The notes under the pieces are model-generated. The model saw only the letters and a program-made list of their open reading frames with translations. It was not told the origin of the DNA and did no database searches. A stretch of DNA of 64,000 nt from Alphaproteobacteria bacterium (lineage in GTDB: Bacteria > Pseudomonadota > Alphaproteobacteria > Sphingomonadales > Sphingomonadaceae): NCBI GenBank assembly GCA_018970445.1, contig JAGWWF010000001.1, positions 124,001 through 188,000 on the forward strand, read 5' to 3'. Position numbers and translations under genes: made by a program. Below are positions 1-64,000 of the stretch, piece by piece; position 1 is the stretch's first letter; every line of letters starts with the position of its first letter.

Positions 1-577
1 CCTTGCCGAATGCCAGGATTTCGGCGCTGCGCGATGGCCGCGCGTCGGACAGCACCAGCCCCCACAGCCAGCCCACCGCGGCATGGCCGGATGGATAGGC
101 AAAGCCCAGCGGCTTGCCGCCATCCACGGCATGATCGGGATCACAGGCCTTGCCGCCATCGCTGGTGAACGGGCGCGGGCGCTTGTAATGATCCTTGGCG
201 ATGAACACCGCGCGGGCCAGATCGGTGCCGGCGCGGCGCAGCAGCGCCATGGTGGCCGGCGTGGTGGCGGGGGACAATTGCACCCCCAGCGCGCAGCTGA
301 TCGCCTGCATGAATCGGGGGCTGGTCACGCTCAACTGGCCGATGGCGCGGTTCCAGTCGGGCCCGCCGATGCCGGCCCGGCTTTCGCGATACACAAAGGC
401 ATCAGCCGCGGCCTCGCTGCTGCCGGCGGCGGGTGGTGGCGGCAGCAGGCGCAGCATGGTCAGCGGCGCCATCGGCTCGCCATAACCGGCGGCGGCGGTG
501 CTGCCGGTCATGGGTGCCGGCGCGGGTTGGGCATGGGCGGCGGTGGCGCACAGCAGCAGGGGCAGGATCAGGCGCAT
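1..577 (-). CDS. Class A (PAP2-like) acid phosphatase, C-terminus cut by window edge
   Basis: Reverse-strand translation MRLILPLLLCATAAHAQPAPAP... with signal peptide, K-x6-RP motif (KDHYKRPRPF) and YPSGHA motif; runs off the left edge so absent from the ORF track. Confidence 0.85.
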   Translation of the reverse strand, partial: MRLILPLLLCATAAHAQPAPAPMTGSTAAAGYGEPMAPLTMLRLLPPPPAAGSSEAAADAFVYRESRAGIGGPDWNRAIGQLSVTSPRFMQAISCALGVQLSPATTPATMALLRRAGTDLARAVFIAKDHYKRPRPFTSDGGKACDPDHAVDGGKPLGFAYPSGHAAVGWLWGLVLSDARPSRSAEILAFGK

Positions 578-588
578 GGATGGTCCTT

Positions 589-1308
589 TCAGCAGGAAAA
601 GGGCGGCGGGGCGGTGGCCAGGGCCGCGCGCGCGCGGGCCAGATCGGCCCTGAATTCGCGCGATTGCAGCAGCTGGCGGAACACGGCCTGGCCCAGCACC
701 CGCCCCTGTTCGGCGTCAGACCGCCAGTTGATGCGGCAGGCCACCCACAGATCGCCGGTTTCGGTGCCGAATTCGATCAGATCGGCGCGGCGGTCCGGGC
801 GCAGTTCGGCCAGGATCAGCGCCCAAAGATAGGCGCTGGCAGCATGGCGCGACGGATAGGACGAGCCCGGCCGCGCCGTCGCCAGCCGCCCATCGCACGC
901 CGGGCTGCCATCATCATTGTTGGGGCGCAGGCGCGGCGGCGCGCCATTGAACTTCACCGCGCCCGCGGCCTGGGCGGCATCGATGTCGGCCCGCGCCAGG
1001 ATCGCCGCCAGCGCCGGGGTGAGACGGGGATCGATCTGTGCCCCCAGCGCGCAGCTGAGCGCCTGGCGATAGGGTGGCCGTGCCATGTTGATCAGCTTGC
1101 GCGCGCGCTGCACCGTGCGGTCGGGCAGGGCCAGCGTAACGGTTTCATAATGCAACCGGTCGGCGCGATCGGTGGCGCTGCCTGGCGGCGGCGGTGGCGG
1201 CAGCTGGCTGGCCGCCGCCACCAGGGCCGGGCGTTCCAGATAGGGCGTGCGCGGCGGCGGGGCGGGCGCCCCGGCCGCTGCCAGCAGGATGATCGCAAGG
1301 CCGGCCAT
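589..1308 (-). CDS. Acid phosphatase paralog with degenerate catalytic motifs (possible pseudoenzyme)
   Basis: Adjacent paralog sharing ISCALG(V/A)Q(L/I) and YPS-HA blocks, but PSGH reads PSRH and the third motif reads CRINWRSD. Confidence 0.75.
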   Translation of the reverse strand: MAGLAIILLAAAGAPAPPPRTPYLERPALVAAASQLPPPPPPGSATDRADRLHYETVTLALPDRTVQRARKLINMARPPYRQALSCALGAQIDPRLTPALAAILARADIDAAQAAGAVKFNGAPPRLRPNNDDGSPACDGRLATARPGSSYPSRHAASAYLWALILAELRPDRRADLIEFGTETGDLWVACRINWRSDAEQGRVLGQAVFRQLLQSREFRADLARARAALATAPPPFSC

Positions 1309-1545
1309 GCAGGCTCCTCGTGCAGGAACAGGGATCGGATTGGTCCGCCATCATGGCGCAGCGAAGGCCCGGCGGGCCAGTGTTTTTGCGCTGCGCGGCC
1401 ATGCCACAGCTATAAATCCGCCGGGCTGGGCCGTTTGCCCCTTGATGTTTGCCGCGCCGAGGCAGACATGGGACACAGGCCCGACACAGGCCGGGCCGGC
1501 AAACGGCGTTCCTTTCCCCCCGAAGGGCGCGCACCGGAGACCTTG

Positions 1546-3897
1546 ATGCCCTCGTTCACCCGGGAACTGGAGAAGACCCTCCACAACGCTCTGGCCGAAG
1601 CTGCCCGCCGGACGCACGAATATGCCACGCTGGAACATCTGCTGCTGGCGCTGACCACCGACAGCCACGCCGCCCAGGTGATGAAGGCCTGCAATGTCGA
1701 CATGGAAGAGCTGCAAGGCCAGCTGATCCGCTATCTCGACACCGAATTGACCGCGCTGAAGGCCGATGCCAGCATCGATCCATCGCCCACCGCCGGCTTC
1801 CAGCGGGTGGTGCAGCGGGCGATCCTGCATGTGCAATCATCCGGCCGCGAGGAAGTGACCGGGGCCAATGTGCTGGTGGCGCTGTTTTCGGAACGCGAAA
1901 GCCACGCCGTGTTCTTCCTGCAGCAGCAGGACATGACGCGGCTGGATGCGGTGTCGTTCATCAGCCACGGCATTGCCAAGTCCGGCCAGTCCGAAGCCAA
2001 GCCGCCGAAGGGCGCGGCCAGCAACACCGATCGTGACGAGCCGGAGGAAAAGCCGGCCAAGACCGAAAAGGCCGAGAAGAAGGGCGGCGAAAGCGCGCTC
2101 AAGCAGTTCACCGTCAACCTGAACGAGAAGGCGCGCAACGGCAAGGTCGATCCGCTGATCGGCCGCGCGGCCGAGGTGGACCGCACCATCCAGATCCTGT
2201 GCCGCCGCACCAAGAACAACCCGCTCTATGTGGGCGATCCCGGCGTGGGCAAAACGGCGATTGCCGAGGGCCTGGCGCGCAAGATCATCGAAGGCCAGGT
2301 GCCCGATGTGCTGCTGCCCGCAGTGATCTACAGTCTGGACATGGGCGCGCTGCTGGCCGGCACCCGTTATCGCGGCGATTTCGAGGAGCGGCTGAAGAAT
2401 GTCGTCTCCGAACTGGAAAAACTGCCCGACGCGGTGCTGTTCATCGATGAGATCCACACGGTGATCGGTGCCGGCGCCACCAGCGGCGGCGCCATGGATG
2501 CATCGAACCTGCTGAAACCGGCGCTGTCATCGGGTGCCATCCGCTGCATCGGTTCGACCACCTACAAGGAATTCCGCAACCATTTCGAGAAGGACCGCGC
2601 GCTGCTGCGCCGCTTCCAGAAGATCGACGTGAACGAACCGACGATCGAGGACACGGTGAAGATCCTGATGGGCCTGCGCCCATCCTATGAGGAGCACCAC
2701 AAGCTGAAATACACCCCCGATGCCATCAAGGCGGCGGTGGAGCTTTCCGCGCGTTACATCAACGATCGCAAGCTGCCCGACAAGGCCATCGACGTGATCG
2801 ACGAAACCGGCGCGTCGCAGATGCTGCTGCCCGAACACAAGCGCAAGAAGACCATCGGCGTGAAGGAGGTGGAGGCGGTGATCGCCACCATGGCCCGCAT
2901 TCCGCCGAAAAGCGTTTCCACCGACGACAAGGCGCAGCTGGCCACGCTGGACGCCGATCTGAAGCGGGTGGTGTTCGGCCAGGATGCCGCCATCGAGAAA
3001 TTGTCCAGCGCCATCAAGCTGGCGCGCGCGGGCCTGCGCGAACCCAACAAGCCGATCGGCTGCTATCTGTTCAGCGGCCCCACCGGCGTGGGCAAGACCG
3101 AAGTGGCCAAGCAGCTGGCCAGCATCCTGGGCATCCCGCTCACCCGCTTCGACATGTCGGAATATATGGAACGCCATTCGGTCAGCCGGCTGATCGGTGC
3201 GCCCCCCGGCTATGTCGGCTTTGATCAGGGTGGGCTGCTCACCGATGCGGTGGATCAGCAGCCGCATTCGGTGCTGCTGTTGGACGAGATCGAAAAGGCC
3301 CACCCCGATCTGTTCAACATCCTGCTGCAGGTGATGGACAATGGCCGCCTGACCGATCACCACGGCAAGACGGTGGATTTCCGCAACATCATCCTGATCA
3401 TGACCACCAATGCCGGGGCGGCCGACATGGCGCGCGAAGGCATCGGCTTTGGCGCCACCACCCGCATCGGCGAGGATGAGGAAGCCATAAAGAAGATGTT
3501 CAGCCCCGAATTCCGCAACCGGCTGGATGCCACGGTGCCGTTCGGCTATCTGCCGCCGGCCGTGGTCGCCCTGGTGATCGACAAGTTCGTGCTGCAACTG
3601 GAAATGCAGCTGGCCGATCGCGATGTGCACATCGGCCTGACCGAAGAGGCCAAGGCCTGGTTGATCGAGCGCGGTTATGACCGGCTGTATGGCGCGCGCC
3701 CGATGGGCCGGCTGATCCAGGAAAAGATCAAGCAGCCGCTGGCCGAGGAACTGCTGTTCGGCAAGCTGGTGCACGGCGGCGAGGTGCGCGTGCACGTGAA
3801 GGACGATGATCTGTCGTTCGAGATCGTGCCGGCGATTCGCAAGCTGAAGGCAAGGAAGGCGCCCAAGGCGCTGCCGGCCCCCACCGCCGAGGCGTGA
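1546..3897 (+). CDS. clpA: ATP-dependent Clp protease ATP-binding subunit ClpA
   Basis: MPSFTRELEKTLHNALAEAARRTHEYATLEHLLLALT N-domain, two Walker A motifs (GDPGVGKTAI, GPTGVGKTEV); start moved from ORF-track 433 to the ATG at 1546. Confidence 0.97.
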   Translation: MPSFTRELEKTLHNALAEAARRTHEYATLEHLLLALTTDSHAAQVMKACNVDMEELQGQLIRYLDTELTALKADASIDPSPTAGFQRVVQRAILHVQSSGREEVTGANVLVALFSERESHAVFFLQQQDMTRLDAVSFISHGIAKSGQSEAKPPKGAASNTDRDEPEEKPAKTEKAEKKGGESALKQFTVNLNEKARNGKVDPLIGRAAEVDRTIQILCRRTKNNPLYVGDPGVGKTAIAEGLARKIIEGQVPDVLLPAVIYSLDMGALLAGTRYRGDFEERLKNVVSELEKLPDAVLFIDEIHTVIGAGATSGGAMDASNLLKPALSSGAIRCIGSTTYKEFRNHFEKDRALLRRFQKIDVNEPTIEDTVKILMGLRPSYEEHHKLKYTPDAIKAAVELSARYINDRKLPDKAIDVIDETGASQMLLPEHKRKKTIGVKEVEAVIATMARIPPKSVSTDDKAQLATLDADLKRVVFGQDAAIEKLSSAIKLARAGLREPNKPIGCYLFSGPTGVGKTEVAKQLASILGIPLTRFDMSEYMERHSVSRLIGAPPGYVGFDQGGLLTDAVDQQPHSVLLLDEIEKAHPDLFNILLQVMDNGRLTDHHGKTVDFRNIILIMTTNAGAADMAREGIGFGATTRIGEDEEAIKKMFSPEFRNRLDATVPFGYLPPAVVALVIDKFVLQLEMQLADRDVHIGLTEEAKAWLIERGYDRLYGARPMGRLIQEKIKQPLAEELLFGKLVHGGEVRVHVKDDDLSFEIVPAIRKLKARKAPKALPAPTAEA

Positions 3898-3940
3898 CCG
3901 TTCATCGGCTGCTCACGCAACGGGCGGCAGGAAGCGGGCG

Positions 3941-4162
3941 ATGGCGACGCGATTCGGGGTGAAGGGCATGATCAGGGAGCGGCTGAACCTGTTGCTGCTG
4001 GTGGCCGCCGCGGTGGTGGCGGCCGAACCGCGGCTGACGCTGGCGCTGGAACAGGTCGGCGATCCGCACCCGCAGCGCTTCGCCCTGACCGGCCAGATCA
4101 TGGGCAAGGCGCTGGGGCTGGTGATCAGCTGGTCGGGCGGCGGCCGTCAGCTGCTGTACTGA
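3941..4162 (+). CDS. Small hypothetical protein, possible single hydrophobic helix
   Basis: 73-aa ORF between clpA and recX; overlaps the recX 3' end by 16 bp. Confidence 0.4.
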   Translation: MATRFGVKGMIRERLNLLLLVAAAVVAAEPRLTLALEQVGDPHPQRFALTGQIMGKALGLVISWSGGGRQLLY

Positions 4163-4692
4163 TCCGCGTCGTCCAGCGCCTCCACTGACACGGCCGCCAG
4201 CACGCGCCGGGCCACCGCCATGCCGTGGCCGGCGCGCAGCATGGCGGCCAGCTGCTTCTGACGGGCCGCACGATCGGCCGGGGCCGGCCCGAACGGCCCC
4301 AGCCGCTTGCGCCGGGCAAAGGCGATGGCCACCGCCAGCGCCGCATCCGCATCCGGCGCGTCGCCCCGATCATCCGCGTCCACGCCATCGGCTGCCAGTT
4401 GCGCCGCCACCCGGCGCGGCCCCAGCCCGCGGGCCGCCATGGCGCGGGCCTTCATCCCGGCATAGGCGGCATCATCGACATAGCGCAGTTCGGCCAGACG
4501 GTCGATCAGGGCCGTCACATCGGGCGGCGCGCTGCCGGCCCAGCCGCGTTCCTTCAGCTTGCGTGCCAGATAGCGGCGCAGGCGCGCCTGTGTAGTGGCA
4601 AAGCGGGCGGCATAATGCAGCGCCAGTTCGCGCAAGGCGGCCTCGTCCAGCGGCGGCGGTGGCGGGCGGGCGGGGCGGGGTGCGTTGGTCAT
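4147..4692 (-). CDS. recX: Regulatory protein RecX family
   Basis: MTNAPRPARP... ALHYAARFATTQARLRRYLARKLKERGW..., RecX-type helical repeats. Confidence 0.85.
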   Translation of the reverse strand: MTNAPRPARPPPPPLDEAALRELALHYAARFATTQARLRRYLARKLKERGWAGSAPPDVTALIDRLAELRYVDDAAYAGMKARAMAARGLGPRRVAAQLAADGVDADDRGDAPDADAALAVAIAFARRKRLGPFGPAPADRAARQKQLAAMLRAGHGMAVARRVLAAVSVEALDDADQYSS

Positions 4693-4812
4693 GCCACTTT
4701 CCTGCCATGATCGGGCCGGATTTTGAACGCTCCAGCATGCAAGGGCGAGAGTGAAAGAACATATCGCCGCCGGGTCGCAGGGTCGTTGCGGGCCGGCAGC
4801 AGGGAGAAGACC

Positions 4813-6561
4813 ATGGCCGAACCGGCTGAAATTCTGCGTTCCACCCCCACCGATGATGGCCATCCGATGCGCCAATCGGATTTCGGCACGCTGGTGGAGG
4901 CGCTGGATTATGCCGCGCAGGGGGCCAAGGGCTTCAATTTCCACGATGCCCGCGCCGATCTGGTGCGCGTCTATCCCTATGCCGAACTGGCCGCCGATGC
5001 CCGCCGCCATGCCATGCGCTTCATCGCGCAAGGGGTGCAGCCCGGTGATCGCATCGCGCTGATCGCCGAAACCGGCGCCGATTTCGCCGCGGCCTTCTTC
5101 GGCGCCATCTATGCCGCCGCGTTGCCGGTGCCGCTGCCGCTGCCGACCAGCTTTGGCGGGCGCGATGCCTATGTCGATCAGATCCGGGTGCAGCTGAACA
5201 GCTGTGATCCGGTGATGGTGATGTCGCCGCCGGGCCTGTTTGCGATGGTGGCCGAATCGGCCGCCGGCAAATGCGCCGCGCACGATTGGAGCGTGTGGTT
5301 CGCCACCGATGTGGCCCCGGTGGCGCTGCCGCAGCCCAAACCCACCGATATCGCCTATCTGCAATATTCGTCCGGCTCCACCCGCTTCCCGCACGGCGTC
5401 GCCGTCACCCACGAGGCGCTGCTGGCCAATCTGGCCGGCCACGCCTTCATGATGAAGGTGGGCCGCGGCGATCGCTGCGTCAGCTGGCTGCCCTGGTATC
5501 ACGACATGGGGCTGGTGGGCTGCATGCTGTCGCCGCTGGCCAACCAGATTTCGGTGGACTTCATCGCCACCGAGGATTTTGCCCGCCGGCCGCTGTCGTG
5601 GCTCACGCTGATCAGCCGCAACCAGGATGCCACGCTCAGCTATTCACCCACCTTTGGTTACGACATCTGCGCCCGCCGCATTTCCCATTCGATTCCGGTG
5701 GCCGAACGCTATGATCTGTCGCGCTGGCGCGTGGCCGGCAACGGGGCCGACATGATCCGCCCGGAAGTGATGCAGGCCTTTGTCGATGCATTTGCGCCGG
5801 CCGGGTTCAAGGCATCCGCCTTCCTGCCCAGCTATGGCCTGGCCGAAGCGACCCTGGCGGTGACGATCATGCCGCCGGGCGATGGCATCCAGTGCGATCT
5901 GATCGACGAACGCACCCTGTCGGGCGCCGCCGAGCCACGCGCCGATCACCGCCTGCCCACCCGCTATCGCGCCATCGTCAATTGCGGCAAGCCGGTGCCG
6001 GGCATGACGATCGAAGTGCGCGACGAGAAGGGCCAGCTGCTGCCCGAACGCCGCATCGGCCGCGTGTTCGTGCGCGGCCTGGGCGTGATGGCCGGCTATT
6101 TCCGCGACACCGAAGCCACCGCCGCCGCGCTCAGCCCCGAAGGCTGGCTCGACACCGGCGACATGGCCTACATGAAGGATGGCTCCATCTACATCGTTGG
6201 CCGCGCCAAGGACATGATCATCATCAACGGCAAGAACCACTGGCCGCAGGATATCGAATGGGCGATCGAACAATTGCCCGGCTTCAAGGCCGGCGATATC
6301 GCCGCCTTTTCGATCACCACGCCATCGGGAGAGGAAGCCCCGGCCGTGCTGGTGCAGTGCCGCACCAGCGACAATGATGAACGGCTGAAGCTGCGCGATG
6401 CCATCCGCACCAAGGTGAAGGCGATCACCGGCATGAGCTGCGTGGTGGAACTGGTGCCGCCGCGCACGCTGCCGCGCACCTCGTCGGGCAAATTGTCCCG
6501 CTCCAAGGCGCGGCTGCAATATCTGTCGGGCGAGATCCAGCCGTTCGAAGTGGCGGCGTAA
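4813..6561 (+). CDS. Fatty-acyl-AMP ligase / acyl-ACP synthetase of the sphingolipid locus
   Basis: AMP-binding motif YLQYSSGSTRFPHGVAVTH, SWLPWYHDMGLVG and DTGDMAYMKDGSIYIVGRAKDMIIINGKNHWPQDIE typical of FAAL proteins. Confidence 0.93.
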   Translation: MAEPAEILRSTPTDDGHPMRQSDFGTLVEALDYAAQGAKGFNFHDARADLVRVYPYAELAADARRHAMRFIAQGVQPGDRIALIAETGADFAAAFFGAIYAAALPVPLPLPTSFGGRDAYVDQIRVQLNSCDPVMVMSPPGLFAMVAESAAGKCAAHDWSVWFATDVAPVALPQPKPTDIAYLQYSSGSTRFPHGVAVTHEALLANLAGHAFMMKVGRGDRCVSWLPWYHDMGLVGCMLSPLANQISVDFIATEDFARRPLSWLTLISRNQDATLSYSPTFGYDICARRISHSIPVAERYDLSRWRVAGNGADMIRPEVMQAFVDAFAPAGFKASAFLPSYGLAEATLAVTIMPPGDGIQCDLIDERTLSGAAEPRADHRLPTRYRAIVNCGKPVPGMTIEVRDEKGQLLPERRIGRVFVRGLGVMAGYFRDTEATAAALSPEGWLDTGDMAYMKDGSIYIVGRAKDMIIINGKNHWPQDIEWAIEQLPGFKAGDIAAFSITTPSGEEAPAVLVQCRTSDNDERLKLRDAIRTKVKAITGMSCVVELVPPRTLPRTSSGKLSRSKARLQYLSGEIQPFEVAA

Positions 6562-6627
6562 CAACGCCCCACCCGCTTGCGGCAGGGGTTGAACCGCGCC
6601 AGACACAGCAATCATCCCGTTGGTGCC

Positions 6628-7563
6628 ATGATCGACACGTCCACCCCCGGCCCCCTGGCCATCACGGGCGCCACCGGCTTTGTTGGCCGCCGCGTGCTGG
6701 CGCTTGGCGCCAGGACGTCTGGCCGGCCGCTGCGTGCCCTCACCCGCCGGCCACAACCGCCGCAACCCGGCGTGAAATGGGTGGTGGGTGATCTGAACGA
6801 CAGCAACGCGCTGGCCCGGCTGTGCAGGGGCGCCGATGCCGTGCTGCATATCGCCGGCGTGGTGAACGCACCCGATGCCGACGGCTTTCGCATCGGCAAC
6901 GCCATCGGCACGGCCAATGTGCTGGCGGCGGCTGCCACGGTGCCCCGCTTCGTCCATGTCTCCAGCCTGGCCGCGCGCCAGCCCCGGCTGTCGCTCTATG
7001 GCGCCTCCAAGGCCGAGGCCGATGCCAGCGTGATGGCCAGCCGGCTGGATTGGGTGATCGTGCGCCCGCCCGGCGTCTATGGCCCCGGCGACGCCGAAAT
7101 GCGCGACCTGTTCCGGCTGGCGCAGCGCGGCCTGGGCCTTGCCCCCGGCGGGCCGGATGCCCGCATCAGCCTCATCCATGTCGATGATCTGGCCCGCGCC
7201 CTGCTGGCGCTGGCGACAAGCGGGCCAAGCCGTGAGATCATCGAACTTGACGATGGATCAGGCGGTTATGCCCATGCCGATCACGCCGCCGCCATTGCCC
7301 GCGCCCTGGGTCGCCCGGCTGTGCGCATGATCCCGGTGGGGGCGGGGCTGCTCAACGCCGCTGCCGGCATCGCCACCCTCATCGCCACCATCCAGGGCCA
7401 GTTGCCCAAGCTGAGCCGCGACCGCGCGGGCTATCTGGCCCATCCCGATTGGGTGGCGCGCGGCGGCAATGAACGGCTGGCCGGCCTGTGGCAGCCGCAG
7501 GTGGGGCTGGATGATGGCCTGGCCGATACGGTGCGCGATTATCGCGAGCGCGGCTGGCTGTAG
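6628..7563 (+). CDS. NAD(P)-dependent epimerase/dehydratase (extended SDR), candidate ceramide reductase-type enzyme
   Basis: ITGATGFVGRRVL Rossmann motif, YGASKAEAD, VRPPGVYGPGD; codirectional with the FAAL gene. Confidence 0.88.
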   Translation: MIDTSTPGPLAITGATGFVGRRVLALGARTSGRPLRALTRRPQPPQPGVKWVVGDLNDSNALARLCRGADAVLHIAGVVNAPDADGFRIGNAIGTANVLAAAATVPRFVHVSSLAARQPRLSLYGASKAEADASVMASRLDWVIVRPPGVYGPGDAEMRDLFRLAQRGLGLAPGGPDARISLIHVDDLARALLALATSGPSREIIELDDGSGGYAHADHAAAIARALGRPAVRMIPVGAGLLNAAAGIATLIATIQGQLPKLSRDRAGYLAHPDWVARGGNERLAGLWQPQVGLDDGLADTVRDYRERGWL

Positions 7564-7570
7564 CGCCGGA

Positions 7571-8128
7571 TCAGATCAGAAATTCGGCCAGCAGCGCGGC
7601 CAGCGTGAGCACGATGCCAACGATGAAGATGCGATAGGCATAGCCCAGAAAGCGATATTTCTTGGTTTTCAGCACCAGTCCCTGCTGGTGCACATCGCGC
7701 GGCATGGCATCATAAATGGCGACGTCGCTGGCCATGACACCGCGCATCCGCGACCGGAAATCGGCTTCCGACAGATCGGCAAAAACCCCGAAGAACAACA
7801 GATTTGGCACGAATTCGGGCTGCACCTTGCGGGTGGGCGTGTGGCCAACGGCCGGCAGAACCGCGATCATGCAGCTCAACGCGGCCAGAAAGGCGGTGAT
7901 CGTGAGGATCAGCAGCGGCGGCTTGAGATTGACCAGGGTGCCGTTGCGCACCACCAGCGCCAGCATCACCGAAGCCACCGCCATCAGCATGCTGGCCTTC
8001 TGGTCGGCAATGGCCAAAAGGGTCATGTGCTGCTGCTGCATGGTTCGCAGCAGATAGATGCTGTGCGAATGGGTCTGATCGGCCGGATGAGAGGCTGTTG
8101 TGCTGTCAATGCCCAGCCTTTGCGCCAT
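7571..8128 (-). CDS. PycTM/DUF5706-like two-transmembrane protein, copy 1
   Basis: MQQQHMTLLAIADQKASMLMAVASVMLALVV... NLLFFGVFADLSEADF... KKYRFLGYAYRIFIVGIVLTLAAL; resembles Pycsar effector transmembrane domain by eye. Confidence 0.75.
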   Translation of the reverse strand: MAQRLGIDSTTASHPADQTHSHSIYLLRTMQQQHMTLLAIADQKASMLMAVASVMLALVVRNGTLVNLKPPLLILTITAFLAALSCMIAVLPAVGHTPTRKVQPEFVPNLLFFGVFADLSEADFRSRMRGVMASDVAIYDAMPRDVHQQGLVLKTKKYRFLGYAYRIFIVGIVLTLAALLAEFLI

Positions 8129-8205
8129 TTCTGTGACGGAATCGTTGCATGCCTGCGACAGCGGCCCGGTTCGTCGCCCCGCCCGTTGCCGGCGGATGGC
8201 GCGGG

Positions 8206-8766
8206 TTACAGGGCCAGCAGCATCTTGCCCACGAACACCGCGAAGGTGGCGATCAGCCCGCCGATGAACACGCGATAGCCCCAGCCCAGATATTTGTATT
8301 TCTTGTTCGCCAGCACCTGGCCCAGTTGGTAGACATCGCGGGCCATCGCCGTCTGGATCGCGTGATCCTGCGCGTTGGTGCGTTCCAGCCAGTCGATCCA
8401 GGCCGCCTCGCTGAGTTGGGTGAAGCCGGCGAAGAACAACAGGTTGGGCGGCGCCGGCGGGCCCTTGGGCGGCCGGCCGATCGACGGCAGCACCGCCAGC
8501 ATGCACAGCACGGCGGCCAGCCCGGAACTGGCGGCCAGCACCAGCAGCGCCGGATTGTGCGCGGCTTCCTTCACCACCAGGGCAAAGATCACCGAATTGA
8601 CGCCGATGATGATGTTGGCCTTCTGATCGGCCATCGCCGACAGGGTGACGTGGTGCGCCTGGCAGGTGCGGATCAGATGGATGGCGTTGGCGTGCGACGC
8701 GCCGGGGGCGCCTTCCTGCGCCGCATCCAGGCTGATATCGATCATGTCTCCCATGTGCGGCATCAT
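8206..8766 (-). CDS. PycTM/DUF5706-like two-transmembrane protein, copy 2
   Basis: CQAHHVTLSAMADQKANIIIGVNSVIFALVV... NLLFFAGFTQLSEAAW... MARDVYQLGQVLANKKYKYLGWGYRVFIGGLIAT; clear paralog of copy 1. Confidence 0.77.
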   Translation of the reverse strand: MMPHMGDMIDISLDAAQEGAPGASHANAIHLIRTCQAHHVTLSAMADQKANIIIGVNSVIFALVVKEAAHNPALLVLAASSGLAAVLCMLAVLPSIGRPPKGPPAPPNLLFFAGFTQLSEAAWIDWLERTNAQDHAIQTAMARDVYQLGQVLANKKYKYLGWGYRVFIGGLIATFAVFVGKMLLAL

Positions 8767-8844
8767 GGCACCGGTTTTGCCGTTCCGCAATTTGGCCATG
8801 TTGTGGGGGCAAGGGGCCACGACAGCCGAGTTCATGGAGCCGAT

Positions 8845-9096
8845 ATGACCGACCGCGCCGGGGTTTATGCCCGCATCCTCGAATTGATCGAGCCATTGAA
8901 TGCCAGGAAGGTGGCGCTGGGCGAGCATACCAGCTTTGCCGGCGACATGGAGATGGACAGCCTCACCGTGATGGATCTGGTGGCCAGCATGGAAGATGAA
9001 TGGGACATCATGATCCCGCTGAACATGCTGCCCGATCTGGAAACCATCGGCCAGGTTGCCGATGCCGTGCACGGCCTGGTGGCAAAGAAGGGCTGA
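8845..9096 (+). CDS. Acyl carrier protein
   Basis: 83 aa with phosphopantetheine site DMEMDSLTVMDLV; immediately upstream of the SPT gene. Confidence 0.93.
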   Translation: MTDRAGVYARILELIEPLNARKVALGEHTSFAGDMEMDSLTVMDLVASMEDEWDIMIPLNMLPDLETIGQVADAVHGLVAKKG

Positions 9097-9100
9097 AGCG

Positions 9101-10318
9101 ATGACCGTGGACCTGCTCGCGAAATATGATCCGCTGATCGCCGAACATGCCGGGCTGCTGGCCACCGGCATCCGCGATCCGTTCGGCATCGTGATGGACG
9201 AGGTGCTGTCGCCCACCCAGGCCATCATCAAGGGCAAGGCCACCATCCTCCTGGGCACCTACAACTACATGGGCATGACCTTCGATGCCGATGTGGTGGC
9301 CGCCGGCCAGGCCGCCCTGCGCGACTATGGCGCCGGCACCACCGGCAGCCGCGTGCTGAACGGCACCTATCAGACGCACAAGGAATGCGAAGCCGCGCTG
9401 AAGGATTTTTACGGCATGGCGCATGCCATGGTGTTTTCCACCGGCTATCAGGCCAATCTGGGCATGGTCTCCACGCTGGCCGGCAAGGGCGATTTCATCA
9501 TCCTCGATGCCGACAGCCATGCCTCCATCTATGATGGCTGCAAGATGTCCAACGCCGATATCGTGCGTTTCCGCCACAATGATGCCGCCGATCTGGAAAA
9601 GCGGCTGAAGCGGCTGCCGGCCGACGCCGGCAAGCTGGTGGTGCTGGAAGGCGTCTATTCGATGCTGGGCGATGTCGCCCCGCTGCCCGAACTGGTGGCC
9701 ATCGCCAAGGCGCACGGGGCGATGGTGCTGGTGGATGAAGCCCATGGCATGGGCTTTTTCGGCGCGCATGGCCGCGGCGTGTACGAAGAACAGGGCGTGG
9801 CGGACGACGTTGATTTCGTTGTCGGCACCTTTTCCAAATCGGTCGGCACGGTGGGCGGTTTCTGCGTGTCGAACCATCCCCGGTTCGAGATCCTGCGCCT
9901 GGTCTGCCGGCCCTACACCTTCACCGCCTCGCTGCCGCCCGCCGTGGTGGCCAGCGCCGCCACCTCCATCCGCAAGCTGATGACCGCGCACGACAAGCGC
10001 GCCCGGCTGTGGGAGGCGACGCGCCGGCTGCACGGCGGCCTGAAGGCGCGCGGCTTCCGCCTGGCCACCGACACGCCGGAAAGCGCCATCGTGTCGGTGC
10101 TGATGCCCGATCAGGAAACCACGGCGCTGATGTGGTCCACGCTGATCGATCTGGGCGTCTATGTGAACATGAGCCGCCCGCCCGCCACCCCGGCCGGCGT
10201 GTTCCTGCTGCGCTGTTCCATCTGCGCCCTGCATTCGGATGAACAGATCGACACCGTGCTCGGCCGCTTTGAACAGGCGGCGCAGCTGTGCAATCTGGCC
10301 CGCAACCAGGCCGCCTGA
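9101..10318 (+). CDS. spt: Serine palmitoyltransferase (alpha-oxoamine synthase family)
   Basis: YNYMGMTFDADVV, GTTGSRVLNGTYQTHKECE, DEAHGMGFFGAHGRG, PLP-lysine motif GTFSKSVGTVGGF; next to ACP. Confidence 0.93.
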   Translation: MTVDLLAKYDPLIAEHAGLLATGIRDPFGIVMDEVLSPTQAIIKGKATILLGTYNYMGMTFDADVVAAGQAALRDYGAGTTGSRVLNGTYQTHKECEAALKDFYGMAHAMVFSTGYQANLGMVSTLAGKGDFIILDADSHASIYDGCKMSNADIVRFRHNDAADLEKRLKRLPADAGKLVVLEGVYSMLGDVAPLPELVAIAKAHGAMVLVDEAHGMGFFGAHGRGVYEEQGVADDVDFVVGTFSKSVGTVGGFCVSNHPRFEILRLVCRPYTFTASLPPAVVASAATSIRKLMTAHDKRARLWEATRRLHGGLKARGFRLATDTPESAIVSVLMPDQETTALMWSTLIDLGVYVNMSRPPATPAGVFLLRCSICALHSDEQIDTVLGRFEQAAQLCNLARNQAA

Positions 10319-10401
10319 TTTCTTCATGACGCAGCCCGGCCGGGCGGCTATAGCAGGGCCGCCCGGTCGCCATCGCGCCCGGCAGGGGATGTCACCGCGG
10401 C

Positions 10402-11616
10402 GTGTTCAAGCGCATTGATCGTTATGTGTTCGGCCTGATCCTGGTGCCGCTGATCGGCACGCTGGTGGTGGCCGCGATGCTGCTGGTGCTGGATCGCATG
10501 CTGCGGCTATTCGATTTCGTCATCAACGAAGGCGGCCCGGTCAATGTCGTGTGGCGCATGCTGGGCAATCTCTTGCCCGAATATCTGTCGCTGGGCATTC
10601 CGATCGGCGTGATGCTGGGCACGCTGCTGGCCTTTCGCCGGCTGGCGCTGTCGTCGGAACTGGATTCGCTGCTGGCCGTCGGCATGTCCTATGGCCGGCT
10701 GCTGCGGGTGCCGTTCCTGTTTGCCGTGGTGTTTGCCGTGGTCAATCTGGGCATTGTCGGCTGGTTGCAGCCGGTCACCCGCTATGCCTATGAAAATCTG
10801 CGCTTTGAGCTGCGGTCGGGCGCGCTGGGGGCCTCGATCAAGGTGGGCGAATTTGCCAATCTGGGCGGCGGCATGACGCTGCGGGTGGAAGAATCGCGCA
10901 ACCAGGGTGCTGATCTGCGCGGCCTGTTCGTGCGCGGCAGCAAGAATGGCCAGACCATTGCCGCCACCGCCGCCTATGGCCAGTTCCTGGCCACCGATGA
11001 TCCCGAAACCATCCTGCTGCGCCTGCAGCAGGGCACGCTGGTGCACAGCCCGTCACCGGGGGCAAACCCACGCGTGCTGTCCTTCTCCCAGCATGATGTG
11101 CCGATCCCGCTGCCGGAAATGGTGGCGTTCCGCAAACGCGGCGAAGGCAATCTGGAAGCCACGCTGCCCGAATTGCTGCGCAGCATGACCAGCGGCGACA
11201 CGGCCGAATTGCGGCGCAGCGCGGCTGCCACCTTTCACCGCCGCATCGTTCAGTGCGTGATCATGTTCGTGCTGCCGTTCCTGGCGGTGGCGATGGCGGT
11301 GCCGCCCAAACGCTCCACCTCGGCGCTGGGGGTGTTCCTGTCGATCATCGCGCTCGTCACCTTCCACAAGCTCACCGAATATGGCGAGCGCATGGGCGCG
11401 CTGGGCCGGGTGGATCCGGTGCTGGCCCAGTGGCTGCCCTATGCGCTGTTCTTTGGCCTGGCGCTGTGGATGTTCCGCGTGCTGGCGCGGCCCGGCGGCC
11501 AGCCGATCGGCGCGCTCGATCGCTGGTTCGGCGCAGTCAGCGGCCTGGTGTCCGGCCTTGCCGCCCGGCTGGTGCGCCGCCAGCGCTGGTCTGATGACGT
11601 GCTGTCGGCGGGATAG
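10402..11616 (+). CDS. lptF: LptF/YjgP-YjgQ family permease
   Basis: MFKRIDRYVFGLILVPLIGTLVVAAMLLVLDRMLRLFDFV N-terminus; GTG start. Confidence 0.87.
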   Translation: MFKRIDRYVFGLILVPLIGTLVVAAMLLVLDRMLRLFDFVINEGGPVNVVWRMLGNLLPEYLSLGIPIGVMLGTLLAFRRLALSSELDSLLAVGMSYGRLLRVPFLFAVVFAVVNLGIVGWLQPVTRYAYENLRFELRSGALGASIKVGEFANLGGGMTLRVEESRNQGADLRGLFVRGSKNGQTIAATAAYGQFLATDDPETILLRLQQGTLVHSPSPGANPRVLSFSQHDVPIPLPEMVAFRKRGEGNLEATLPELLRSMTSGDTAELRRSAAATFHRRIVQCVIMFVLPFLAVAMAVPPKRSTSALGVFLSIIALVTFHKLTEYGERMGALGRVDPVLAQWLPYALFFGLALWMFRVLARPGGQPIGALDRWFGAVSGLVSGLAARLVRRQRWSDDVLSAG

Positions 11617-11619
11617 GCC

Positions 11620-12708
11620 ATGGCGATCTTCCCCTCGCGCACCATTGCCTGGTACACCGCGCGCATGTTCCTGGTGCGGGTGGCGGCGTTCATCCTCGGC
11701 CTCACCATCATCCTGCAATCGCTCGATCTCCTGTCGGAAAGCGGCAAGGTGCTGGCCGCCGCCGGCAACACCGAGGCGGATCTGTGGGTCTATGTCTCCT
11801 TGCGCGCGCCGCAGATCGTGCAGCTGTTCCTGCCCTTTTCGGTGCTGCTCGCCACGCTGGTCACCCTCGCCACCCTGAACCAGAACAGCGAGGTGGTGAT
11901 CTTCAAGGCCGCCGGCATGTCGGCGCACCACATCTTGGCGCCGCTGGTGCTGGCCGCGCTGGGCGTGGCGGCGGCCAATTTCGCCTGGAACGAACGCATC
12001 GCCACACGGTCCAGCGCCACGCTGAAGGCCTGGCAGGAGGCCGAATATCGCAAGCTGCCCAAGGCGGCGGCGGCGCGCACGCAAAGCTGGGTGCGTGGCG
12101 GCGATGATCTGTTCCACGCGCAAGCGGTGAGCGGTCGCGGCGCGGCGACAAGGCTGGATGATGTCACCATCTATGATCGGCGCGGCAACCGGCTGGTGCA
12201 GGTGGTGATGGCGGCCAGCGCCACGCCGGCAGCCGGCGGCTGGCAATTGCGCGATGTGCGGCTGTTCGATGTGGCCAGCGGCGGGCTGGAAACCCGCGAC
12301 CGTCTGCTGTTCGCAACCGATGTGCTGCCGCGCCAGTTCACCGTGGCCAGCATCAACCCCAATTTCGTCGCGCTGTGGGATTTGTGGCCACAGATTGCCG
12401 AACAGCGCGCCGCCGGCAAATCCACCGACGTGCTGGAAGCGGCGGCCTGGCACAAGATTTCGGGGCCTTTGTCGGCGGTGCTGATGCCATTGCTGGGCGC
12501 CGTGGCGGCTTTTGGGCTGGCGCGATCGGGCAAGTTGTTCGTGCGCGCCGTGATCGGCATGGCGCTGGGCTTCGCCTTTTTCGTGGCCGACAATTTCATG
12601 CTGGCGATGGGCAATTTCGGCACGGTGCCGCCGCTGATGGCGGCCTGGTCGCCGTTCATCCTGTTCCTGCTGATCGGCGAGGCCGTGCTGATCCGCACCG
12701 AGGAATGA
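11620..12708 (+). CDS. lptG: LptG/YjgP-YjgQ family permease
   Basis: TIAWYTARMFLVRVAAFILGLTIILQSLDLLSESGKVL... LATLVTLATLNQNSEVVIFKAAGMSAHHIL. Confidence 0.87.
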   Translation: MAIFPSRTIAWYTARMFLVRVAAFILGLTIILQSLDLLSESGKVLAAAGNTEADLWVYVSLRAPQIVQLFLPFSVLLATLVTLATLNQNSEVVIFKAAGMSAHHILAPLVLAALGVAAANFAWNERIATRSSATLKAWQEAEYRKLPKAAAARTQSWVRGGDDLFHAQAVSGRGAATRLDDVTIYDRRGNRLVQVVMAASATPAAGGWQLRDVRLFDVASGGLETRDRLLFATDVLPRQFTVASINPNFVALWDLWPQIAEQRAAGKSTDVLEAAAWHKISGPLSAVLMPLLGAVAAFGLARSGKLFVRAVIGMALGFAFFVADNFMLAMGNFGTVPPLMAAWSPFILFLLIGEAVLIRTEE

Positions 12709-12750
12709 TTGCCCCCAAACCGCCTTGATTGGCTTTTATCAGCACCCGTG

Positions 12751-13905
12751 ATGAGCAGCATCACCCTCAAGCGCGTCGACAGCGCCGCCGATCGCAAGGC
12801 CTTCGTCAATCTGCCCTGGGCGCTCTATGCCGATGATCCGCACTGGGTGCCGCCGCTGAAAAGCGAAATGCTGGGCCTGATCGGCGGCATCAAGACCAAT
12901 CCCTGGTTCGGCCATGCCGAAGCTGCCCTGTGGCTGGCCTTCAAGGATGGCCGGCCGGTGGGCCGCATTTCGGCCCAGGTCGATCAACTGGCCATCGCCC
13001 CCGGTGCGCCAGGCGGCGGCCCCGGCACCGGCCATTGGGGCATGTTCGAATGCATCGACGATGCCGCGGTGGCCGCTGCGCTGTTCACCGCCGCCGAAGA
13101 CTGGCTGCGCGGCCGCGGCATGACCCGCGCGCTGGGGCCGTTCAGCCTGTCGATCTGGGATGAGCCGGGCCTGCTGGTGCAGGGTTTCGACGGGCCGCCC
13201 ACCGTGATGATGGGCCATCACCGCGCCTGGTATGAACGGCTGGTCACGGCGCGCGGCTATCAGGGCGTGAAGGATCTGCACTGCTGGTCGCTGCCGATCG
13301 CCCAGCCGTTTCCGGAAATGGCCCAGCGCATCGTCGCCTTCAGCGAACGCAACGCCAAGCTGGTGACGCGCAAGGTGAACAAGGCCAATTTCGATGCCGA
13401 AGCGGCGCTGATCCTCGATATCCTCAACGATGCCTGGTCCGACAATTGGGGCTTTGTGCCGCTCACCCCGGCCGAAATCGCCTATGTCGGCAAGAAGCTG
13501 AAACCGATCATCTTTGAAGATCTGGTGCGCATCGCCGAATATGAAGGCGTGCCCGTCGGCTTCATGATCACCCTGCCCGACATCAACGAACTGACGCGCG
13601 ATCTGAACGGCAGCTTGTTTCCCTTCGGCTGGGCCAAATTGCTGTGGCGGCTGCGCGCGCCCAAGGTCAGGCGCATGCGCGTGCCCTTGATGGGCATCCG
13701 GAAATCGCTGCAGGGCCACCGCGTTGCCAGCCTGATGGCCTTCCAGATGATTGAATACATCCGCCGCAGCGCCGTGGCCGACTTCGGCGCCACCGAAGGC
13801 GAAATCGGCTGGATTCTCGACGACAACGGCCCCATGCGCTCCATCGCCGACGCGCTGGAAAGCCACGTGACCCGCACCTATCGGGTGTTCGAACGCGCCT
13901 TGTGA
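12751..13905 (+). CDS. GNAT-like N-acyltransferase, candidate bacterial ceramide synthase (bCerS type)
   Basis: PWALYADDPHWVPPLKSEMLGLI... GPFSLSIWDEPGLLVQGFDGPP... large GNAT-fold family protein co-oriented with SPT/LptFG. Confidence 0.72.
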   Translation: MSSITLKRVDSAADRKAFVNLPWALYADDPHWVPPLKSEMLGLIGGIKTNPWFGHAEAALWLAFKDGRPVGRISAQVDQLAIAPGAPGGGPGTGHWGMFECIDDAAVAAALFTAAEDWLRGRGMTRALGPFSLSIWDEPGLLVQGFDGPPTVMMGHHRAWYERLVTARGYQGVKDLHCWSLPIAQPFPEMAQRIVAFSERNAKLVTRKVNKANFDAEAALILDILNDAWSDNWGFVPLTPAEIAYVGKKLKPIIFEDLVRIAEYEGVPVGFMITLPDINELTRDLNGSLFPFGWAKLLWRLRAPKVRRMRVPLMGIRKSLQGHRVASLMAFQMIEYIRRSAVADFGATEGEIGWILDDNGPMRSIADALESHVTRTYRVFERAL

Positions 13906-13954
13906 ACCCGGCGCGGCCACCCGGCGCGCCATCGGGCTGGCCACGTCCGCCCCG

Positions 13955-14962
13955 TCAGATCTCCACGCAGATCTTGCCGAAATGCCGGCCTGATTCCTGG
14001 TGGCGGAAGGCCGCGCCCAGTTCGGCGAGCGGGAACTGCGCATCGATCACCGGGCGCATGCCGTTCTGGTTGATCGCGCGGATCATCTCCTGCTGCTGGC
14101 GGCGGGTGCCGACGGTGATGCCGATCAGGCGGATCTGCTTGGCCATCAGCTGCACGGTGGCGACCGGGCCGACATAGCCGGCCAGCACGCCGATCAGGCT
14201 GATATGGCCGCCCACCGCGCAGGCAGTGATCGATTCGGGCATGGTGCCGGCACCGCCAATCTCGATCACATGGTCCACGCCGCGCCCCTGCGTCAGCTTC
14301 ATCGCCTCGCTGCCCCAGCCGGGGGTGGACTTGTAGTTGATCAGATGATCGGCACCCATCGCCGCCAGCCGCGCCAGCTTCTCGTCGCTGCTGCTGGTGG
14401 CGATCACGGTGGCCCCCATCATCTTGGCGAACTGCACGGCAAAGATCGAAACCCCGCCCGTGCCCTGCACCAGCACGACATCGCCGGCCTGTACCTGGCC
14501 TTCCGGCACCAGCGCCCGCCACGCGGTCAACCCGGCACAGGTGAGGGTGGCGGCTTCGGCATGGCTGTAACCGAAAGGCGCATGGGTGAAGCTGGTCGCC
14601 GGGGCGATCACCTGTTCCACCGCATAGCCATCGGCACCATCGCCCGGCACGCCGGCAAAGCCCGCCATGTTGGGCCGGCCATCCAGCCAGCCGGGGAAGA
14701 AGGTGGAAACGACCATGTCGCCCGGCCGGAACTCGGTCACGCCCTCGCCCACGGCCAGCACCTCGCCGGCCCCGTCGCTCATCGGAATGCGGCCATCGGG
14801 GGTGGGGATGCCGCCGACCACGACGATATAATCATGATAATTCAGGCTGGACGCGCGCAGCCGCACCTTGATCTGGCCGGGGCCGGGGTCGCCCGGTTCG
14901 GCCATGTCCTCGTGGCGCAGATTGTCGATGCCGGCGGGGTGGCGGAGGCGGATGGCTTTCAT
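13955..14962 (-). CDS. Zinc-binding dehydrogenase / NADPH:quinone oxidoreductase family
   Basis: MDR-family GroES-like N-terminus and VLVQGTGGVSIFAVQFAKMMGATVIATSSSDEKL. Confidence 0.9.
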   Translation of the reverse strand: MKAIRLRHPAGIDNLRHEDMAEPGDPGPGQIKVRLRASSLNYHDYIVVVGGIPTPDGRIPMSDGAGEVLAVGEGVTEFRPGDMVVSTFFPGWLDGRPNMAGFAGVPGDGADGYAVEQVIAPATSFTHAPFGYSHAEAATLTCAGLTAWRALVPEGQVQAGDVVLVQGTGGVSIFAVQFAKMMGATVIATSSSDEKLARLAAMGADHLINYKSTPGWGSEAMKLTQGRGVDHVIEIGGAGTMPESITACAVGGHISLIGVLAGYVGPVATVQLMAKQIRLIGITVGTRRQQQEMIRAINQNGMRPVIDAQFPLAELGAAFRHQESGRHFGKICVEI

Positions 14963-15015
14963 CGGATCGAGGCTCCCTGGGGTTCAGGGCAGCCTAGACC
15001 GGTATGGCCTGCAAT

Positions 15016-15041
15016 CTCCCCTCCCCTTCAGGGGAGGGGGC
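15016..15041. repeat. GC-rich intergenic palindrome (ctcccctccccttcaggggaggggg)
   Basis: Inverted repeat visible directly in the sequence. Confidence 0.7.
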
Positions 15042-15181
15042 GGGGGTGGGGGTGTGCCGCAAACCCAGACCCGCCGTGTCGAAGCGCTAGGCCACGGCCG
15101 GCGGCAAAGCCGCCGAGTCCGTGTTGGGAGGAGGAAGGAAGAAGAAAGAGCGTGGCGGAGCCACGCCGTCAGACGAGTCAA

Positions 15182-15208
15182 AACGGGCGGGGAAGGCCCG
15201 CCCGTTTC
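15182..15208. repeat. Perfect 11-bp stem hairpin aaacgggcggg/cccgcccgttt in a palindrome-dense intergenic region
   Basis: Arms 15182-15192 and 15198-15208 are exact reverse complements. Confidence 0.8.
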
Positions 15209-15273
15209 GCTCGCTGGCCGAGCTTGCGCGAGTCGGTGTCCATCGCTGCGCGATAGCCACGCGCCGCGCGGCG

Positions 15274-16284
15274 CTATGCCCACCCTTCCAGAACGATATC
15301 CGGCGGCCGGTGCCCATCCACCCACACGCGGATGTTGGCGATCACCTTTTCGCCCATCGCCTGCCGGCCTTCGAAGGTGGCGCTGCCCATGTGCGGCAGC
15401 AGCACCACGCTGTTCATGGCCAGCAGGCGCGGGTCCACCGCCGGTTCATGTTCGAACACGTCCAGCCCCGCCCCGGCGATCTGGCCGCGCGCCAGCGCCT
15501 CGCACAGGGCGTTTTCATCGACGATCTCGCCGCGCGCGGCGTTGATGAGATAGGCGCTCTTCTGCATCAGGGCAAAGCGGCGGGCATCGATCAGATGGTG
15601 GGTATCGGGCGTGTGCGGGCAATTGATGCTGATGATGTCCACCCGCGCCAGCATGGCATCCAGATCGGCCCACCAGGTCGCTTCCATCTCGGCCTCGATG
15701 CTGGGCGGCAGGCGGTGGCGGTTGTGATAATGCACGGTCAGGCCAAAGGCGCGGGCGCGGCGGGCGACCGCGCTGCCGATGCGGCCCATGCCGATGATGC
15801 CCAGCCGCTTGCCGGTGATGCGGTGGCCCAGCATGCCGGTGGGCGACCAGCCGGCCCATTCATTGGCGCGCACCAGCTTCTCGCCGGCGCCCAGCCGGCG
15901 CGGCACCGTCAGGATCAGCGCCATCACCATGTCGGCGGTGTCATCGGTCAACACGCCGGGCGTGTTGGTCACCACCACGCGGGCGGCGCGGGCGGCGTGC
16001 AGATCGATATGATCCACCCCCACCCCGAAATTGGCGCACAGCTTCAGCCGGCCGGCCGCCGCCGCCGCGGCAAACACCGCGGCATCCAGATGATCGGTCA
16101 CCGTGGGCACCAGCACGTCGCAGCGGCCGGCGGCATCGGCCAGCTGATCGGCGGTGAACGGCGTGTCGGTCAGGTTCAGCTCGACATCGAACAGTTCGGC
16201 CATGCGGGTTTCCACCGCCTGCGGCAGGCGGCGGGTGACGATGACCTTTGGGCGCCCAGGGGAGGGCTTGGGTGTGTTGGGCAT
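15274..16284 (-). CDS. D-2-hydroxyacid dehydrogenase (glyoxylate/hydroxypyruvate reductase-like)
   Basis: LCANFGVGVDHIDLHAA, LGIIGMGRIGSAVARRARAF, LINAARGEIVDENAL, LLPHMGSATFE. Confidence 0.92.
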   Translation of the reverse strand: MPNTPKPSPGRPKVIVTRRLPQAVETRMAELFDVELNLTDTPFTADQLADAAGRCDVLVPTVTDHLDAAVFAAAAAAGRLKLCANFGVGVDHIDLHAARAARVVVTNTPGVLTDDTADMVMALILTVPRRLGAGEKLVRANEWAGWSPTGMLGHRITGKRLGIIGMGRIGSAVARRARAFGLTVHYHNRHRLPPSIEAEMEATWWADLDAMLARVDIISINCPHTPDTHHLIDARRFALMQKSAYLINAARGEIVDENALCEALARGQIAGAGLDVFEHEPAVDPRLLAMNSVVLLPHMGSATFEGRQAMGEKVIANIRVWVDGHRPPDIVLEGWA

Positions 16285-16359
16285 GGCGGCTTCCGGCAAC
16301 TGTGATGTGGCGCGGTGAAGGCTTGCGCGGCCACGGCCAACCGGTCAAGAGGAAGTGCC

Positions 16360-16911
16360 ATGACCCTGCTGCCGTTTCGTTCCCTGATCTGCCTGTTGCT
16401 GCCCCTGGGCTTCGCCGCCGCGCCGGCCGCGGCTGCCACCGCCTGCCTGCGCAGCGACAGCGGTGCCACGCCGGTGGAGCGGGACGATGGCACCACCAAT
16501 TTGTGCACACCGCGCTTTGTGTCGATCAAGAGCGGCAGTGCGATGCTGCGCGCCGGGCCGGGCGACCGCTTTCCCATCCTGTGGGAATACAGGCGCGCCG
16601 GCCTGCCGATGGAGGTGCTGCAGGAATATGAGATCTGGCGCAAGGTGCGCGATCCGGCCGGCGTGGTGGGCTGGATGCAGAAGGCGCTGCTGACCAGGCA
16701 GCGCACCGCCATCATCACCGGGCAGACGCGGCTGCTCTATGTGTCACCCGATGTCAAAAGCCGCATTGCCTGGCGCATCGCGCCCGGCGCCGTGGTGATG
16801 GTGACGCTGTGCGAAGACATGTGGTGCCGGGTAAGCCGCGATGGCCGCTCCGGTTATATCCTGCGCGAGCATATGTGGGGCACCTACCGGCGCGAGAAGA
16901 TCGAGGGTTAA
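16360..16911 (+). CDS. Secreted SH3-domain protein
   Basis: Signal peptide followed by SIKSGSAMLRAGPGDRFPILWEYRRAGLPMEVLQEYEIWRKVRD and WCRVSRDGRSGYILREHMWG. Confidence 0.85.
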   Translation: MTLLPFRSLICLLLPLGFAAAPAAAATACLRSDSGATPVERDDGTTNLCTPRFVSIKSGSAMLRAGPGDRFPILWEYRRAGLPMEVLQEYEIWRKVRDPAGVVGWMQKALLTRQRTAIITGQTRLLYVSPDVKSRIAWRIAPGAVVMVTLCEDMWCRVSRDGRSGYILREHMWGTYRREKIEG

Positions 16912-18275
16912 CGCGCCAGCCGCCCGCCGCCCTTCACGAACAGCATCAGCCCCAGCCCGATCACCAGCAGGCCGATCACCGGCCAGAAGCCCGCCGCCTG
17001 GCTGCCGCTGGCCCGCGTGGCCTGTTCCACCAGCAGCGGCCCCAGCCACATGGTGGCCGAACCGGCCAGCGCATACAGCCCGAAATAGGCCCCCAGCTGT
17101 TCGGGCGGGGCAATGCGGGTGAGCAGGGTGCGCGACGAGGCATAGGCCGCGGTGATGGTGATGGCCAGCCCGCAGCCCAGCGCCAGAAAGCCCAGTTCGG
17201 GCAGGCTGGCATAGACCGGGCTGCCCCACACCGGCCTGGCCGACACGGCGGCAAAGCCGATATGGCCGCGATCGGTGCCGATCACCGCCAGTTCCAGGCC
17301 GATCAGGGCCAGCAATTCCAGCATCAGCGCGGGGCGCGGGCCGATGGCGCCATCCAGCCGGCCGGCCAGCAGCCCGCCGGCCACCGCCGCCGTGCTGAGC
17401 AGCAGGCCATAGCCCAGCATTTCCAGCGTGCCCCAGCCCATCACCCCGCTGGCAAAGATGCCGCCAAACAGCAGGATGGCGGTGAGGCCATCGGTGAACA
17501 ACATGCGCGCCAGCAGATAGAGCAGCACATTGGCATTGCCGCGGGCATTGGCGAACAGCCGCACCAGATCGGCGATGCCGCCGGCCAGCGCACCGGCCAG
17601 CGTGGCACCGCTGCGCGGCCGGTCGGGCACCAGGGCGAACAGCGGCAGGCTGCCCAGCGCCATCAGCAGCGCCACGATCGGCCCGGTGATGCGCGCCGGT
17701 TCGCCCAGCGCCGGATCCAGGCCCAGCAGCGGGCGATCCGGCAGAAACGGCAGATCGATGCTGCCGGGCAGGGCAAAGGCATAAAGCACCAGCAACAGCA
17801 GCGCCACCGACACGGCATTGCCCGCTGCCAGCCCGGCCCCGCTGGCCCGCGCCGCGCCGGCTGCACCGGCCGCCGGCACCAGCAGGGCATTGTGCAGCAT
17901 GTCGTGCGCGGCCAGCAGCCAGGTCATGGTGGCACCGGCCGCCACCACCCAGGCCACGCCCAGCAGCGGTTCGGGTGCGCCCCTGGGCGTGACGAACCAC
18001 AGGCTGGCGCAGATGCACACCATCGCCATCGTCACCAGCGCCAGCAGCGGCTTGCGCGGGCCCAGCCGATCAACCGCCGCGCCCAGCACCGGCATGGATG
18101 CCATCACCGCCCAGCCGCCCCATTTGCCGCCCGCCGCGATCAGCGCCTGGCCTTCCACCGGATTGCCCACCACCTGGGCCACGAACCAGGGCGCAAAGAT
18201 ATAGATGGAAATCAGGATCACATAGGGATCGCGCCCCCCCTGCGCCGCCACCCAGGCCAGGGCCGCCCGGTTCAA
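16908..18275 (-). CDS. MFS transporter, UMF1/Atg22-like
   Basis: Multi-helix protein with DRLGPRKPLLALVTMAMV; TTG start. Confidence 0.75.
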   Translation of the reverse strand: MNRAALAWVAAQGGRDPYVILISIYIFAPWFVAQVVGNPVEGQALIAAGGKWGGWAVMASMPVLGAAVDRLGPRKPLLALVTMAMVCICASLWFVTPRGAPEPLLGVAWVVAAGATMTWLLAAHDMLHNALLVPAAGAAGAARASGAGLAAGNAVSVALLLLVLYAFALPGSIDLPFLPDRPLLGLDPALGEPARITGPIVALLMALGSLPLFALVPDRPRSGATLAGALAGGIADLVRLFANARGNANVLLYLLARMLFTDGLTAILLFGGIFASGVMGWGTLEMLGYGLLLSTAAVAGGLLAGRLDGAIGPRPALMLELLALIGLELAVIGTDRGHIGFAAVSARPVWGSPVYASLPELGFLALGCGLAITITAAYASSRTLLTRIAPPEQLGAYFGLYALAGSATMWLGPLLVEQATRASGSQAAGFWPVIGLLVIGLGLMLFVKGGGRLAR

Positions 18276-19258
18276 CGCCGGGTGCCGGCGGGCAGCGGCG
18301 GGGCGGCAACCGGCGGCGCGATCGGCGTGGTGGCCGCCGCCTCCAGCCGGGCCAGCGCGGCTTCGGCGGCCAGCAGCCGTTCGGCATTGGCCAGCCAGCC
18401 ACGCACCATGGCATTGCCGGCCAGCGCCGGGGCGGCGCGCAGCCGGGCGGTGGCGGCCGCCACATCGCCGCGCACCATGGCGGCGCGGGCGGCGGCCACC
18501 GGCCCCTGCGCGGCCGCGCCCGACATGGCATCATCCAGCCGCGCCATCAGCGCCTGCCACCAATTGGGCCGCACATCGCTGGTATCGGCCAGCACGCCCA
18601 GTTCGCGGGCCAGGCCGGCGCGTGTGACCGGCTTGGCCGCCAGCGCCGCCAGCGCCGCCACCGCATCGCCATCACCGGCTTCGAACAGCCGGCTGGCGGC
18701 CGGCAGCAGCGCATCGATCGGCCGGCCATCGGCCAGCGCCCGGCGCAGCAGCAGCACGGTCAACATCGCCTCGGCCCGGTTGGCCGCGCCTTGCGCGGTG
18801 GTGATCAGGCTGGTGTCGCGCGCCTCCTGCGCGGCCAGCCGGGCGGCCAGATCGGCCAGCTGCCCGGCCAGCGCATCGATGCGCTGCGCATCGCGCTGCA
18901 GCTGATCGGTGCTGCTTTCCACCCGCGCTTCGGTGCGGGCCAGCCGCTCGGCCGCCACCACCGGGGCCGACGGCGCGCGTTTTTCCAGCGCCGCCAGCCG
19001 CTGTTCCAGTGCCGGCTGGTCTGGCTGCGTCGCCGCGGCAAACGGCAGCCGGCCGCGCACCGCCTGTTCAAACCAGGGATTGGCGATCAGGCCGGCGGCA
19101 AAGGCAAGGACCGCGGCTGCCACCGCCCAGGGCAACAGGCTGCGCCGCGCCGCGCCGGGCGCCGGCGTGGCCGGCTGGCCCATCAGCCGGGCGCGCAGCC
19201 GCTCGGTCGCGGCCAGGCTGGCCTCGTTGATCTCGCCGCGGTCAAAGGGATCGTTCAT
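18272..19258 (-). CDS. Membrane-anchored mitofilin/HemX-like coiled-coil protein
   Basis: One N-terminal TM helix followed by heptad-rich Ala/Leu/Arg region; downstream of hemD. Confidence 0.65.
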   Translation of the reverse strand: MNDPFDRGEINEASLAATERLRARLMGQPATPAPGAARRSLLPWAVAAAVLAFAAGLIANPWFEQAVRGRLPFAAATQPDQPALEQRLAALEKRAPSAPVVAAERLARTEARVESSTDQLQRDAQRIDALAGQLADLAARLAAQEARDTSLITTAQGAANRAEAMLTVLLLRRALADGRPIDALLPAASRLFEAGDGDAVAALAALAAKPVTRAGLARELGVLADTSDVRPNWWQALMARLDDAMSGAAAQGPVAAARAAMVRGDVAAATARLRAAPALAGNAMVRGWLANAERLLAAEAALARLEAAATTPIAPPVAAPPLPAGTRR

Positions 19259-19271
19259 GCTGGCCGCGACC

Positions 19272-19928
19272 CTAGCCGGCTTTGGCCAGTATCGCCAGCA
19301 GCGCCGCATCATCGGGGCTGGGCGCGGCCTCGCCGGCGCGCCAGCCGGGGCCGGCCGCCGCCAGCGCCAGCGGGCTGATGGCAAACAGCGCCACATCGCG
19401 GCGGCGGCCGCCCAGCCGATCCCATTCGGCCGCCAGATGCCGGGCGGTGCGCGGCGAATGCAGCAGGATGCCATCCACCGGCACCAGCATCGGCAAGGGC
19501 AGCAGCCGGGCGCGATACAGGATGCGCGTTTCGATCGCCAGCCCATCGGGCACGGCGGCGGCGGTGCGATCCTCTCCGGCCAGATGCAGCAGCCGCTGCG
19601 GGCCACGGGCGGCCAGCTGATCCAGCAGGCCCTGCAACGTGCCGGGGCCGGCGGCCACCGCGCGCCAGCCGGCATCACGCGCTGCCCGCGCCGTCGCCTC
19701 GCCCACGCAGAACAGCGGCAGATGCTGCAACGCCGCCGCTGCCGGCCCGGCATGGCGCACGGCGGCCGCGCTGGTGATGATCACGCCATCGGGCAATGCT
19801 GCGGGCGGTGTCCAGTCCAGCGCTTCGGTGGCCAGCAGCGGCACCACGATCGCCTCATGCCCCAGCGCCCGCAGCTTCGCGGCCGTCGCCGCTGCACCCG
19901 GTTCGGGGCGGACGACGAGCAGGCGCAT
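19272..19928 (-). CDS. hemD: Uroporphyrinogen-III synthase
   Basis: MRLLVVRPEPGAAATAAKLRALGHEAIVVPLL...; start overlaps the hemC stop. Confidence 0.85.
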   Translation of the reverse strand: MRLLVVRPEPGAAATAAKLRALGHEAIVVPLLATEALDWTPPAALPDGVIITSAAAVRHAGPAAAALQHLPLFCVGEATARAARDAGWRAVAAGPGTLQGLLDQLAARGPQRLLHLAGEDRTAAAVPDGLAIETRILYRARLLPLPMLVPVDGILLHSPRTARHLAAEWDRLGGRRRDVALFAISPLALAAAGPGWRAGEAAPSPDDAALLAILAKAG

Positions 19929-20839
19929 TACGGGTTGAACAGGCCGCGCACCGCCGGGCCGGCCTGGGCCAGCAGCCGGGCGGCCAGCGCCGCCACCGCG
20001 GCCGGCGCATCGGCCAGCGGCCCGGTGAACTCGCCCTGCTGCATCTCGCTGCCATCCTCGGCAAAGATCTGGCCACGGAACTGCACCTTGCCATCCACCA
20101 GCTGCGCCAACGCCGCCACCGGCGAATGGCAGGTGCCGCCCAGGGCCGCCAGAAAACCGCGTTCCAGCATCACGCAATCCAGCGTGGGCTGGTGGTTGAT
20201 GGCGGCCAGCCGGGCCAGTGTGTCGCCATCGCCGGCCCGCGCCGTGATGCCCACCGCGCCTTGCGCGCTGGCTGGCAGCATCTGTTCCACCGGCACGATG
20301 CTGCCCACTGCCATGCCAAGCCGCGCCAGGCCGGCGGCGGCCAGCAGCGTGGCATCGATCACGCCCTCCTGCACCCTGGCCAGCCGTGTGGCGACATTGC
20401 CGCGCAGGATTTCGGTGCTGATGTCCGGCCGCTGCGCCTTCAGCTGCGCCGCCCGGCGCGGCGATGATGTGCCGATGCGCGCGCCGGGTTTCAGCGCGGC
20501 GATGCTGGCCGCCCCGATCAGCGTTTCGCGCACATCGGCGCGCGGCAGCATCGCCGGCAGCACGATGCCCTGCTTCAGCAGGGTTTCGACATCCTTCATC
20601 GAATGCACGCCGATATCGATGCGGCCATCCAGCAGGGCGGCGTCCAGCTCCTTGGTCCACAGCGCCTTGCCGCCGATTTCGGCCAGCGCGCGATCCTGCA
20701 CCTTGTCGCCGGTGGTGTGGATGATGATGATCTCCACATCCGCCTCGCCCCAGCCATGCGCGGATTTCAGCGCGTCGGCCGTCATGTGCGCCTGGGCCAG
20801 GGCAAGGGGGGAACCGCGGGTGCCGATCTTGAAGCTCAT
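19928..20839 (-). CDS. hemC: Hydroxymethylbilane synthase
   Basis: FKIGTRGSPLALAQA, GVHSMKDVET, GTSSPRRAAQLKAQRPDISTEILRGNVATRL, cofactor Cys in GGTCHSPVAA. Confidence 0.97.
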   Translation of the reverse strand: MSFKIGTRGSPLALAQAHMTADALKSAHGWGEADVEIIIIHTTGDKVQDRALAEIGGKALWTKELDAALLDGRIDIGVHSMKDVETLLKQGIVLPAMLPRADVRETLIGAASIAALKPGARIGTSSPRRAAQLKAQRPDISTEILRGNVATRLARVQEGVIDATLLAAAGLARLGMAVGSIVPVEQMLPASAQGAVGITARAGDGDTLARLAAINHQPTLDCVMLERGFLAALGGTCHSPVAALAQLVDGKVQFRGQIFAEDGSEMQQGEFTGPLADAPAAVAALAARLLAQAGPAVRGLFNP

Positions 20840-20895
20840 GGCCCTGCCATGGCGCGGCGGTTGCGGATTGGCAAGGGAGGGCCTAGCTGGGCCGT

Positions 20896-21948
20896 GTGAA
20901 CAACGCGCTTGTCCTTGGCATCGAATCCAGCTGCGATGAAACCGCGGTGGCGCTGGTGCGCGCCGATCGCACCATCCTGGCCCAGCGCATCGCCAGCCAG
21001 AACGAGGCGCATGAACGCTTTGGCGGCGTGGTGCCCGAACTGGCGGCGCGCGCCCATGCCGATCGGCTGGCACCGATGGTGCAGGCGGTGCTGGACGAAG
21101 CCGGCATCGGCCTGGCCGCCGTGGACGCCATCGCCGGCACCGCCGGGCCCGGCCTGATCGGCGGGGTGATGGTGGGGCTGGTCACCGCCAAGGCGCTGGC
21201 GATGGCGGCGGGCAAGCCGCTGATCGCGGTCAACCATCTCGAAGGCCATGCGCTGTCGCCCCGGCTGGCCGATGCGGCGCTGCATTTCCCCTATCTGCTG
21301 CTGCTGGTGTCGGGTGGCCATTGCCAGTTGCTGTTTGTCGAAGGCGTCGGCCGTTATCGCCGGCTGGCCACCACGATCGATGATGCGGTGGGTGAGGCGT
21401 TCGACAAATCGGCCAAGCTGCTGGGCCTGGGCTTTCCCGGCGGCCCGGCGCTGGAACGAGCGGCGCGCACCGGCAACCCGGCGCGCCATGCCCTGCCGCG
21501 CCCGCTGGTGGGCAGCGATGAACAGCATTTTTCCTTTGCCGGCCTGAAAAGCGCCGTGCTGCGCGCCCGCGCCGCCATGGCCGAGCCGTCGGCACAGGAC
21601 ATCGCCGATCTGGCCGCCAGCTTCCAGCAGGCGGCGTGTGATTGCCTGGTGGACCGCACCGCCCGCGCCCTGGCGCGCGTGCCGCAGGCCACCGCGCTGG
21701 TGGTGGCCGGCGGGGTGGCGGCCAACCAGCGCATCAGGGGTGCCTTGTCCGAACTGGCCGCCGCCCACGGCCTGCCGTTCGTGGCACCGCCACTGTGGCT
21801 GTGCACCGACAATGGCGCGATGATCGCCTGGGCCGGGGTGGAGCGGTTTCTGGCCGGCGACGTGGATGATCTGCATGCCCCCGCCCGCCCGCGCTGGCCG
21901 CTCGATCCCGCCGCCGAAGCCGTGCGCGGGGCGGGGGTGAAGGCATGA
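20896..21948 (+). CDS. tsaD: tRNA N6-adenosine threonylcarbamoyltransferase
   Basis: [39 protein letters not shown] start. Confidence 0.97.
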
Positions 21949-22913
21949 CGACGTTCGGCATCATCGGCGGCGGTGCATGGGGAACTGCTCTTGCCGCAAC
22001 GCTCGCCGGCAATGGCCCGGTCACGCTCTGGGCCCGTGAGGAAGAGGTGGTGGCCGCCATCAACGAATCGCGTGAGAACCCGCTGTTCCTGCCCGGCATC
22101 CCCCTGCCCGCCGGCATCAGTGCCACCACCGCTCTGGCCGATCTGGCCGCCTGCGCCATCATCCTGCTCGTCGTTCCGGCCCAGCATCTGCGCGCCGTCC
22201 TCAGCCAAGCCGCCATCCCCGCCGCCACGCCGCTGGTGCTGTGCGCCAAGGGGATCGAGGCCGGCAGCCATCAGCTGATGCTGGAGGTGGCGCGCGCCTG
22301 CGTGCCCAATCCCATCGCCGTGCTGTCCGGCCCCAGCTTCGCGCACGAGGTGGCGGCCGGCAAACCCTGCGCCATCACGCTGGCCTGTGCCGACCGGGCC
22401 CTGGGCGAACGCCTTGTCGCCGCCATGGCCCGCCCCGCCTTCCGCCTTTATCAGTCCGATGATGTGCTGGGCGCCGAGATTGGCGGCGCGGTGAAGAATG
22501 TGCTCGCCATCGCCTGCGGGGTGGTGGAAGGCGCCGGTCTTGGCCTCAACGCCCGCGCCGCACTGATCGCGCGCGGCTTTGCCGAAATGACGCGCTTTGG
22601 CGTGGCCCGCGGCGCGCGGGCCGAAACGCTGGCCGGCCTGTCGGGCCTGGGCGATCTTGTTCTCACCTGCTCATCGGAAAACAGCCGCAACTTCCGGCTG
22701 GGTGTCGGCCTGGGCCAGGGCCGCCCCATCGCCGAACTGCTCGCCGGCCCGGCGGTCGCCGAGGGTGCCGCCACCGCTCCCGTCCTCGTGGAGGCCGCCC
22801 GCGCCGCCGGCGTCGAAATACCGATCTCCGAGGCTGTCGCGGCGCTGCTGGCAGGCGCGCCGGTGCGCGAGACCATCAACGCGTTGCTGGCGAGGCCGTT
22901 GAAGGCGGAATGA
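21945..22913 (+). CDS. gpsA: Glycerol-3-phosphate dehydrogenase [NAD(P)+]
   Basis: [82 protein letters not shown]. Confidence 0.97.
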
Positions 22914-22916
22914 CGG

Positions 22917-23207
22917 TCAGAGCGGCCCGGCCAGCAACCGGCCGGCGTGGAAGATGCCCAGGATCAGCACCGCATCCGCCTCCACCCGATAGGCAATCGT
23001 TGCCCGTCCTTCGAAACTGATGGTGCGCACGGATGGGCCCAGATCGTCCCGCGTCGTGCCGCGATGCGGGAAATCCGCCAGGCCAGCGCAGGCCTGCTCG
23101 ATACGGTCCAGATAAGCCAGCGCCACATCAGCGCCCGCATTGGCCGCCACCCAATCGCCAATCCGTTCCAGATCGGCCAGGGCTAGCCGGCTCAGTTCAA
23201 CCCGCAT
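22917..23207 (-). CDS. parE: ParE-family toxin
   Basis: MRVELSRLALADLERIGDWVAANAGADVALAYLDRIEQACAGLADFPHRGTTRDDL; overlaps upstream ParD-like ORF. Confidence 0.88.
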   Translation of the reverse strand: MRVELSRLALADLERIGDWVAANAGADVALAYLDRIEQACAGLADFPHRGTTRDDLGPSVRTISFEGRATIAYRVEADAVLILGIFHAGRLLAGPL

Positions 23208-23463
23208 CAGGGCGCGACAGGCGCACGCGCAAGCCCGCCATGCCATCGGCCAGTGGCAGGCGATCATCAGGCGCGGCGTTCACGGCGGCGATCCGGGCAC
23301 GGATCAGATCATCCAGCGCCGCTTCCTCCCGATCAAGCGCACGCAGCCCGGCCCGCACCACCTCGCTCAGACTGGCATAACGGCCAGAGGCGACCCGGCT
23401 GTGCGCCGGTTCCGCCAGATCACCAAGCGTCACCGTCACTGGTCTGGATGCGCGCGTTGCCAT
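23197..23463 (-). CDS. parD: ParD-family antitoxin
   Basis: SGRYASLSEVVRAGLRALDREEAALDDLIRARIAA; 11-bp overlap with parE. Confidence 0.85.
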   Translation of the reverse strand: MATRASRPVTVTLGDLAEPAHSRVASGRYASLSEVVRAGLRALDREEAALDDLIRARIAAVNAAPDDRLPLADGMAGLRVRLSRPDAG

Positions 23464-23506
23464 GACGCCATTGTATGACATTGTCATGGCAGCCACAAGC
23501 CGCCGA

Positions 23507-23662
23507 TCAGAAATCCACCGCGATGCCGCCCTTTTCCCAGTCGCCATAACGCACCGGATCGGGCCCCTTGCGGCCGCCCACTTCGGTGTCGGTCGGGGGC
23601 GGCGGCGGGGCTTGTGGCTGCTTGTCGCGCGGGTCGGGCGTTGGGGTCTTGTCCTTGTCCAT
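23507..23662 (-). CDS. DUF1674 / SDHAF4-like small protein
   Basis: C-terminal GRKGPDPVRYGDWEKGGIAVDF is the hallmark of the family. Confidence 0.85.
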   Translation of the reverse strand: MDKDKTPTPDPRDKQPQAPPPPPTDTEVGGRKGPDPVRYGDWEKGGIAVDF

Positions 23663-23718
23663 ATCGCAGTGTTGCCACCGCCCTGCCCCTGATAGCAATG
23701 GGGTGAAGGGAAGCAGGC

Positions 23719-24546
23719 ATGTTCGACAACAAGGTGATCGCCATCACCGGCGCTGGCAGCGGCATCGGGCGGGCGCTGGCGCTGGATCTGGCCGCGCGCG
23801 GCGCGGTGCTGGCCTTGAGCGACAAGGACGAAGTGGGTCTGGCCGAAACACGCCGCCTGCTTGGCAACCGGCCGGCCAGCATCACCACACTGGACGTGAC
23901 CGACACGCCCGCGCTGCACGCCTGGATTGCAGCGGCGGTCAGCGATTTCGGCCGGCTGGATGGCATCATCAACAATGCCGGATTGAGCGTGGTGGCGCCC
24001 TTTGCCGATTGCCCGCGCGATGATTTCGATCGGGTGATGGCGGTGAACTTCACCGGCGTGGTGGAAGGCTGCCGGGCCGCGCTGCCGCATGTGCGTGGCG
24101 CCGCCGCCAGGGATGGCGTGGGCTGGATCGTCAATATTTCCAGCGTGTTCGGCATGATGGGCTACCCCACCCAAAGCGCCTACAACGCCAGCAAATATGC
24201 GGTGCGCGGGCTGACCGAAGCCCTGGCGATGGAACTGGCGATCACCGATCCCAACATCGCCGTGATCCGCGTGCACCCCGGCGGCATCAAGACCAATGTG
24301 GCAAAGAACAGCAAGCGCATCGCCCTGCTGCCGGGGCAGGACCCCGATGCCGATGTCGCCGCCGAATTCGAAGCTGCGGCGAAAACCACGCCGGCGCAGG
24401 CCGCCGCCACCATCATCAAGGGCATGGAACAGCGCAGCATGCGCGTGCTGATCGGGCCGGATGCGCGCTTCATTGATTGGATGGTGCGATTGTTCCCGGT
24501 CAATTATTTCAAGGTGATCGGCAGTTTCCTCGGGCGGCGCAAATAG
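23719..24546 (+). CDS. SDR-family NAD(P)-dependent oxidoreductase
   Basis: AITGAGSGIGRALALDLAARG, NNAGLSVV, YNASKYAVRG. Confidence 0.93.
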   Translation: MFDNKVIAITGAGSGIGRALALDLAARGAVLALSDKDEVGLAETRRLLGNRPASITTLDVTDTPALHAWIAAAVSDFGRLDGIINNAGLSVVAPFADCPRDDFDRVMAVNFTGVVEGCRAALPHVRGAAARDGVGWIVNISSVFGMMGYPTQSAYNASKYAVRGLTEALAMELAITDPNIAVIRVHPGGIKTNVAKNSKRIALLPGQDPDADVAAEFEAAAKTTPAQAAATIIKGMEQRSMRVLIGPDARFIDWMVRLFPVNYFKVIGSFLGRRK

Positions 24547-24619
24547 GGAGAGGATCAAGCAGCGATTGTGCGCTGACCAAGGGTGGGCTTTCCCGCCGCT
24601 TTCAGGCAAGGACGCGCCG

Positions 24620-25918
24620 ATGAACAGCCCCAGCAAGCCCATCCGCGCCGGCCGCCCCACCACCAACCGCGATGATTCAGGCGTTGCCGCCCGCCGCGCC
24701 GCGCTGAAGATCGCCATGGCGGTGCTGGATCGCGGCGTGCCCTTCGATAGTGCCGCCAGCGCCGCCGATCCGCTGCCGCTGGCCCAGGATCGCGCCCTGG
24801 CCCGGCTGCTGGCGTTGACCGTGCTGCGCTGGCTGTCGGAACTGGATGCGCTGATCGACAGCGCCACCCAGCGCCCGCTGCCCATCGATGCCCGCGCCCG
24901 CCACGCGCTGCGCGTCGCGCTGGCCGGCTGGCTGCGGCTGAACACGCCGCCGCACGCCGTCGTCGCCACGGCGCTGCCGCTGGTGGATGGCGGCCCGCGC
25001 CGGCTGGTGCACGGCGTGCTGGGCACGCTTGTCCGCCGCCCGGCCGTGCTGCCGCCCACCCCGCGCCTGCCCGCGCCCTTTGATGTGCAATGGGCCGCCG
25101 ATTGGGGGGCCGCCATGGCGCAAGCCGCCAGCGCCGCCCTGGCCGATGAACCGGCCACCGATCTCACCCTGAAGAACCCGGCCGAAACCGATCACTGGGC
25201 CGCCGCGCTGGAGGGCATCAGCCTGGCACCCGGCCATGTCCGCACCGCGAAAAAGGGCAGCGTCACCGAATGGCCGGGCTTTGCCGAAGGGGCCTGGTGG
25301 GTGCAGGATTTCGCCGCCAGCCTGCCCGCGCGGCTGCTGCCGGCCCGGGCCGGAGACCGCGTGCTGGATCTGTGCGCCGCGCCCGGCGGCAAGACGCTGC
25401 AACTGGCGGCGCGCGGCTGTGATGTGACGGCGCTGGACGTGTCGAACGAGCGGCTGGACCGGGTGCGGCAGAATCTGGATCGCACCGGCCTCAAGGCGAC
25501 GCTGATCGCCGCCGATGCGCTGCGCTGGCAGCCCGACGGGCTGTTCGATCATGTCCTGCTGGATGCGCCCTGTTCGGCCACCGGCATCTTTCGCCGCCAC
25601 CCCGATGTGCTGCATCTCAAGGGCTGGGCTGATCTGGCCCCCGTCACCCTGTTGCAGGCGGCGCTGCTGCGCCGGGCGGTGGCCTGGCTGAAACCCGGCG
25701 GCCGCATCGTCTATGCCACGTGCAGCCTTGATCCGCGCGAGGGCGAGCGGATTGCCGAGCGGGTGATCGCCGGCGCGCCACGTGATCTGATCGGCGCCGA
25801 TGAACTGCCCGCCGGCCTGCTGCCAACGGCCGAAGGCTTTGTGCGCACCCTGCCCGGCGCGGTGGCGGGCGGGCTGGATGGCTTCTTCATCGCGCGCCTG
25901 CACAAGCTGGCGGATTGA
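24620..25918 (+). CDS. RsmB/NOP-family RNA (cytosine-5) methyltransferase
   Basis: N-terminal NusB-like region; DLCAAPGGKTLQLAARG, LLDAPCSATGIFRRHPDV, YATCSLDPREGE. Confidence 0.93.
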   Translation: MNSPSKPIRAGRPTTNRDDSGVAARRAALKIAMAVLDRGVPFDSAASAADPLPLAQDRALARLLALTVLRWLSELDALIDSATQRPLPIDARARHALRVALAGWLRLNTPPHAVVATALPLVDGGPRRLVHGVLGTLVRRPAVLPPTPRLPAPFDVQWAADWGAAMAQAASAALADEPATDLTLKNPAETDHWAAALEGISLAPGHVRTAKKGSVTEWPGFAEGAWWVQDFAASLPARLLPARAGDRVLDLCAAPGGKTLQLAARGCDVTALDVSNERLDRVRQNLDRTGLKATLIAADALRWQPDGLFDHVLLDAPCSATGIFRRHPDVLHLKGWADLAPVTLLQAALLRRAVAWLKPGGRIVYATCSLDPREGERIAERVIAGAPRDLIGADELPAGLLPTAEGFVRTLPGAVAGGLDGFFIARLHKLAD

Positions 25919-26077
25919 TCCCGGCCTGTCCTACAGCGGCAAGGCCTGTTATCATGCCTGTGGACCTTCGGGCTTTTTCCCAATGATTTCAACGCTGGTT
26001 CCCGGCGGATTCGTCAATTGTGTCAAAACCCGGCGGTCGGTTTCGCCTGCTCTTTCACAATCAAATGGCGCTTGCGC

Positions 26078-27658
26078 CTAAAATTTCGGTTCGATCTTCC
26101 AGCCCGGGCGCTGCCAGCGGTTGGCGACCGACAGGCCCACCCGCCACGCCGCTTCGGCCTCCTGCGCGGCGGCTTCGAAGGTGAAGCCCGGCCCGATCTG
26201 ATCGCACGGCTGGTGATAGCAATCGCGGTTGTAGCGGTCGATCAACGCCTGGCCCGCCGCCACCCCGCCGGCCACGATATCCCGCCCGGCGCGGAAGGCC
26301 AGCGCCGGCACGCCGCGCTGCACGAAGGGAAAATGATCGGAACGGAAATACCAGCCGGCTTCGGGATTGGGTTCGGGCACCACCACCAGCCCCATGGCGG
26401 CGGCGGCGGCGGCCAGATCATCCTCGAGGGCCGTGCGGCCGGCGCCGATCACCTCAAGGCTGCGGGTGCGCGGCAGCTGCACATGCGGATCAAGGTTGAT
26501 CACCGCCACCGTGTTCGCCAGCGGCACCAGCGGGTTGGCCGCGTAATGCTCGGCCCCCAGCAGGCCCTTTTCCTCGGCCGTCCACGCCGCGAAGATCATG
26601 GTGCGTTCGGGGCGCGGGCCGGCGGCGAAGGCACGCGCCACCTCGATCAGCTCGGCGGTGCCGGTGGCATTGTCGATGGCGCCGTTGCGGATGGCATCGC
26701 CGGCCGCGTCGGCCACGCCCTGGCCATTGGCATCCCAGTGCGCGCCGAACAGCACCGCTTCGTCGGCCCGGCTGGCACCGGGCAGCCTGCCCACGACGTT
26801 GTGGCTGATGAACGGCGTGGCGATGAGGCGACCGCTGGCACTGGCCGTGGCCGGCAGCGGCAGGGCGCGGAAATCGGCCCGGCGGGCGGCGGCCTTGGCA
26901 CCGGCCAGATCCAGGCCGATGCCGGCCAGCAGCCGGGCCGCCAGCGGGCCTTCCACCCAGCTGGCAAAGCGCAAGGGGCCGCCAAACCGGGTGGCGGCCG
27001 GCACCATCTGCGGCACCAGTTCGGTGCCGGTCAGCTGGGCCAGCGGATAGGAGGCGGCAAAATCCTCGTGCAGCACGATCACGCCCACCGCGCCCGCCCT
27101 GGCCGCCGCCGCAATCTTCAGGCCCACCCGGCCCTTGTAAGCCAGTGCCCGGCCGCCAAAGCCCAGATCGCGGTCCGCCTCTCCATCCGGATCGCCGGCC
27201 AGCAGCAACACCACCTTGCCCGCCACATCCACCCCGGCATAGGGATCAAACCCCTGATCCACCACGCCAAAACCGCCAAAGATCATCGGGGCGGCGGTGA
27301 TGGCAGTCTCCCCCGGCTGGCGCAGGGCCAGCGTGGCGTTGCGGCCCAGCACGATCGGCAAGGGGCCAGCGGGGCCGGTGATGGCCAGCGTGGCCCCGGC
27401 CGCCCGCTCCAGCCGGATCAGCGGCACCTCCTGCAGCCAGCGGCCGCCATCGCCGGCCGGTTCCAGCCCGGCGGCGCGCAAGCGGCGGGCGAGATAGGCC
27501 AGCGTATAGGCCTCCCCCGCCTCCCCCGGCCCGCGCCCGGCAAAATCATCCGATGCCAGCGCGGCGACATCGGCCGCGATGCGGGCCGGCGAGAAGACAA
27601 AGGGCGCAGCGGCGGCCGGGGTGGCAAGCAGCAGGGCGAGAAGCGGGAAGATGCGCAT
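26078..27658 (-). CDS. Secreted M28-family metallopeptidase
   Basis: Signal peptide; GAHWDANGQG, GAIDNATGTAELIEVARAF, FAAWTAEEKGLLGAEHY, YFRSDHFPF. Confidence 0.92.
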   Translation of the reverse strand: MRIFPLLALLLATPAAAAPFVFSPARIAADVAALASDDFAGRGPGEAGEAYTLAYLARRLRAAGLEPAGDGGRWLQEVPLIRLERAAGATLAITGPAGPLPIVLGRNATLALRQPGETAITAAPMIFGGFGVVDQGFDPYAGVDVAGKVVLLLAGDPDGEADRDLGFGGRALAYKGRVGLKIAAAARAGAVGVIVLHEDFAASYPLAQLTGTELVPQMVPAATRFGGPLRFASWVEGPLAARLLAGIGLDLAGAKAAARRADFRALPLPATASASGRLIATPFISHNVVGRLPGASRADEAVLFGAHWDANGQGVADAAGDAIRNGAIDNATGTAELIEVARAFAAGPRPERTMIFAAWTAEEKGLLGAEHYAANPLVPLANTVAVINLDPHVQLPRTRSLEVIGAGRTALEDDLAAAAAAMGLVVVPEPNPEAGWYFRSDHFPFVQRGVPALAFRAGRDIVAGGVAAGQALIDRYNRDCYHQPCDQIGPGFTFEAAAQEAEAAWRVGLSVANRWQRPGWKIEPKF

Positions 27659-27731
27659 GGCCAAAGCATGCCGGCGTTGCGTTCGCTTGCCAAGCGGCTA
27701 TGTTCTGCACCCGTTCCGCCCGTGCGAGGCT

Positions 27732-27757
27732 GATGCCCATGTCTGATGCCCATGTCT
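27732..27757 (+). repeat. Perfect 13-bp tandem duplication (gatgcccatgtct x2) over the rmuC start
   Basis: 27732-27744 and 27745-27757 are identical. Confidence 0.9.
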
Positions 27758-29041
27758 GATGCTGTGTTGATCCTGATCGCCCTGGGGGCCGGGCTGGTGC
27801 TGGGGGCCGGGCTGGCGTGGCTGGCGCTGCGCGGCCCGCTGGCCAGCGCCCGCCGCGAGGCGGACGACCGGCGCACCAGATTGGCCGAATCCGCGGTGGA
27901 GATCGCCGCCCTGCAAGCCCAGCGCGACGAACGCGAAGCCGCCCATGCCCGCCAGCTGACCGAGCTGAACACCCGGTTCGAAGCGCTGGCCGGGCGGGTG
28001 CTGGAACAGGCGCAGGGCCAGTTCCTCAACCGCGCCGAACAGCGCTTTGCCGAAGCCGAACGGAAGCAGCAGGCCAGCCTGGCCGCCGCGCTGGCACCCG
28101 TGGCGGAAACGCTGACCCGTTACGAAGGGGAGATGAAGAAGATCGAGACCGCCCGCGGCGAAGCCTATGGCAGCATCAAGGAAGCGGTGGAGCAGGTGCG
28201 GGCCGGCCAGGAACAGGTGCGCACCGAGGCGGCCCGGCTGGTCGGCGCGCTGCGGGCCAGCCCCAAGGCGCGCGGCCGCTGGGGCGAACAGCAGCTGCGC
28301 AACGTGCTGGAAATGGCGGGTTTGGCCGAACATGTCGATTTCGCCACCGAGGTATCGACCACCACCGATGATGGCCGGCTGCGGCCCGACGTGATCGTGC
28401 GCCTGCCCGGCGGCCGCCAGCTGGTGATCGACGCCAAATGCTCGATGAACGCCTATCTGGATGCCTGTGAGGCCACCGACGATGCCGCGCGTCTGGCCTT
28501 TCTGGAAGCCCATGCCCGGGCGCTGCGCACCCATGCCGACCAGTTGGGGCGCAAGGCCTATTGGGATCAGTTCGCCGGCACCGCCGATTATGTGATGATG
28601 TTCATCCCCGGCGAACAATTCCTGTCCGGCGCGCTGGAGGCCGATGCCGGCCTGTGGGAATATGCCTTTGAACGCAAGGTGTTGCTGGCCACGCCCACCA
28701 ATCTGGTTGCCATCGCCCGTACCGTGGCCGTGGCCTGGCGGCAAGAGACGATGGCGCAGGATGCAACCCGCGTCGCCGAACTCGCCAAGGAGCTTTATGG
28801 CCGGCTGGCCACCATGGGCGGCTTTGTCGAACAGCTGGGCGATCGGCTGGGCAAGGCGGTGGCAAGTTACAACAGCTTCGTCGGCAGCCTGGAATCCAAG
28901 GTGTTGCCGCAGGGGCGCAAGTTCCTGGAATTGTCGGTCGATCCCGGCGCCAAGAGCCTGCCCACCCTGGAGCCGATCGAAACCGCGATTCGCGAGGCCC
29001 GGCGCGACCGCGACCTGGGCTTCGACACCCCCGTCGGCTGA
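27746..29041 (+). CDS. rmuC: DNA recombination protein RmuC
   Basis: N-terminal TM, long coiled coil, GRWGEQQLRNVLEMAGL and DVIVRLPGGRQLVIDAKCSMNAYLDA; start could be 27746 or 27752. Confidence 0.93.
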   Translation: MPMSDAVLILIALGAGLVLGAGLAWLALRGPLASARREADDRRTRLAESAVEIAALQAQRDEREAAHARQLTELNTRFEALAGRVLEQAQGQFLNRAEQRFAEAERKQQASLAAALAPVAETLTRYEGEMKKIETARGEAYGSIKEAVEQVRAGQEQVRTEAARLVGALRASPKARGRWGEQQLRNVLEMAGLAEHVDFATEVSTTTDDGRLRPDVIVRLPGGRQLVIDAKCSMNAYLDACEATDDAARLAFLEAHARALRTHADQLGRKAYWDQFAGTADYVMMFIPGEQFLSGALEADAGLWEYAFERKVLLATPTNLVAIARTVAVAWRQETMAQDATRVAELAKELYGRLATMGGFVEQLGDRLGKAVASYNSFVGSLESKVLPQGRKFLELSVDPGAKSLPTLEPIETAIREARRDRDLGFDTPVG

Positions 29042-30142
29042 TCAGTCGAGCACGCCGGCAATGATCAGGATGACCAGATAGACAGACATGGTCATCACGG
29101 CGGCGAGACTGAGATAGAGGGTGCGCCAGCCGGCGCTGAACCAGCTGAGGCCATAGGCGCCGCGCAGCTGCACGAACATGTGCACGCCCGGCGCCAGCAG
29201 CAGGGGAGTCCAGACGATCTCGCTCACCACATTGGCCGCCAGCAACAGGCTGCCCATGATGAACAGCAGGCTCATGAAGCTGATGGAATACAAGGTGAAA
29301 ATCGCATGGTCATACAGGCCGGTGCCGCGCCGCCACACGAACGCCAGCCACAGCCACGGCAAGGACAGGGGCACCAGCAGGAAGCTGAGCTTGTAGGCCT
29401 TGCTCTGCAGCTTGTAGAGCATCAGGCGGGGATTGGAGAGCGCCTTCTTTGCCTTGGCATCCAGCCAGGGCAGGCCGAAATTTATCTTGACATCGCCGCG
29501 GGCATTGGCCGCGGCGACCTCATCGATCAGCTTGTCGGCGATGCTGGTCTGGCTCGGTCGGCCGGCGGCGGCATCCACGGCCTGCGCGCCAATCGCACCA
29601 ATCACCCGGCGGCCGGTCTGCAGCCGCTGCACCTCGGCTCTGTTGCCGGCGGCGCGGGCGGCTGCGATGTCGCGATCAATCTCGGCAAGCGCCTGGCCCA
29701 CCTCCTGGCTGCCCCTGGCGGCTTGCTGGTCGTTCAGCTGGATCTGGGCCAGATTGTCGTTGAAACTGAGGAAGGACAGCGAAAAAAACATCAGGAAAAC
29801 AACAAGGAGGAACAGCGGCACCGGCGCGATGTAACGGGCGCGCCGGCCTTGGATATAGCTGCGGGTGAGGGTGCCGGGGCGGAAGGCCAGCATGGGCAGC
29901 GTCGTCCAGGCCTTGCCGTCGAAATGGGTGATGCCATGCAGGAATTCGTGAACCACCTCGCCCACCGTGCGGTGCAGGTGGGCGCGCTGCCCGCACTGGC
30001 TGCAGAAGGCGCCGGCCAGCGGCATGCCGCAGTTGGCACAAGCGCCTGAATGGGCAGTGTTTTCCGGATGCGGTCGATCCAGCGCATGGGCGGCAAGTCC
30101 GGCCGTGGCCAGCGCGCCGGCCGCTTCGATCTGGTCTGTCAT
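29042..30142 (-). CDS. DUF3667 membrane protein
   Basis: N-terminal zinc-ribbon CANCGMPLAGAFCSQCGQRAH followed by VHEFLHGITHFDGKAWTTLPMLAFRPGTLTRSYIQGRRARYIAPVPLFL. Confidence 0.85.
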   Translation of the reverse strand: MTDQIEAAGALATAGLAAHALDRPHPENTAHSGACANCGMPLAGAFCSQCGQRAHLHRTVGEVVHEFLHGITHFDGKAWTTLPMLAFRPGTLTRSYIQGRRARYIAPVPLFLLVVFLMFFSLSFLSFNDNLAQIQLNDQQAARGSQEVGQALAEIDRDIAAARAAGNRAEVQRLQTGRRVIGAIGAQAVDAAAGRPSQTSIADKLIDEVAAANARGDVKINFGLPWLDAKAKKALSNPRLMLYKLQSKAYKLSFLLVPLSLPWLWLAFVWRRGTGLYDHAIFTLYSISFMSLLFIMGSLLLAANVVSEIVWTPLLLAPGVHMFVQLRGAYGLSWFSAGWRTLYLSLAAVMTMSVYLVILIIAGVLD

Positions 30143-30276
30143 CACGCCCCCCCATGGCAGATCATCGCCGGCCAGCAATCGCCATTTTCACGGCAAAGGC
30201 AAGGGGCCGGCATGCGGATGCAATTGCCTGATGGGCCGCTGCCCGCTAGGCTTGATGCAAGATCAAGGAGAGACTG

Positions 30277-30777
30277 ATGGCGGGCGTGAACAAGGTGATT
30301 CTTGTCGGAAATCTGGGCAAAGACCCGGAATCAAAGAGTTTTTCCAATGGCGGCCAGGTGGTGCGTTTCACCCTGGCCACGTCGGAAAGCTGGCGCGACA
30401 AGATGACCGGCGAGCGCAAGGACAAGACGGAGTGGCACAATATCGCCATCTTCAACGAAAATCTGGGCCGGATTGCCACCCAATATCTGCGCAAGGGCAG
30501 CAAGGTCTATTTGGAAGGCAGCCTGGAAACCCGCAAGTGGCAGGATCAGAACGGCCAGGATCGTTACACCACCGAAGTTGTTCTGAAGCAGTTTCGTGGC
30601 GAATTGACCCTGCTGGATGGCCGCGATGGCGGCGGTGGTGACCGCGCCATGGGCGGCGGTGGCCGCAACGATGATTTTGGTGGCCAATATGGCGCACCGG
30701 CCGGCGGCAGCGCACCGGCTGCGGCCAAGCGCCCCGGCGCGTTCGATGACGATCTGGACGACGATGTTCCGTTCTGA
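30277..30777 (+). CDS. ssb: Single-stranded DNA-binding protein
   Basis: [27 protein letters not shown], acidic C-terminal tip [10 protein letters not shown]. Confidence 0.97.
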
Positions 30778-30798
30778 GCATTTGGCCGTTCCGGGGGT

Positions 30799-31299
30799 TC
30801 AATCCTTTTTCAGCACCGCAAACGGGCTGCGCACTGCGGCGGCTTCGTCTTCGGTCAGCAGGCCGGGCACGCTGCCGGGCCGGCGCGGATAGGGATCAAG
30901 GCCCAGCGCCAGCGCCTGGGCGGCGATTTCGCCCAGATCGACGATATCGCCGGCCAGCGGTTCCACATCCAGATCATCGGCGGCCAGTTCGATCTCGCCG
31001 CCATCGGGGGCCTCGGCCAGCCGCAGGGCCACCGGTTCGGCCAGGCGGAACGGCACCGGATCGCCGCTGGCCACGCAGGCCTGATCGCCGGCGGCCGTCA
31101 CGGTGCCGGTCACGCGGATGCCCGTTGCCTCGCGCCGCACCTCCAGGGTGGCGGCCAGGCTGTTCAGCGCCAGCAGGCCAAAGCGGGTGGCCAGCGCCGC
31201 GCACTCCGCCACGCTGGCGGCGATCGTCACGCGCCGCACCGCGCCGCCAATTTCATGGGCGCGCAGGACATGGCTGAACTCCGGCGGTGCCGGGATCAA
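30799..31299 (-). CDS. YceD/DUF177 family protein
   Basis: VTGTVTAAGDQACVASGDPVPFRL... VDLGEIAAQALALGLDPYPRRPG. Confidence 0.88.
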   Translation of the reverse strand: MIPAPPEFSHVLRAHEIGGAVRRVTIAASVAECAALATRFGLLALNSLAATLEVRREATGIRVTGTVTAAGDQACVASGDPVPFRLAEPVALRLAEAPDGGEIELAADDLDVEPLAGDIVDLGEIAAQALALGLDPYPRRPGSVPGLLTEDEAAAVRSPFAVLKKD

Positions 31300-31844
31300 T
31301 TGGCCGGCTCCATCAGGCCGGCATTCAGCCGGGCAAAGCTGGTGGCGGCCAGCCGGCCCGTCAGGCGGCGGCTTTCGCCCACCACATGGCCCACGGCCGC
31401 CGCAGGCACATCGGCACCGCGATACAGGTTGCGCACCAGCGCATCGGTCATGGCAGCAGCATCGCCGCGGGCGGCGCGATAGGCCCCCATCCGTCCGCCC
31501 AGCGCCGCCATCATCTGGCCCAGGTGGCGGGGCACCGCCTGGTCGCTGATGCCGTCTTCGCGCAGATTGGCTTCCATGTCGGCGATGAAGCGATCGGCCA
31601 GATCGGCCGACAGTTGCGCCGCCGGGTGACGGACATTGCCGCCGGTCACTTCCTCCAGCCGCAGCAGCAGCAGCGAAAGCACCAGCGCCACCATGTCGAA
31701 CCGGCCATCCAGCGTGTCTGGCACCGCGCCGTCGATATACCAGTCCGCCCGCCGGGCTTCGGCCACGACAGCGGCATAAAGCTGGTCAACCGGGTTCGGC
31801 GGCGCACCGCCGACCAGGCGTTTCAGGCTGGCAAGGATCGACAT
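31296..31844 (-). CDS. Ubiquinol-cytochrome c chaperone family protein
   Basis: LYAAVVAEARRADWYIDGAVPDTLDGRFDMVALVLSLLLLRLE; overlaps the DUF177 gene as usual in alphaproteobacteria. Confidence 0.88.
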   Translation of the reverse strand: MSILASLKRLVGGAPPNPVDQLYAAVVAEARRADWYIDGAVPDTLDGRFDMVALVLSLLLLRLEEVTGGNVRHPAAQLSADLADRFIADMEANLREDGISDQAVPRHLGQMMAALGGRMGAYRAARGDAAAMTDALVRNLYRGADVPAAAVGHVVGESRRLTGRLAATSFARLNAGLMEPAN

Positions 31845-31974
31845 GGCCCAACCGCTAGCATAATCGCCGCGACTGACATAATGACAAGGTGAACGGGATT
31901 GTCGCAGGGCCGGGGGCCCGGGCGGCGGCCCGCAACCGGGGGCGGGGGCGCCAACCGGCCGGGAGTTTTTGGTG

Positions 31975-32454
31975 ATGACACGCAGTGCAACCCTGATGAT
32001 GCTGACCCTGGCGGCGCTGGCCAGCGCCGGCTGTTCGCGCATCAAGGCCAACCAGGGCTATCTGATCGATGAAACCCTGTTCACCTCGATCCTGCCCGGC
32101 ACCGACAACCGCGAATCGGTGTCGCGCACCCTGGGCCGCCCCACCTTTGCCGCCCAGTTCGATTCGGGCAGCTGGTATTATGTCAGCCGGTTGACCGGCC
32201 AATATGCCTTTGTCGCCCCCAAGACGCTGGACCAGCAGATCCTGATCGTCAGCTTCGATGCCGAAGGCAATGTGTCGAAGGTGGAACGCCGCGGCATGGA
32301 AAAGATCGCCCGCATCAATCCGGTGAACGACAAGACACCCACGCTGGGCAAATCCGAAGGCTTTTTCGAAACGCTGTTCGGCAATGTCGGCGCGGTCGGG
32401 GCCGGTGGCGGCCCGATGGGCGGCCAGCCCGACGGACGCGACGGCCCGCGCTGA
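31975..32454 (+). CDS. bamE: Outer membrane assembly lipoprotein BamE (SmpA/OmlA)
   Basis: Lipobox ASAGC; NQGYLIDETLFTSILPGTDNRESVSRTLGRPTFAAQFDSGSWYYVS. Confidence 0.9.
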   Translation: MTRSATLMMLTLAALASAGCSRIKANQGYLIDETLFTSILPGTDNRESVSRTLGRPTFAAQFDSGSWYYVSRLTGQYAFVAPKTLDQQILIVSFDAEGNVSKVERRGMEKIARINPVNDKTPTLGKSEGFFETLFGNVGAVGAGGGPMGGQPDGRDGPR

Positions 32455-32456
32455 TC

Positions 32457-34553
32457 ATGGCCAGGCGGCGGCGGTTCGCCCTGCTGGTGGCCGCGCTGCC
32501 CCTTGCCCCGGCAGCCGCCGAAACCCCGCTGGCCGTGTCCCGCGTGTGGAGCGTGGGCGCGCAGCCAAAGCTGGCCGGCTGGCTGGCCGATCGCGCCGCA
32601 CTGGATGTGACGGCATCGCTGTGGTGGCTGGATCCCGATGCCCGCGATGCCGGCGGCCCGGCAACGCTGGCCACGCCCTTGCGCGCCGCGCCGGGCTGGC
32701 TGGCGCTGGCCGCCCCCGGCAATGGCACACTGGCCCTGATCACTCGGCATGGCCTTGCCCGGCCCGAACTGCGCATCAACGGCATCGCCCTGCCGGGGCA
32801 GGCGGCGCTGCTGCCGGCGCTGGGCGATGCCGATCTGCTGCTGGCCGAACCGGCCGGTGGCACGGCGGCCAGCACGCTGTCGCTGGATCTACGGCGGCCG
32901 GAACGGCGGCTGGCCGGCGCCGGCGAATTTGCCGCCGGCGGGCTGGGCAGCCGGCAATTGTTGGGCCGGCTGGATGTGCCGCTGGCCAAGGGCGTGGCGG
33001 TGGCGCTGGGCGGCCAGTGGCAGCATGATCTGGGCTGGCTGGCCAATGTTTCGACCGGCGAACGGTTGAACCGCGGCCAGCGCGCCGGCCTGTCGGCGCT
33101 GGCCGATCTTGATCTGGCCCCCGGCCTGCGCTGGGCGCTTTCGGCCAGTTTTCACCGCAGCGATGCCGGCAATCTGCCGGCCAGCCCGTGTCGCCCGCTG
33201 GAGCCGGCCCGATGCGATGGCCGCTTCACCGCCAGCCCGGCCACCAGCCGGCTGGCCGCGGCGGCCCCCGGCCTGTGGGGGCCGATCAGCGCCGATCTGG
33301 CCCGGCAACCGCTGGGCCAGCGGCTGGATCTGATCCTCTATGGCTCGCAGCTGGCATGGCAGGCCGGCCGCTTCAGCCTGGCGCTGGCCAATGGCTTTGC
33401 CCGGCAGAGCGGGCGGCTGGGGCTGGATCTGGCCGGCAGCGGGCAGGTGGCGCGGCAGACGGCCACCAGCCAGCAGCATCGGCTGGAACTGGTGGCCGAT
33501 TACAATCTGCTGCGGCTGGGGCTGGAAGCCGGCATCACCAGCGACCGCGACACGCGGGCAGCGGCCGACACCGCCGATGTGGGCGGCCCCGCTGCCCGCA
33601 TCATTGCCGATCGGCGCATCGGCCAGCAGCAGATCAGCCGCCAGATCGCGGCGCGGGCCAGCGTGCAGGCCACGGGCCGGCTGGAACTGGCCGGCCGCAT
33701 CGCCCTGAACGATGCCACGGCAATGCTGGATGTGGCCGATCGCCGGCCGGCCTGCGCGCCGTGCCTTGTGGTGCCCGGCACCGCCCGCCAGCGCGCACAG
33801 CTGCTGACCGGCGAAGCCAGCGCCGGACTGGCGCTGGGCGAAGCCCTGTTGTTCGTGCGCAGCGCCCGCACCGCCCGGCTGCCGGGCTGGAACCTGCTGG
33901 CGCGCAGCAGCGCCGAACTGGCCGCCCTGCCCCTTGAACGCGGCTGGCATCACGAAGCCGGGGTGAAGGGCGATTTCTTCCACGATCATCTGCGCCTGAA
34001 CGCCGCGCTGTTCGTGGATCGCACCCGATCGCCGGTCTCGCCGCTGCTGGGCCTTGATCCTGGCGCTGCAGTGAATCCCGGCACGGCAATGATGCGCAAC
34101 CATGGTCTGGATGTCTGGGCCAGCATCAGGCCGCTGTTCGCCCTGGAACTGGCGGCCAGCCTGGCCCTGCAGCAGGCGCGCTGGCAGGGGGCGGCGCCAG
34201 CGGGCGGGCCGCCGCGGCCGCTGTTTGCCCCCGATGCCAGCGCCAGCCTGGCCGCCGCCTGGCACCAGCCGCTGCCCGGCGCCGGGGCCGATCTGGTGCC
34301 ACGGCTGGCGGCGCGCTGGCGCAGCGCCATGCCGGTGGCGGCCGCCAGCATCGCGCAGGCGCCCGGCGGCATGGCCCCGGCCGGCTGGCAGATCGATGCC
34401 GCCCTGCAGCTGGACATCAGCGAGGGCGGCTGGCTGGTCAGCCTGGAATGCGACAATTGCCTGGATGCCACCATGGTGGATGGCGCGGTGGCGGGTGCCA
34501 CCACGCTGAACCGGCCGCGCTGGTGGCAGCTGCGGTTCCTGCGGCGTTTCTGA
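32457..34553 (+). CDS. TonB-dependent-receptor-like beta-barrel with a very short or degenerate plug
   Basis: Signal peptide, alternating beta-barrel pattern, C-terminal aromatic strand RWWQLRFLRRF; N-terminal RPELRINGIALPG...DADLLLAEPAGGT...LSLDLRRP only vaguely plug-like. Confidence 0.65.
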   Translation: MARRRRFALLVAALPLAPAAAETPLAVSRVWSVGAQPKLAGWLADRAALDVTASLWWLDPDARDAGGPATLATPLRAAPGWLALAAPGNGTLALITRHGLARPELRINGIALPGQAALLPALGDADLLLAEPAGGTAASTLSLDLRRPERRLAGAGEFAAGGLGSRQLLGRLDVPLAKGVAVALGGQWQHDLGWLANVSTGERLNRGQRAGLSALADLDLAPGLRWALSASFHRSDAGNLPASPCRPLEPARCDGRFTASPATSRLAAAAPGLWGPISADLARQPLGQRLDLILYGSQLAWQAGRFSLALANGFARQSGRLGLDLAGSGQVARQTATSQQHRLELVADYNLLRLGLEAGITSDRDTRAAADTADVGGPAARIIADRRIGQQQISRQIAARASVQATGRLELAGRIALNDATAMLDVADRRPACAPCLVVPGTARQRAQLLTGEASAGLALGEALLFVRSARTARLPGWNLLARSSAELAALPLERGWHHEAGVKGDFFHDHLRLNAALFVDRTRSPVSPLLGLDPGAAVNPGTAMMRNHGLDVWASIRPLFALELAASLALQQARWQGAAPAGGPPRPLFAPDASASLAAAWHQPLPGAGADLVPRLAARWRSAMPVAAASIAQAPGGMAPAGWQIDAALQLDISEGGWLVSLECDNCLDATMVDGAVAGATTLNRPRWWQLRFLRRF

Positions 34554-34569
34554 TCGGCGCGTGGCACGA

Positions 34570-34587
34570 ATGTCACGATGCTGTCAC
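34570..34587 (+). promoter_or_regulatory. PhoB-box-like direct repeat ATGTCAC-gatg-CTGTCAC
   Basis: Two 7-bp repeats with 4-bp spacer, 133 bp upstream of the SWIB gene. Confidence 0.35.
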
Positions 34588-34720
34588 TTTGGCGGCCTGC
34601 CACGGGCTTTCACGCATTTTGCGCTTGCGCTGCCGCGGCGAAGCCCGCTTTAAGCCTGTCATCAGGGTCAATCTGATGTGAACGGCTGCGCAGCGGCCAG
34701 AAACAACGAAGGGGACTGGA

Positions 34721-34993
34721 ATGGCCAAGGACGCCAAGCCCGCGGGCAAGAAGATGGATGCGTTGATGAAGCCGCTGACGCCGCAGGGCCCGCTGGTGGC
34801 CATCGTGGGCGGCGACCCGCTGCCGCGCGGCCAGGTGGTTGCCAAGGTGTGGGATTATATCCGCAAGCATGATCTGCAAAAGCCGACCGACAAGCGCGTG
34901 ATCCTGGCCGATGCCAATCTGAAGCTGCTGTTTGGCAAGGATGAATGTTCGATGTTCGAAATGAACAAGTTCATCTCTGCCTATCTGAAATAA
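34721..34993 (+). CDS. Stand-alone SWIB/MDM2 domain protein
   Basis: GDPLPRGQVVAKVWDYIRKHDLQKPTDKRVILADANLKLLFGKDECSMFEMNKFISAYLK. Confidence 0.93.
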   Translation: MAKDAKPAGKKMDALMKPLTPQGPLVAIVGGDPLPRGQVVAKVWDYIRKHDLQKPTDKRVILADANLKLLFGKDECSMFEMNKFISAYLK

Positions 34994-35016
34994 GCCGCCG
35001 CGAACCGGCGAACATG

Positions 35017-35049
35017 GGGTGTCGCACCATCGGGTGCGGCACCCTTTTT
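35017..35049 (+). terminator. Rho-independent terminator between convergent genes
   Basis: Stem gggtgtcgcacc/ggtgcggcaccc (one G-U wobble), loop atcg, then ttttt. Confidence 0.85.
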
Positions 35050-35942
35050 CATGGGGCGTCGGTTCTGGGCCGGGCCGGCAGCCGCGCCACCACCAGCGCC
35101 GCCACCACCAGGCCGGCGCCCAGCAGTTCGGCCGGGCCGGGCACTTCGCCAAAGCGCACCGCGCCGATGAAGGCGCTGATCGCCGGCTGCACCAGCAGCG
35201 CCAGCCCGACCACCAGCGGCGACAGGTGGCGCACGGCATAGACGATCAGCCCCTGGCCGATCACCTGGCTGCCGATGGCCAGCGCCAGCACCGGCGTCCA
35301 GTCGTGCGGCCAGAAGCGTCCGGCCAGCGCCAGTGGCAACAGCGCCAGCGCCGAGGCCGCAGTGGCCAGCGCCAGCGCCGGAAACGCCTCCAGCCGGCCG
35401 CGCAGCCGTTCGATGGCGATCAGATAGATGGTGTAGAACAGGGCCGCCGCCAGGCACAGCAGATCGCCGGCGAGGTGGCGCGGCGACAGTTCGGCACTGC
35501 GCCCGACCAGCAGGGCCACGCCGGCCGCCGCCGTGGCCAGCGCCCACCATTGCGGCCGCGCCAACCGCTGGCCCAGCACGACCAGGCCATAGAGCGGCAG
35601 CAGGAAGGTGGCGGCATTGGCCAGCAGCGTGGCATTGGCCAGCGTGGTGCGCATGATGCCCAGATGCCACACGGCCAGATCGGCGGCAAAGGCGAGGCCG
35701 GCCAGCAACGCCAGCGCCAGACCGCGCCCACCGGCCGCGCCCAGCCCGCGCCCGGCCGGCGCGCGCAGGGCCAGCAGCAGCAGGAAGGGCACCGCCAGGC
35801 CCTGCCGCCAGAAGGCCGAAGCCAGCGGCGCGACATCGGCCAGCCGCACCAGCCATGGCCCGAAGGCCAGACAGGCCGATCCGGCCAGCATGGCGGGAAA
35901 GGCCAGCCGGCCAGCCGTTTGCGACGGATTGAGACTGCCCAT
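35049..35942 (-). CDS. EamA/DMT-family transporter
   Basis: Ten-helix pattern; AFGPWLVRLADVAPLASAFWRQGLAVPFL. Confidence 0.88.
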   Translation of the reverse strand: MGSLNPSQTAGRLAFPAMLAGSACLAFGPWLVRLADVAPLASAFWRQGLAVPFLLLLALRAPAGRGLGAAGGRGLALALLAGLAFAADLAVWHLGIMRTTLANATLLANAATFLLPLYGLVVLGQRLARPQWWALATAAAGVALLVGRSAELSPRHLAGDLLCLAAALFYTIYLIAIERLRGRLEAFPALALATAASALALLPLALAGRFWPHDWTPVLALAIGSQVIGQGLIVYAVRHLSPLVVGLALLVQPAISAFIGAVRFGEVPGPAELLGAGLVVAALVVARLPARPRTDAP

Positions 35943-36005
35943 CAGCCGGGCTTAGGACATTGCGGGCGGCGTGTCAGCCAGCACAAGCCATGCGGTTCGG
36001 GGCGG

Positions 36006-36080
<75 letters not shown>

Positions 36081-36184
36081 ACGCCCCGAGCAGACCCGCA
36101 CGCAGGCGGGAAGCGGCCCTATGGCCAGTCGATCCCGCACTGTCAAGCACTGACGCGGCGGCGGTGTTGCGCTATACCGCCGCC

Positions 36185-36349
36185 ATGACGGGCAACAGTG
36201 ACAGAACGGGCGACCAGTCGGGCAAGGCCCAGCGCGCACAGCGGCTGGCAGCGGCGCTGCGCGACAATCTGAGGAAGCGCAAGGGGCTGGGGGATCGTGC
36301 CGATCCGCTGGTGGATCAGCACCCCGCCAGCCCTGCGAAACCCGATTGA
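36185..36349 (+). CDS. Small conserved hypothetical protein
   Basis: 54-aa ORF MTGNSDRTGDQSGKAQRAQRLAAALRDNLRKRKGLGDRADPLVDQ. Confidence 0.5.
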   Translation: MTGNSDRTGDQSGKAQRAQRLAAALRDNLRKRKGLGDRADPLVDQHPASPAKPD

Positions 36350-36359
36350 GCCCAGGCCC

Positions 36360-36911
36360 TTATCCCTTGGCGGCCAGCGCCTTCTGCACCGCGGCCGTCA
36401 CTTCCGGCGCGGTTGGCGTGATCTTGGTGCCGAAGGCGGCGATCAGGCGGCCATCCTTGCCGATCAGATATTTGTGGAAATTCCACTGCGGTGTGTTGGC
36501 TTCGCCCAGGGTGGCGGCGGCCCATTTGTAGACCGGGATCGCCTTGGCGCCCTTGACCACGGCCTTTTCGGCCATCGGGAACTTGATGCCGAACTTGCTT
36601 TCGCAGAACTGCTTCACTTCGCCGTTGCTGGCAAATTCCTGATCGCCAAAATCGCCCGACGGCACGCCAACGACGGTGAAGCCCTTGGCCTTGTACCCAT
36701 CGTGCAGGGCCTGGAGGCCTTCATATTGCGGGGTGAAACCGCACATGGAGGCGGTGTTGACCAGCAGCACCACCTTGCCCTTGTATTGCGCCATCGGCAT
36801 CGGCTTGCCATCGATGGTCTTCAGGGTGAACTGGTGCAGGCTTTGCGGCGCCGGTGCGGCGGCCACCAGCGCGCCCAGCGCAGCGGCGGCCAGGGTGATC
36901 TGCTTCATCAT
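36360..36911 (-). CDS. Secreted glutathione peroxidase family protein
   Basis: Signal peptide; VVLLVNTASMCGFTPQYEGLQALHDGY, WNFHKYLIGKDGRLIAAFG. Confidence 0.93.
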   Translation of the reverse strand: MMKQITLAAAALGALVAAAPAPQSLHQFTLKTIDGKPMPMAQYKGKVVLLVNTASMCGFTPQYEGLQALHDGYKAKGFTVVGVPSGDFGDQEFASNGEVKQFCESKFGIKFPMAEKAVVKGAKAIPVYKWAAATLGEANTPQWNFHKYLIGKDGRLIAAFGTKITPTAPEVTAAVQKALAAKG

Positions 36912-36990
36912 CTCGTGTCTCCCGTCGGTGAATTGCAGGGGCAATACCACGCCGCGGCCCGGCTGCGAAGGTGAAGGGTGACGCAGGCCC

Positions 36991-38787
36991 TCACAACGGC
37001 GCGCACGCCTGCGCCAGCCAGGCCTGATCGGCGGCATCGCTGATCAGCGGGCCGATTTCGGCGGCCACGCGGGCGTGATAGGCGTTCCACCATTGGCGCT
37101 CATCGGGCGTGAGCAGCGCCAGATCGACCAGCCGCCGATCGATGGGGGCCAGCGTGAGTTCGCGGAACCCCAGCAGGTCGCGTTCCGCCCCCGGTGCCTC
37201 GCGGCTTTCGACCAGCACGAGATTTTCGATGCGGATGCCATATTCGCCGGTCTTGTAATAGCCCGGCTCGTTGGACAGGATCATGCCCGGCTGCAACGGT
37301 TCATCGCCGCCCGGCTGCGCCGACCAGGCCGCCGCGATGCGCTGCGGCCCTTCGTGCACCGAAAGATAGCTGCCGACGCCATGCCCGGTGCCATGGTTGT
37401 AATCCAGCCCGGCGGCCCACAGATGCTGGCGCGCCAGCGCATCCAGTTGCACACCCCTGGTGCCGGCCGGAAACAGCGCGCGGGCCAGCGCGATATGGCC
37501 CTTGAGCACGCGGGTGAAGCGGTCCTGCATTTCGGCGGTGGGGGTGCCCACGGCGATGGTGCGCGTCACATCGGTGGTGCCATCACGATACTGGCCGCCC
37601 GAATCGACCAGATAGATGCTGCCCGGCGTGATCGGCCGGTTGGTTTCGGGGCTGACGCGATAATGCGGCAGCGCCGCGTTGGGCCCGGCGGCCGAGATGG
37701 TGTCGAACGACAGATCTTCCAGACTGTTGGTTTCGGCTCGGAACTGGCGCAGCCGTTCCGCAGCCGACAGCTCGTCCAGCCCGCCCCCGGGGGCTTCCCG
37801 GTCAAACCAGGCGAGGAAGCGGGTGAGCGCCGCGCCATCGCGCACATGCGCCGCCACCGTGCCGGCCACCTCCACCCTGTTCTTGATGGCACGCGGCAGC
37901 ACGCAAGGGTCGCGCGCCTCCACCATGCTGGCCCCCCCGGCATCCAGCGCATCGAAGATCGCCGCCACGCAGCTTTGCGGATCGGCGGCAACGCGGCGGC
38001 CGCCAAGGCCCCGCAAGGCCGCTTCGAAATCGCTGCGCGGGCGACAGCGGACATCGGGGCCAAGGTGCGCCAGCAGTGCCGGCGTGATCTTTTCCGGCGC
38101 GGTGAACAGATCGACACTGGCATCGGCATGGACAATGGCAAAGGCCAGCGCCACCGGCGTGCGCGGCACGTCGCGGCCACGCACATTGAGCAGCCAGGCC
38201 ACCGAATCGAGCGCGGCGATCACCACGGCATCGCATTGGCGTTCCGCCAGCCAGGCCGCCAGTTGCCCACGCTTTTCGGCATGGGGCTGGCCGGCAAATT
38301 CATCGCCATGCACCTCGATCGGCGCCAGCGACGGGGCGGGGCGATCGGCCCACACCGCATCGATGGGGTTGGCGGCCACCGCCACCAGTTCGGCGCCCCT
38401 GGCCTTCAGCAGCGCGGCGGTGCCGGCCGCCCAGGCCCGTGTGTGCAGCCACGGATCATAGCCAAGGCGCTGGCCGGCGGCGGCCTGTTCGGCCAGCCAC
38501 TGCGCGGCGCTGGTTTTCGGCACATCCTGATAGCTGAACAGATCGCCCGGCACCTGCTGGCGCACCTGCACCGTGTAGCGGCCATCGGTGAACATGGCGG
38601 CGCTGCCGGCCAGCACCACGGCGCTGCCGGCCGAACCGCCAAAGCCGGTCAGCCAGGCCAGCCGCTGGGCATAATCGCCGACATATTCGCTCATGTGCTC
38701 GTCGGTCAGCGGCACGACAAAGCCATCGAGGCCATCGGCAGCAAGCCGGGCGCGCAACGCGCCGAGCCGGGCAGAGGTGGTGGACAT
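36991..38787 (-). CDS. Aminopeptidase P family (Xaa-Pro aminopeptidase)
   Basis: LVDSGGQYRDGTTDVTRTIAVG, NHGTGHGVGSYLSVHEGPQRI, EPGYYKTGEYGIRIENL. Confidence 0.95.
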   Translation of the reverse strand: MSTTSARLGALRARLAADGLDGFVVPLTDEHMSEYVGDYAQRLAWLTGFGGSAGSAVVLAGSAAMFTDGRYTVQVRQQVPGDLFSYQDVPKTSAAQWLAEQAAAGQRLGYDPWLHTRAWAAGTAALLKARGAELVAVAANPIDAVWADRPAPSLAPIEVHGDEFAGQPHAEKRGQLAAWLAERQCDAVVIAALDSVAWLLNVRGRDVPRTPVALAFAIVHADASVDLFTAPEKITPALLAHLGPDVRCRPRSDFEAALRGLGGRRVAADPQSCVAAIFDALDAGGASMVEARDPCVLPRAIKNRVEVAGTVAAHVRDGAALTRFLAWFDREAPGGGLDELSAAERLRQFRAETNSLEDLSFDTISAAGPNAALPHYRVSPETNRPITPGSIYLVDSGGQYRDGTTDVTRTIAVGTPTAEMQDRFTRVLKGHIALARALFPAGTRGVQLDALARQHLWAAGLDYNHGTGHGVGSYLSVHEGPQRIAAAWSAQPGGDEPLQPGMILSNEPGYYKTGEYGIRIENLVLVESREAPGAERDLLGFRELTLAPIDRRLVDLALLTPDERQWWNAYHARVAAEIGPLISDAADQAWLAQACAPL

Positions 38788-38861
38788 GACAGGCTGATCC
38801 CTTATTGATACCGCCCCCAGATAGGCCGGGGCCCGCCCCGCCTCAAGCGCAGGATTTCGCC

Positions 38862-40964
38862 ATGAAGGCGCTGATTGCCCTCATCACGCTTGCAACCGCC
38901 TCCGGAGCACTCGCCCAGATGCAGCCCCCGATCGCCGCCACCCGCCCGCACAGCTTCACCCACCATGGAATCACGGTGGAGGATCCCTGGCACTGGCTGA
39001 AGGACCAGAGCTATCCCACCGTCGATGATCCCGACGTGCTGGCCTATCTGAAGGCAGAGAACGCCTATTTCGAAGCGCAGATGGCGCCGCTGGCCGGGCT
39101 GAAGGACCGGATCTATTCCGAGCTGAAGGGCCGGGTGCAGCCCGATGATGCCTCGGTGCCGGTGCCCGATGGCGCGTTTGAATATTGGTGGCAGTTCCGG
39201 CCCGGAGACCAGTATCGCACCTGGCTGCGCCGGCCGCGCGGCGGCGGCGCGGAACAAGTGCTGCTGTCGGAACCGGAACTGGCCAGGGGGCTGGGCTATT
39301 TCCGGCTGGGCGCGCAGGCAGTCAGCCCCGATGGCCGGCTGATCGCCTATGCGACCGACAGCGATGGCAGCGAGCGCTTCACCATCCGCATCCGCGACAT
39401 CGCCACCGGCCAGGATATCGAGACTGTCACCAGGGTGAGCGTGGGCGGCCTGGTGTGGAGCGCGGATTCACGGGCGCTGCTGTGGACTGAGGTGAACGAC
39501 AGCTGGCGGCGCATCAAGGCCCGGTTGCACGTGCTGGGCCAGACCGGCGACGACCGGGTGGTGTATGAGGAAACGCAGGACAAGGGCTTTGGCGTGTCGG
39601 TGGGCCGCAGCCAGGATGGCCGATGGTTCATCATCACCACATCTGATCATGCCACCAGCGAGGTGCGGCTGCTGCCCACCGCCACCCCTGCGGCTGAACC
39701 GATGCTGGTCAAGGCCCGGCAGGACGGCGTTTTCTATGATGTCGATGTGCGGGGGGCAACGCTGTTCATCCGCAGCAATGATCATCATGTGAACTTCCGT
39801 GTCGCCACCGCCAGCCTGGCCAGACCGGACGACTGGGCCACGCTGATCGCCGGTTCGGATCGCGATTACATCACCGGCATCAGCGCCTTTGCCTCGTTTC
39901 TTGCCGTCGAAGGCCGGCGCGACGGGCTGGACCGGATCGTGCTGCGCAGCGATGATGGCCGCGAAACCGAAATCCCCTTCAGCGAAGCCGCCTACACCGC
40001 CAGCATCGGCAACAATCCGGAGCCTGACGCGCCGCTGTTGCGGCTGAGCTATGCCTCCATGGTCACCCCGGCCACCGTCTATGATTATGACGTCAGGGCC
40101 GGCCGGCTGATCAGCCGCAAGGTGCAGGCGGTGCCTTCAGGCTATGACGCCAGCCAGTATGAGAGCCGGCGGCTGTGGATCACCGCCCGTGATGGTGCCC
40201 GCGTGCCGGTGGCCATCGTCTACCGCAAGGGCTTCGCCCCCGATGGCACCGGCAAGCTGCATCTTTATGCCTATGGCGCCTATGGCATCCCCACCATGCC
40301 CGGCTTTTCGGCCAACCGGCTGAGCCTGCTGGATCGCGGCATGGCTTTTGCCATCGCGCAGATCAGGGGGGGCGATGATCTGGGCTATCAATGGTATCTG
40401 GATGGCAAGCTGGCCAAGCGCACCAACACGTTCAATGATTTCGTCGATGTGGCGGCCGGGCTGGTCAAGGCCGGCTGGGCGGCGCCGGGGATGATCTCGG
40501 CCAGTGGCGGTTCGGCCGGCGGGGAGCTGATGGGCGCGGTGATCAACCAGGCACCGCAGCTGTTCCGCGCCGTGGTGGCGCATGTGCCGTTCGTCGATGT
40601 GCTGAACACCATGCTGGATGAAAGCCTGCCGCTGACGCCGGGCGAATGGCCGGAATGGGGCAACCCCATCACATCAAGGGCGGATTTCGAACTGATCCGC
40701 GCCTATTCCCCCTATGATCAGGTGCGCGCGCAGGCCTATCCGCCGCTGATGGTGACGGCCGGGCTGAACGATCCGCGCGTCACCTATTGGGAACCGGCGA
40801 AATGGGTGGCAAAGCTGCGGGCGACAAGGACCGATGCCAACAGCCTGATCTTCAAGACCAACATGGGGGCCGGCCACGGCGGCAAATCCGGGCGGTTCGC
40901 GGCGCTGGAGGAACTGGCGGAGGAATATGCCTTCATCCTGGGCCAGTTCGGTATCGACGACTGA
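38862..40964 (+). CDS. S9 prolyl oligopeptidase family / oligopeptidase B-like, secreted
   Basis: Signal peptide; YGAYGIPTMPGF, IRGGDDLGYQWYLDGKLAKRTNTFNDF, SGGSAGGELMGAVINQAPQLF, GAGHGGKSGR. Confidence 0.95.
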   Translation: MKALIALITLATASGALAQMQPPIAATRPHSFTHHGITVEDPWHWLKDQSYPTVDDPDVLAYLKAENAYFEAQMAPLAGLKDRIYSELKGRVQPDDASVPVPDGAFEYWWQFRPGDQYRTWLRRPRGGGAEQVLLSEPELARGLGYFRLGAQAVSPDGRLIAYATDSDGSERFTIRIRDIATGQDIETVTRVSVGGLVWSADSRALLWTEVNDSWRRIKARLHVLGQTGDDRVVYEETQDKGFGVSVGRSQDGRWFIITTSDHATSEVRLLPTATPAAEPMLVKARQDGVFYDVDVRGATLFIRSNDHHVNFRVATASLARPDDWATLIAGSDRDYITGISAFASFLAVEGRRDGLDRIVLRSDDGRETEIPFSEAAYTASIGNNPEPDAPLLRLSYASMVTPATVYDYDVRAGRLISRKVQAVPSGYDASQYESRRLWITARDGARVPVAIVYRKGFAPDGTGKLHLYAYGAYGIPTMPGFSANRLSLLDRGMAFAIAQIRGGDDLGYQWYLDGKLAKRTNTFNDFVDVAAGLVKAGWAAPGMISASGGSAGGELMGAVINQAPQLFRAVVAHVPFVDVLNTMLDESLPLTPGEWPEWGNPITSRADFELIRAYSPYDQVRAQAYPPLMVTAGLNDPRVTYWEPAKWVAKLRATRTDANSLIFKTNMGAGHGGKSGRFAALEELAEEYAFILGQFGIDD

Positions 40965-41383
40965 TGCCGGCCCCGGCCGATCGCCACCGTTTTTCCATGC
41001 TGGTCAGCGTGCAGCCGGCCGACATTGATGAACTGGGGCATGTCAACAACATCGCCTATCTGCGCTGGGTGCAGGATATTGCCACCGCGCACTGGCGCAG
41101 CGTCGCCCCGCCCGAACAGGTGGCGGCCCATGTCTGGGTCGTCACCAGGCACGAGATCGATTATCTGAAGCAGACGCTGGCGGGCGAAACATTGTGCATC
41201 ACCACCTGGGTGGGCACGCCCAAGGGGGCCCGCTTTGATCGCCATGTCGAGATCTGCGGGCCCGAAGGCGATGTGCGCGCCCGCGCGCTGACCACCTGGG
41301 CGCTGCTGGACGCCGCCACCGGCCGGCTGGTGCGGGTGCGGGCCGATATCGCCGCGCCGTTCATGGCCCCCGCAGCAGGGTGA
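40964..41383 (+). CDS. Acyl-CoA thioesterase (4HBT hotdog fold)
   Basis: VQPADIDELGHVNNIAYLRWVQDIATAHW; start overlaps upstream stop. Confidence 0.88.
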   Translation: MPAPADRHRFSMLVSVQPADIDELGHVNNIAYLRWVQDIATAHWRSVAPPEQVAAHVWVVTRHEIDYLKQTLAGETLCITTWVGTPKGARFDRHVEICGPEGDVRARALTTWALLDAATGRLVRVRADIAAPFMAPAAG

Positions 41384-41558
41384 ACAGATGCACGGCGGCA
41401 AACAGCGCCGTCGCCACGCCCACAAACGCCAGCCCGTTCCACGGCAGATGCGCGTGCCAGGCCAGCGGCGCACGCCGCCGCGCCCAATCGCCGGCGGCGG
41501 CCAGCGCGGCCAGCGCCAGGCCAAGGGCCAGGCCGATCAGGGTGGTGTGTGCATCCAT
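41361..41558 (-). CDS. Small membrane protein, two predicted helices
   Basis: 65-aa hydrophobic ORF overlapping the thioesterase 3' end. Confidence 0.5.
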   Translation of the reverse strand: MDAHTTLIGLALGLALAALAAAGDWARRRAPLAWHAHLPWNGLAFVGVATALFAAVHLFTLLRGP

Positions 41559-41660
41559 GGTGCGGCCTTGGCAGGCGGTTCAGACTAAGGCAATGTCCGG
41601 CATTGCACGCAGCGGCTTCGCGCCATACCCACAGCCAGACCCCCAACGGAGACTGACCCG

Positions 41661-42458
41661 ATGATCCGCACCCTCACCCTTGCTTCGGCCCTGGCAATTG
41701 CCGCCATCGCCGCCCCGGCCATCGCCGCCGGCCCGTTCGATGCAGCGCTGGCCGGCGCCTGGCGCAGCGACGCCAACAAGGCCCGCGACCAGTATCGCCA
41801 CCCGGCGCAAACCCTTACATTCTTTGGCGTCAAGCCCACGGACACGGTGGTGGAAATCTCCCCGGCCGGCGGCTGGTATACCGAAGTGATCGCCCCCAGC
41901 TTGAAGGGCAAGGGCCAGTATGTCGCCGCGCACAACAATCCGCTGGCCTCGATGGGCGCCGCCAGGAGCGTCGAGACATTCAAGGTCAAGTTCGCCGACA
42001 AGGCGGTGTTTGGCGACATCAAGGTGACGGCGTTCGGCAAGGATGCCTATGACATCGCGCCGCCGGCGAGCGCCGATGTCGTGCTCAGCTTCCGCAACGT
42101 CCACAACTGGCACATGGGCGGCTTTGATCAGGCCGCCTTTGATGCCTTCTTCAAGGCGCTCAAGCCCGGCGGCACGCTGGGCATCGTTGAACACCGCCTG
42201 CCGGAAGATCGGCCGGACGCCGCGATGAAGACCAGCGGTTACATGAAGGTTTCCTATGTGAAGGCGCTCGCCGAAAAGGCTGGCTTCAAGTTTGTCGGCG
42301 CGTCGGAGGTGAATGCCAACGCCAAGGACACCAAGGATTATCCCAAGGGCGTGTGGACGCTGCCGCCCAACTATGCCGAGGGCGACACCGACAAGGCGAA
42401 ATATGCCGCCATCGGCGAATCCGATCGCATGACGCTGAAGTTCGTCAAGCCGAAGTGA
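41661..42458 (+). CDS. Secreted class I SAM-dependent methyltransferase-like protein
   Basis: Signal peptide; TVVEISPAGGWYTEVIAP, ADVVLSFRNVHNWHMGGFDQAAFDAFFKALKPGGTLGIVEHR. Confidence 0.88.
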   Translation: MIRTLTLASALAIAAIAAPAIAAGPFDAALAGAWRSDANKARDQYRHPAQTLTFFGVKPTDTVVEISPAGGWYTEVIAPSLKGKGQYVAAHNNPLASMGAARSVETFKVKFADKAVFGDIKVTAFGKDAYDIAPPASADVVLSFRNVHNWHMGGFDQAAFDAFFKALKPGGTLGIVEHRLPEDRPDAAMKTSGYMKVSYVKALAEKAGFKFVGASEVNANAKDTKDYPKGVWTLPPNYAEGDTDKAKYAAIGESDRMTLKFVKPK

Positions 42459-42498
42459 GGCGGGGGCCGGGCGGGGTGAAACCACCCCGCCCGGCTCG

Positions 42499-42601
42499 CG
42501 TCATGCTGAACTTGGTTCAGCATCCATGGCGCTTGTTCTGGCAGCAGGACGCGGGCCGGCTAACGGGTTTCCATGGATGCTGAACCAAGTTCAGCATGAC
42601 G
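42499..42601. repeat. Perfect 31-bp inverted repeat (REP-like) between convergent genes
   Basis: cgtcatgctgaacttggttcagcatccatgg (42499-42529) is the exact reverse complement of 42571-42601; each arm also contains an internal palindrome. Confidence 0.9.
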
Positions 42602-42643
42602 GGTGGCGTGTGGGGAGGCTGGTCTGCAACCTGCCCGTCTGCA

Positions 42644-43483
42644 TCAGCGATAGCGCCGCGCCACCGGTTCATCGCCGCCGGCGCGCGCCATCACGTCGGC
42701 CAGCGGCTCCGTCACCACCGCCATCCAGTGGGCGTTGGCGTGGCACAGCTGATCATCGGGCAGCAGCAGGCCGACATGGCCGGGCCAGAACAGCAGATCG
42801 CCGGATTCGCGCGCGGCGAACTTCACGGCTTCGCCCTGTTCGCGCTGCAGATCGGTGTCGCGGCGCAGCGCGATGCCTTCCGCGCCCAACGCCTGCTGCA
42901 CCAGGCCGGAACAATCGACGCCATCGGGCGTGCGCCCGCCCCACAGATAGGGGGCATCGGCAAAGAGCGCGGCCGCGGCAAAACGGTCGGGCGGCGGGGC
43001 TTCGACATGGCGGCGGTGGACGAAGCCGCCATCGGCCAGAGTAAGGAAATCGCCCTCCAGCCGGCCGGCGAGGCGGGCGCCAAAGGGCAATTCCATCACC
43101 ACCGCCGCCTTGATGCCGGCAGCGGCAAACAGCGGCGCGCGGCGGACAGCGATGCGGTGGGTGGGTTCAGCGCCGGGCAGCGCCAGCACCGCAAATTCCA
43201 CCCAGCCGATATAACGATCATGCGCGCTGCGGCCGAGCGCGAAACCGCCCCTGACCTCGACAATGTCGAAGGCTTCGCCCCACAGCAGTTCGCTCACCGC
43301 TTCGGCCTGTGGCTCCGGCGCGCGGCGCACGGTGGCACGCGGCGCGGTGCAGATCAGCGGCCGGGGATCGACATAGCGGATCGATCCGACATCGCCAGCC
43401 AGCGCCAGTTCCACGACATCGGGGCCGGCAAACCATTCGCGCGGTTCAAAGCGCTGCGCCGGCCCCTTGAGCACCCAACTCAT
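42644..43483 (-). CDS. NlpC/P60 (C40) family peptidase with SH3 domains
   Basis: PYLWGGRTPDGVDCSGLVQQALGAEGIALRRDTDLQ, DLLFWPGHVGLLLPD. Confidence 0.92.
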   Translation of the reverse strand: MSWVLKGPAQRFEPREWFAGPDVVELALAGDVGSIRYVDPRPLICTAPRATVRRAPEPQAEAVSELLWGEAFDIVEVRGGFALGRSAHDRYIGWVEFAVLALPGAEPTHRIAVRRAPLFAAAGIKAAVVMELPFGARLAGRLEGDFLTLADGGFVHRRHVEAPPPDRFAAAALFADAPYLWGGRTPDGVDCSGLVQQALGAEGIALRRDTDLQREQGEAVKFAARESGDLLFWPGHVGLLLPDDQLCHANAHWMAVVTEPLADVMARAGGDEPVARRYR

Positions 43484-44853
43484 GCAAATCTGCTCCGCAA
43501 CATGGCCCAGGTGGCGCGCAGGCCCAGCGCCTCGCCGCCCTTGGGCCGGCCGGGGCGAGTGGCATTGTTCCAGGCAAAGGTGTCGAAATGCAGCCAGGGC
43601 ACGCCGGGGGCCACGAACTGTTCCAGATACAGCGCCGCGGTGATCGCGCCGGCAAGGCCGCCATCGGCGCTGTTGACCAGATCGGCGATGCCGGATTTCA
43701 GCATCTCGTTATAGGGGGCCCACAGCGGCAGCCGCCAGGCCGGATCGCCCATGGCCATGCCGGCGGCCAGCACCTCGCTGGCCAGCGCATCATCATTGGC
43801 AAACAGGGCCGGCAACTGCGGCCCCAGCGCCACCCGCGCCGCACCGGTGAGCGTGGCGAAATCGATGATCAGCACCGGGTTCTGCTCCGCCGCCAGGCTG
43901 ATGGCATCGCACAGCACCAGCCGGCCTTCGGCATCGGTGTTGGTGATTTCCACCGTCTTGCCCGCCCGCGTCGCGATCACGTCGCCGGGGCGCAGGGCAT
44001 TGCCGGAAATGGCGTTTTCGGCCGCCGGGATGATCAGGTGCAGCCGCACCGGCAGATTGGCCGCCATCACCAGCCGCGCCAGCGCCAGCGCATGGGCAGC
44101 GCCGCCCATGTCCTTCTTCATCAGGGCCATGCCGCTGCCCGGCTTGATGTTCAGCCCGCCTGTATCAAAGGTGATGCCCTTGCCGATGATGGCCAGGCGC
44201 GGATGGGCCGGATCGCCCCATTCGGCCTCGATCAGGCGCGGCTGTGCCGTCGCCGCCCGGCCCACGGCGTGGATGGCGGGGAAATTCTGCGCCAGCAGCG
44301 CTTCGCCGGCCACCACCCGCACATCGGCGCCGAACGGCCGCAGCGTGGCGATCACCGCCTGCGCCAGTTCGGCCGGGCCGAGATCGCTGGCCGGCGTATC
44401 GACCAGATCGCGCACCAGCGCCACCGCCTGGGCTTCGGCAACCGCGCTGCCGATCGCCGCCAGGCTGGTGGTGGCCAGCACGCGCGGCGCTTCGGGCTTG
44501 CTGCGGCGATAACGGGTGAAGCGATGCTGGGCCAGGCACCAGCCCAGGCCGGCCTGGCCCAGTTCGCCCTGCAACTGAAAGCGGCCGGCCGGCAGCTTCG
44601 CCGCCGCCGCCGCCAGCGCCCATGGCCCCAGGGCACCAGCGGCCACCCCGGCCAGTGCAAACCAGTCCGCCGGGCCATCGCCGGGGATGATCGCCACGCT
44701 GTCGGCCGCCGCCGTGAAGCCCTGGGCGGCAACGGCGGTGCGGGTGCGTTCACCCTGCGCCTTCAACCAGTCGTCCAGCCCGGTGGCGGTGACCGGCACC
44801 AGCGGCACGGCTGCTTGCGCATCGGCCGGCACCAGCAGGCTGGCCAGATCCAT
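43480..44853 (-). CDS. Leucyl aminopeptidase family (M17)
   Basis: LAIIGKGITFDTGGLNIKPGSGMALMKKDMGGAAHALALA, NTDAEGRLVLCDAI. Confidence 0.95.
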   Translation of the reverse strand: MDLASLLVPADAQAAVPLVPVTATGLDDWLKAQGERTRTAVAAQGFTAAADSVAIIPGDGPADWFALAGVAAGALGPWALAAAAAKLPAGRFQLQGELGQAGLGWCLAQHRFTRYRRSKPEAPRVLATTSLAAIGSAVAEAQAVALVRDLVDTPASDLGPAELAQAVIATLRPFGADVRVVAGEALLAQNFPAIHAVGRAATAQPRLIEAEWGDPAHPRLAIIGKGITFDTGGLNIKPGSGMALMKKDMGGAAHALALARLVMAANLPVRLHLIIPAAENAISGNALRPGDVIATRAGKTVEITNTDAEGRLVLCDAISLAAEQNPVLIIDFATLTGAARVALGPQLPALFANDDALASEVLAAGMAMGDPAWRLPLWAPYNEMLKSGIADLVNSADGGLAGAITAALYLEQFVAPGVPWLHFDTFAWNNATRPGRPKGGEALGLRATWAMLRSRFA

Positions 44854-46181
44854 CAGACGGGCACCCCGAACAGATCGGCTTCGTCCGAATCCTCGATGCG
44901 CACCGGCACGATATCGCCCGGCTTCACCCCGCCGGCATCACGCAGATGCACCATGCCGTCGATTTCCGGCGCATCATATTTGCTGCGGCCCGAAGCGCCG
45001 CCCTCGTCGTCCACCTCGTCGATCAGCACATCCAGCGTCCGGCCAACCTTGGCGGTCAGGCGCTGTTCCGAAATGCGCGATTGCAGCGCCATGAAACGAT
45101 GCCAGCGTTCTTCCTTCACAGCCTCCGGCACCGCGCCGGGCAGGGCGTTGGCCTGCGCGCCATCGACCGCTTCATATTTGAAGCAGCCGGCGCGATCGAT
45201 CTGGGCCTGTTCCAGCCAGTCCAGCAGATCGTTGAAATCGGCTTCCGTCTCGCCGGGGAAGCCGACGATGAAGGTGGAACGGATCGCCATGTCGGGCACA
45301 AGCCCGCGCCATTTGTGGATGCGTTCAAGCACCCTGGCCTGGTTGGCCGGGCGCTTCATCGCCTTGAGCACGGTGGGGCTGGCATGCTGGAACGGGATGT
45401 CGAGATAGGGCAGCAGCAGCCCATCGGCCATCAGCGGGATCAGATCGTCCACATGCGGATAGGGATAGACATAGTGCAGCCGCACCCAGGCGCCCAATGC
45501 GCCCAGCTCGCGCGCCAGATCCTGTATATGGGCGCGGCGTTCCACCCCGCCCAGCGTGCTGCGTTCGTGGCGCAGATCAACGCCATAGGCCGATGTGTCC
45601 TGGCTGATGACCAGCAGCTCCTTGGCGCCGGCCTTCACCAGGGCTTGCGCCTCGCGGATGATGGCGGCCGGCGGGCGGCTGGCCAGACGCCCGCGCAAGC
45701 TGGGGATGATGCAGAAGGCGCATGTGTGGTTGCAGCCTTCGGAAATTTTCACATAGGCATAATGGCGCGGGGTCAGCTTCAGGCCGGCATCGGGCACCAG
45801 ATCGATGAAGGCGGAGCGGACGGGCGGCGCGGCTTCGTGCACCGCGCTCACCACCGCCTCATAGGCTTGCGGCCCGGTCACCGCCAGCACGTCGGGAAAG
45901 CGGGCGCGGATCACATCGGCATCCTTGCCCATGCAGCCCGTCACGATCACCTTGCCGTTTTCGGCCATGGCCTCGCCGATTGCCTCCAGGCTTTCGGCCT
46001 TGGCCGAATCCAGAAAGCCGCAGGTGTTGACGATCACCACGTCGGCGCCGTCATAATCGCCGGACAATGCATAGCCATCGGCGCGCAACTGCGTGAGAAT
46101 GCGTTCGGAATCGACCAGCGCCTTGGGGCAACCCAGCGACACCATGCCGACCCGCGGGGCCGAAGCGGGAGAGACGGTCAT
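44853..46181 (-). CDS. rimO: Ribosomal protein S12 methylthiotransferase
   Basis: [58 protein letters not shown]. Confidence 0.96.
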
Positions 46182-46231
46182 CGGCGCGGCACTGCGCTGT
46201 TCAGGCGAAAAGTGCAAGGGGGTTGCGGCCG

Positions 46232-47146
46232 CTATCGCCCGCCGATCACGCCCGCCGGATCAACCGGCGCGCGGCCCCGGCGCAGTTCGAAATGCAATTG
46301 GGGTTCGGCCACGGCCCCGGTTTGCCCGGCGCGGGCGATCACCTCGCCGGCCTGCACGCGCGCACCGCGCGCCACCAGCAGCGCCTCGTTGTGGGCATAG
46401 GCCGAAACCCAGCCGCCGGCATGTTTGATCAGCAGCAGATTGCCAAAGCCGGCAATGGCATCGCCGGCATAGGCGACAACGCCATCCGCGGCGGCGCGCA
46501 CCGCCTCACCGGCGTTGGCCTTCAGATTGACGCCATCGTTGAAGCGGCCGCCGGCCTTGGGCCCAAAGCCGGAAATGATGCGGCCGGGCAGCGGCCAACG
46601 GAAGCGCGGCGCGCTGCCGGTGATGGCCGGCAGCGGCACCGGGCGTTCGGCCGCCGCGCCGGCCAGTGGTGGCCGCACGCCCGGTGCCTCCGATGCCGCC
46701 GGCTGGCCGCCGGTGACGACATCATCGATCGACAGGGAAAAGGCGCGGGCGCGTTCTTCCAGGCTCATCGCTGCCACCCTGGCAGCGGCAGCCTGGGCAT
46801 CGGGCAGCCGCAGGCGCTGGCCCACGGCCAGGACATAAGGGTCCTTCAGGCCATTGAGCGCAATCAGGTCACGCCACGGCACGCCATAGGCGCGGGCAAT
46901 GGCGATGCCGGTTTCGCCGGGGCGCACGGCGTGGAAGCGGCCCTGCGGCGTGATCTGGGCATTGGCGGTGACGGCGCGCGCCACCCAATCGGTGCGTTTG
47001 GCGGGGGGTGGCTTGGCGGGGGCCGGTCTGGGTGGCAGCGGCTTTGCCGGCGGCACCCGCGCCGGCGGCGGCCGTTCGGGCCGGCCGATGATGTTGGCAC
47101 AGCCCGACGCCACCAGCAGCAGCAGCAGGGCCGCCGCCCGCCGCAT
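46232..47146 (-). CDS. LysM + M23 peptidase-domain lipoprotein (NlpD/EnvC-like)
   Basis: Lipobox ASGCAN; LysM-like [31 protein letters not shown]-terminal M23 [21 protein letters not shown]. Confidence 0.92.
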
Positions 47147-47922
47147 CAGCCGGCGGCCAGATCGGCCAGCGCCGCCTTCAGTGCGGCGATGGACTGGTAA
47201 TGCGTCATGTCCAGATGCAGCGGCGTGACGGAAATGCAGGCTTCGTGCATGGCCTTGAGGTCGGTCTCATGCCCCGGTGCCGGCTTTTCCTTGCCAAAGC
47301 CATGCCAATAATAGGGAAAGCCGCGCGGATCGATGCGTTTGACCAGGTGGATGTTGCCATAATCGCGGAAACCCTGTTCCGTGACGCGCACGCCCTTCAC
47401 GTCACCAGCCAGCACCGGCGGGAAATTGATGTTGATCAGCACGCCATCGGGCCATTCCTGCCCGATGATGCGGCGCACGATCCCGGCCCCATGGGTTTGC
47501 GCGCAGGAAAAATCCTCGTTCCCCGCCGTGTAATCCATCATCACCTGGGACAGCGCGATCGAGCGGATGCCGGCCAGGCAGCCTTCCATCGCCGCCGAGA
47601 CAGTGCCCGAATAGGTCACGTCTTCGGCCAGATTGCCGCCGCGGTTGACACCCGACAGGATCAGATCGGGCTTGTGCCCTTCCAGCACCGCGCCCAGCGC
47701 CAGCATCACGCAATCGGTGGGCGTGCCCTTCACGGCAAAGCGGCGCGGGCTGATCTCGCGCAGGCGCACCGGCTGCGACAGGGTGAGGCTGTGGCCGGCG
47801 CCCGATTGTTCCTCCGCCGGGGCAACCACCCAGACATCGTCTGACAGTTGCGCCGCAATCGCTTCCAGCGCGACCAGCCCGGGGGCGTTGATGCCATCAT
47901 CATTGGTGACCAGAATGCGCAT
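47146..47922 (-). CDS. surE: 5'/3'-nucleotidase SurE
   Basis: MRILVTNDDGINAPGLVALEAI, LSGVNRGGNLAEDVTYSGTVSAAMEG. Confidence 0.97.
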   Translation of the reverse strand: MRILVTNDDGINAPGLVALEAIAAQLSDDVWVVAPAEEQSGAGHSLTLSQPVRLREISPRRFAVKGTPTDCVMLALGAVLEGHKPDLILSGVNRGGNLAEDVTYSGTVSAAMEGCLAGIRSIALSQVMMDYTAGNEDFSCAQTHGAGIVRRIIGQEWPDGVLININFPPVLAGDVKGVRVTEQGFRDYGNIHLVKRIDPRGFPYYWHGFGKEKPAPGHETDLKAMHEACISVTPLHLDMTHYQSIAALKAALADLAAG

Positions 47923-47965
47923 GGGAGCCTTTCAATAGTGGCCGGCAGGAGCAACCCTCCCCCGG

Positions 47966-47986
47966 CCCCTCCCTTGCAGGGAGGGG
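47966..47986. repeat. Short GC-rich hairpin cccctccct-tgc-agggagggg
   Basis: Perfect 9-bp inverted repeat between surE and serS. Confidence 0.65.
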
Positions 47987-47995
47987 AGACGCTGA

Positions 47996-49273
47996 TCAGG
48001 GGGCCAGCCGGTCAATGCCGGCCATATAGGGCCGCAGCACGTCGGGAATGATGACACTGCCATCGGCCTGTTGATGATTTTCGATCACCGCCACCAGCGT
48101 GCGTCCGACGGCCAGGCCGGAACCGTTCAACGTGTTGACCGCGCCCCGGCTGCCCTTTTCGCCGGCCAGTTTCCAGCGCGCGTTCATGCGCCGGCCCTGG
48201 AAATCGCCGCAATCGGAAACCGAGCTGATCTCGCGATACGCGCCCTGCCCCGGCAGCCACACCTCAAGGTCAAACGTCTTCCTCGCCGAAAAGCCCATGT
48301 CCCCGGCGCAGAGCAGCATCCGGCGATAGGGCAGGTTCAGCGCCTGCAGGATCGCTTCCGCCGATGCGAGCATATGCGCGTGCTCGGCCTCCGCCTGATC
48401 GGGGGTGCAGATCGTCACCAGTTCGCACTTTTCGAACTGGTGCTGGCGAATCAGACCGCGCGTGTCGCGGCCGGCGCTGCCCGCCTCGCTGCGGAAACAC
48501 GGTGTCAGTGCGGTCATGCGGATCGGCAGGCTGGCTGCATCGATGATGTCGCCGGCGACCAGGTTGGTCAGGCTCATCTCGGCGGTGGGGATCAGATAGC
48601 GGCCGTCGGTGGTCTTGAAGACATCCTCTTCGAACTTGGGCAGTTGGCCGGTGCCAAAGGCGGCTTCGGCCTTGACCAGCAGCGGCGCATAGGTTTCGGC
48701 AAAGCCATGGGCGCCCGTGTGCGTGTCGATCATGTACTGGCCCAGCGCGCGTTGCAGCCGCGCCAGCGGGCCTTTCAGCACGGCAAAGCGTGCACCCGCC
48801 ACGCGGGCGGCGGCTTCGGGATCATAGCCCAGTTTGGCAGCGATAATGTCATGCTCCAGCGGGGGAAAATCAAAGGCGCGCGGGCTGCCCCAGCGCATCA
48901 CCTCCACATTGCCATGCTCGTCCACGCCATCGGGCACATCGGCGGCGGGCAGGTTGGGCAGGCTGACCAGCAGCGCCTCGGCCGCCGCGCCAGCCTTGCG
49001 CGCGGCGGCTTCCAGCGTGGCAATCTCGTCCTTCAGGCCGGCCACTTCGGCTTTCAGCGCCTCGGCCCGCGCCATGTCCTGCGCGGCCATGGCGGCGCCA
49101 ATCTCCTTCGAGGCGGCGTTGCGGCGGGCCAGCGCCGCCTGCGCGCTTGTTTCGGCGGCGCGGCGGGCGGCATCGGCGCTGAGCAGCGCGGCGGCGGCAT
49201 CGCTGATCCCGCGCCGGGCCAGGGCGGCGGCAAAGGCATCCGGATCAGCGCGAAGGGCTTTCAGATCATGCAT
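47996..49273 (-). CDS. serS: Seryl-tRNA synthetase
   Basis: [92 protein letters not shown]. Confidence 0.97.
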
Positions 49274-49353
49274 GGCCCATGCCTTTGCCTTGGCGGCCTG
49301 CGCCACGCAAGCGCCCCCTTTCGCCGAATCGGACCGCTGCCTATGCTGCGGCC

Positions 49354-50013
49354 GTGATCGTCACCTGCCCCCATTGCAGCGCCGCCTATCGGCTGGATGT
49401 GGCCACCGTGCAACGCCGACCCCGGCTGAAATGCGCTCAGTGCCAGCAGCGCTGGGTGCCGGCCGAAGCGCTGGACGAGGATGAGGCGGTGGCCGCCGTG
49501 CAGGAGGAGCTGCGCACCACGCGGCAGCCGCCGGACTCCGAACCGGAACCCGCATCGGAACCGGAACCCGAATCCGCGGCCGCGGCGGAATCGCCACGGG
49601 CCCCCGTGCTGAAATGGCTGCTGGCCGTTGCAGTGGGCGCGGCGCTGGCCACCGCCGCGGCCGGCCTGTGGATCGGCCGCATCGATCCCATGGCCCTGCC
49701 CGGCGTGGCCGACGCGCTGGCACAGGTGGCACCGCCGCCGCCCCGGCTGGACGTGGCGGTTGCCGGCAGCATCAGCCCGCTGGCCGGCGGCCGCCTGCTG
49801 GAAGTGACCGGCGTGATCACCAATCCCGGCACAGCCGCCGTGGTGGTGCCACCGCTGCGCGCCCGCCTGCTGGTGAATGGCCGGCCGAACCGCGACTGGA
49901 CGATCCCGCCCCCCGCCACGATGATCGCACCGGGCCAGCGCCTGGCCTTTGCCTCCAGCATCACCGATGTGCCGGCCGGCACGGTTGCGGTGCAGATCCG
50001 GTTCGGGCGTTAG
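49354..50013 (+). CDS. Zinc-ribbon MJ0042 / DUF3426 domain protein
   Basis: [34 protein letters not shown]; single TM; GTG start. Confidence 0.83.
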
Positions 50014-50072
50014 GGGGGCTGGGCGCCAAAAGGGCGCGCGTCATGCCGAAATCCATGATCTGGGATCGGTCC

Positions 50073-51209
50073 TCACAGCATCGACGCATCGGCGGGCAGG
50101 CCCAGCAGCACGCGGCCGGCCAGTTCCAGCGTGGGCGGGGCGACCATCACATGCTGGGTCGCCACATGGGCATCGCGAAAGCGGCGGCCAAGCGGGTGGC
50201 TGGCATAGACCGAGGTGCCGCCGGCCAGTTCGTGCATCTTGGCCGCAACGCGGGCCGCCACCTGAGTGAGGCGGGTGGCAGCCAGCCGCAGCCGGGCGCG
50301 GGCCACCAGATCGAGCGCATCGCCGGCCACCACCTGATCCCAGGCGGCCGCGATCTGCGCCTGCACCAGCGCCCGCGCCGCATCCAGATCGGCCTGGGCC
50401 ATGGCAAATTCGGCCTGCACCACGCCGCGTTCGGCCAGGCTGCGGCTTGACCCTTGGCCTTTCTTGGCCACGGCCAGCGCCTTCAGATCATCCAGCGCGC
50501 CCAGCGCATTGCCGCTGGCCACCGCCGCGATGCCCAGCGCCAGCAGGCCGAACGGGGCAAAGCGATAGAGCGGGCCATCCTCACGCGGGGTATCGGTAAT
50601 GAACGACACGCTGCGCCCCTGCGGCACCGCCACATCGCGCGCTGCCATGTCACCCGAACCGGTGCCGCGCAGGCCCAGCGCGTCCCAGGTGTCGATCAAT
50701 TCCACATCCTGGCGGCGCATGACCATCATGCGGTGATCGGGTGCGCCAGTGGCCAGGCGGCGCATCTCGGCCCCGTCCATGATCACCGCGCCGCCCAGCA
50801 GCCAGCTGCAATTGGCGCTGCCCGAGGCCCAGGCCCAGCGGCCGGAGACACGAAAAGCATCGCCCTCCACCGCCGCCCGGCCCATCGGCGCGAACACGCC
50901 GCCGGTGATGACATCTGCGTCGGCCCAGATTTCGCGGGCGTGATCCATCGGCAGCCAGGCCGAAATCAGCGCCGTGGTGCCGCCGATCATCACGCACCAG
51001 CCGGTGGCGGCATCGGCGCGGCCCAGTTGTTCAAGGCTGTCGAACAGGCGCGCGACATCGGTTTCGGCGCCGCCCAATGATCTGGGCACCAGCATCCTGA
51101 ACGCCCCGGCGGCGGCCAGATCGGCGGCCAGATCGGCGGGCAGGCGGCGGGCGCGTTCGGTGTCGGCCGCGCGCGCGGCGATGCTGGCGAGGAGGGGTTG
51201 GGCAATCAT
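50073..51209 (-). CDS. Acyl-CoA dehydrogenase-like / flavin monooxygenase (HsaA/DszC-like)
   Basis: FRMLVPRSLGGAETDVARLFDSLEQLGRADAATGWCVMIGG, GRWAWASGSANCSWLLGGAV, ALGLRGTGSGDMAARDVAVP. Confidence 0.85.
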   Translation of the reverse strand: MIAQPLLASIAARAADTERARRLPADLAADLAAAGAFRMLVPRSLGGAETDVARLFDSLEQLGRADAATGWCVMIGGTTALISAWLPMDHAREIWADADVITGGVFAPMGRAAVEGDAFRVSGRWAWASGSANCSWLLGGAVIMDGAEMRRLATGAPDHRMMVMRRQDVELIDTWDALGLRGTGSGDMAARDVAVPQGRSVSFITDTPREDGPLYRFAPFGLLALGIAAVASGNALGALDDLKALAVAKKGQGSSRSLAERGVVQAEFAMAQADLDAARALVQAQIAAAWDQVVAGDALDLVARARLRLAATRLTQVAARVAAKMHELAGGTSVYASHPLGRRFRDAHVATQHVMVAPPTLELAGRVLLGLPADASML

Positions 51210-51236
51210 CTTGGGGCCTCGGCTGATACGGATAAA

Positions 51237-51348
51237 GATCCTCCCCCTCTGGGGGAGGTGCCCGCAGGGCGGAGGGGGCTTTGGAGGTTGCGCTTGCCCG
51301 CCCCCTCCGCCTCCCTTCGGTCGGCACCTCCCCCAGAGCGGGAGGATC
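51237..51348. repeat. Imperfect intergenic inverted repeat, ~45-bp arms
   Basis: gatcctccccctctgggggaggtgcccgc... pairs with ...cggcacctcccccagagcgggaggatc. Confidence 0.85.
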
Positions 51349-51354
51349 TGATGG

Positions 51355-52539
51355 TCACAGCTTCCACAGGCTCGCCAGATTGTTCTTCTGCATGTCGCTC
51401 GACCCGCCGACGATCGGCATGCCGAGCAGATCGCGCACGTGCCGTTCCATGTCGAAGGCGTCGGACAGAGCGTAGGAGCCGATCACCTGCTGGCAGGCCA
51501 GCGCGATCTCCACGCCCACATCGGCCACGAACAATTTCGCCATGCTGGTTTCGGTGCTGCACGGCCGGCCTTCGTTCGCCAGCCAGGCGGCGTGATAGAG
51601 CATGTGGCGCGCAGCCTGCAGCTTGGTGCGCGCCACCACCAATTTGTGGCGGATGGCCTGGTGCTGGCTGATCGCCTTGCCGAACTGCACGCGGCCTTGC
51701 GCATAATCCCAGGCCTCGTCCAGCGCGGCGCGCGCGATGCCAAAGGCAACGGCGGTGATTTCCAGCTTCTCCACATCGAGCGCGCGGCCCGCCAAAAGCT
51801 TCCAGCCCTGGTTCCACATCTGTGGCCCGCCAACGATGTTGGCCGCCGGCACCCGCACGCTGTCGAAATACACATCCTGGCTGGCGGTGTAGCGCAGGTT
51901 GGCGTGGGCAATATCCTGCATCCGCACGCCGGCCGCGTTGGTGGGGATGAGGACGAACGACAGGTTGCGATAACGATCCTCGGCGGGGCCGGAGCGCACC
52001 AGCGTGTAGATATAGTCGCTCCAGTCTGCCCCGGTGCACCAGCGTTTGGCGCCGTCGATCACCACTTCGTCGCCGTCCAGCCGGGCGCGGGTGGTGACGC
52101 TGGCAAGATCGCCGCCAACATCGGGTTCGGACAGGCCATAGGCAAAGAACAATTCCCCGCGCGCCAGCCGGGGCAGAAATTCGGCCTTCTGTTCCGGGCT
52201 GCCGTTTTCGCTCAGATTCATGCCGCCGTAAAAGGCGGTGTGGATATAGGGACCGGCCAGGCACGGCCCGGCCTGGGCCAGCTCCTCGATCACGGCAATC
52301 GCCGCCACCAGATCCTGCCCGGCCCCGCCATAGGCTTCCGGCACGGTGAGCGCAGTGAGGCCCAATTTGTTCAGCTCGGCATAGACATCGCGCGGCCAGC
52401 GATGGTCGCGATCCCACTGGATGCGGGCCGGGCGCGGCGCGTGACTCGCCACAAAGCGGCGGATGGTGTCGCGCAGCTGGCCGACATGTTCGGGCTCATC
52501 GGAGAAGCTGACGGGCGGCAGCGGCGGGGCCATGCTCAT
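51355..52539 (-). CDS. Acyl-CoA dehydrogenase
   Basis: GLTALTVPEAYGGAGQDLVAAIAVIEELAQAG, YGLSEPDVGGDLASVTTRA, QFGKAISQHQAIRHKL. Confidence 0.93.
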   Translation of the reverse strand: MSMAPPLPPVSFSDEPEHVGQLRDTIRRFVASHAPRPARIQWDRDHRWPRDVYAELNKLGLTALTVPEAYGGAGQDLVAAIAVIEELAQAGPCLAGPYIHTAFYGGMNLSENGSPEQKAEFLPRLARGELFFAYGLSEPDVGGDLASVTTRARLDGDEVVIDGAKRWCTGADWSDYIYTLVRSGPAEDRYRNLSFVLIPTNAAGVRMQDIAHANLRYTASQDVYFDSVRVPAANIVGGPQMWNQGWKLLAGRALDVEKLEITAVAFGIARAALDEAWDYAQGRVQFGKAISQHQAIRHKLVVARTKLQAARHMLYHAAWLANEGRPCSTETSMAKLFVADVGVEIALACQQVIGSYALSDAFDMERHVRDLLGMPIVGGSSDMQKNNLASLWKL

Positions 52540-53342
52540 TCCCCGGTCAGCTTCGGCGGCCGGCGTTCGCGAAAGGCGCGCACCGCTTCGGCGCGGTCGG
52601 CCGCGAGGTTGGACAGGGTTTCATAGGGGATGGAGGCATCCATCAGCTGCTGCGCCAGCACCCGCAGCGGCTGGTTGGCCACCACCTTCGACCAGCGCAC
52701 GGCAAAGCGCGGATTGGCCATCAGCTTGCCAACCAGTTCGGTCACCTTGGCATCCAGTTCGGCCGTGGGCACGGCATGGTTGATCAGGCCCATCGCCTCG
52801 GCGCGGGGTGCCTTGATCAGATCGCCGGTCATCAGAAATTCCTTGGCGCGGGCATAGCCGATCAATTGCGGCCAGATCACCGCGCCGCCATCGCCCGCCA
52901 CCAGCCCCACCTTCACATGCGGATCGCCGATGACGGCGGCTTCATCGGCGATGATGATGTCGCACAGCAGGGCGATGGTGGCGCCCAGCCCGGCAGCGGC
53001 GCCATTCATGCGGCAGATGATCGGCTTTTCCATCTCCAGCAGGGTGGAAACGATGCGCTTGGCATCCCAGCCGATGTCGCGAAAGCGTTCGGGGTGGGCG
53101 ATCTGTTCCTCGAACCAGTCGAAATCGCCGCCGGCGCAAAAGGCGCGGCCAGCCCCGGTGAGCACGATGATGTCGCTGCCCTGATCGCGCTGGAGATCGG
53201 TGAACACGCGGGCCAGTTCATGGTGCATCTGTTCATCAACGCCATTGACCGGATTGTTGCCGGTGATGGTGGCGGTGAGCACGCGATCATGGCCGAACTG
53301 GCCGCGCGTGAAGGTGAAGCGTTGATAGCCGTCCAGCGCCAT
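52536..53342 (-). CDS. Enoyl-CoA hydratase/isomerase family protein
   Basis: VLTGAGRAFCAGGDFDWFEEQI, RMNGAAAGLGATIALLCDIIIADEAAVIGDPHVKVGLVAGDGGAVIWPQLIG. Confidence 0.94.
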   Translation of the reverse strand: MALDGYQRFTFTRGQFGHDRVLTATITGNNPVNGVDEQMHHELARVFTDLQRDQGSDIIVLTGAGRAFCAGGDFDWFEEQIAHPERFRDIGWDAKRIVSTLLEMEKPIICRMNGAAAGLGATIALLCDIIIADEAAVIGDPHVKVGLVAGDGGAVIWPQLIGYARAKEFLMTGDLIKAPRAEAMGLINHAVPTAELDAKVTELVGKLMANPRFAVRWSKVVANQPLRVLAQQLMDASIPYETLSNLAADRAEAVRAFRERRPPKLTGE

Positions 53343-53405
53343 GCGCGGTCTCCCCGGTGGTTTGCGCCAGCGTGGCGCAGCCGGGGCGCGCGGTCAAACT
53401 GGCGT

Positions 53406-54416
53406 TCAGCGCAGCTTCAGCGCGGCCTGCACCCTGGCCCAGCTGACCAGCTTGAAATTCTGGGTCGGCACATTCTCGCCATCCTGCGCCACCATCAGGC
53501 CGGCGGGGAAGCGCGGGCCGAAATCACCGGTCATCACCGCGATGCCATCGGTTTCCTGGGTGCCGCCCAACGCACCATCGGCAATGCGGAAACGGCCGGC
53601 AAAGCGGTCATCGGCCAGGGCAAACAGGGCATAGGCGTTGTCACCCTGGCTCGACGCCACCAGCCAGCCGCCGTTGCCGGGGCCGCTGGTGGCAATGGCC
53701 AAGCCTTCGACATCATCGAACAGCCGGGCCTTGTCCACCCCGGCCAACTTGATCGGGGTGGCGCTGCCGCTTGCCCGCGCGTCCCAGCGCCAGATGCCGA
53801 CATCCTCTTCGGCGACATAAAGCCGGGCGGTGCGCGGATCGACCACGCAGCCTTCGGACTGGCTGGCCAGCTTCAGCGTCCGCACGATGCGGCCGGTGGC
53901 GGTCTTCGTGTCCAGTTCGATCTGCCGGATGCTGCCATCCTTGATGACGATGAAGGCGGTCAGCGCGCCCGGTGTCGCCCACAGGCACATGCCATAGGCT
54001 TCGCCGGCACCGGCCGGCACCCGGCCCAACGGCACCAGCCGCGCGGCAGCGGTGTCGAGCCGGAACAGCGCGATGTGGGCCTGGGCGTTGTCGCTGCGAT
54101 CACTGGCGGCAACAATCACCCCGGTCGGCGTTTCGACCAGATCGACATTGTTGACCCGGCCGGCATTGTTGAAATCGCGCACAGTGCCGGCCAGATCATA
54201 GACATACAGGCCAGCCTGCTTGTCCGTCCCCACGATCAGGCTGGCAACCGGATTGGCAGCGTTGCGCCAGATCGCCGGATCATCGGCGGCATCGTCACTG
54301 GTCTTCACCGCTGCCGTTTCGCCATCGGCGGTGACGCTGGCCGTCTCAACGCCGGGTTTGGCGGCCGGCGGCGCGCAGGCGGCCAGCAGCAGCAGGATGG
54401 GCAGGATGGCGCGCAT
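53406..54416 (-). CDS. Beta-propeller phytase, lipoprotein
   Basis: Lipobox LLLLAACAPP; DDAADDPAIWRNAANPVASLIVGTDKQAGLYVYDLAG, NNVDLVETPTGVIVAASDRS, VVDPRTARLYVAEEDVGIWRW. Confidence 0.93.
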   Translation of the reverse strand: MRAILPILLLLAACAPPAAKPGVETASVTADGETAAVKTSDDAADDPAIWRNAANPVASLIVGTDKQAGLYVYDLAGTVRDFNNAGRVNNVDLVETPTGVIVAASDRSDNAQAHIALFRLDTAAARLVPLGRVPAGAGEAYGMCLWATPGALTAFIVIKDGSIRQIELDTKTATGRIVRTLKLASQSEGCVVDPRTARLYVAEEDVGIWRWDARASGSATPIKLAGVDKARLFDDVEGLAIATSGPGNGGWLVASSQGDNAYALFALADDRFAGRFRIADGALGGTQETDGIAVMTGDFGPRFPAGLMVAQDGENVPTQNFKLVSWARVQAALKLR

Positions 54417-54427
54417 GGGGTTGGCCC

Positions 54428-55912
54428 TCACTTTGGCGTGACAAACACCGGATTGGCATAAAACCACAGATCGCTCCACGGGTCTTCGCCCTTGGGATCG
54501 CCGGCGGGTTCCAGTTCGGCCGTGCTGGTGCCGCGCACGCGCAGATAGATGGGGCCGGTGACGGACGCGATGCGGTGCGTCATCGTCAGCATTTCGCCGT
54601 CGCGGGTCCAGTCGGCCGCGGTGAAGCGGCGGGCGACCGCGGTGCCGGTGGTGATGGCCGTGGTGCGATCCACCACCGGGCCGGTGATGCTGCCGATGAT
54701 CAGATCGACGCGGGCGACGTCGGGTTTGCGGCCGCCGGCGTTGGCCGCCGCCGGATCGCGCAGGCGGATCGTCACCTCCAGCGGCTGGCCCTTGCGCGGG
54801 CTGATCGTGCCGCCGATGCCGGCCCTGGCCTTGCCGCTGCTGGCAATCACCTCCACCTCGCTCACCAGATCGCCGGTGACGACGAAGATTCGCCCAGAGC
54901 GCAGGCCATCGATGATGTCGGCATGGTCTGGCCGCGCCTGCACATAGGTCTTGCTGTATTCGCCCGGCCAGAAATCATTGCCGCCATCGCGCCAGTTGGC
55001 GTGGCTGTCGGATGTGGCGGTGATGAACCAGCGCCGGCCTTCGGCCAGCATCGAATCCCAGAAACCGCCCAGGATCGCCGTCATCTGATCAAAGCCGCCC
55101 AGCGTGGGGGCGCGGCCATAGCCGCCGCGGTTGCCGGTGGGATCGGGGCTGCCATCGGGCTTTATGGCGCCGGCCTGGTGGCCCGGTGCGCCTTCCATGC
55201 CGATGGCGACGCGCGGCGCGGTGTCGTTCCAGTTGCGGAATTCGGCCGGGGTGTACAGGCCCCAGGCAAAGGGCGCGGTGGCCGAACGGCTGGGGTGGTT
55301 GGCGATCAGCACCGGCGGTGCCTTCTGGTCGCGCATCAGTTTCAGCGCATCGATCATGCGGCCTTCGCTGTTCCAGTCCTTGTTGGCCGGCCACGGCTCC
55401 CGGTGGGAAAAGCCGGATTCGATGGCGCGCAACTGCTCGCGCTCGTCGCCGGTGAAGGGGATGATCAGGCTGCTGTGGTCGCCGGCCGGCGTATCGAATT
55501 CCATGCCATAGAAGATCAGCAGTTCCGGCACGGCGGCGCGGGCCTGGTTCACCGCCGGCCAGGCCTGTTGATAATTCAGCTTGCTGTGGTTGGGGCCGCC
55601 ATGATCGGTGCTGACCATCCAGCGCAGGCCGAACTGGCGGGCCATTTGCGCGTTCTTGACGATGGCATAACGGCCATCCTTGCCCAGCAGCGGAATCGGC
55701 GCGGTTTGCGGGCTGTTGGGATCGGTTTCGTAATCGGCGCTGAACTCGGAATGGATATGGTGATCGCCCGGCAGCCACTGCCGGCCCCTGGCCGGAATCG
55801 CCCCGGCCGTGGGCCTGTTGCGATACTGGGCCGCCAGACCACCATGGCCATCATGGGCAAGGGCGGGCGAAACGACGAAAGCGGCCCACGCCGCCAGAAG
55901 GATCAAGCGCAT
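54428..55912 (-). CDS. Secreted PHP-like metal-dependent hydrolase (CehA/McbA-type)
   Basis: Signal peptide; WLPGDHHIHSEFSADYETDP, WMVSTDHGGPNHSKLNYQQAW, TATSDSHANWR. Confidence 0.85.
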   Translation of the reverse strand: MRLILLAAWAAFVVSPALAHDGHGGLAAQYRNRPTAGAIPARGRQWLPGDHHIHSEFSADYETDPNSPQTAPIPLLGKDGRYAIVKNAQMARQFGLRWMVSTDHGGPNHSKLNYQQAWPAVNQARAAVPELLIFYGMEFDTPAGDHSSLIIPFTGDEREQLRAIESGFSHREPWPANKDWNSEGRMIDALKLMRDQKAPPVLIANHPSRSATAPFAWGLYTPAEFRNWNDTAPRVAIGMEGAPGHQAGAIKPDGSPDPTGNRGGYGRAPTLGGFDQMTAILGGFWDSMLAEGRRWFITATSDSHANWRDGGNDFWPGEYSKTYVQARPDHADIIDGLRSGRIFVVTGDLVSEVEVIASSGKARAGIGGTISPRKGQPLEVTIRLRDPAAANAGGRKPDVARVDLIIGSITGPVVDRTTAITTGTAVARRFTAADWTRDGEMLTMTHRIASVTGPIYLRVRGTSTAELEPAGDPKGEDPWSDLWFYANPVFVTPK

Positions 55913-55936
55913 GGAACCGCTCCGTTCATGAAGGCA

Positions 55937-55970
55937 ACGGGCCGCCACCCCCAAGGGAGCGGCGGCCCGT
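55937..55970 (-). terminator. Intercistronic hairpin, possible attenuator/partial terminator
   Basis: Perfect 10-bp arms acgggccgcc (55937-55946) and ggcggcccgt (55961-55970) just after the TonB receptor stop; no poly-U. Confidence 0.55.
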
Positions 55971-55980
55971 GAAGACCGGA

Positions 55981-58830
55981 TCAATAGGTGACGCGGATAC
56001 CGCCGGTGTAGCGGCGACCGAAGGTTTCCCGCTCGATCGAGCGGGCATCATTGCCAACGAAGCGGCGGCCGGGGCCGTTCAGCATGTTGGACAGATCGGC
56101 ATAGATTTCGAAGTTCTTGGTGATGGCATAACGGGCCGAAATGTCGAGCTCGCCATCGGCGGCCCAATAGAAATCACCACCCACTGCCGGGTCGCCCAAG
56201 CCGTCGATCCAGCTGGAGCGATACTGATAGGAGACGCGGGCCGAGAAGCCGTATTTTTCATAATAGGGGCCGACGTTCAGCACGATATCGGAGGTGCCGG
56301 GGAAGCGGACCTTGTCACCCGACGGGGTGACAGCTTCGCTGCGGTTGAGCGAGACGTTGGTCTGGATGCCGAAGCCGCCCCACCAATGATCTTCGCTCAG
56401 GAAATTGTCGAGCTGGATCTGGGCGGCGGCCTCGATGCCATAAACCTTGCCGCTGCCGCCGTTGAGCGTGGTGGAGAAGACATAATCGGCCCGGTTGACG
56501 CCGTTGGAATTCAGGATGTCCAGCCCGAACTGGCGGGTGGCACCGAACAGCACGTCGCTGACATCCTTGTAGTGGGCGCCGAGCATGAAGAAGCCGCCGC
56601 TGCGCGGATAATATTCCCAATACAGGTCAACACCCTTGGTCTGTTCCGGCTTGGCATCCGGGTTGCCGCCCGACACGGTGAGGTTGGCATCGTTGAAGGT
56701 GAAGTTGGGGCGCAGCACCGGATAATCCGGGCGGGCGGCGCCGGTGTTGAACGACAGGCGCACCTTCATTTCGTCGGTGGCGTTCCAGTTGATGTGCAGG
56801 CTGGGATAGATCTGGGTGAAATCCCGGTTGACCGTGTTCAGCAGGTTCACCGGGCCACCAGGCACGGTGGCGCGGAAGGCGGTGGACTGGTTGGTGACAT
56901 GTTCAAAGCGGGCACCATAGACTATGCTGCCCCAATCAAACTTGGTCAGGCCCATGGCATAGCCCGACCACACCTGTTCGGCGACCTTGTAATAATTGTT
57001 GTTGTTGAAGTTGTAGGCCGCAAACGGTTCCACGGCGCGCACGGCGTCGATGATTTTCTGCTTGCCGAAATAGGGGAAGGTGTAACCCAGCTGCAGCTGG
57101 CCCAGATAGGGGTCGGGGATGCTCATCGCGGCCGGATCCAGCGGCAGCGCGGCCTGGGTGAAGATGTTCAGCCCATTGGCCGTGGCGGTGCTGTTCACGT
57201 CGAGCAGGCGTTCATCCACCTCCTTGACGCGGTTGTCATACTGCAGGCCAACGCTGAACTTGGTATCGCCGAACAGGCTGGTTTCGCGGGCGATGTCGAT
57301 GCGGCCGGTGTAGGCATCGGTGGTGTCGATGGCCTTCTGGCCGCGCACGCGGGTCAGGCTGGTGGGGAAATCGGCGATGGACAGCACCCGATCCCCGCGC
57401 GACAGCGTGCCATCGGCGGCGCGCAGCGTGCGATACAGCTCGACCACCTGGTTCTGCGGGTTGGTCAGATCATAGAACACCGTCGGCCGGCTGGTGGCAG
57501 TGGCGCCGTTGGTGCCAAAACCGGGGCTTTCATAGTTGAGCTGCGCCGGGAAGCTGCGATCATCCTTGGACTGGGTGTAGTTGCCGCGCCAGCTCACCGT
57601 CCAGCCATCGAACTTGTGATCGCCGCCGATGGTGTTGATGAACACCGATTGCTTGAATTCGCGGCTGAGCAGATTGGCGTTGATGTCGATGCCGTACACG
57701 GTGCCGCGGAACGGCGTGTTCACGCAGGCATCGGCATAGCCAGTGGTGTTGGGGGCCAGCACGTTGCTGGCGCAGGCGGTGTTCAGGTTGGGCACGCGGC
57801 CTTCCTGGTCATCAAGATCGAAGATATAGTTGGAGCGCAGCTCGTTGTCGGTGAAGGCCGAATAGATCGAGGTGACGAACATCTTGTTGTCACTGTCGGG
57901 TGCCCATTCCAGCCGGCCCGACACGCTGTAGTTGCGGCGGGTCAGGCGATAGAGCTTGTTTTCGGTTTCACGCGCCCACACGCGACGGGGGCCGGTGGCG
58001 GTGTCCACAAAGCTGTTGGGGTTTTCGCCGGTGCCAAAGGGGCGCAGATCACGGCTGACGGTTTCCCAATCGGTCTCGATATTGTCGGTCGCCATGGTGC
58101 GTTCATAGAAGCTGCCCGACAGCACCGCGCCGATTTCGCCGATGCCGGTGTTCCAGCGATCCGAAATCACGCCGGTGGCTTCATATTCCATGCCGCCGCC
58201 CAGATCGACATAACCGATGCCGCCGCGGCCCTGCATGTGCAGGCCCTTGTAGTCAAAGGCCGAACGGGTGATGACGTTGATGTTGCCGGCGATGGTTTCG
58301 GCGGTCATGTCCGGCGTCACCGCCTTGCGCACGACCACCTGGGTGGCAATCGCCGACGGGATCGAATCGAAGCGCGCATCGCGGCCTTCCGGCGAGATGA
58401 CGTTGATGCCGTCGAACGACAGCGTCGTCCAGTTCAGCGGCGCACCACGCAGGTTGACATAACGGGCCTGGCCCTGGTCACGCTGCACGGCCACGCCGGG
58501 CAGGCGGGAAACGGCCTGGGCGATATTCTGGTCGGGCAGGCGGCCCACGGCGTCGGCCGACAGCACGCTGACCAGCTGGTCGCTGTTCTTCTGCACCAGC
58601 AGCGCGGCGCGTTCCGATTCGCGGATCGGGCGTTCGCCGGAAACGACGATTTCACCATCTTCGGTGGTGACGGTCTCGCCAGCGCGCGAACGGGTGGTGT
58701 CCTGTTCGGCCGGGGCGGCGGCCGCCTGTTCGGCGGCAGCCATCACCTGCGCCATGGCGGGTGTCCCGGCCAGGCTGGCCAGCAAGGCAAAACGAACGGC
58801 ATTGCGGCGATGCGACGAGGAAATGATCAT
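55981..58830 (-). CDS. TonB-dependent receptor linked to phytase
   Basis: Signal peptide; plug VVSGERPIRESERAALLVQKNSDQLVSVLSADAVGRLPDQNIAQAVSRLPGVAVQRDQGQARYVNLRGAPLNWT; C-terminal FGRRYTGGIRVTY. Confidence 0.95.
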   Translation of the reverse strand: MIISSSHRRNAVRFALLASLAGTPAMAQVMAAAEQAAAAPAEQDTTRSRAGETVTTEDGEIVVSGERPIRESERAALLVQKNSDQLVSVLSADAVGRLPDQNIAQAVSRLPGVAVQRDQGQARYVNLRGAPLNWTTLSFDGINVISPEGRDARFDSIPSAIATQVVVRKAVTPDMTAETIAGNINVITRSAFDYKGLHMQGRGGIGYVDLGGGMEYEATGVISDRWNTGIGEIGAVLSGSFYERTMATDNIETDWETVSRDLRPFGTGENPNSFVDTATGPRRVWARETENKLYRLTRRNYSVSGRLEWAPDSDNKMFVTSIYSAFTDNELRSNYIFDLDDQEGRVPNLNTACASNVLAPNTTGYADACVNTPFRGTVYGIDINANLLSREFKQSVFINTIGGDHKFDGWTVSWRGNYTQSKDDRSFPAQLNYESPGFGTNGATATSRPTVFYDLTNPQNQVVELYRTLRAADGTLSRGDRVLSIADFPTSLTRVRGQKAIDTTDAYTGRIDIARETSLFGDTKFSVGLQYDNRVKEVDERLLDVNSTATANGLNIFTQAALPLDPAAMSIPDPYLGQLQLGYTFPYFGKQKIIDAVRAVEPFAAYNFNNNNYYKVAEQVWSGYAMGLTKFDWGSIVYGARFEHVTNQSTAFRATVPGGPVNLLNTVNRDFTQIYPSLHINWNATDEMKVRLSFNTGAARPDYPVLRPNFTFNDANLTVSGGNPDAKPEQTKGVDLYWEYYPRSGGFFMLGAHYKDVSDVLFGATRQFGLDILNSNGVNRADYVFSTTLNGGSGKVYGIEAAAQIQLDNFLSEDHWWGGFGIQTNVSLNRSEAVTPSGDKVRFPGTSDIVLNVGPYYEKYGFSARVSYQYRSSWIDGLGDPAVGGDFYWAADGELDISARYAITKNFEIYADLSNMLNGPGRRFVGNDARSIERETFGRRYTGGIRVTY

Positions 58831-58917
58831 GAGTTTGCGCCCCAGTTGGCCGGCGAGGAGGAACCGGCGACGTGGCGGGGCAGTAGTGACGCTTCATGAC
58901 GTTGAGATATCATTTCA

Positions 58918-58935
58918 ATGACAGGGTGATTACAG
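58918..58935 (-). promoter_or_regulatory. Candidate PhoB box CTGTAAT-cacc-CTGTCAT
   Basis: Reverse complement of atgacagggtgattacag; 7-4-7 arrangement, 13 of 14 repeat positions match CTGTCAT x2; 87 bp upstream of the receptor start. Confidence 0.72.
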
Positions 58936-59001
58936 CCGCCAAGCCCATCAATGCTGTGGCTTTTGCGCATCAGCGCCGCCACCACCGGAAATTGGCACGG
59001 A

Positions 59002-59481
59002 TCACGCCAGATGACGAAGGACCCACAGCAGCATGCCGGCCGCAATGGCCACGGCATAGGGCAGATCAGCCCCCGGCCGGAACAGGCGCGGCGGATTGTC
59101 GCCGGCAAGGCCGGCCAGCGCCAGGCCACGGCGCAGCAGGATCAGCGCCAGTGCCAACCCGCCGCCGGCCAGCGCAATCAGCAGCACCTGTTCCGCCAGC
59201 GTGGCCAGGCTGGCCCAGCAGGCGCAACCGGTCATGATCTTGACATCGCCGCCGCCCAGCCAGCCGCGCGCAAAGGCCAGCAGGCCAAAGGCGAAGAAAA
59301 TGCCGCCAGCCGCGGCATGGCTGGCCCAATCATGGCCGGGCGTGCCCAGGCCATAGAGGACAGCCGCGACCAGGATCAGGATGGTGAGCGTATCGGGGAT
59401 TTCATAGCGCCACAGATCAAAGCCGGCCGCCGCCACCAGCGCCAGCGCCAGCAGCGCAAGGCCGATCGCTGCCAGCGTCAT
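59002..59481 (-). CDS. cpaA: Prepilin peptidase (CpaA/TadV, A24)
   Basis: DLWRYEIPDTLTILILVAAVLYG and FARGWLGGGDVKIMTGCACW. Confidence 0.9.
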   Translation of the reverse strand: MTLAAIGLALLALALVAAAGFDLWRYEIPDTLTILILVAAVLYGLGTPGHDWASHAAAGGIFFAFGLLAFARGWLGGGDVKIMTGCACWASLATLAEQVLLIALAGGGLALALILLRRGLALAGLAGDNPPRLFRPGADLPYAVAIAAGMLLWVLRHLA

Positions 59482-60470
59482 GGCTGTGGCCGGCCCTTCA
59501 GTTCGGCCAGATATTGCAGATTGGCCCAGGCGGCGCGGTCGAATTGCGGATTGAGGCTGAGCGCGCGGTTGAAATAGGCTTCGGCCACCGCCAGATCACC
59601 GCGCGCCATCGCGGCGTAGCCGACACTGTTGAGATCGCCGGCCAGGCTGGCGCGGCTGCTGTGGCGGAATGCCTCCTGGTATCGGCCCTGCATGGCGCGG
59701 GCCAGCGCCAGATTGGTCTGCACCACCCGATCGGCCGGGGCCAGCGCCAGTGCCCTTTCCAGATCGCGTTCGGCCGCGACATGGCGGCCGCGCAGCAGCA
59801 GCGACCAGCCGCGATTGGCCAGCACGGCGGCATCGGCCGGGGCGGCGGCGATGGCGCGGGCATAGGCGACATCGGCCGTGGCCCAATCCTTTTGCCGATC
59901 GGCCACCACGGCGCGGGCATTCCACGCCCGGGACAGGCCGGCATCCAGCGCGACCGCCGCATCCAGCGCGGCCATGGCATCGGCCAGCCGGCCCTGTTTC
60001 AGCCGGGTGATGCCCAGCCCCTGCAGACCCCGCGCTGCCAGCGGCCCGGTGCCAAGCTGGCCAAAGCCCTCGGCCGCTTCGGCCAGGGAACCGCTGGCCA
60101 GCGCCAGTTCGGCAGCGCGCAGGGCCACCTCCTCACTGTCGGTGGCCCACAAGGGCGCCAGCAGGGCGCGGGCATCGGCCAGCCGGCCCTGCGCAATGGC
60201 GGCATCCAGCAGGGCGAGCGCGGCCGGGGATGGCGGGGCCACCGCCACGCCGGGCGGCGCGGCAACCGCACGATCCCGCGCCAGCGCCGGGCTGATCCAC
60301 ACCAGCAGCATGGCCACCAGCAGCCCGACAACGGCCAGTCTCTGCAGGCGCGGCAGCCGGCCGCTGGCTCCGGCAGAGGCCCGCACATCGGCAAGGGCGG
60401 TGCCGCGCTGGGCCTTGGGATCAAGATCGGGCAGCCGGGGATCAGGCACGGGCCGCCTCGATCCGGGCAA
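59478..60470 (-). CDS. TPR protein, TadD-like
   Basis: N-terminal TM, TPRs; overlaps cpaA start. Confidence 0.8.
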   Translation of the reverse strand: MPGSRRPVPDPRLPDLDPKAQRGTALADVRASAGASGRLPRLQRLAVVGLLVAMLLVWISPALARDRAVAAPPGVAVAPPSPAALALLDAAIAQGRLADARALLAPLWATDSEEVALRAAELALASGSLAEAAEGFGQLGTGPLAARGLQGLGITRLKQGRLADAMAALDAAVALDAGLSRAWNARAVVADRQKDWATADVAYARAIAAAPADAAVLANRGWSLLLRGRHVAAERDLERALALAPADRVVQTNLALARAMQGRYQEAFRHSSRASLAGDLNSVGYAAMARGDLAVAEAYFNRALSLNPQFDRAAWANLQYLAELKGRPQP

Positions 60471-61461
60471 TCAGGCGTTCCAGCCGGGCGATGGCCAGCC
60501 GGATATCGGCCGCCGGATCGGCCGGCGGCGGCGGCGACAGCGGCAACGGTTCGGCATCGGGTGCGCGCCGGGGCATGACCAGCAGGGCGCTGCGCGGCCG
60601 CGCCGGTGCCACCGCCTGCGCCAGAACGGCAACGGGCAGTGCCGGTTCAGGGTGCGGGCGCAGCGCGGCCGGCAGCGGCAGCGGCGCCGGCCGGGGCGGC
60701 GCGGGCCGGGATGGAGGCGGCGAGGGCGTGTCAGCGGCGGGCAGCGCGGCGGGCAGCGCGGCGGCCAGCGGAGCGGGCGCTTCAGGCGGCCGGGTCAGGG
60801 CAGCGGCGCTGCCCAGACGGGCGGCCAGTTCGGTTTCCACGGCGGCAACAGCCGCCGCCAGCCGGGGGGCCGGGGTGGCCGCCGGGCGCGGCGGTTCGGC
60901 CAGCACCAGCACGGCCTCGCCGCTGGCCACCAGGTCGATGCGCGCCAGCCCTGCCGGTGCCACGGCGGGGGGCGGTGCCGCCGGGCTGGCCAGCCGGGCG
61001 GCAACCAGCGCCAGCGCGCGGCGGGCGGCGGCAGCAGCGCGCGGATCACTGCCGGCCATGGCCTGCTGCAACGGTGCGATGGCGGCGCGTTCCTGCCCGG
61101 CCTGCAGCAGCGACCAGCCCAGATTATAGGCGATGTCGAAGGCATCGGGGGCCAGCGACAGCGCGCGTTCGAACATCTGCCGGGCCAGATCGGCGCGGCC
61201 CAGCCGATCATAGGCAATGCCCAGGCCGTTCAGCGCGGCCAGATTGGCCGGATCCTGCGCCAGTGCCGCGTTGAAGGCGGCAATCGCCTGCACCGGATTG
61301 GCCGCGGCGAGCAGGGCGCGGCCTTCATCCAGCGCCGCGGCCACATCGCCGGCGACGGCCGGCAGCGCGCTGGCACGGCTGCGCAGTTCGGCCGGCAGCG
61401 CCGGGGCAGCGGCAGCCGGCACCGCGGCCAGCGCCAGGGCGAGGGCGATGCTGCGGCTCAT
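60442..61461 (-). CDS. Periplasmic TPR protein, TadD-like, Pro/Ala-rich C-terminus
   Basis: Signal peptide, LAALNGLGIAYDRLGRADLARQMFERALSLAPDAFDIAYNLGWSLLQAGQ, low-complexity PxPP tail. Confidence 0.8.
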   Translation of the reverse strand: MSRSIALALALAAVPAAAAPALPAELRSRASALPAVAGDVAAALDEGRALLAAANPVQAIAAFNAALAQDPANLAALNGLGIAYDRLGRADLARQMFERALSLAPDAFDIAYNLGWSLLQAGQERAAIAPLQQAMAGSDPRAAAAARRALALVAARLASPAAPPPAVAPAGLARIDLVASGEAVLVLAEPPRPAATPAPRLAAAVAAVETELAARLGSAAALTRPPEAPAPLAAALPAALPAADTPSPPPSRPAPPRPAPLPLPAALRPHPEPALPVAVLAQAVAPARPRSALLVMPRRAPDAEPLPLSPPPPADPAADIRLAIARLERLIARIEAARA

Positions 61462-62432
61462 CGCGGCCGGCTCGCTTCGTTGGCGGCCGACAGGGCGTCG
61501 CGCATGCCGATCGCGGCCGGCAGCATCAGCACCGCCACCATGGTGGGCAGCATGAAACAGACCAGTGGCACCGACAGCAGCACCGGGATGCGATGGGCCT
61601 TTTCCTCGGCGCGCAGGCGGCGGGCCTCGCGCATTTCGGCGCCATAGACGCGCAGCGCGCCGGCCACCGACGCGCCGAGCCGGTCTGACTGGATGATCAG
61701 CGTGGTGAAGGCGGTGATTTCGGCAACGCCGCTCTTGCGGGCCAGCTGGCGCAGCGCCGCCTCGCGGCTGCGGCCGGCGCGCAATTCCAGGCTGACCTGG
61801 GCAAACAGCCGCGCCAGCAGCGGGTGCGACGTGGTGATTTCCGAACCGACCCGGCTGAAGGCGGCGTCGATGCCCAGCCCGGCCTCCATGCACACCAACA
61901 TCAGATCCAGCGTATCGGGAAAGCCGTTGAGGATTTCCTTGGCGCGTTCGCTGGCGCGCGACGAAACGATGAAGCCGGGCAGATAGAGACCCGCCACCGC
62001 CGCGCCGATCAGATAGACATACAGCCGGGTGGAATCCGGCCAGTTGTTGCCCAGCGCGATCACCAGCAGCACGAAGGCCGGAACCGCCAGCGTGCCGGCG
62101 GCCCGGGCCAGGGTGAAGGCGCGCGGCGCATAGCTCTGGTCAAAGCCGGCCATGGCGAGCTTTTCGGTCAGCTTGTCCGAGGTCGCGTCGGTCAGGCCGA
62201 TGCCGCGCCGTTCGATTTCCTGCACCAGCCGCGACCAGGGGCCGGTGGCGATATCGTTGCGGATGCTGCCGGGGCCGGCATCGGCGGCGCTGCCGCCGCC
62301 CTGCGCCGCCAGCCGCGCCTTTATGTCGGTGCGGCCCAGAACCAGCGGCGCCAGCGCCAGCACCACCAGCACCACGGCCACAAACACCAGGCCCAGCACC
62401 ACCCAGTTGGCAAGGGAACCGGTCAGCGCCAT
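61458..62432 (-). CDS. tadC: Flp pilus assembly inner-membrane protein TadC
   Basis: FPDTLDLMLVCMEAGLGIDAAFSRVGSEI, LIIQSDRLGASVAGALRVYGAEMREARRLRAEEKAH. Confidence 0.93.
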   Translation of the reverse strand: MALTGSLANWVVLGLVFVAVVLVVLALAPLVLGRTDIKARLAAQGGGSAADAGPGSIRNDIATGPWSRLVQEIERRGIGLTDATSDKLTEKLAMAGFDQSYAPRAFTLARAAGTLAVPAFVLLVIALGNNWPDSTRLYVYLIGAAVAGLYLPGFIVSSRASERAKEILNGFPDTLDLMLVCMEAGLGIDAAFSRVGSEITTSHPLLARLFAQVSLELRAGRSREAALRQLARKSGVAEITAFTTLIIQSDRLGASVAGALRVYGAEMREARRLRAEEKAHRIPVLLSVPLVCFMLPTMVAVLMLPAAIGMRDALSAANEASRPR

Positions 62433-62433
62433 G

Positions 62434-63435
62434 TCACACCTTGATCGCGATCATGCGGCGCATGATGACCACGCCCAGCACATACATGAACAGCACGCCC
62501 AACACGCCGGGCATGAACCAGGGGTCATCCACCTTGTCGAGATAGAAGGACGGATCCTTGGTGAACACGCTGATGAAGGTGAGCACCGGCAGCGCGGTGA
62601 GCAGGCTGCCAGTCATCTTGCCTTCGGAAGCCAAGGCCCTGACCTTGAGCACCATCGCTGCCCGGTCGCGGATCACCTTCGACAGGCCATCCAATATGTC
62701 GGCCAGGCTGCCGCCGGTTTCGGTCTGGATCGAGACCGACACCACGAACATGTTGAGATCGGGCGTCTGCACCCGGTTGGCCAGGTTGGCCAGCGCATCA
62801 CGCAGCGCATAGCCATAGTTCATTTCGGCCAGCACCAGCCCCAGTTCCGACGACAGCGGATCGGGCAGTTCCTGCACCACCAGTTCCAGCGCCGAATTGA
62901 TCGGATAACCGGCGCGCAGGCCGCGCACCAGCACGTCGAGCGCGGTGGGGAACTGCGCCTCCAGCAGCTTGAGCCGCTTGGCGGCGGCATAGTTGAGCCA
63001 CAGCACCGGCAGCACCAGGCCGATGCCGGCGGCAAACAGCAGCAGCAGCAGCACGGCGCTGGGCGAACGGATCTGGCCACTGATGCCGCCCAGCACCGGG
63101 AACAGGAAGCCGATCAGCACGGTGACCACCGACATCAGGGTGAGCATGCGCTGGGCGCTCATGCGCACCCCGGCCTGGCTCAGCCGGCTGTCGAGATAGG
63201 TGATCACCGACGGCAGCAGCGATTTCGACACATCGGTGGTCTGCCGGCGCAGCGCCGTGATGATTTCCGCGCTGCTCGCCCCCTTCTCGATCAACGCCAT
63301 GCGCCGTGACACCCGGCGGCGCGACCCATAGGTATCGCGCCACCACAGGAAGGCGGCTTCGGCCAGCAGCACCACGGCCAGGAAGATGATGCCGCTCAAC
63401 ACCATCTGCGGGTTGATATAGGCGGGCAGGGTCAA
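62434..63435 (-). CDS. tadB: Flp pilus assembly inner-membrane protein TadB
   Basis: FPTALDVLVRGLRAGYPINSALELVVQELPDPLSSELGLVLAEMNYG, IQTETGGSLADILDGLSKVIRDR. Confidence 0.93.
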   Translation of the reverse strand: MTLPAYINPQMVLSGIIFLAVVLLAEAAFLWWRDTYGSRRRVSRRMALIEKGASSAEIITALRRQTTDVSKSLLPSVITYLDSRLSQAGVRMSAQRMLTLMSVVTVLIGFLFPVLGGISGQIRSPSAVLLLLLFAAGIGLVLPVLWLNYAAAKRLKLLEAQFPTALDVLVRGLRAGYPINSALELVVQELPDPLSSELGLVLAEMNYGYALRDALANLANRVQTPDLNMFVVSVSIQTETGGSLADILDGLSKVIRDRAAMVLKVRALASEGKMTGSLLTALPVLTFISVFTKDPSFYLDKVDDPWFMPGVLGVLFMYVLGVVIMRRMIAIKV

Positions 63436-63438
63436 GGC

Positions 63439-64000
63439 TCAGCCCTCCCGCCGGCGGAACGGATCGAACATGGTGGTGGGCAGATCATAGCCGCGCGATT
63501 TCAGCACCTCCATGAACTTGGGCCGCACCCCCATCGGGCGCATTTCACCCACCACCCGGCCTTCGCCATCCACGCCCTCGCGCACGAACTTGAAGATTTC
63601 CTGCATCAGGATGATGTCGCCTTCCATCCCGGTGATTTCGGCGACCGAGGTGACGCGGCGGGTGCCATCCTGCAGGCGCTCCAGCTGCAACACCACGTTG
63701 ATGGCGCTGGCGATCTGGGCGCGGGCGGATTTGGGGCTGATGTCGATGCCCGACATGCCGATCATCTGCTCCAGCCGGCTCAACGCGTCGCGCGGGGTGT
63801 TGGCGTGCAGCGTCGTCATCGATCCATCATGGCCGGTGTTCATCGCCTGCAGCATGTCGAACGCTTCGCCCGACCGGATTTCGCCCAGGATCACCCGGTC
63901 GGGCCGCATGCGCAGCGCGTTCTTCACCAGATCGCGCTGGTTGACCTCGCCCCGCCCTTCGATATTGGCCGGGCGGGTTTCCAGCCGCACGACATGGCTC
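63439..64000 (-). CDS. cpaF: Tad secretion ATPase TadA/CpaF, N-terminus beyond window
   Basis: [74 protein letters not shown]; open to the right edge. Confidence 0.95.

Follow-up and report, generated by a model that had tools for sequence, protein, structure and literature searches.

Between a prepilin-peptidase gene (59002-59481) and the ATG of a TonB-dependent receptor gene (58830) lies a gap of 171 bp that holds an array of four head-to-tail PHO 7-mers, set at 11-bp steps on the minus strand of the 64-kb stretch of DNA analysed here (the window). There are strong grounds for regarding this array (58896-58935) as a four-unit PHO operator with TACTGC at 58880-58885 as its putative -10 element, which would make it a promoter of the class activated by phosphorylated PhoB. 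Because the sequence tests described below were passed and the genome encodes a matching PhoB, control by this regulator of the receptor, metallohydrolase and phytase genes that follow is very likely.

Read along the minus strand from 58935 to 58880, the site is CTGTAAT-CACC-CTGTCAT-TGAA-ATGATAT-CTCA-ACGTCAT-GAAGCGTCAC-TACTGC. The first-pass annotation had described a PHO box of two CTGTCAT-like 7-mers, CTGTAAT-CACC-CTGTCAT at 58918-58935; its 7-mers, 4-nt spacer, strand and coordinates stand, and so does its distance of 87 bp to the receptor ATG when recomputed on the sequence, but the box takes in only half of the array. The weak points of the array are its first spacer, CACC, which lacks the usual A-run, and its poor third 7-mer. 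The features of the site and of the genes that it precedes are collected in the table.

Table. Features of the putative PHO promoter and of the receptor-metallohydrolase-phytase unit (positions are those of the window).
Feature	Position	Strand	Basis or remark
PHO 7-mer 1, CTGTAAT	58929-58935	-	Reported in the first-pass annotation
PHO 7-mer 2, CTGTCAT, full consensus	58918-58924	-	Reported in the first-pass annotation
PHO 7-mer 3, ATGATAT, degenerate	58907-58913	-	11-bp phase; overlaps proposed TATCTC
PHO 7-mer 4, ACGTCAT	58896-58902	-	11-bp phase; within the window's top pstS-model match
Predicted -10, TACTGC	58880-58885	-	Exactly 10 nt after 7-mer 4; spacing as in pstS and phytase-unit promoters
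TonB-dependent receptor (TIGR01782), first gene of unit	55981-58830	-	Family match
Strong hairpin, without T-run, between receptor and metallohydrolase genes	55937-55970	-	Hairpins of unrelated sequence at this junction in G108 and G383
Secreted CehA/McbA-type metallohydrolase (PHP-like), start MRLILL	54428-55912	-	70.8 bits, under the curated cut-off of 80
Phytase (PF02333), predicted lipoprotein, LLAAC lipobox, start MRAILP	53406-54416	-	Family match

The frequency of comparable sites bears directly on their significance. Equally good matches at random frequency across the genome were a possibility that the first-pass annotation had itself raised, and matches proved to be rare: the exact pattern CTGTNATN4CTGTNAT occurs only twice in the 3.03-Mb genome, at the window site and upstream of dnaA, against about 0.03 occurrences expected from base composition. 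Across 201 genomes of the family, which gene content suggests to be Sphingomonadaceae, the strict pattern CTGTCATN4CTGTCAT is found 30 times, several of these directly upstream of pstS, versus once for the pattern read backwards. The CACC spacer, which the window site has in common with the dnaA site and G028, could have marked another regulator; this reading was rejected, as spacers vary freely over the 30 strict matches.

A three-unit PhoB-box model trained on pstS promoters from 26 genomes outside the genus has its top match in the window at 58896-58924 (19.2 bits), where 0.34 matches of at least 19 bits are expected per genome. A 58-column pstS model that combines the array with the -10 likewise places its top match in the window at this site (58878-58935, 16.0 bits), and a simulation of 18 million positions yielded none of at least 15 bits. 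Genome-wide, a degenerate three-unit pattern has 33 matches versus 11 for the reversed control, at places that include pstS, the window site, TonB receptors, olsB and dnaA; because the genome-wide scans were done by pattern, the rank of the model's own match in the genome is not exact. Almost every pstS box scores higher than the window site, both with the three-unit model (21.7-46.6 bits in the training set versus 19.2) and with the 58-column model (28-40 bits for the genus's own pstS versus 16.0), suggesting weaker or later induction of the phytase unit.

The spacing of the -10 element is revealing of the promoter layout. In textbook E. coli PHO promoters the -10 lies about 10 nt past the last repeat, and the pstS promoters of the clade consist of a four-unit array, a gap of 10 nt and a TA-containing -10. 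More specifically, the genome's own pstS promoter (L039:5380-5440) reads CCGTAAC-ATGTCAC-CCGTCAT-CCCTCAT, followed after 10 nt by TAGGGC, a layout identical to that of the window site. In 25 of 36 phytase-unit promoters, the window's included, the offset between the three-unit array and a TA is 10 or 21, and any other offset accounts for at most two cases; the two favored offsets differ by one 11-bp register. TATCTC, proposed earlier as the -10, overlaps the third 7-mer at a spacing that is not conserved, and the conserved TA offset in pstS and phytase-unit promoters therefore makes it an unlikely -10. No minus-strand promoter emerged at the array site in a simple sigma-70 scan, in keeping with a promoter that depends on an activator and has no -35.

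The distribution of the array among related genomes follows that of the phytase. Receptor homologues were taken at 1e-150 from the 201 genomes, and 20 were compared, leaving out the window's own and that of L020, which is cut off by a contig end. With an array called at 10 bits or more on the coding strand, all 12 receptor genes that adjoin a PF02333 phytase have one, versus none of the eight without a phytase (Fisher p 8e-6); permuted-column models gave a mean of 0.09 at those receptors. Two of the receptors (L058, L062) adjoin a metallohydrolase without a phytase and have no PHO array, and thus the metallohydrolase alone is no mark of phosphate control. Relatedness among the receptors was considered as the source of this division. 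The receptors unlinked to a phytase are indeed more distant, but in the 40 further loci described below many receptors share only about 25% identity with that of the window, and arrays precede phytase-linked receptors as distant as this, which argues that the array follows the phytase and not one receptor lineage. The same objection is answered by G169, a genome of the same genus in which an array directly precedes a metallohydrolase and a phytase without a receptor; this locus had been scored automatically as array-less because only the region just before the phytase was scanned.

A second set of 40 phytase loci, drawn almost entirely from genomes new to the analysis, was assembled ahead of any scan. 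The unit promoter bears an array scoring 10 bits or more in 27 of them, versus about 0.5 expected, and 13 have none at that threshold. Receptor-first units carry a coding-strand array in 18 of 28 cases, versus 0.18 in controls, with two more on the other strand; among units scanned before the phytase itself, seven of 12 have an array, most of them divergent. Elsewhere in the same 40 loci there were 12 matches in 954,582 strand-bases. In L184 (G383), a second strong array (27.9 bits; 6788-6827 in phytase-strand coordinates) lies just downstream of the phytase, pointing away from it, and probably serves another Pho-controlled gene.

The signalling genes that this regulation would call for are present in the genome as one complete cluster, phoR-pstSCAB-phoU-phoB. 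PhoB passes the equivalog TIGR02154 with 344 bits and PhoU passes TIGR02135; since PhoR and PstS score under their family cut-offs, their names rest on gene order and best family. The recognition helix of PhoB, RTVDVHIRRLRKA, is identical to that of E. coli PhoB in the 1GXP alignment. In the unit itself, the receptor and the PF02333 phytase lie on one strand with the CehA/McbA-like gene in between, and the GGGG followed by ATG at the receptor start recurs in two close relatives. The phosphate-starvation role that the first-pass annotation had proposed for these genes gains support at the sequence level from the independence of the model, the rarity of matches, the permuted controls, the tracking of phytase, the -10 spacing and the matching PhoB.

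From these features we infer PhoB binding, induction at low phosphate, cotranscription and the substrate of the receptor, in the following sequence of events. Low phosphate would be sensed by PstSCAB, PhoU and PhoR, giving phosphorylated PhoB, dimers of which would bind head-to-tail to the four 7-mers in place of a -35 and direct RNA polymerase to TACTGC, 10 nt beyond the array. Transcription would start at about 58873 and read through the receptor, metallohydrolase and phytase genes. Phosphate would then be freed by the phytase, either on the cell surface or within the periplasm, and the receptor, judging by linkage only, would take up inositol phosphates or products of their breakdown.

That CTGTCAT-like words fell together here by chance in a 68% GC genome, leaving an array with no function, is extremely improbable. 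A single two-unit match in one 64-kb window could arise in this way, and a loose two-mismatch scan of the window gave three matches versus 1.17 expected; against it stand the rarity of such sites in the genome, an array with four units in phase and a conserved -10 spacing, and the company that the array keeps with phytase across genera, and the division between phytase-linked and unlinked receptors together with the 40-locus test already refutes it at the sequence level. The finding that many bound PhoB sites in E. coli are inert (PMC10294691) counts against a functional reading. Binding by a different OmpR-family regulator with a similar direct-repeat preference is highly unlikely: direct-repeat binding is shared widely in that family and the tests here are of sequence, but the model was built from pstS promoters, the defining PhoB target, the PhoB of this genome keeps the E. 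coli recognition helix, and the array tracks phytase.

An array that serves mainly the receptor, with the enzymes beyond the hairpin expressed mostly from elsewhere, is unlikely, if less so. In three species a strong hairpin does stand between the receptor and metallohydrolase genes, those of G108 and G383 being at the equivalent junction but of unrelated sequence; these hairpins have no T-run, however, the window contains no other PHO array before the enzymes, and the array of G169 stands directly before the metallohydrolase and phytase. With PhoB control of the whole unit as the preferred reading, the hairpin may govern how much receptor is made relative to the enzymes, or may separate receptor expression from that of the enzymes.

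PHO-like arrays were also observed outside phytase units. The only perfect consensus PHO box in the genome lies on the minus strand between rpsT and dnaA (L041:7030-7069; G000:C36, ~47030-47068) and reads CTGTCAT-CACC-CTGTCAT-CACA-TTGACAC. Of 28 related genomes, 11 have an array of 10 bits or more in the rpsT-dnaA interval, pointing towards dnaA, and arrays within 700 bp occur in nine of the 28, versus 0.37 for permuted models. Severe phosphate deprivation brings about a fall in dnaA in Caulobacter (PMC11208175), and inhibition of translation clears DnaA there (PMC10723716); a direct PhoB route to dnaA was not found in the literature searched. It is conceivable, if somewhat doubtful, that PhoB directly adjusts dnaA transcription in phosphate starvation while turning on phytate scavenging. 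These recurring arrays may be more novel than the phytase-unit array and, if functional, would connect phosphate starvation with the control of replication by way of transcription.

The highest PhoB-model score among the genome stretches scanned, 28.1 bits, belongs to an array at G000:C11:117801-117850 (L125) that points against both flanking plus-strand genes, near a probable propionyl-CoA carboxylase cluster named by eye. PHO-like repeats also stand before an ornithine acyltransferase gene (G000:C36:32643-32703, L129), the product of which has OlsB as its best match (312.5 bits versus a cut-off of 320), and suggest phosphate-controlled ornithine lipid synthesis.

If borne out, the promoter ties an uncharacterised TonB-dependent receptor to phosphate scavenging, and the clade-specific PhoB layout of four 7-mers, 10 nt and cTA can serve to predict the Pho regulon across this family of bacteria. 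The PHO box of E. coli, of the pst and phoA type, is built, like the window array, of CTGTCAT-like 7-bp repeats in direct orientation, spaced by 4 nt to give 11-bp units (PMC4415409); the window array differs in having four units, among them a poor one, a spacer that lacks A/T and a GC-rich cTAc/g -10 like that of the clade's pstS. The pstS promoters of the genome and its family (30 loci) share with the window the four-unit array, the 10-nt gap and the TA-containing -10, but have higher scores and A-rich spacers. The PhoB regulon of Caulobacter crescentus includes TonB-dependent receptors and a phytase (PMC11208175), a likeness to the window unit at the level of gene content only. In Flavobacterium johnsoniae, of a different phylum, the phytase Fjoh_1367 (PF02333) adjoins the TonB receptor Fjoh_1368 and phosphate depletion induces both (PMC8115612); here the likeness to the window unit, a phytase of the same Pfam family beside a TonB receptor, is again one of gene content. 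Given these published cases of PhoB-regulated or phosphate-responsive phytases and receptors, the finding belongs to a known kind, and the window array is an expected, solid instance of a well-known control element.
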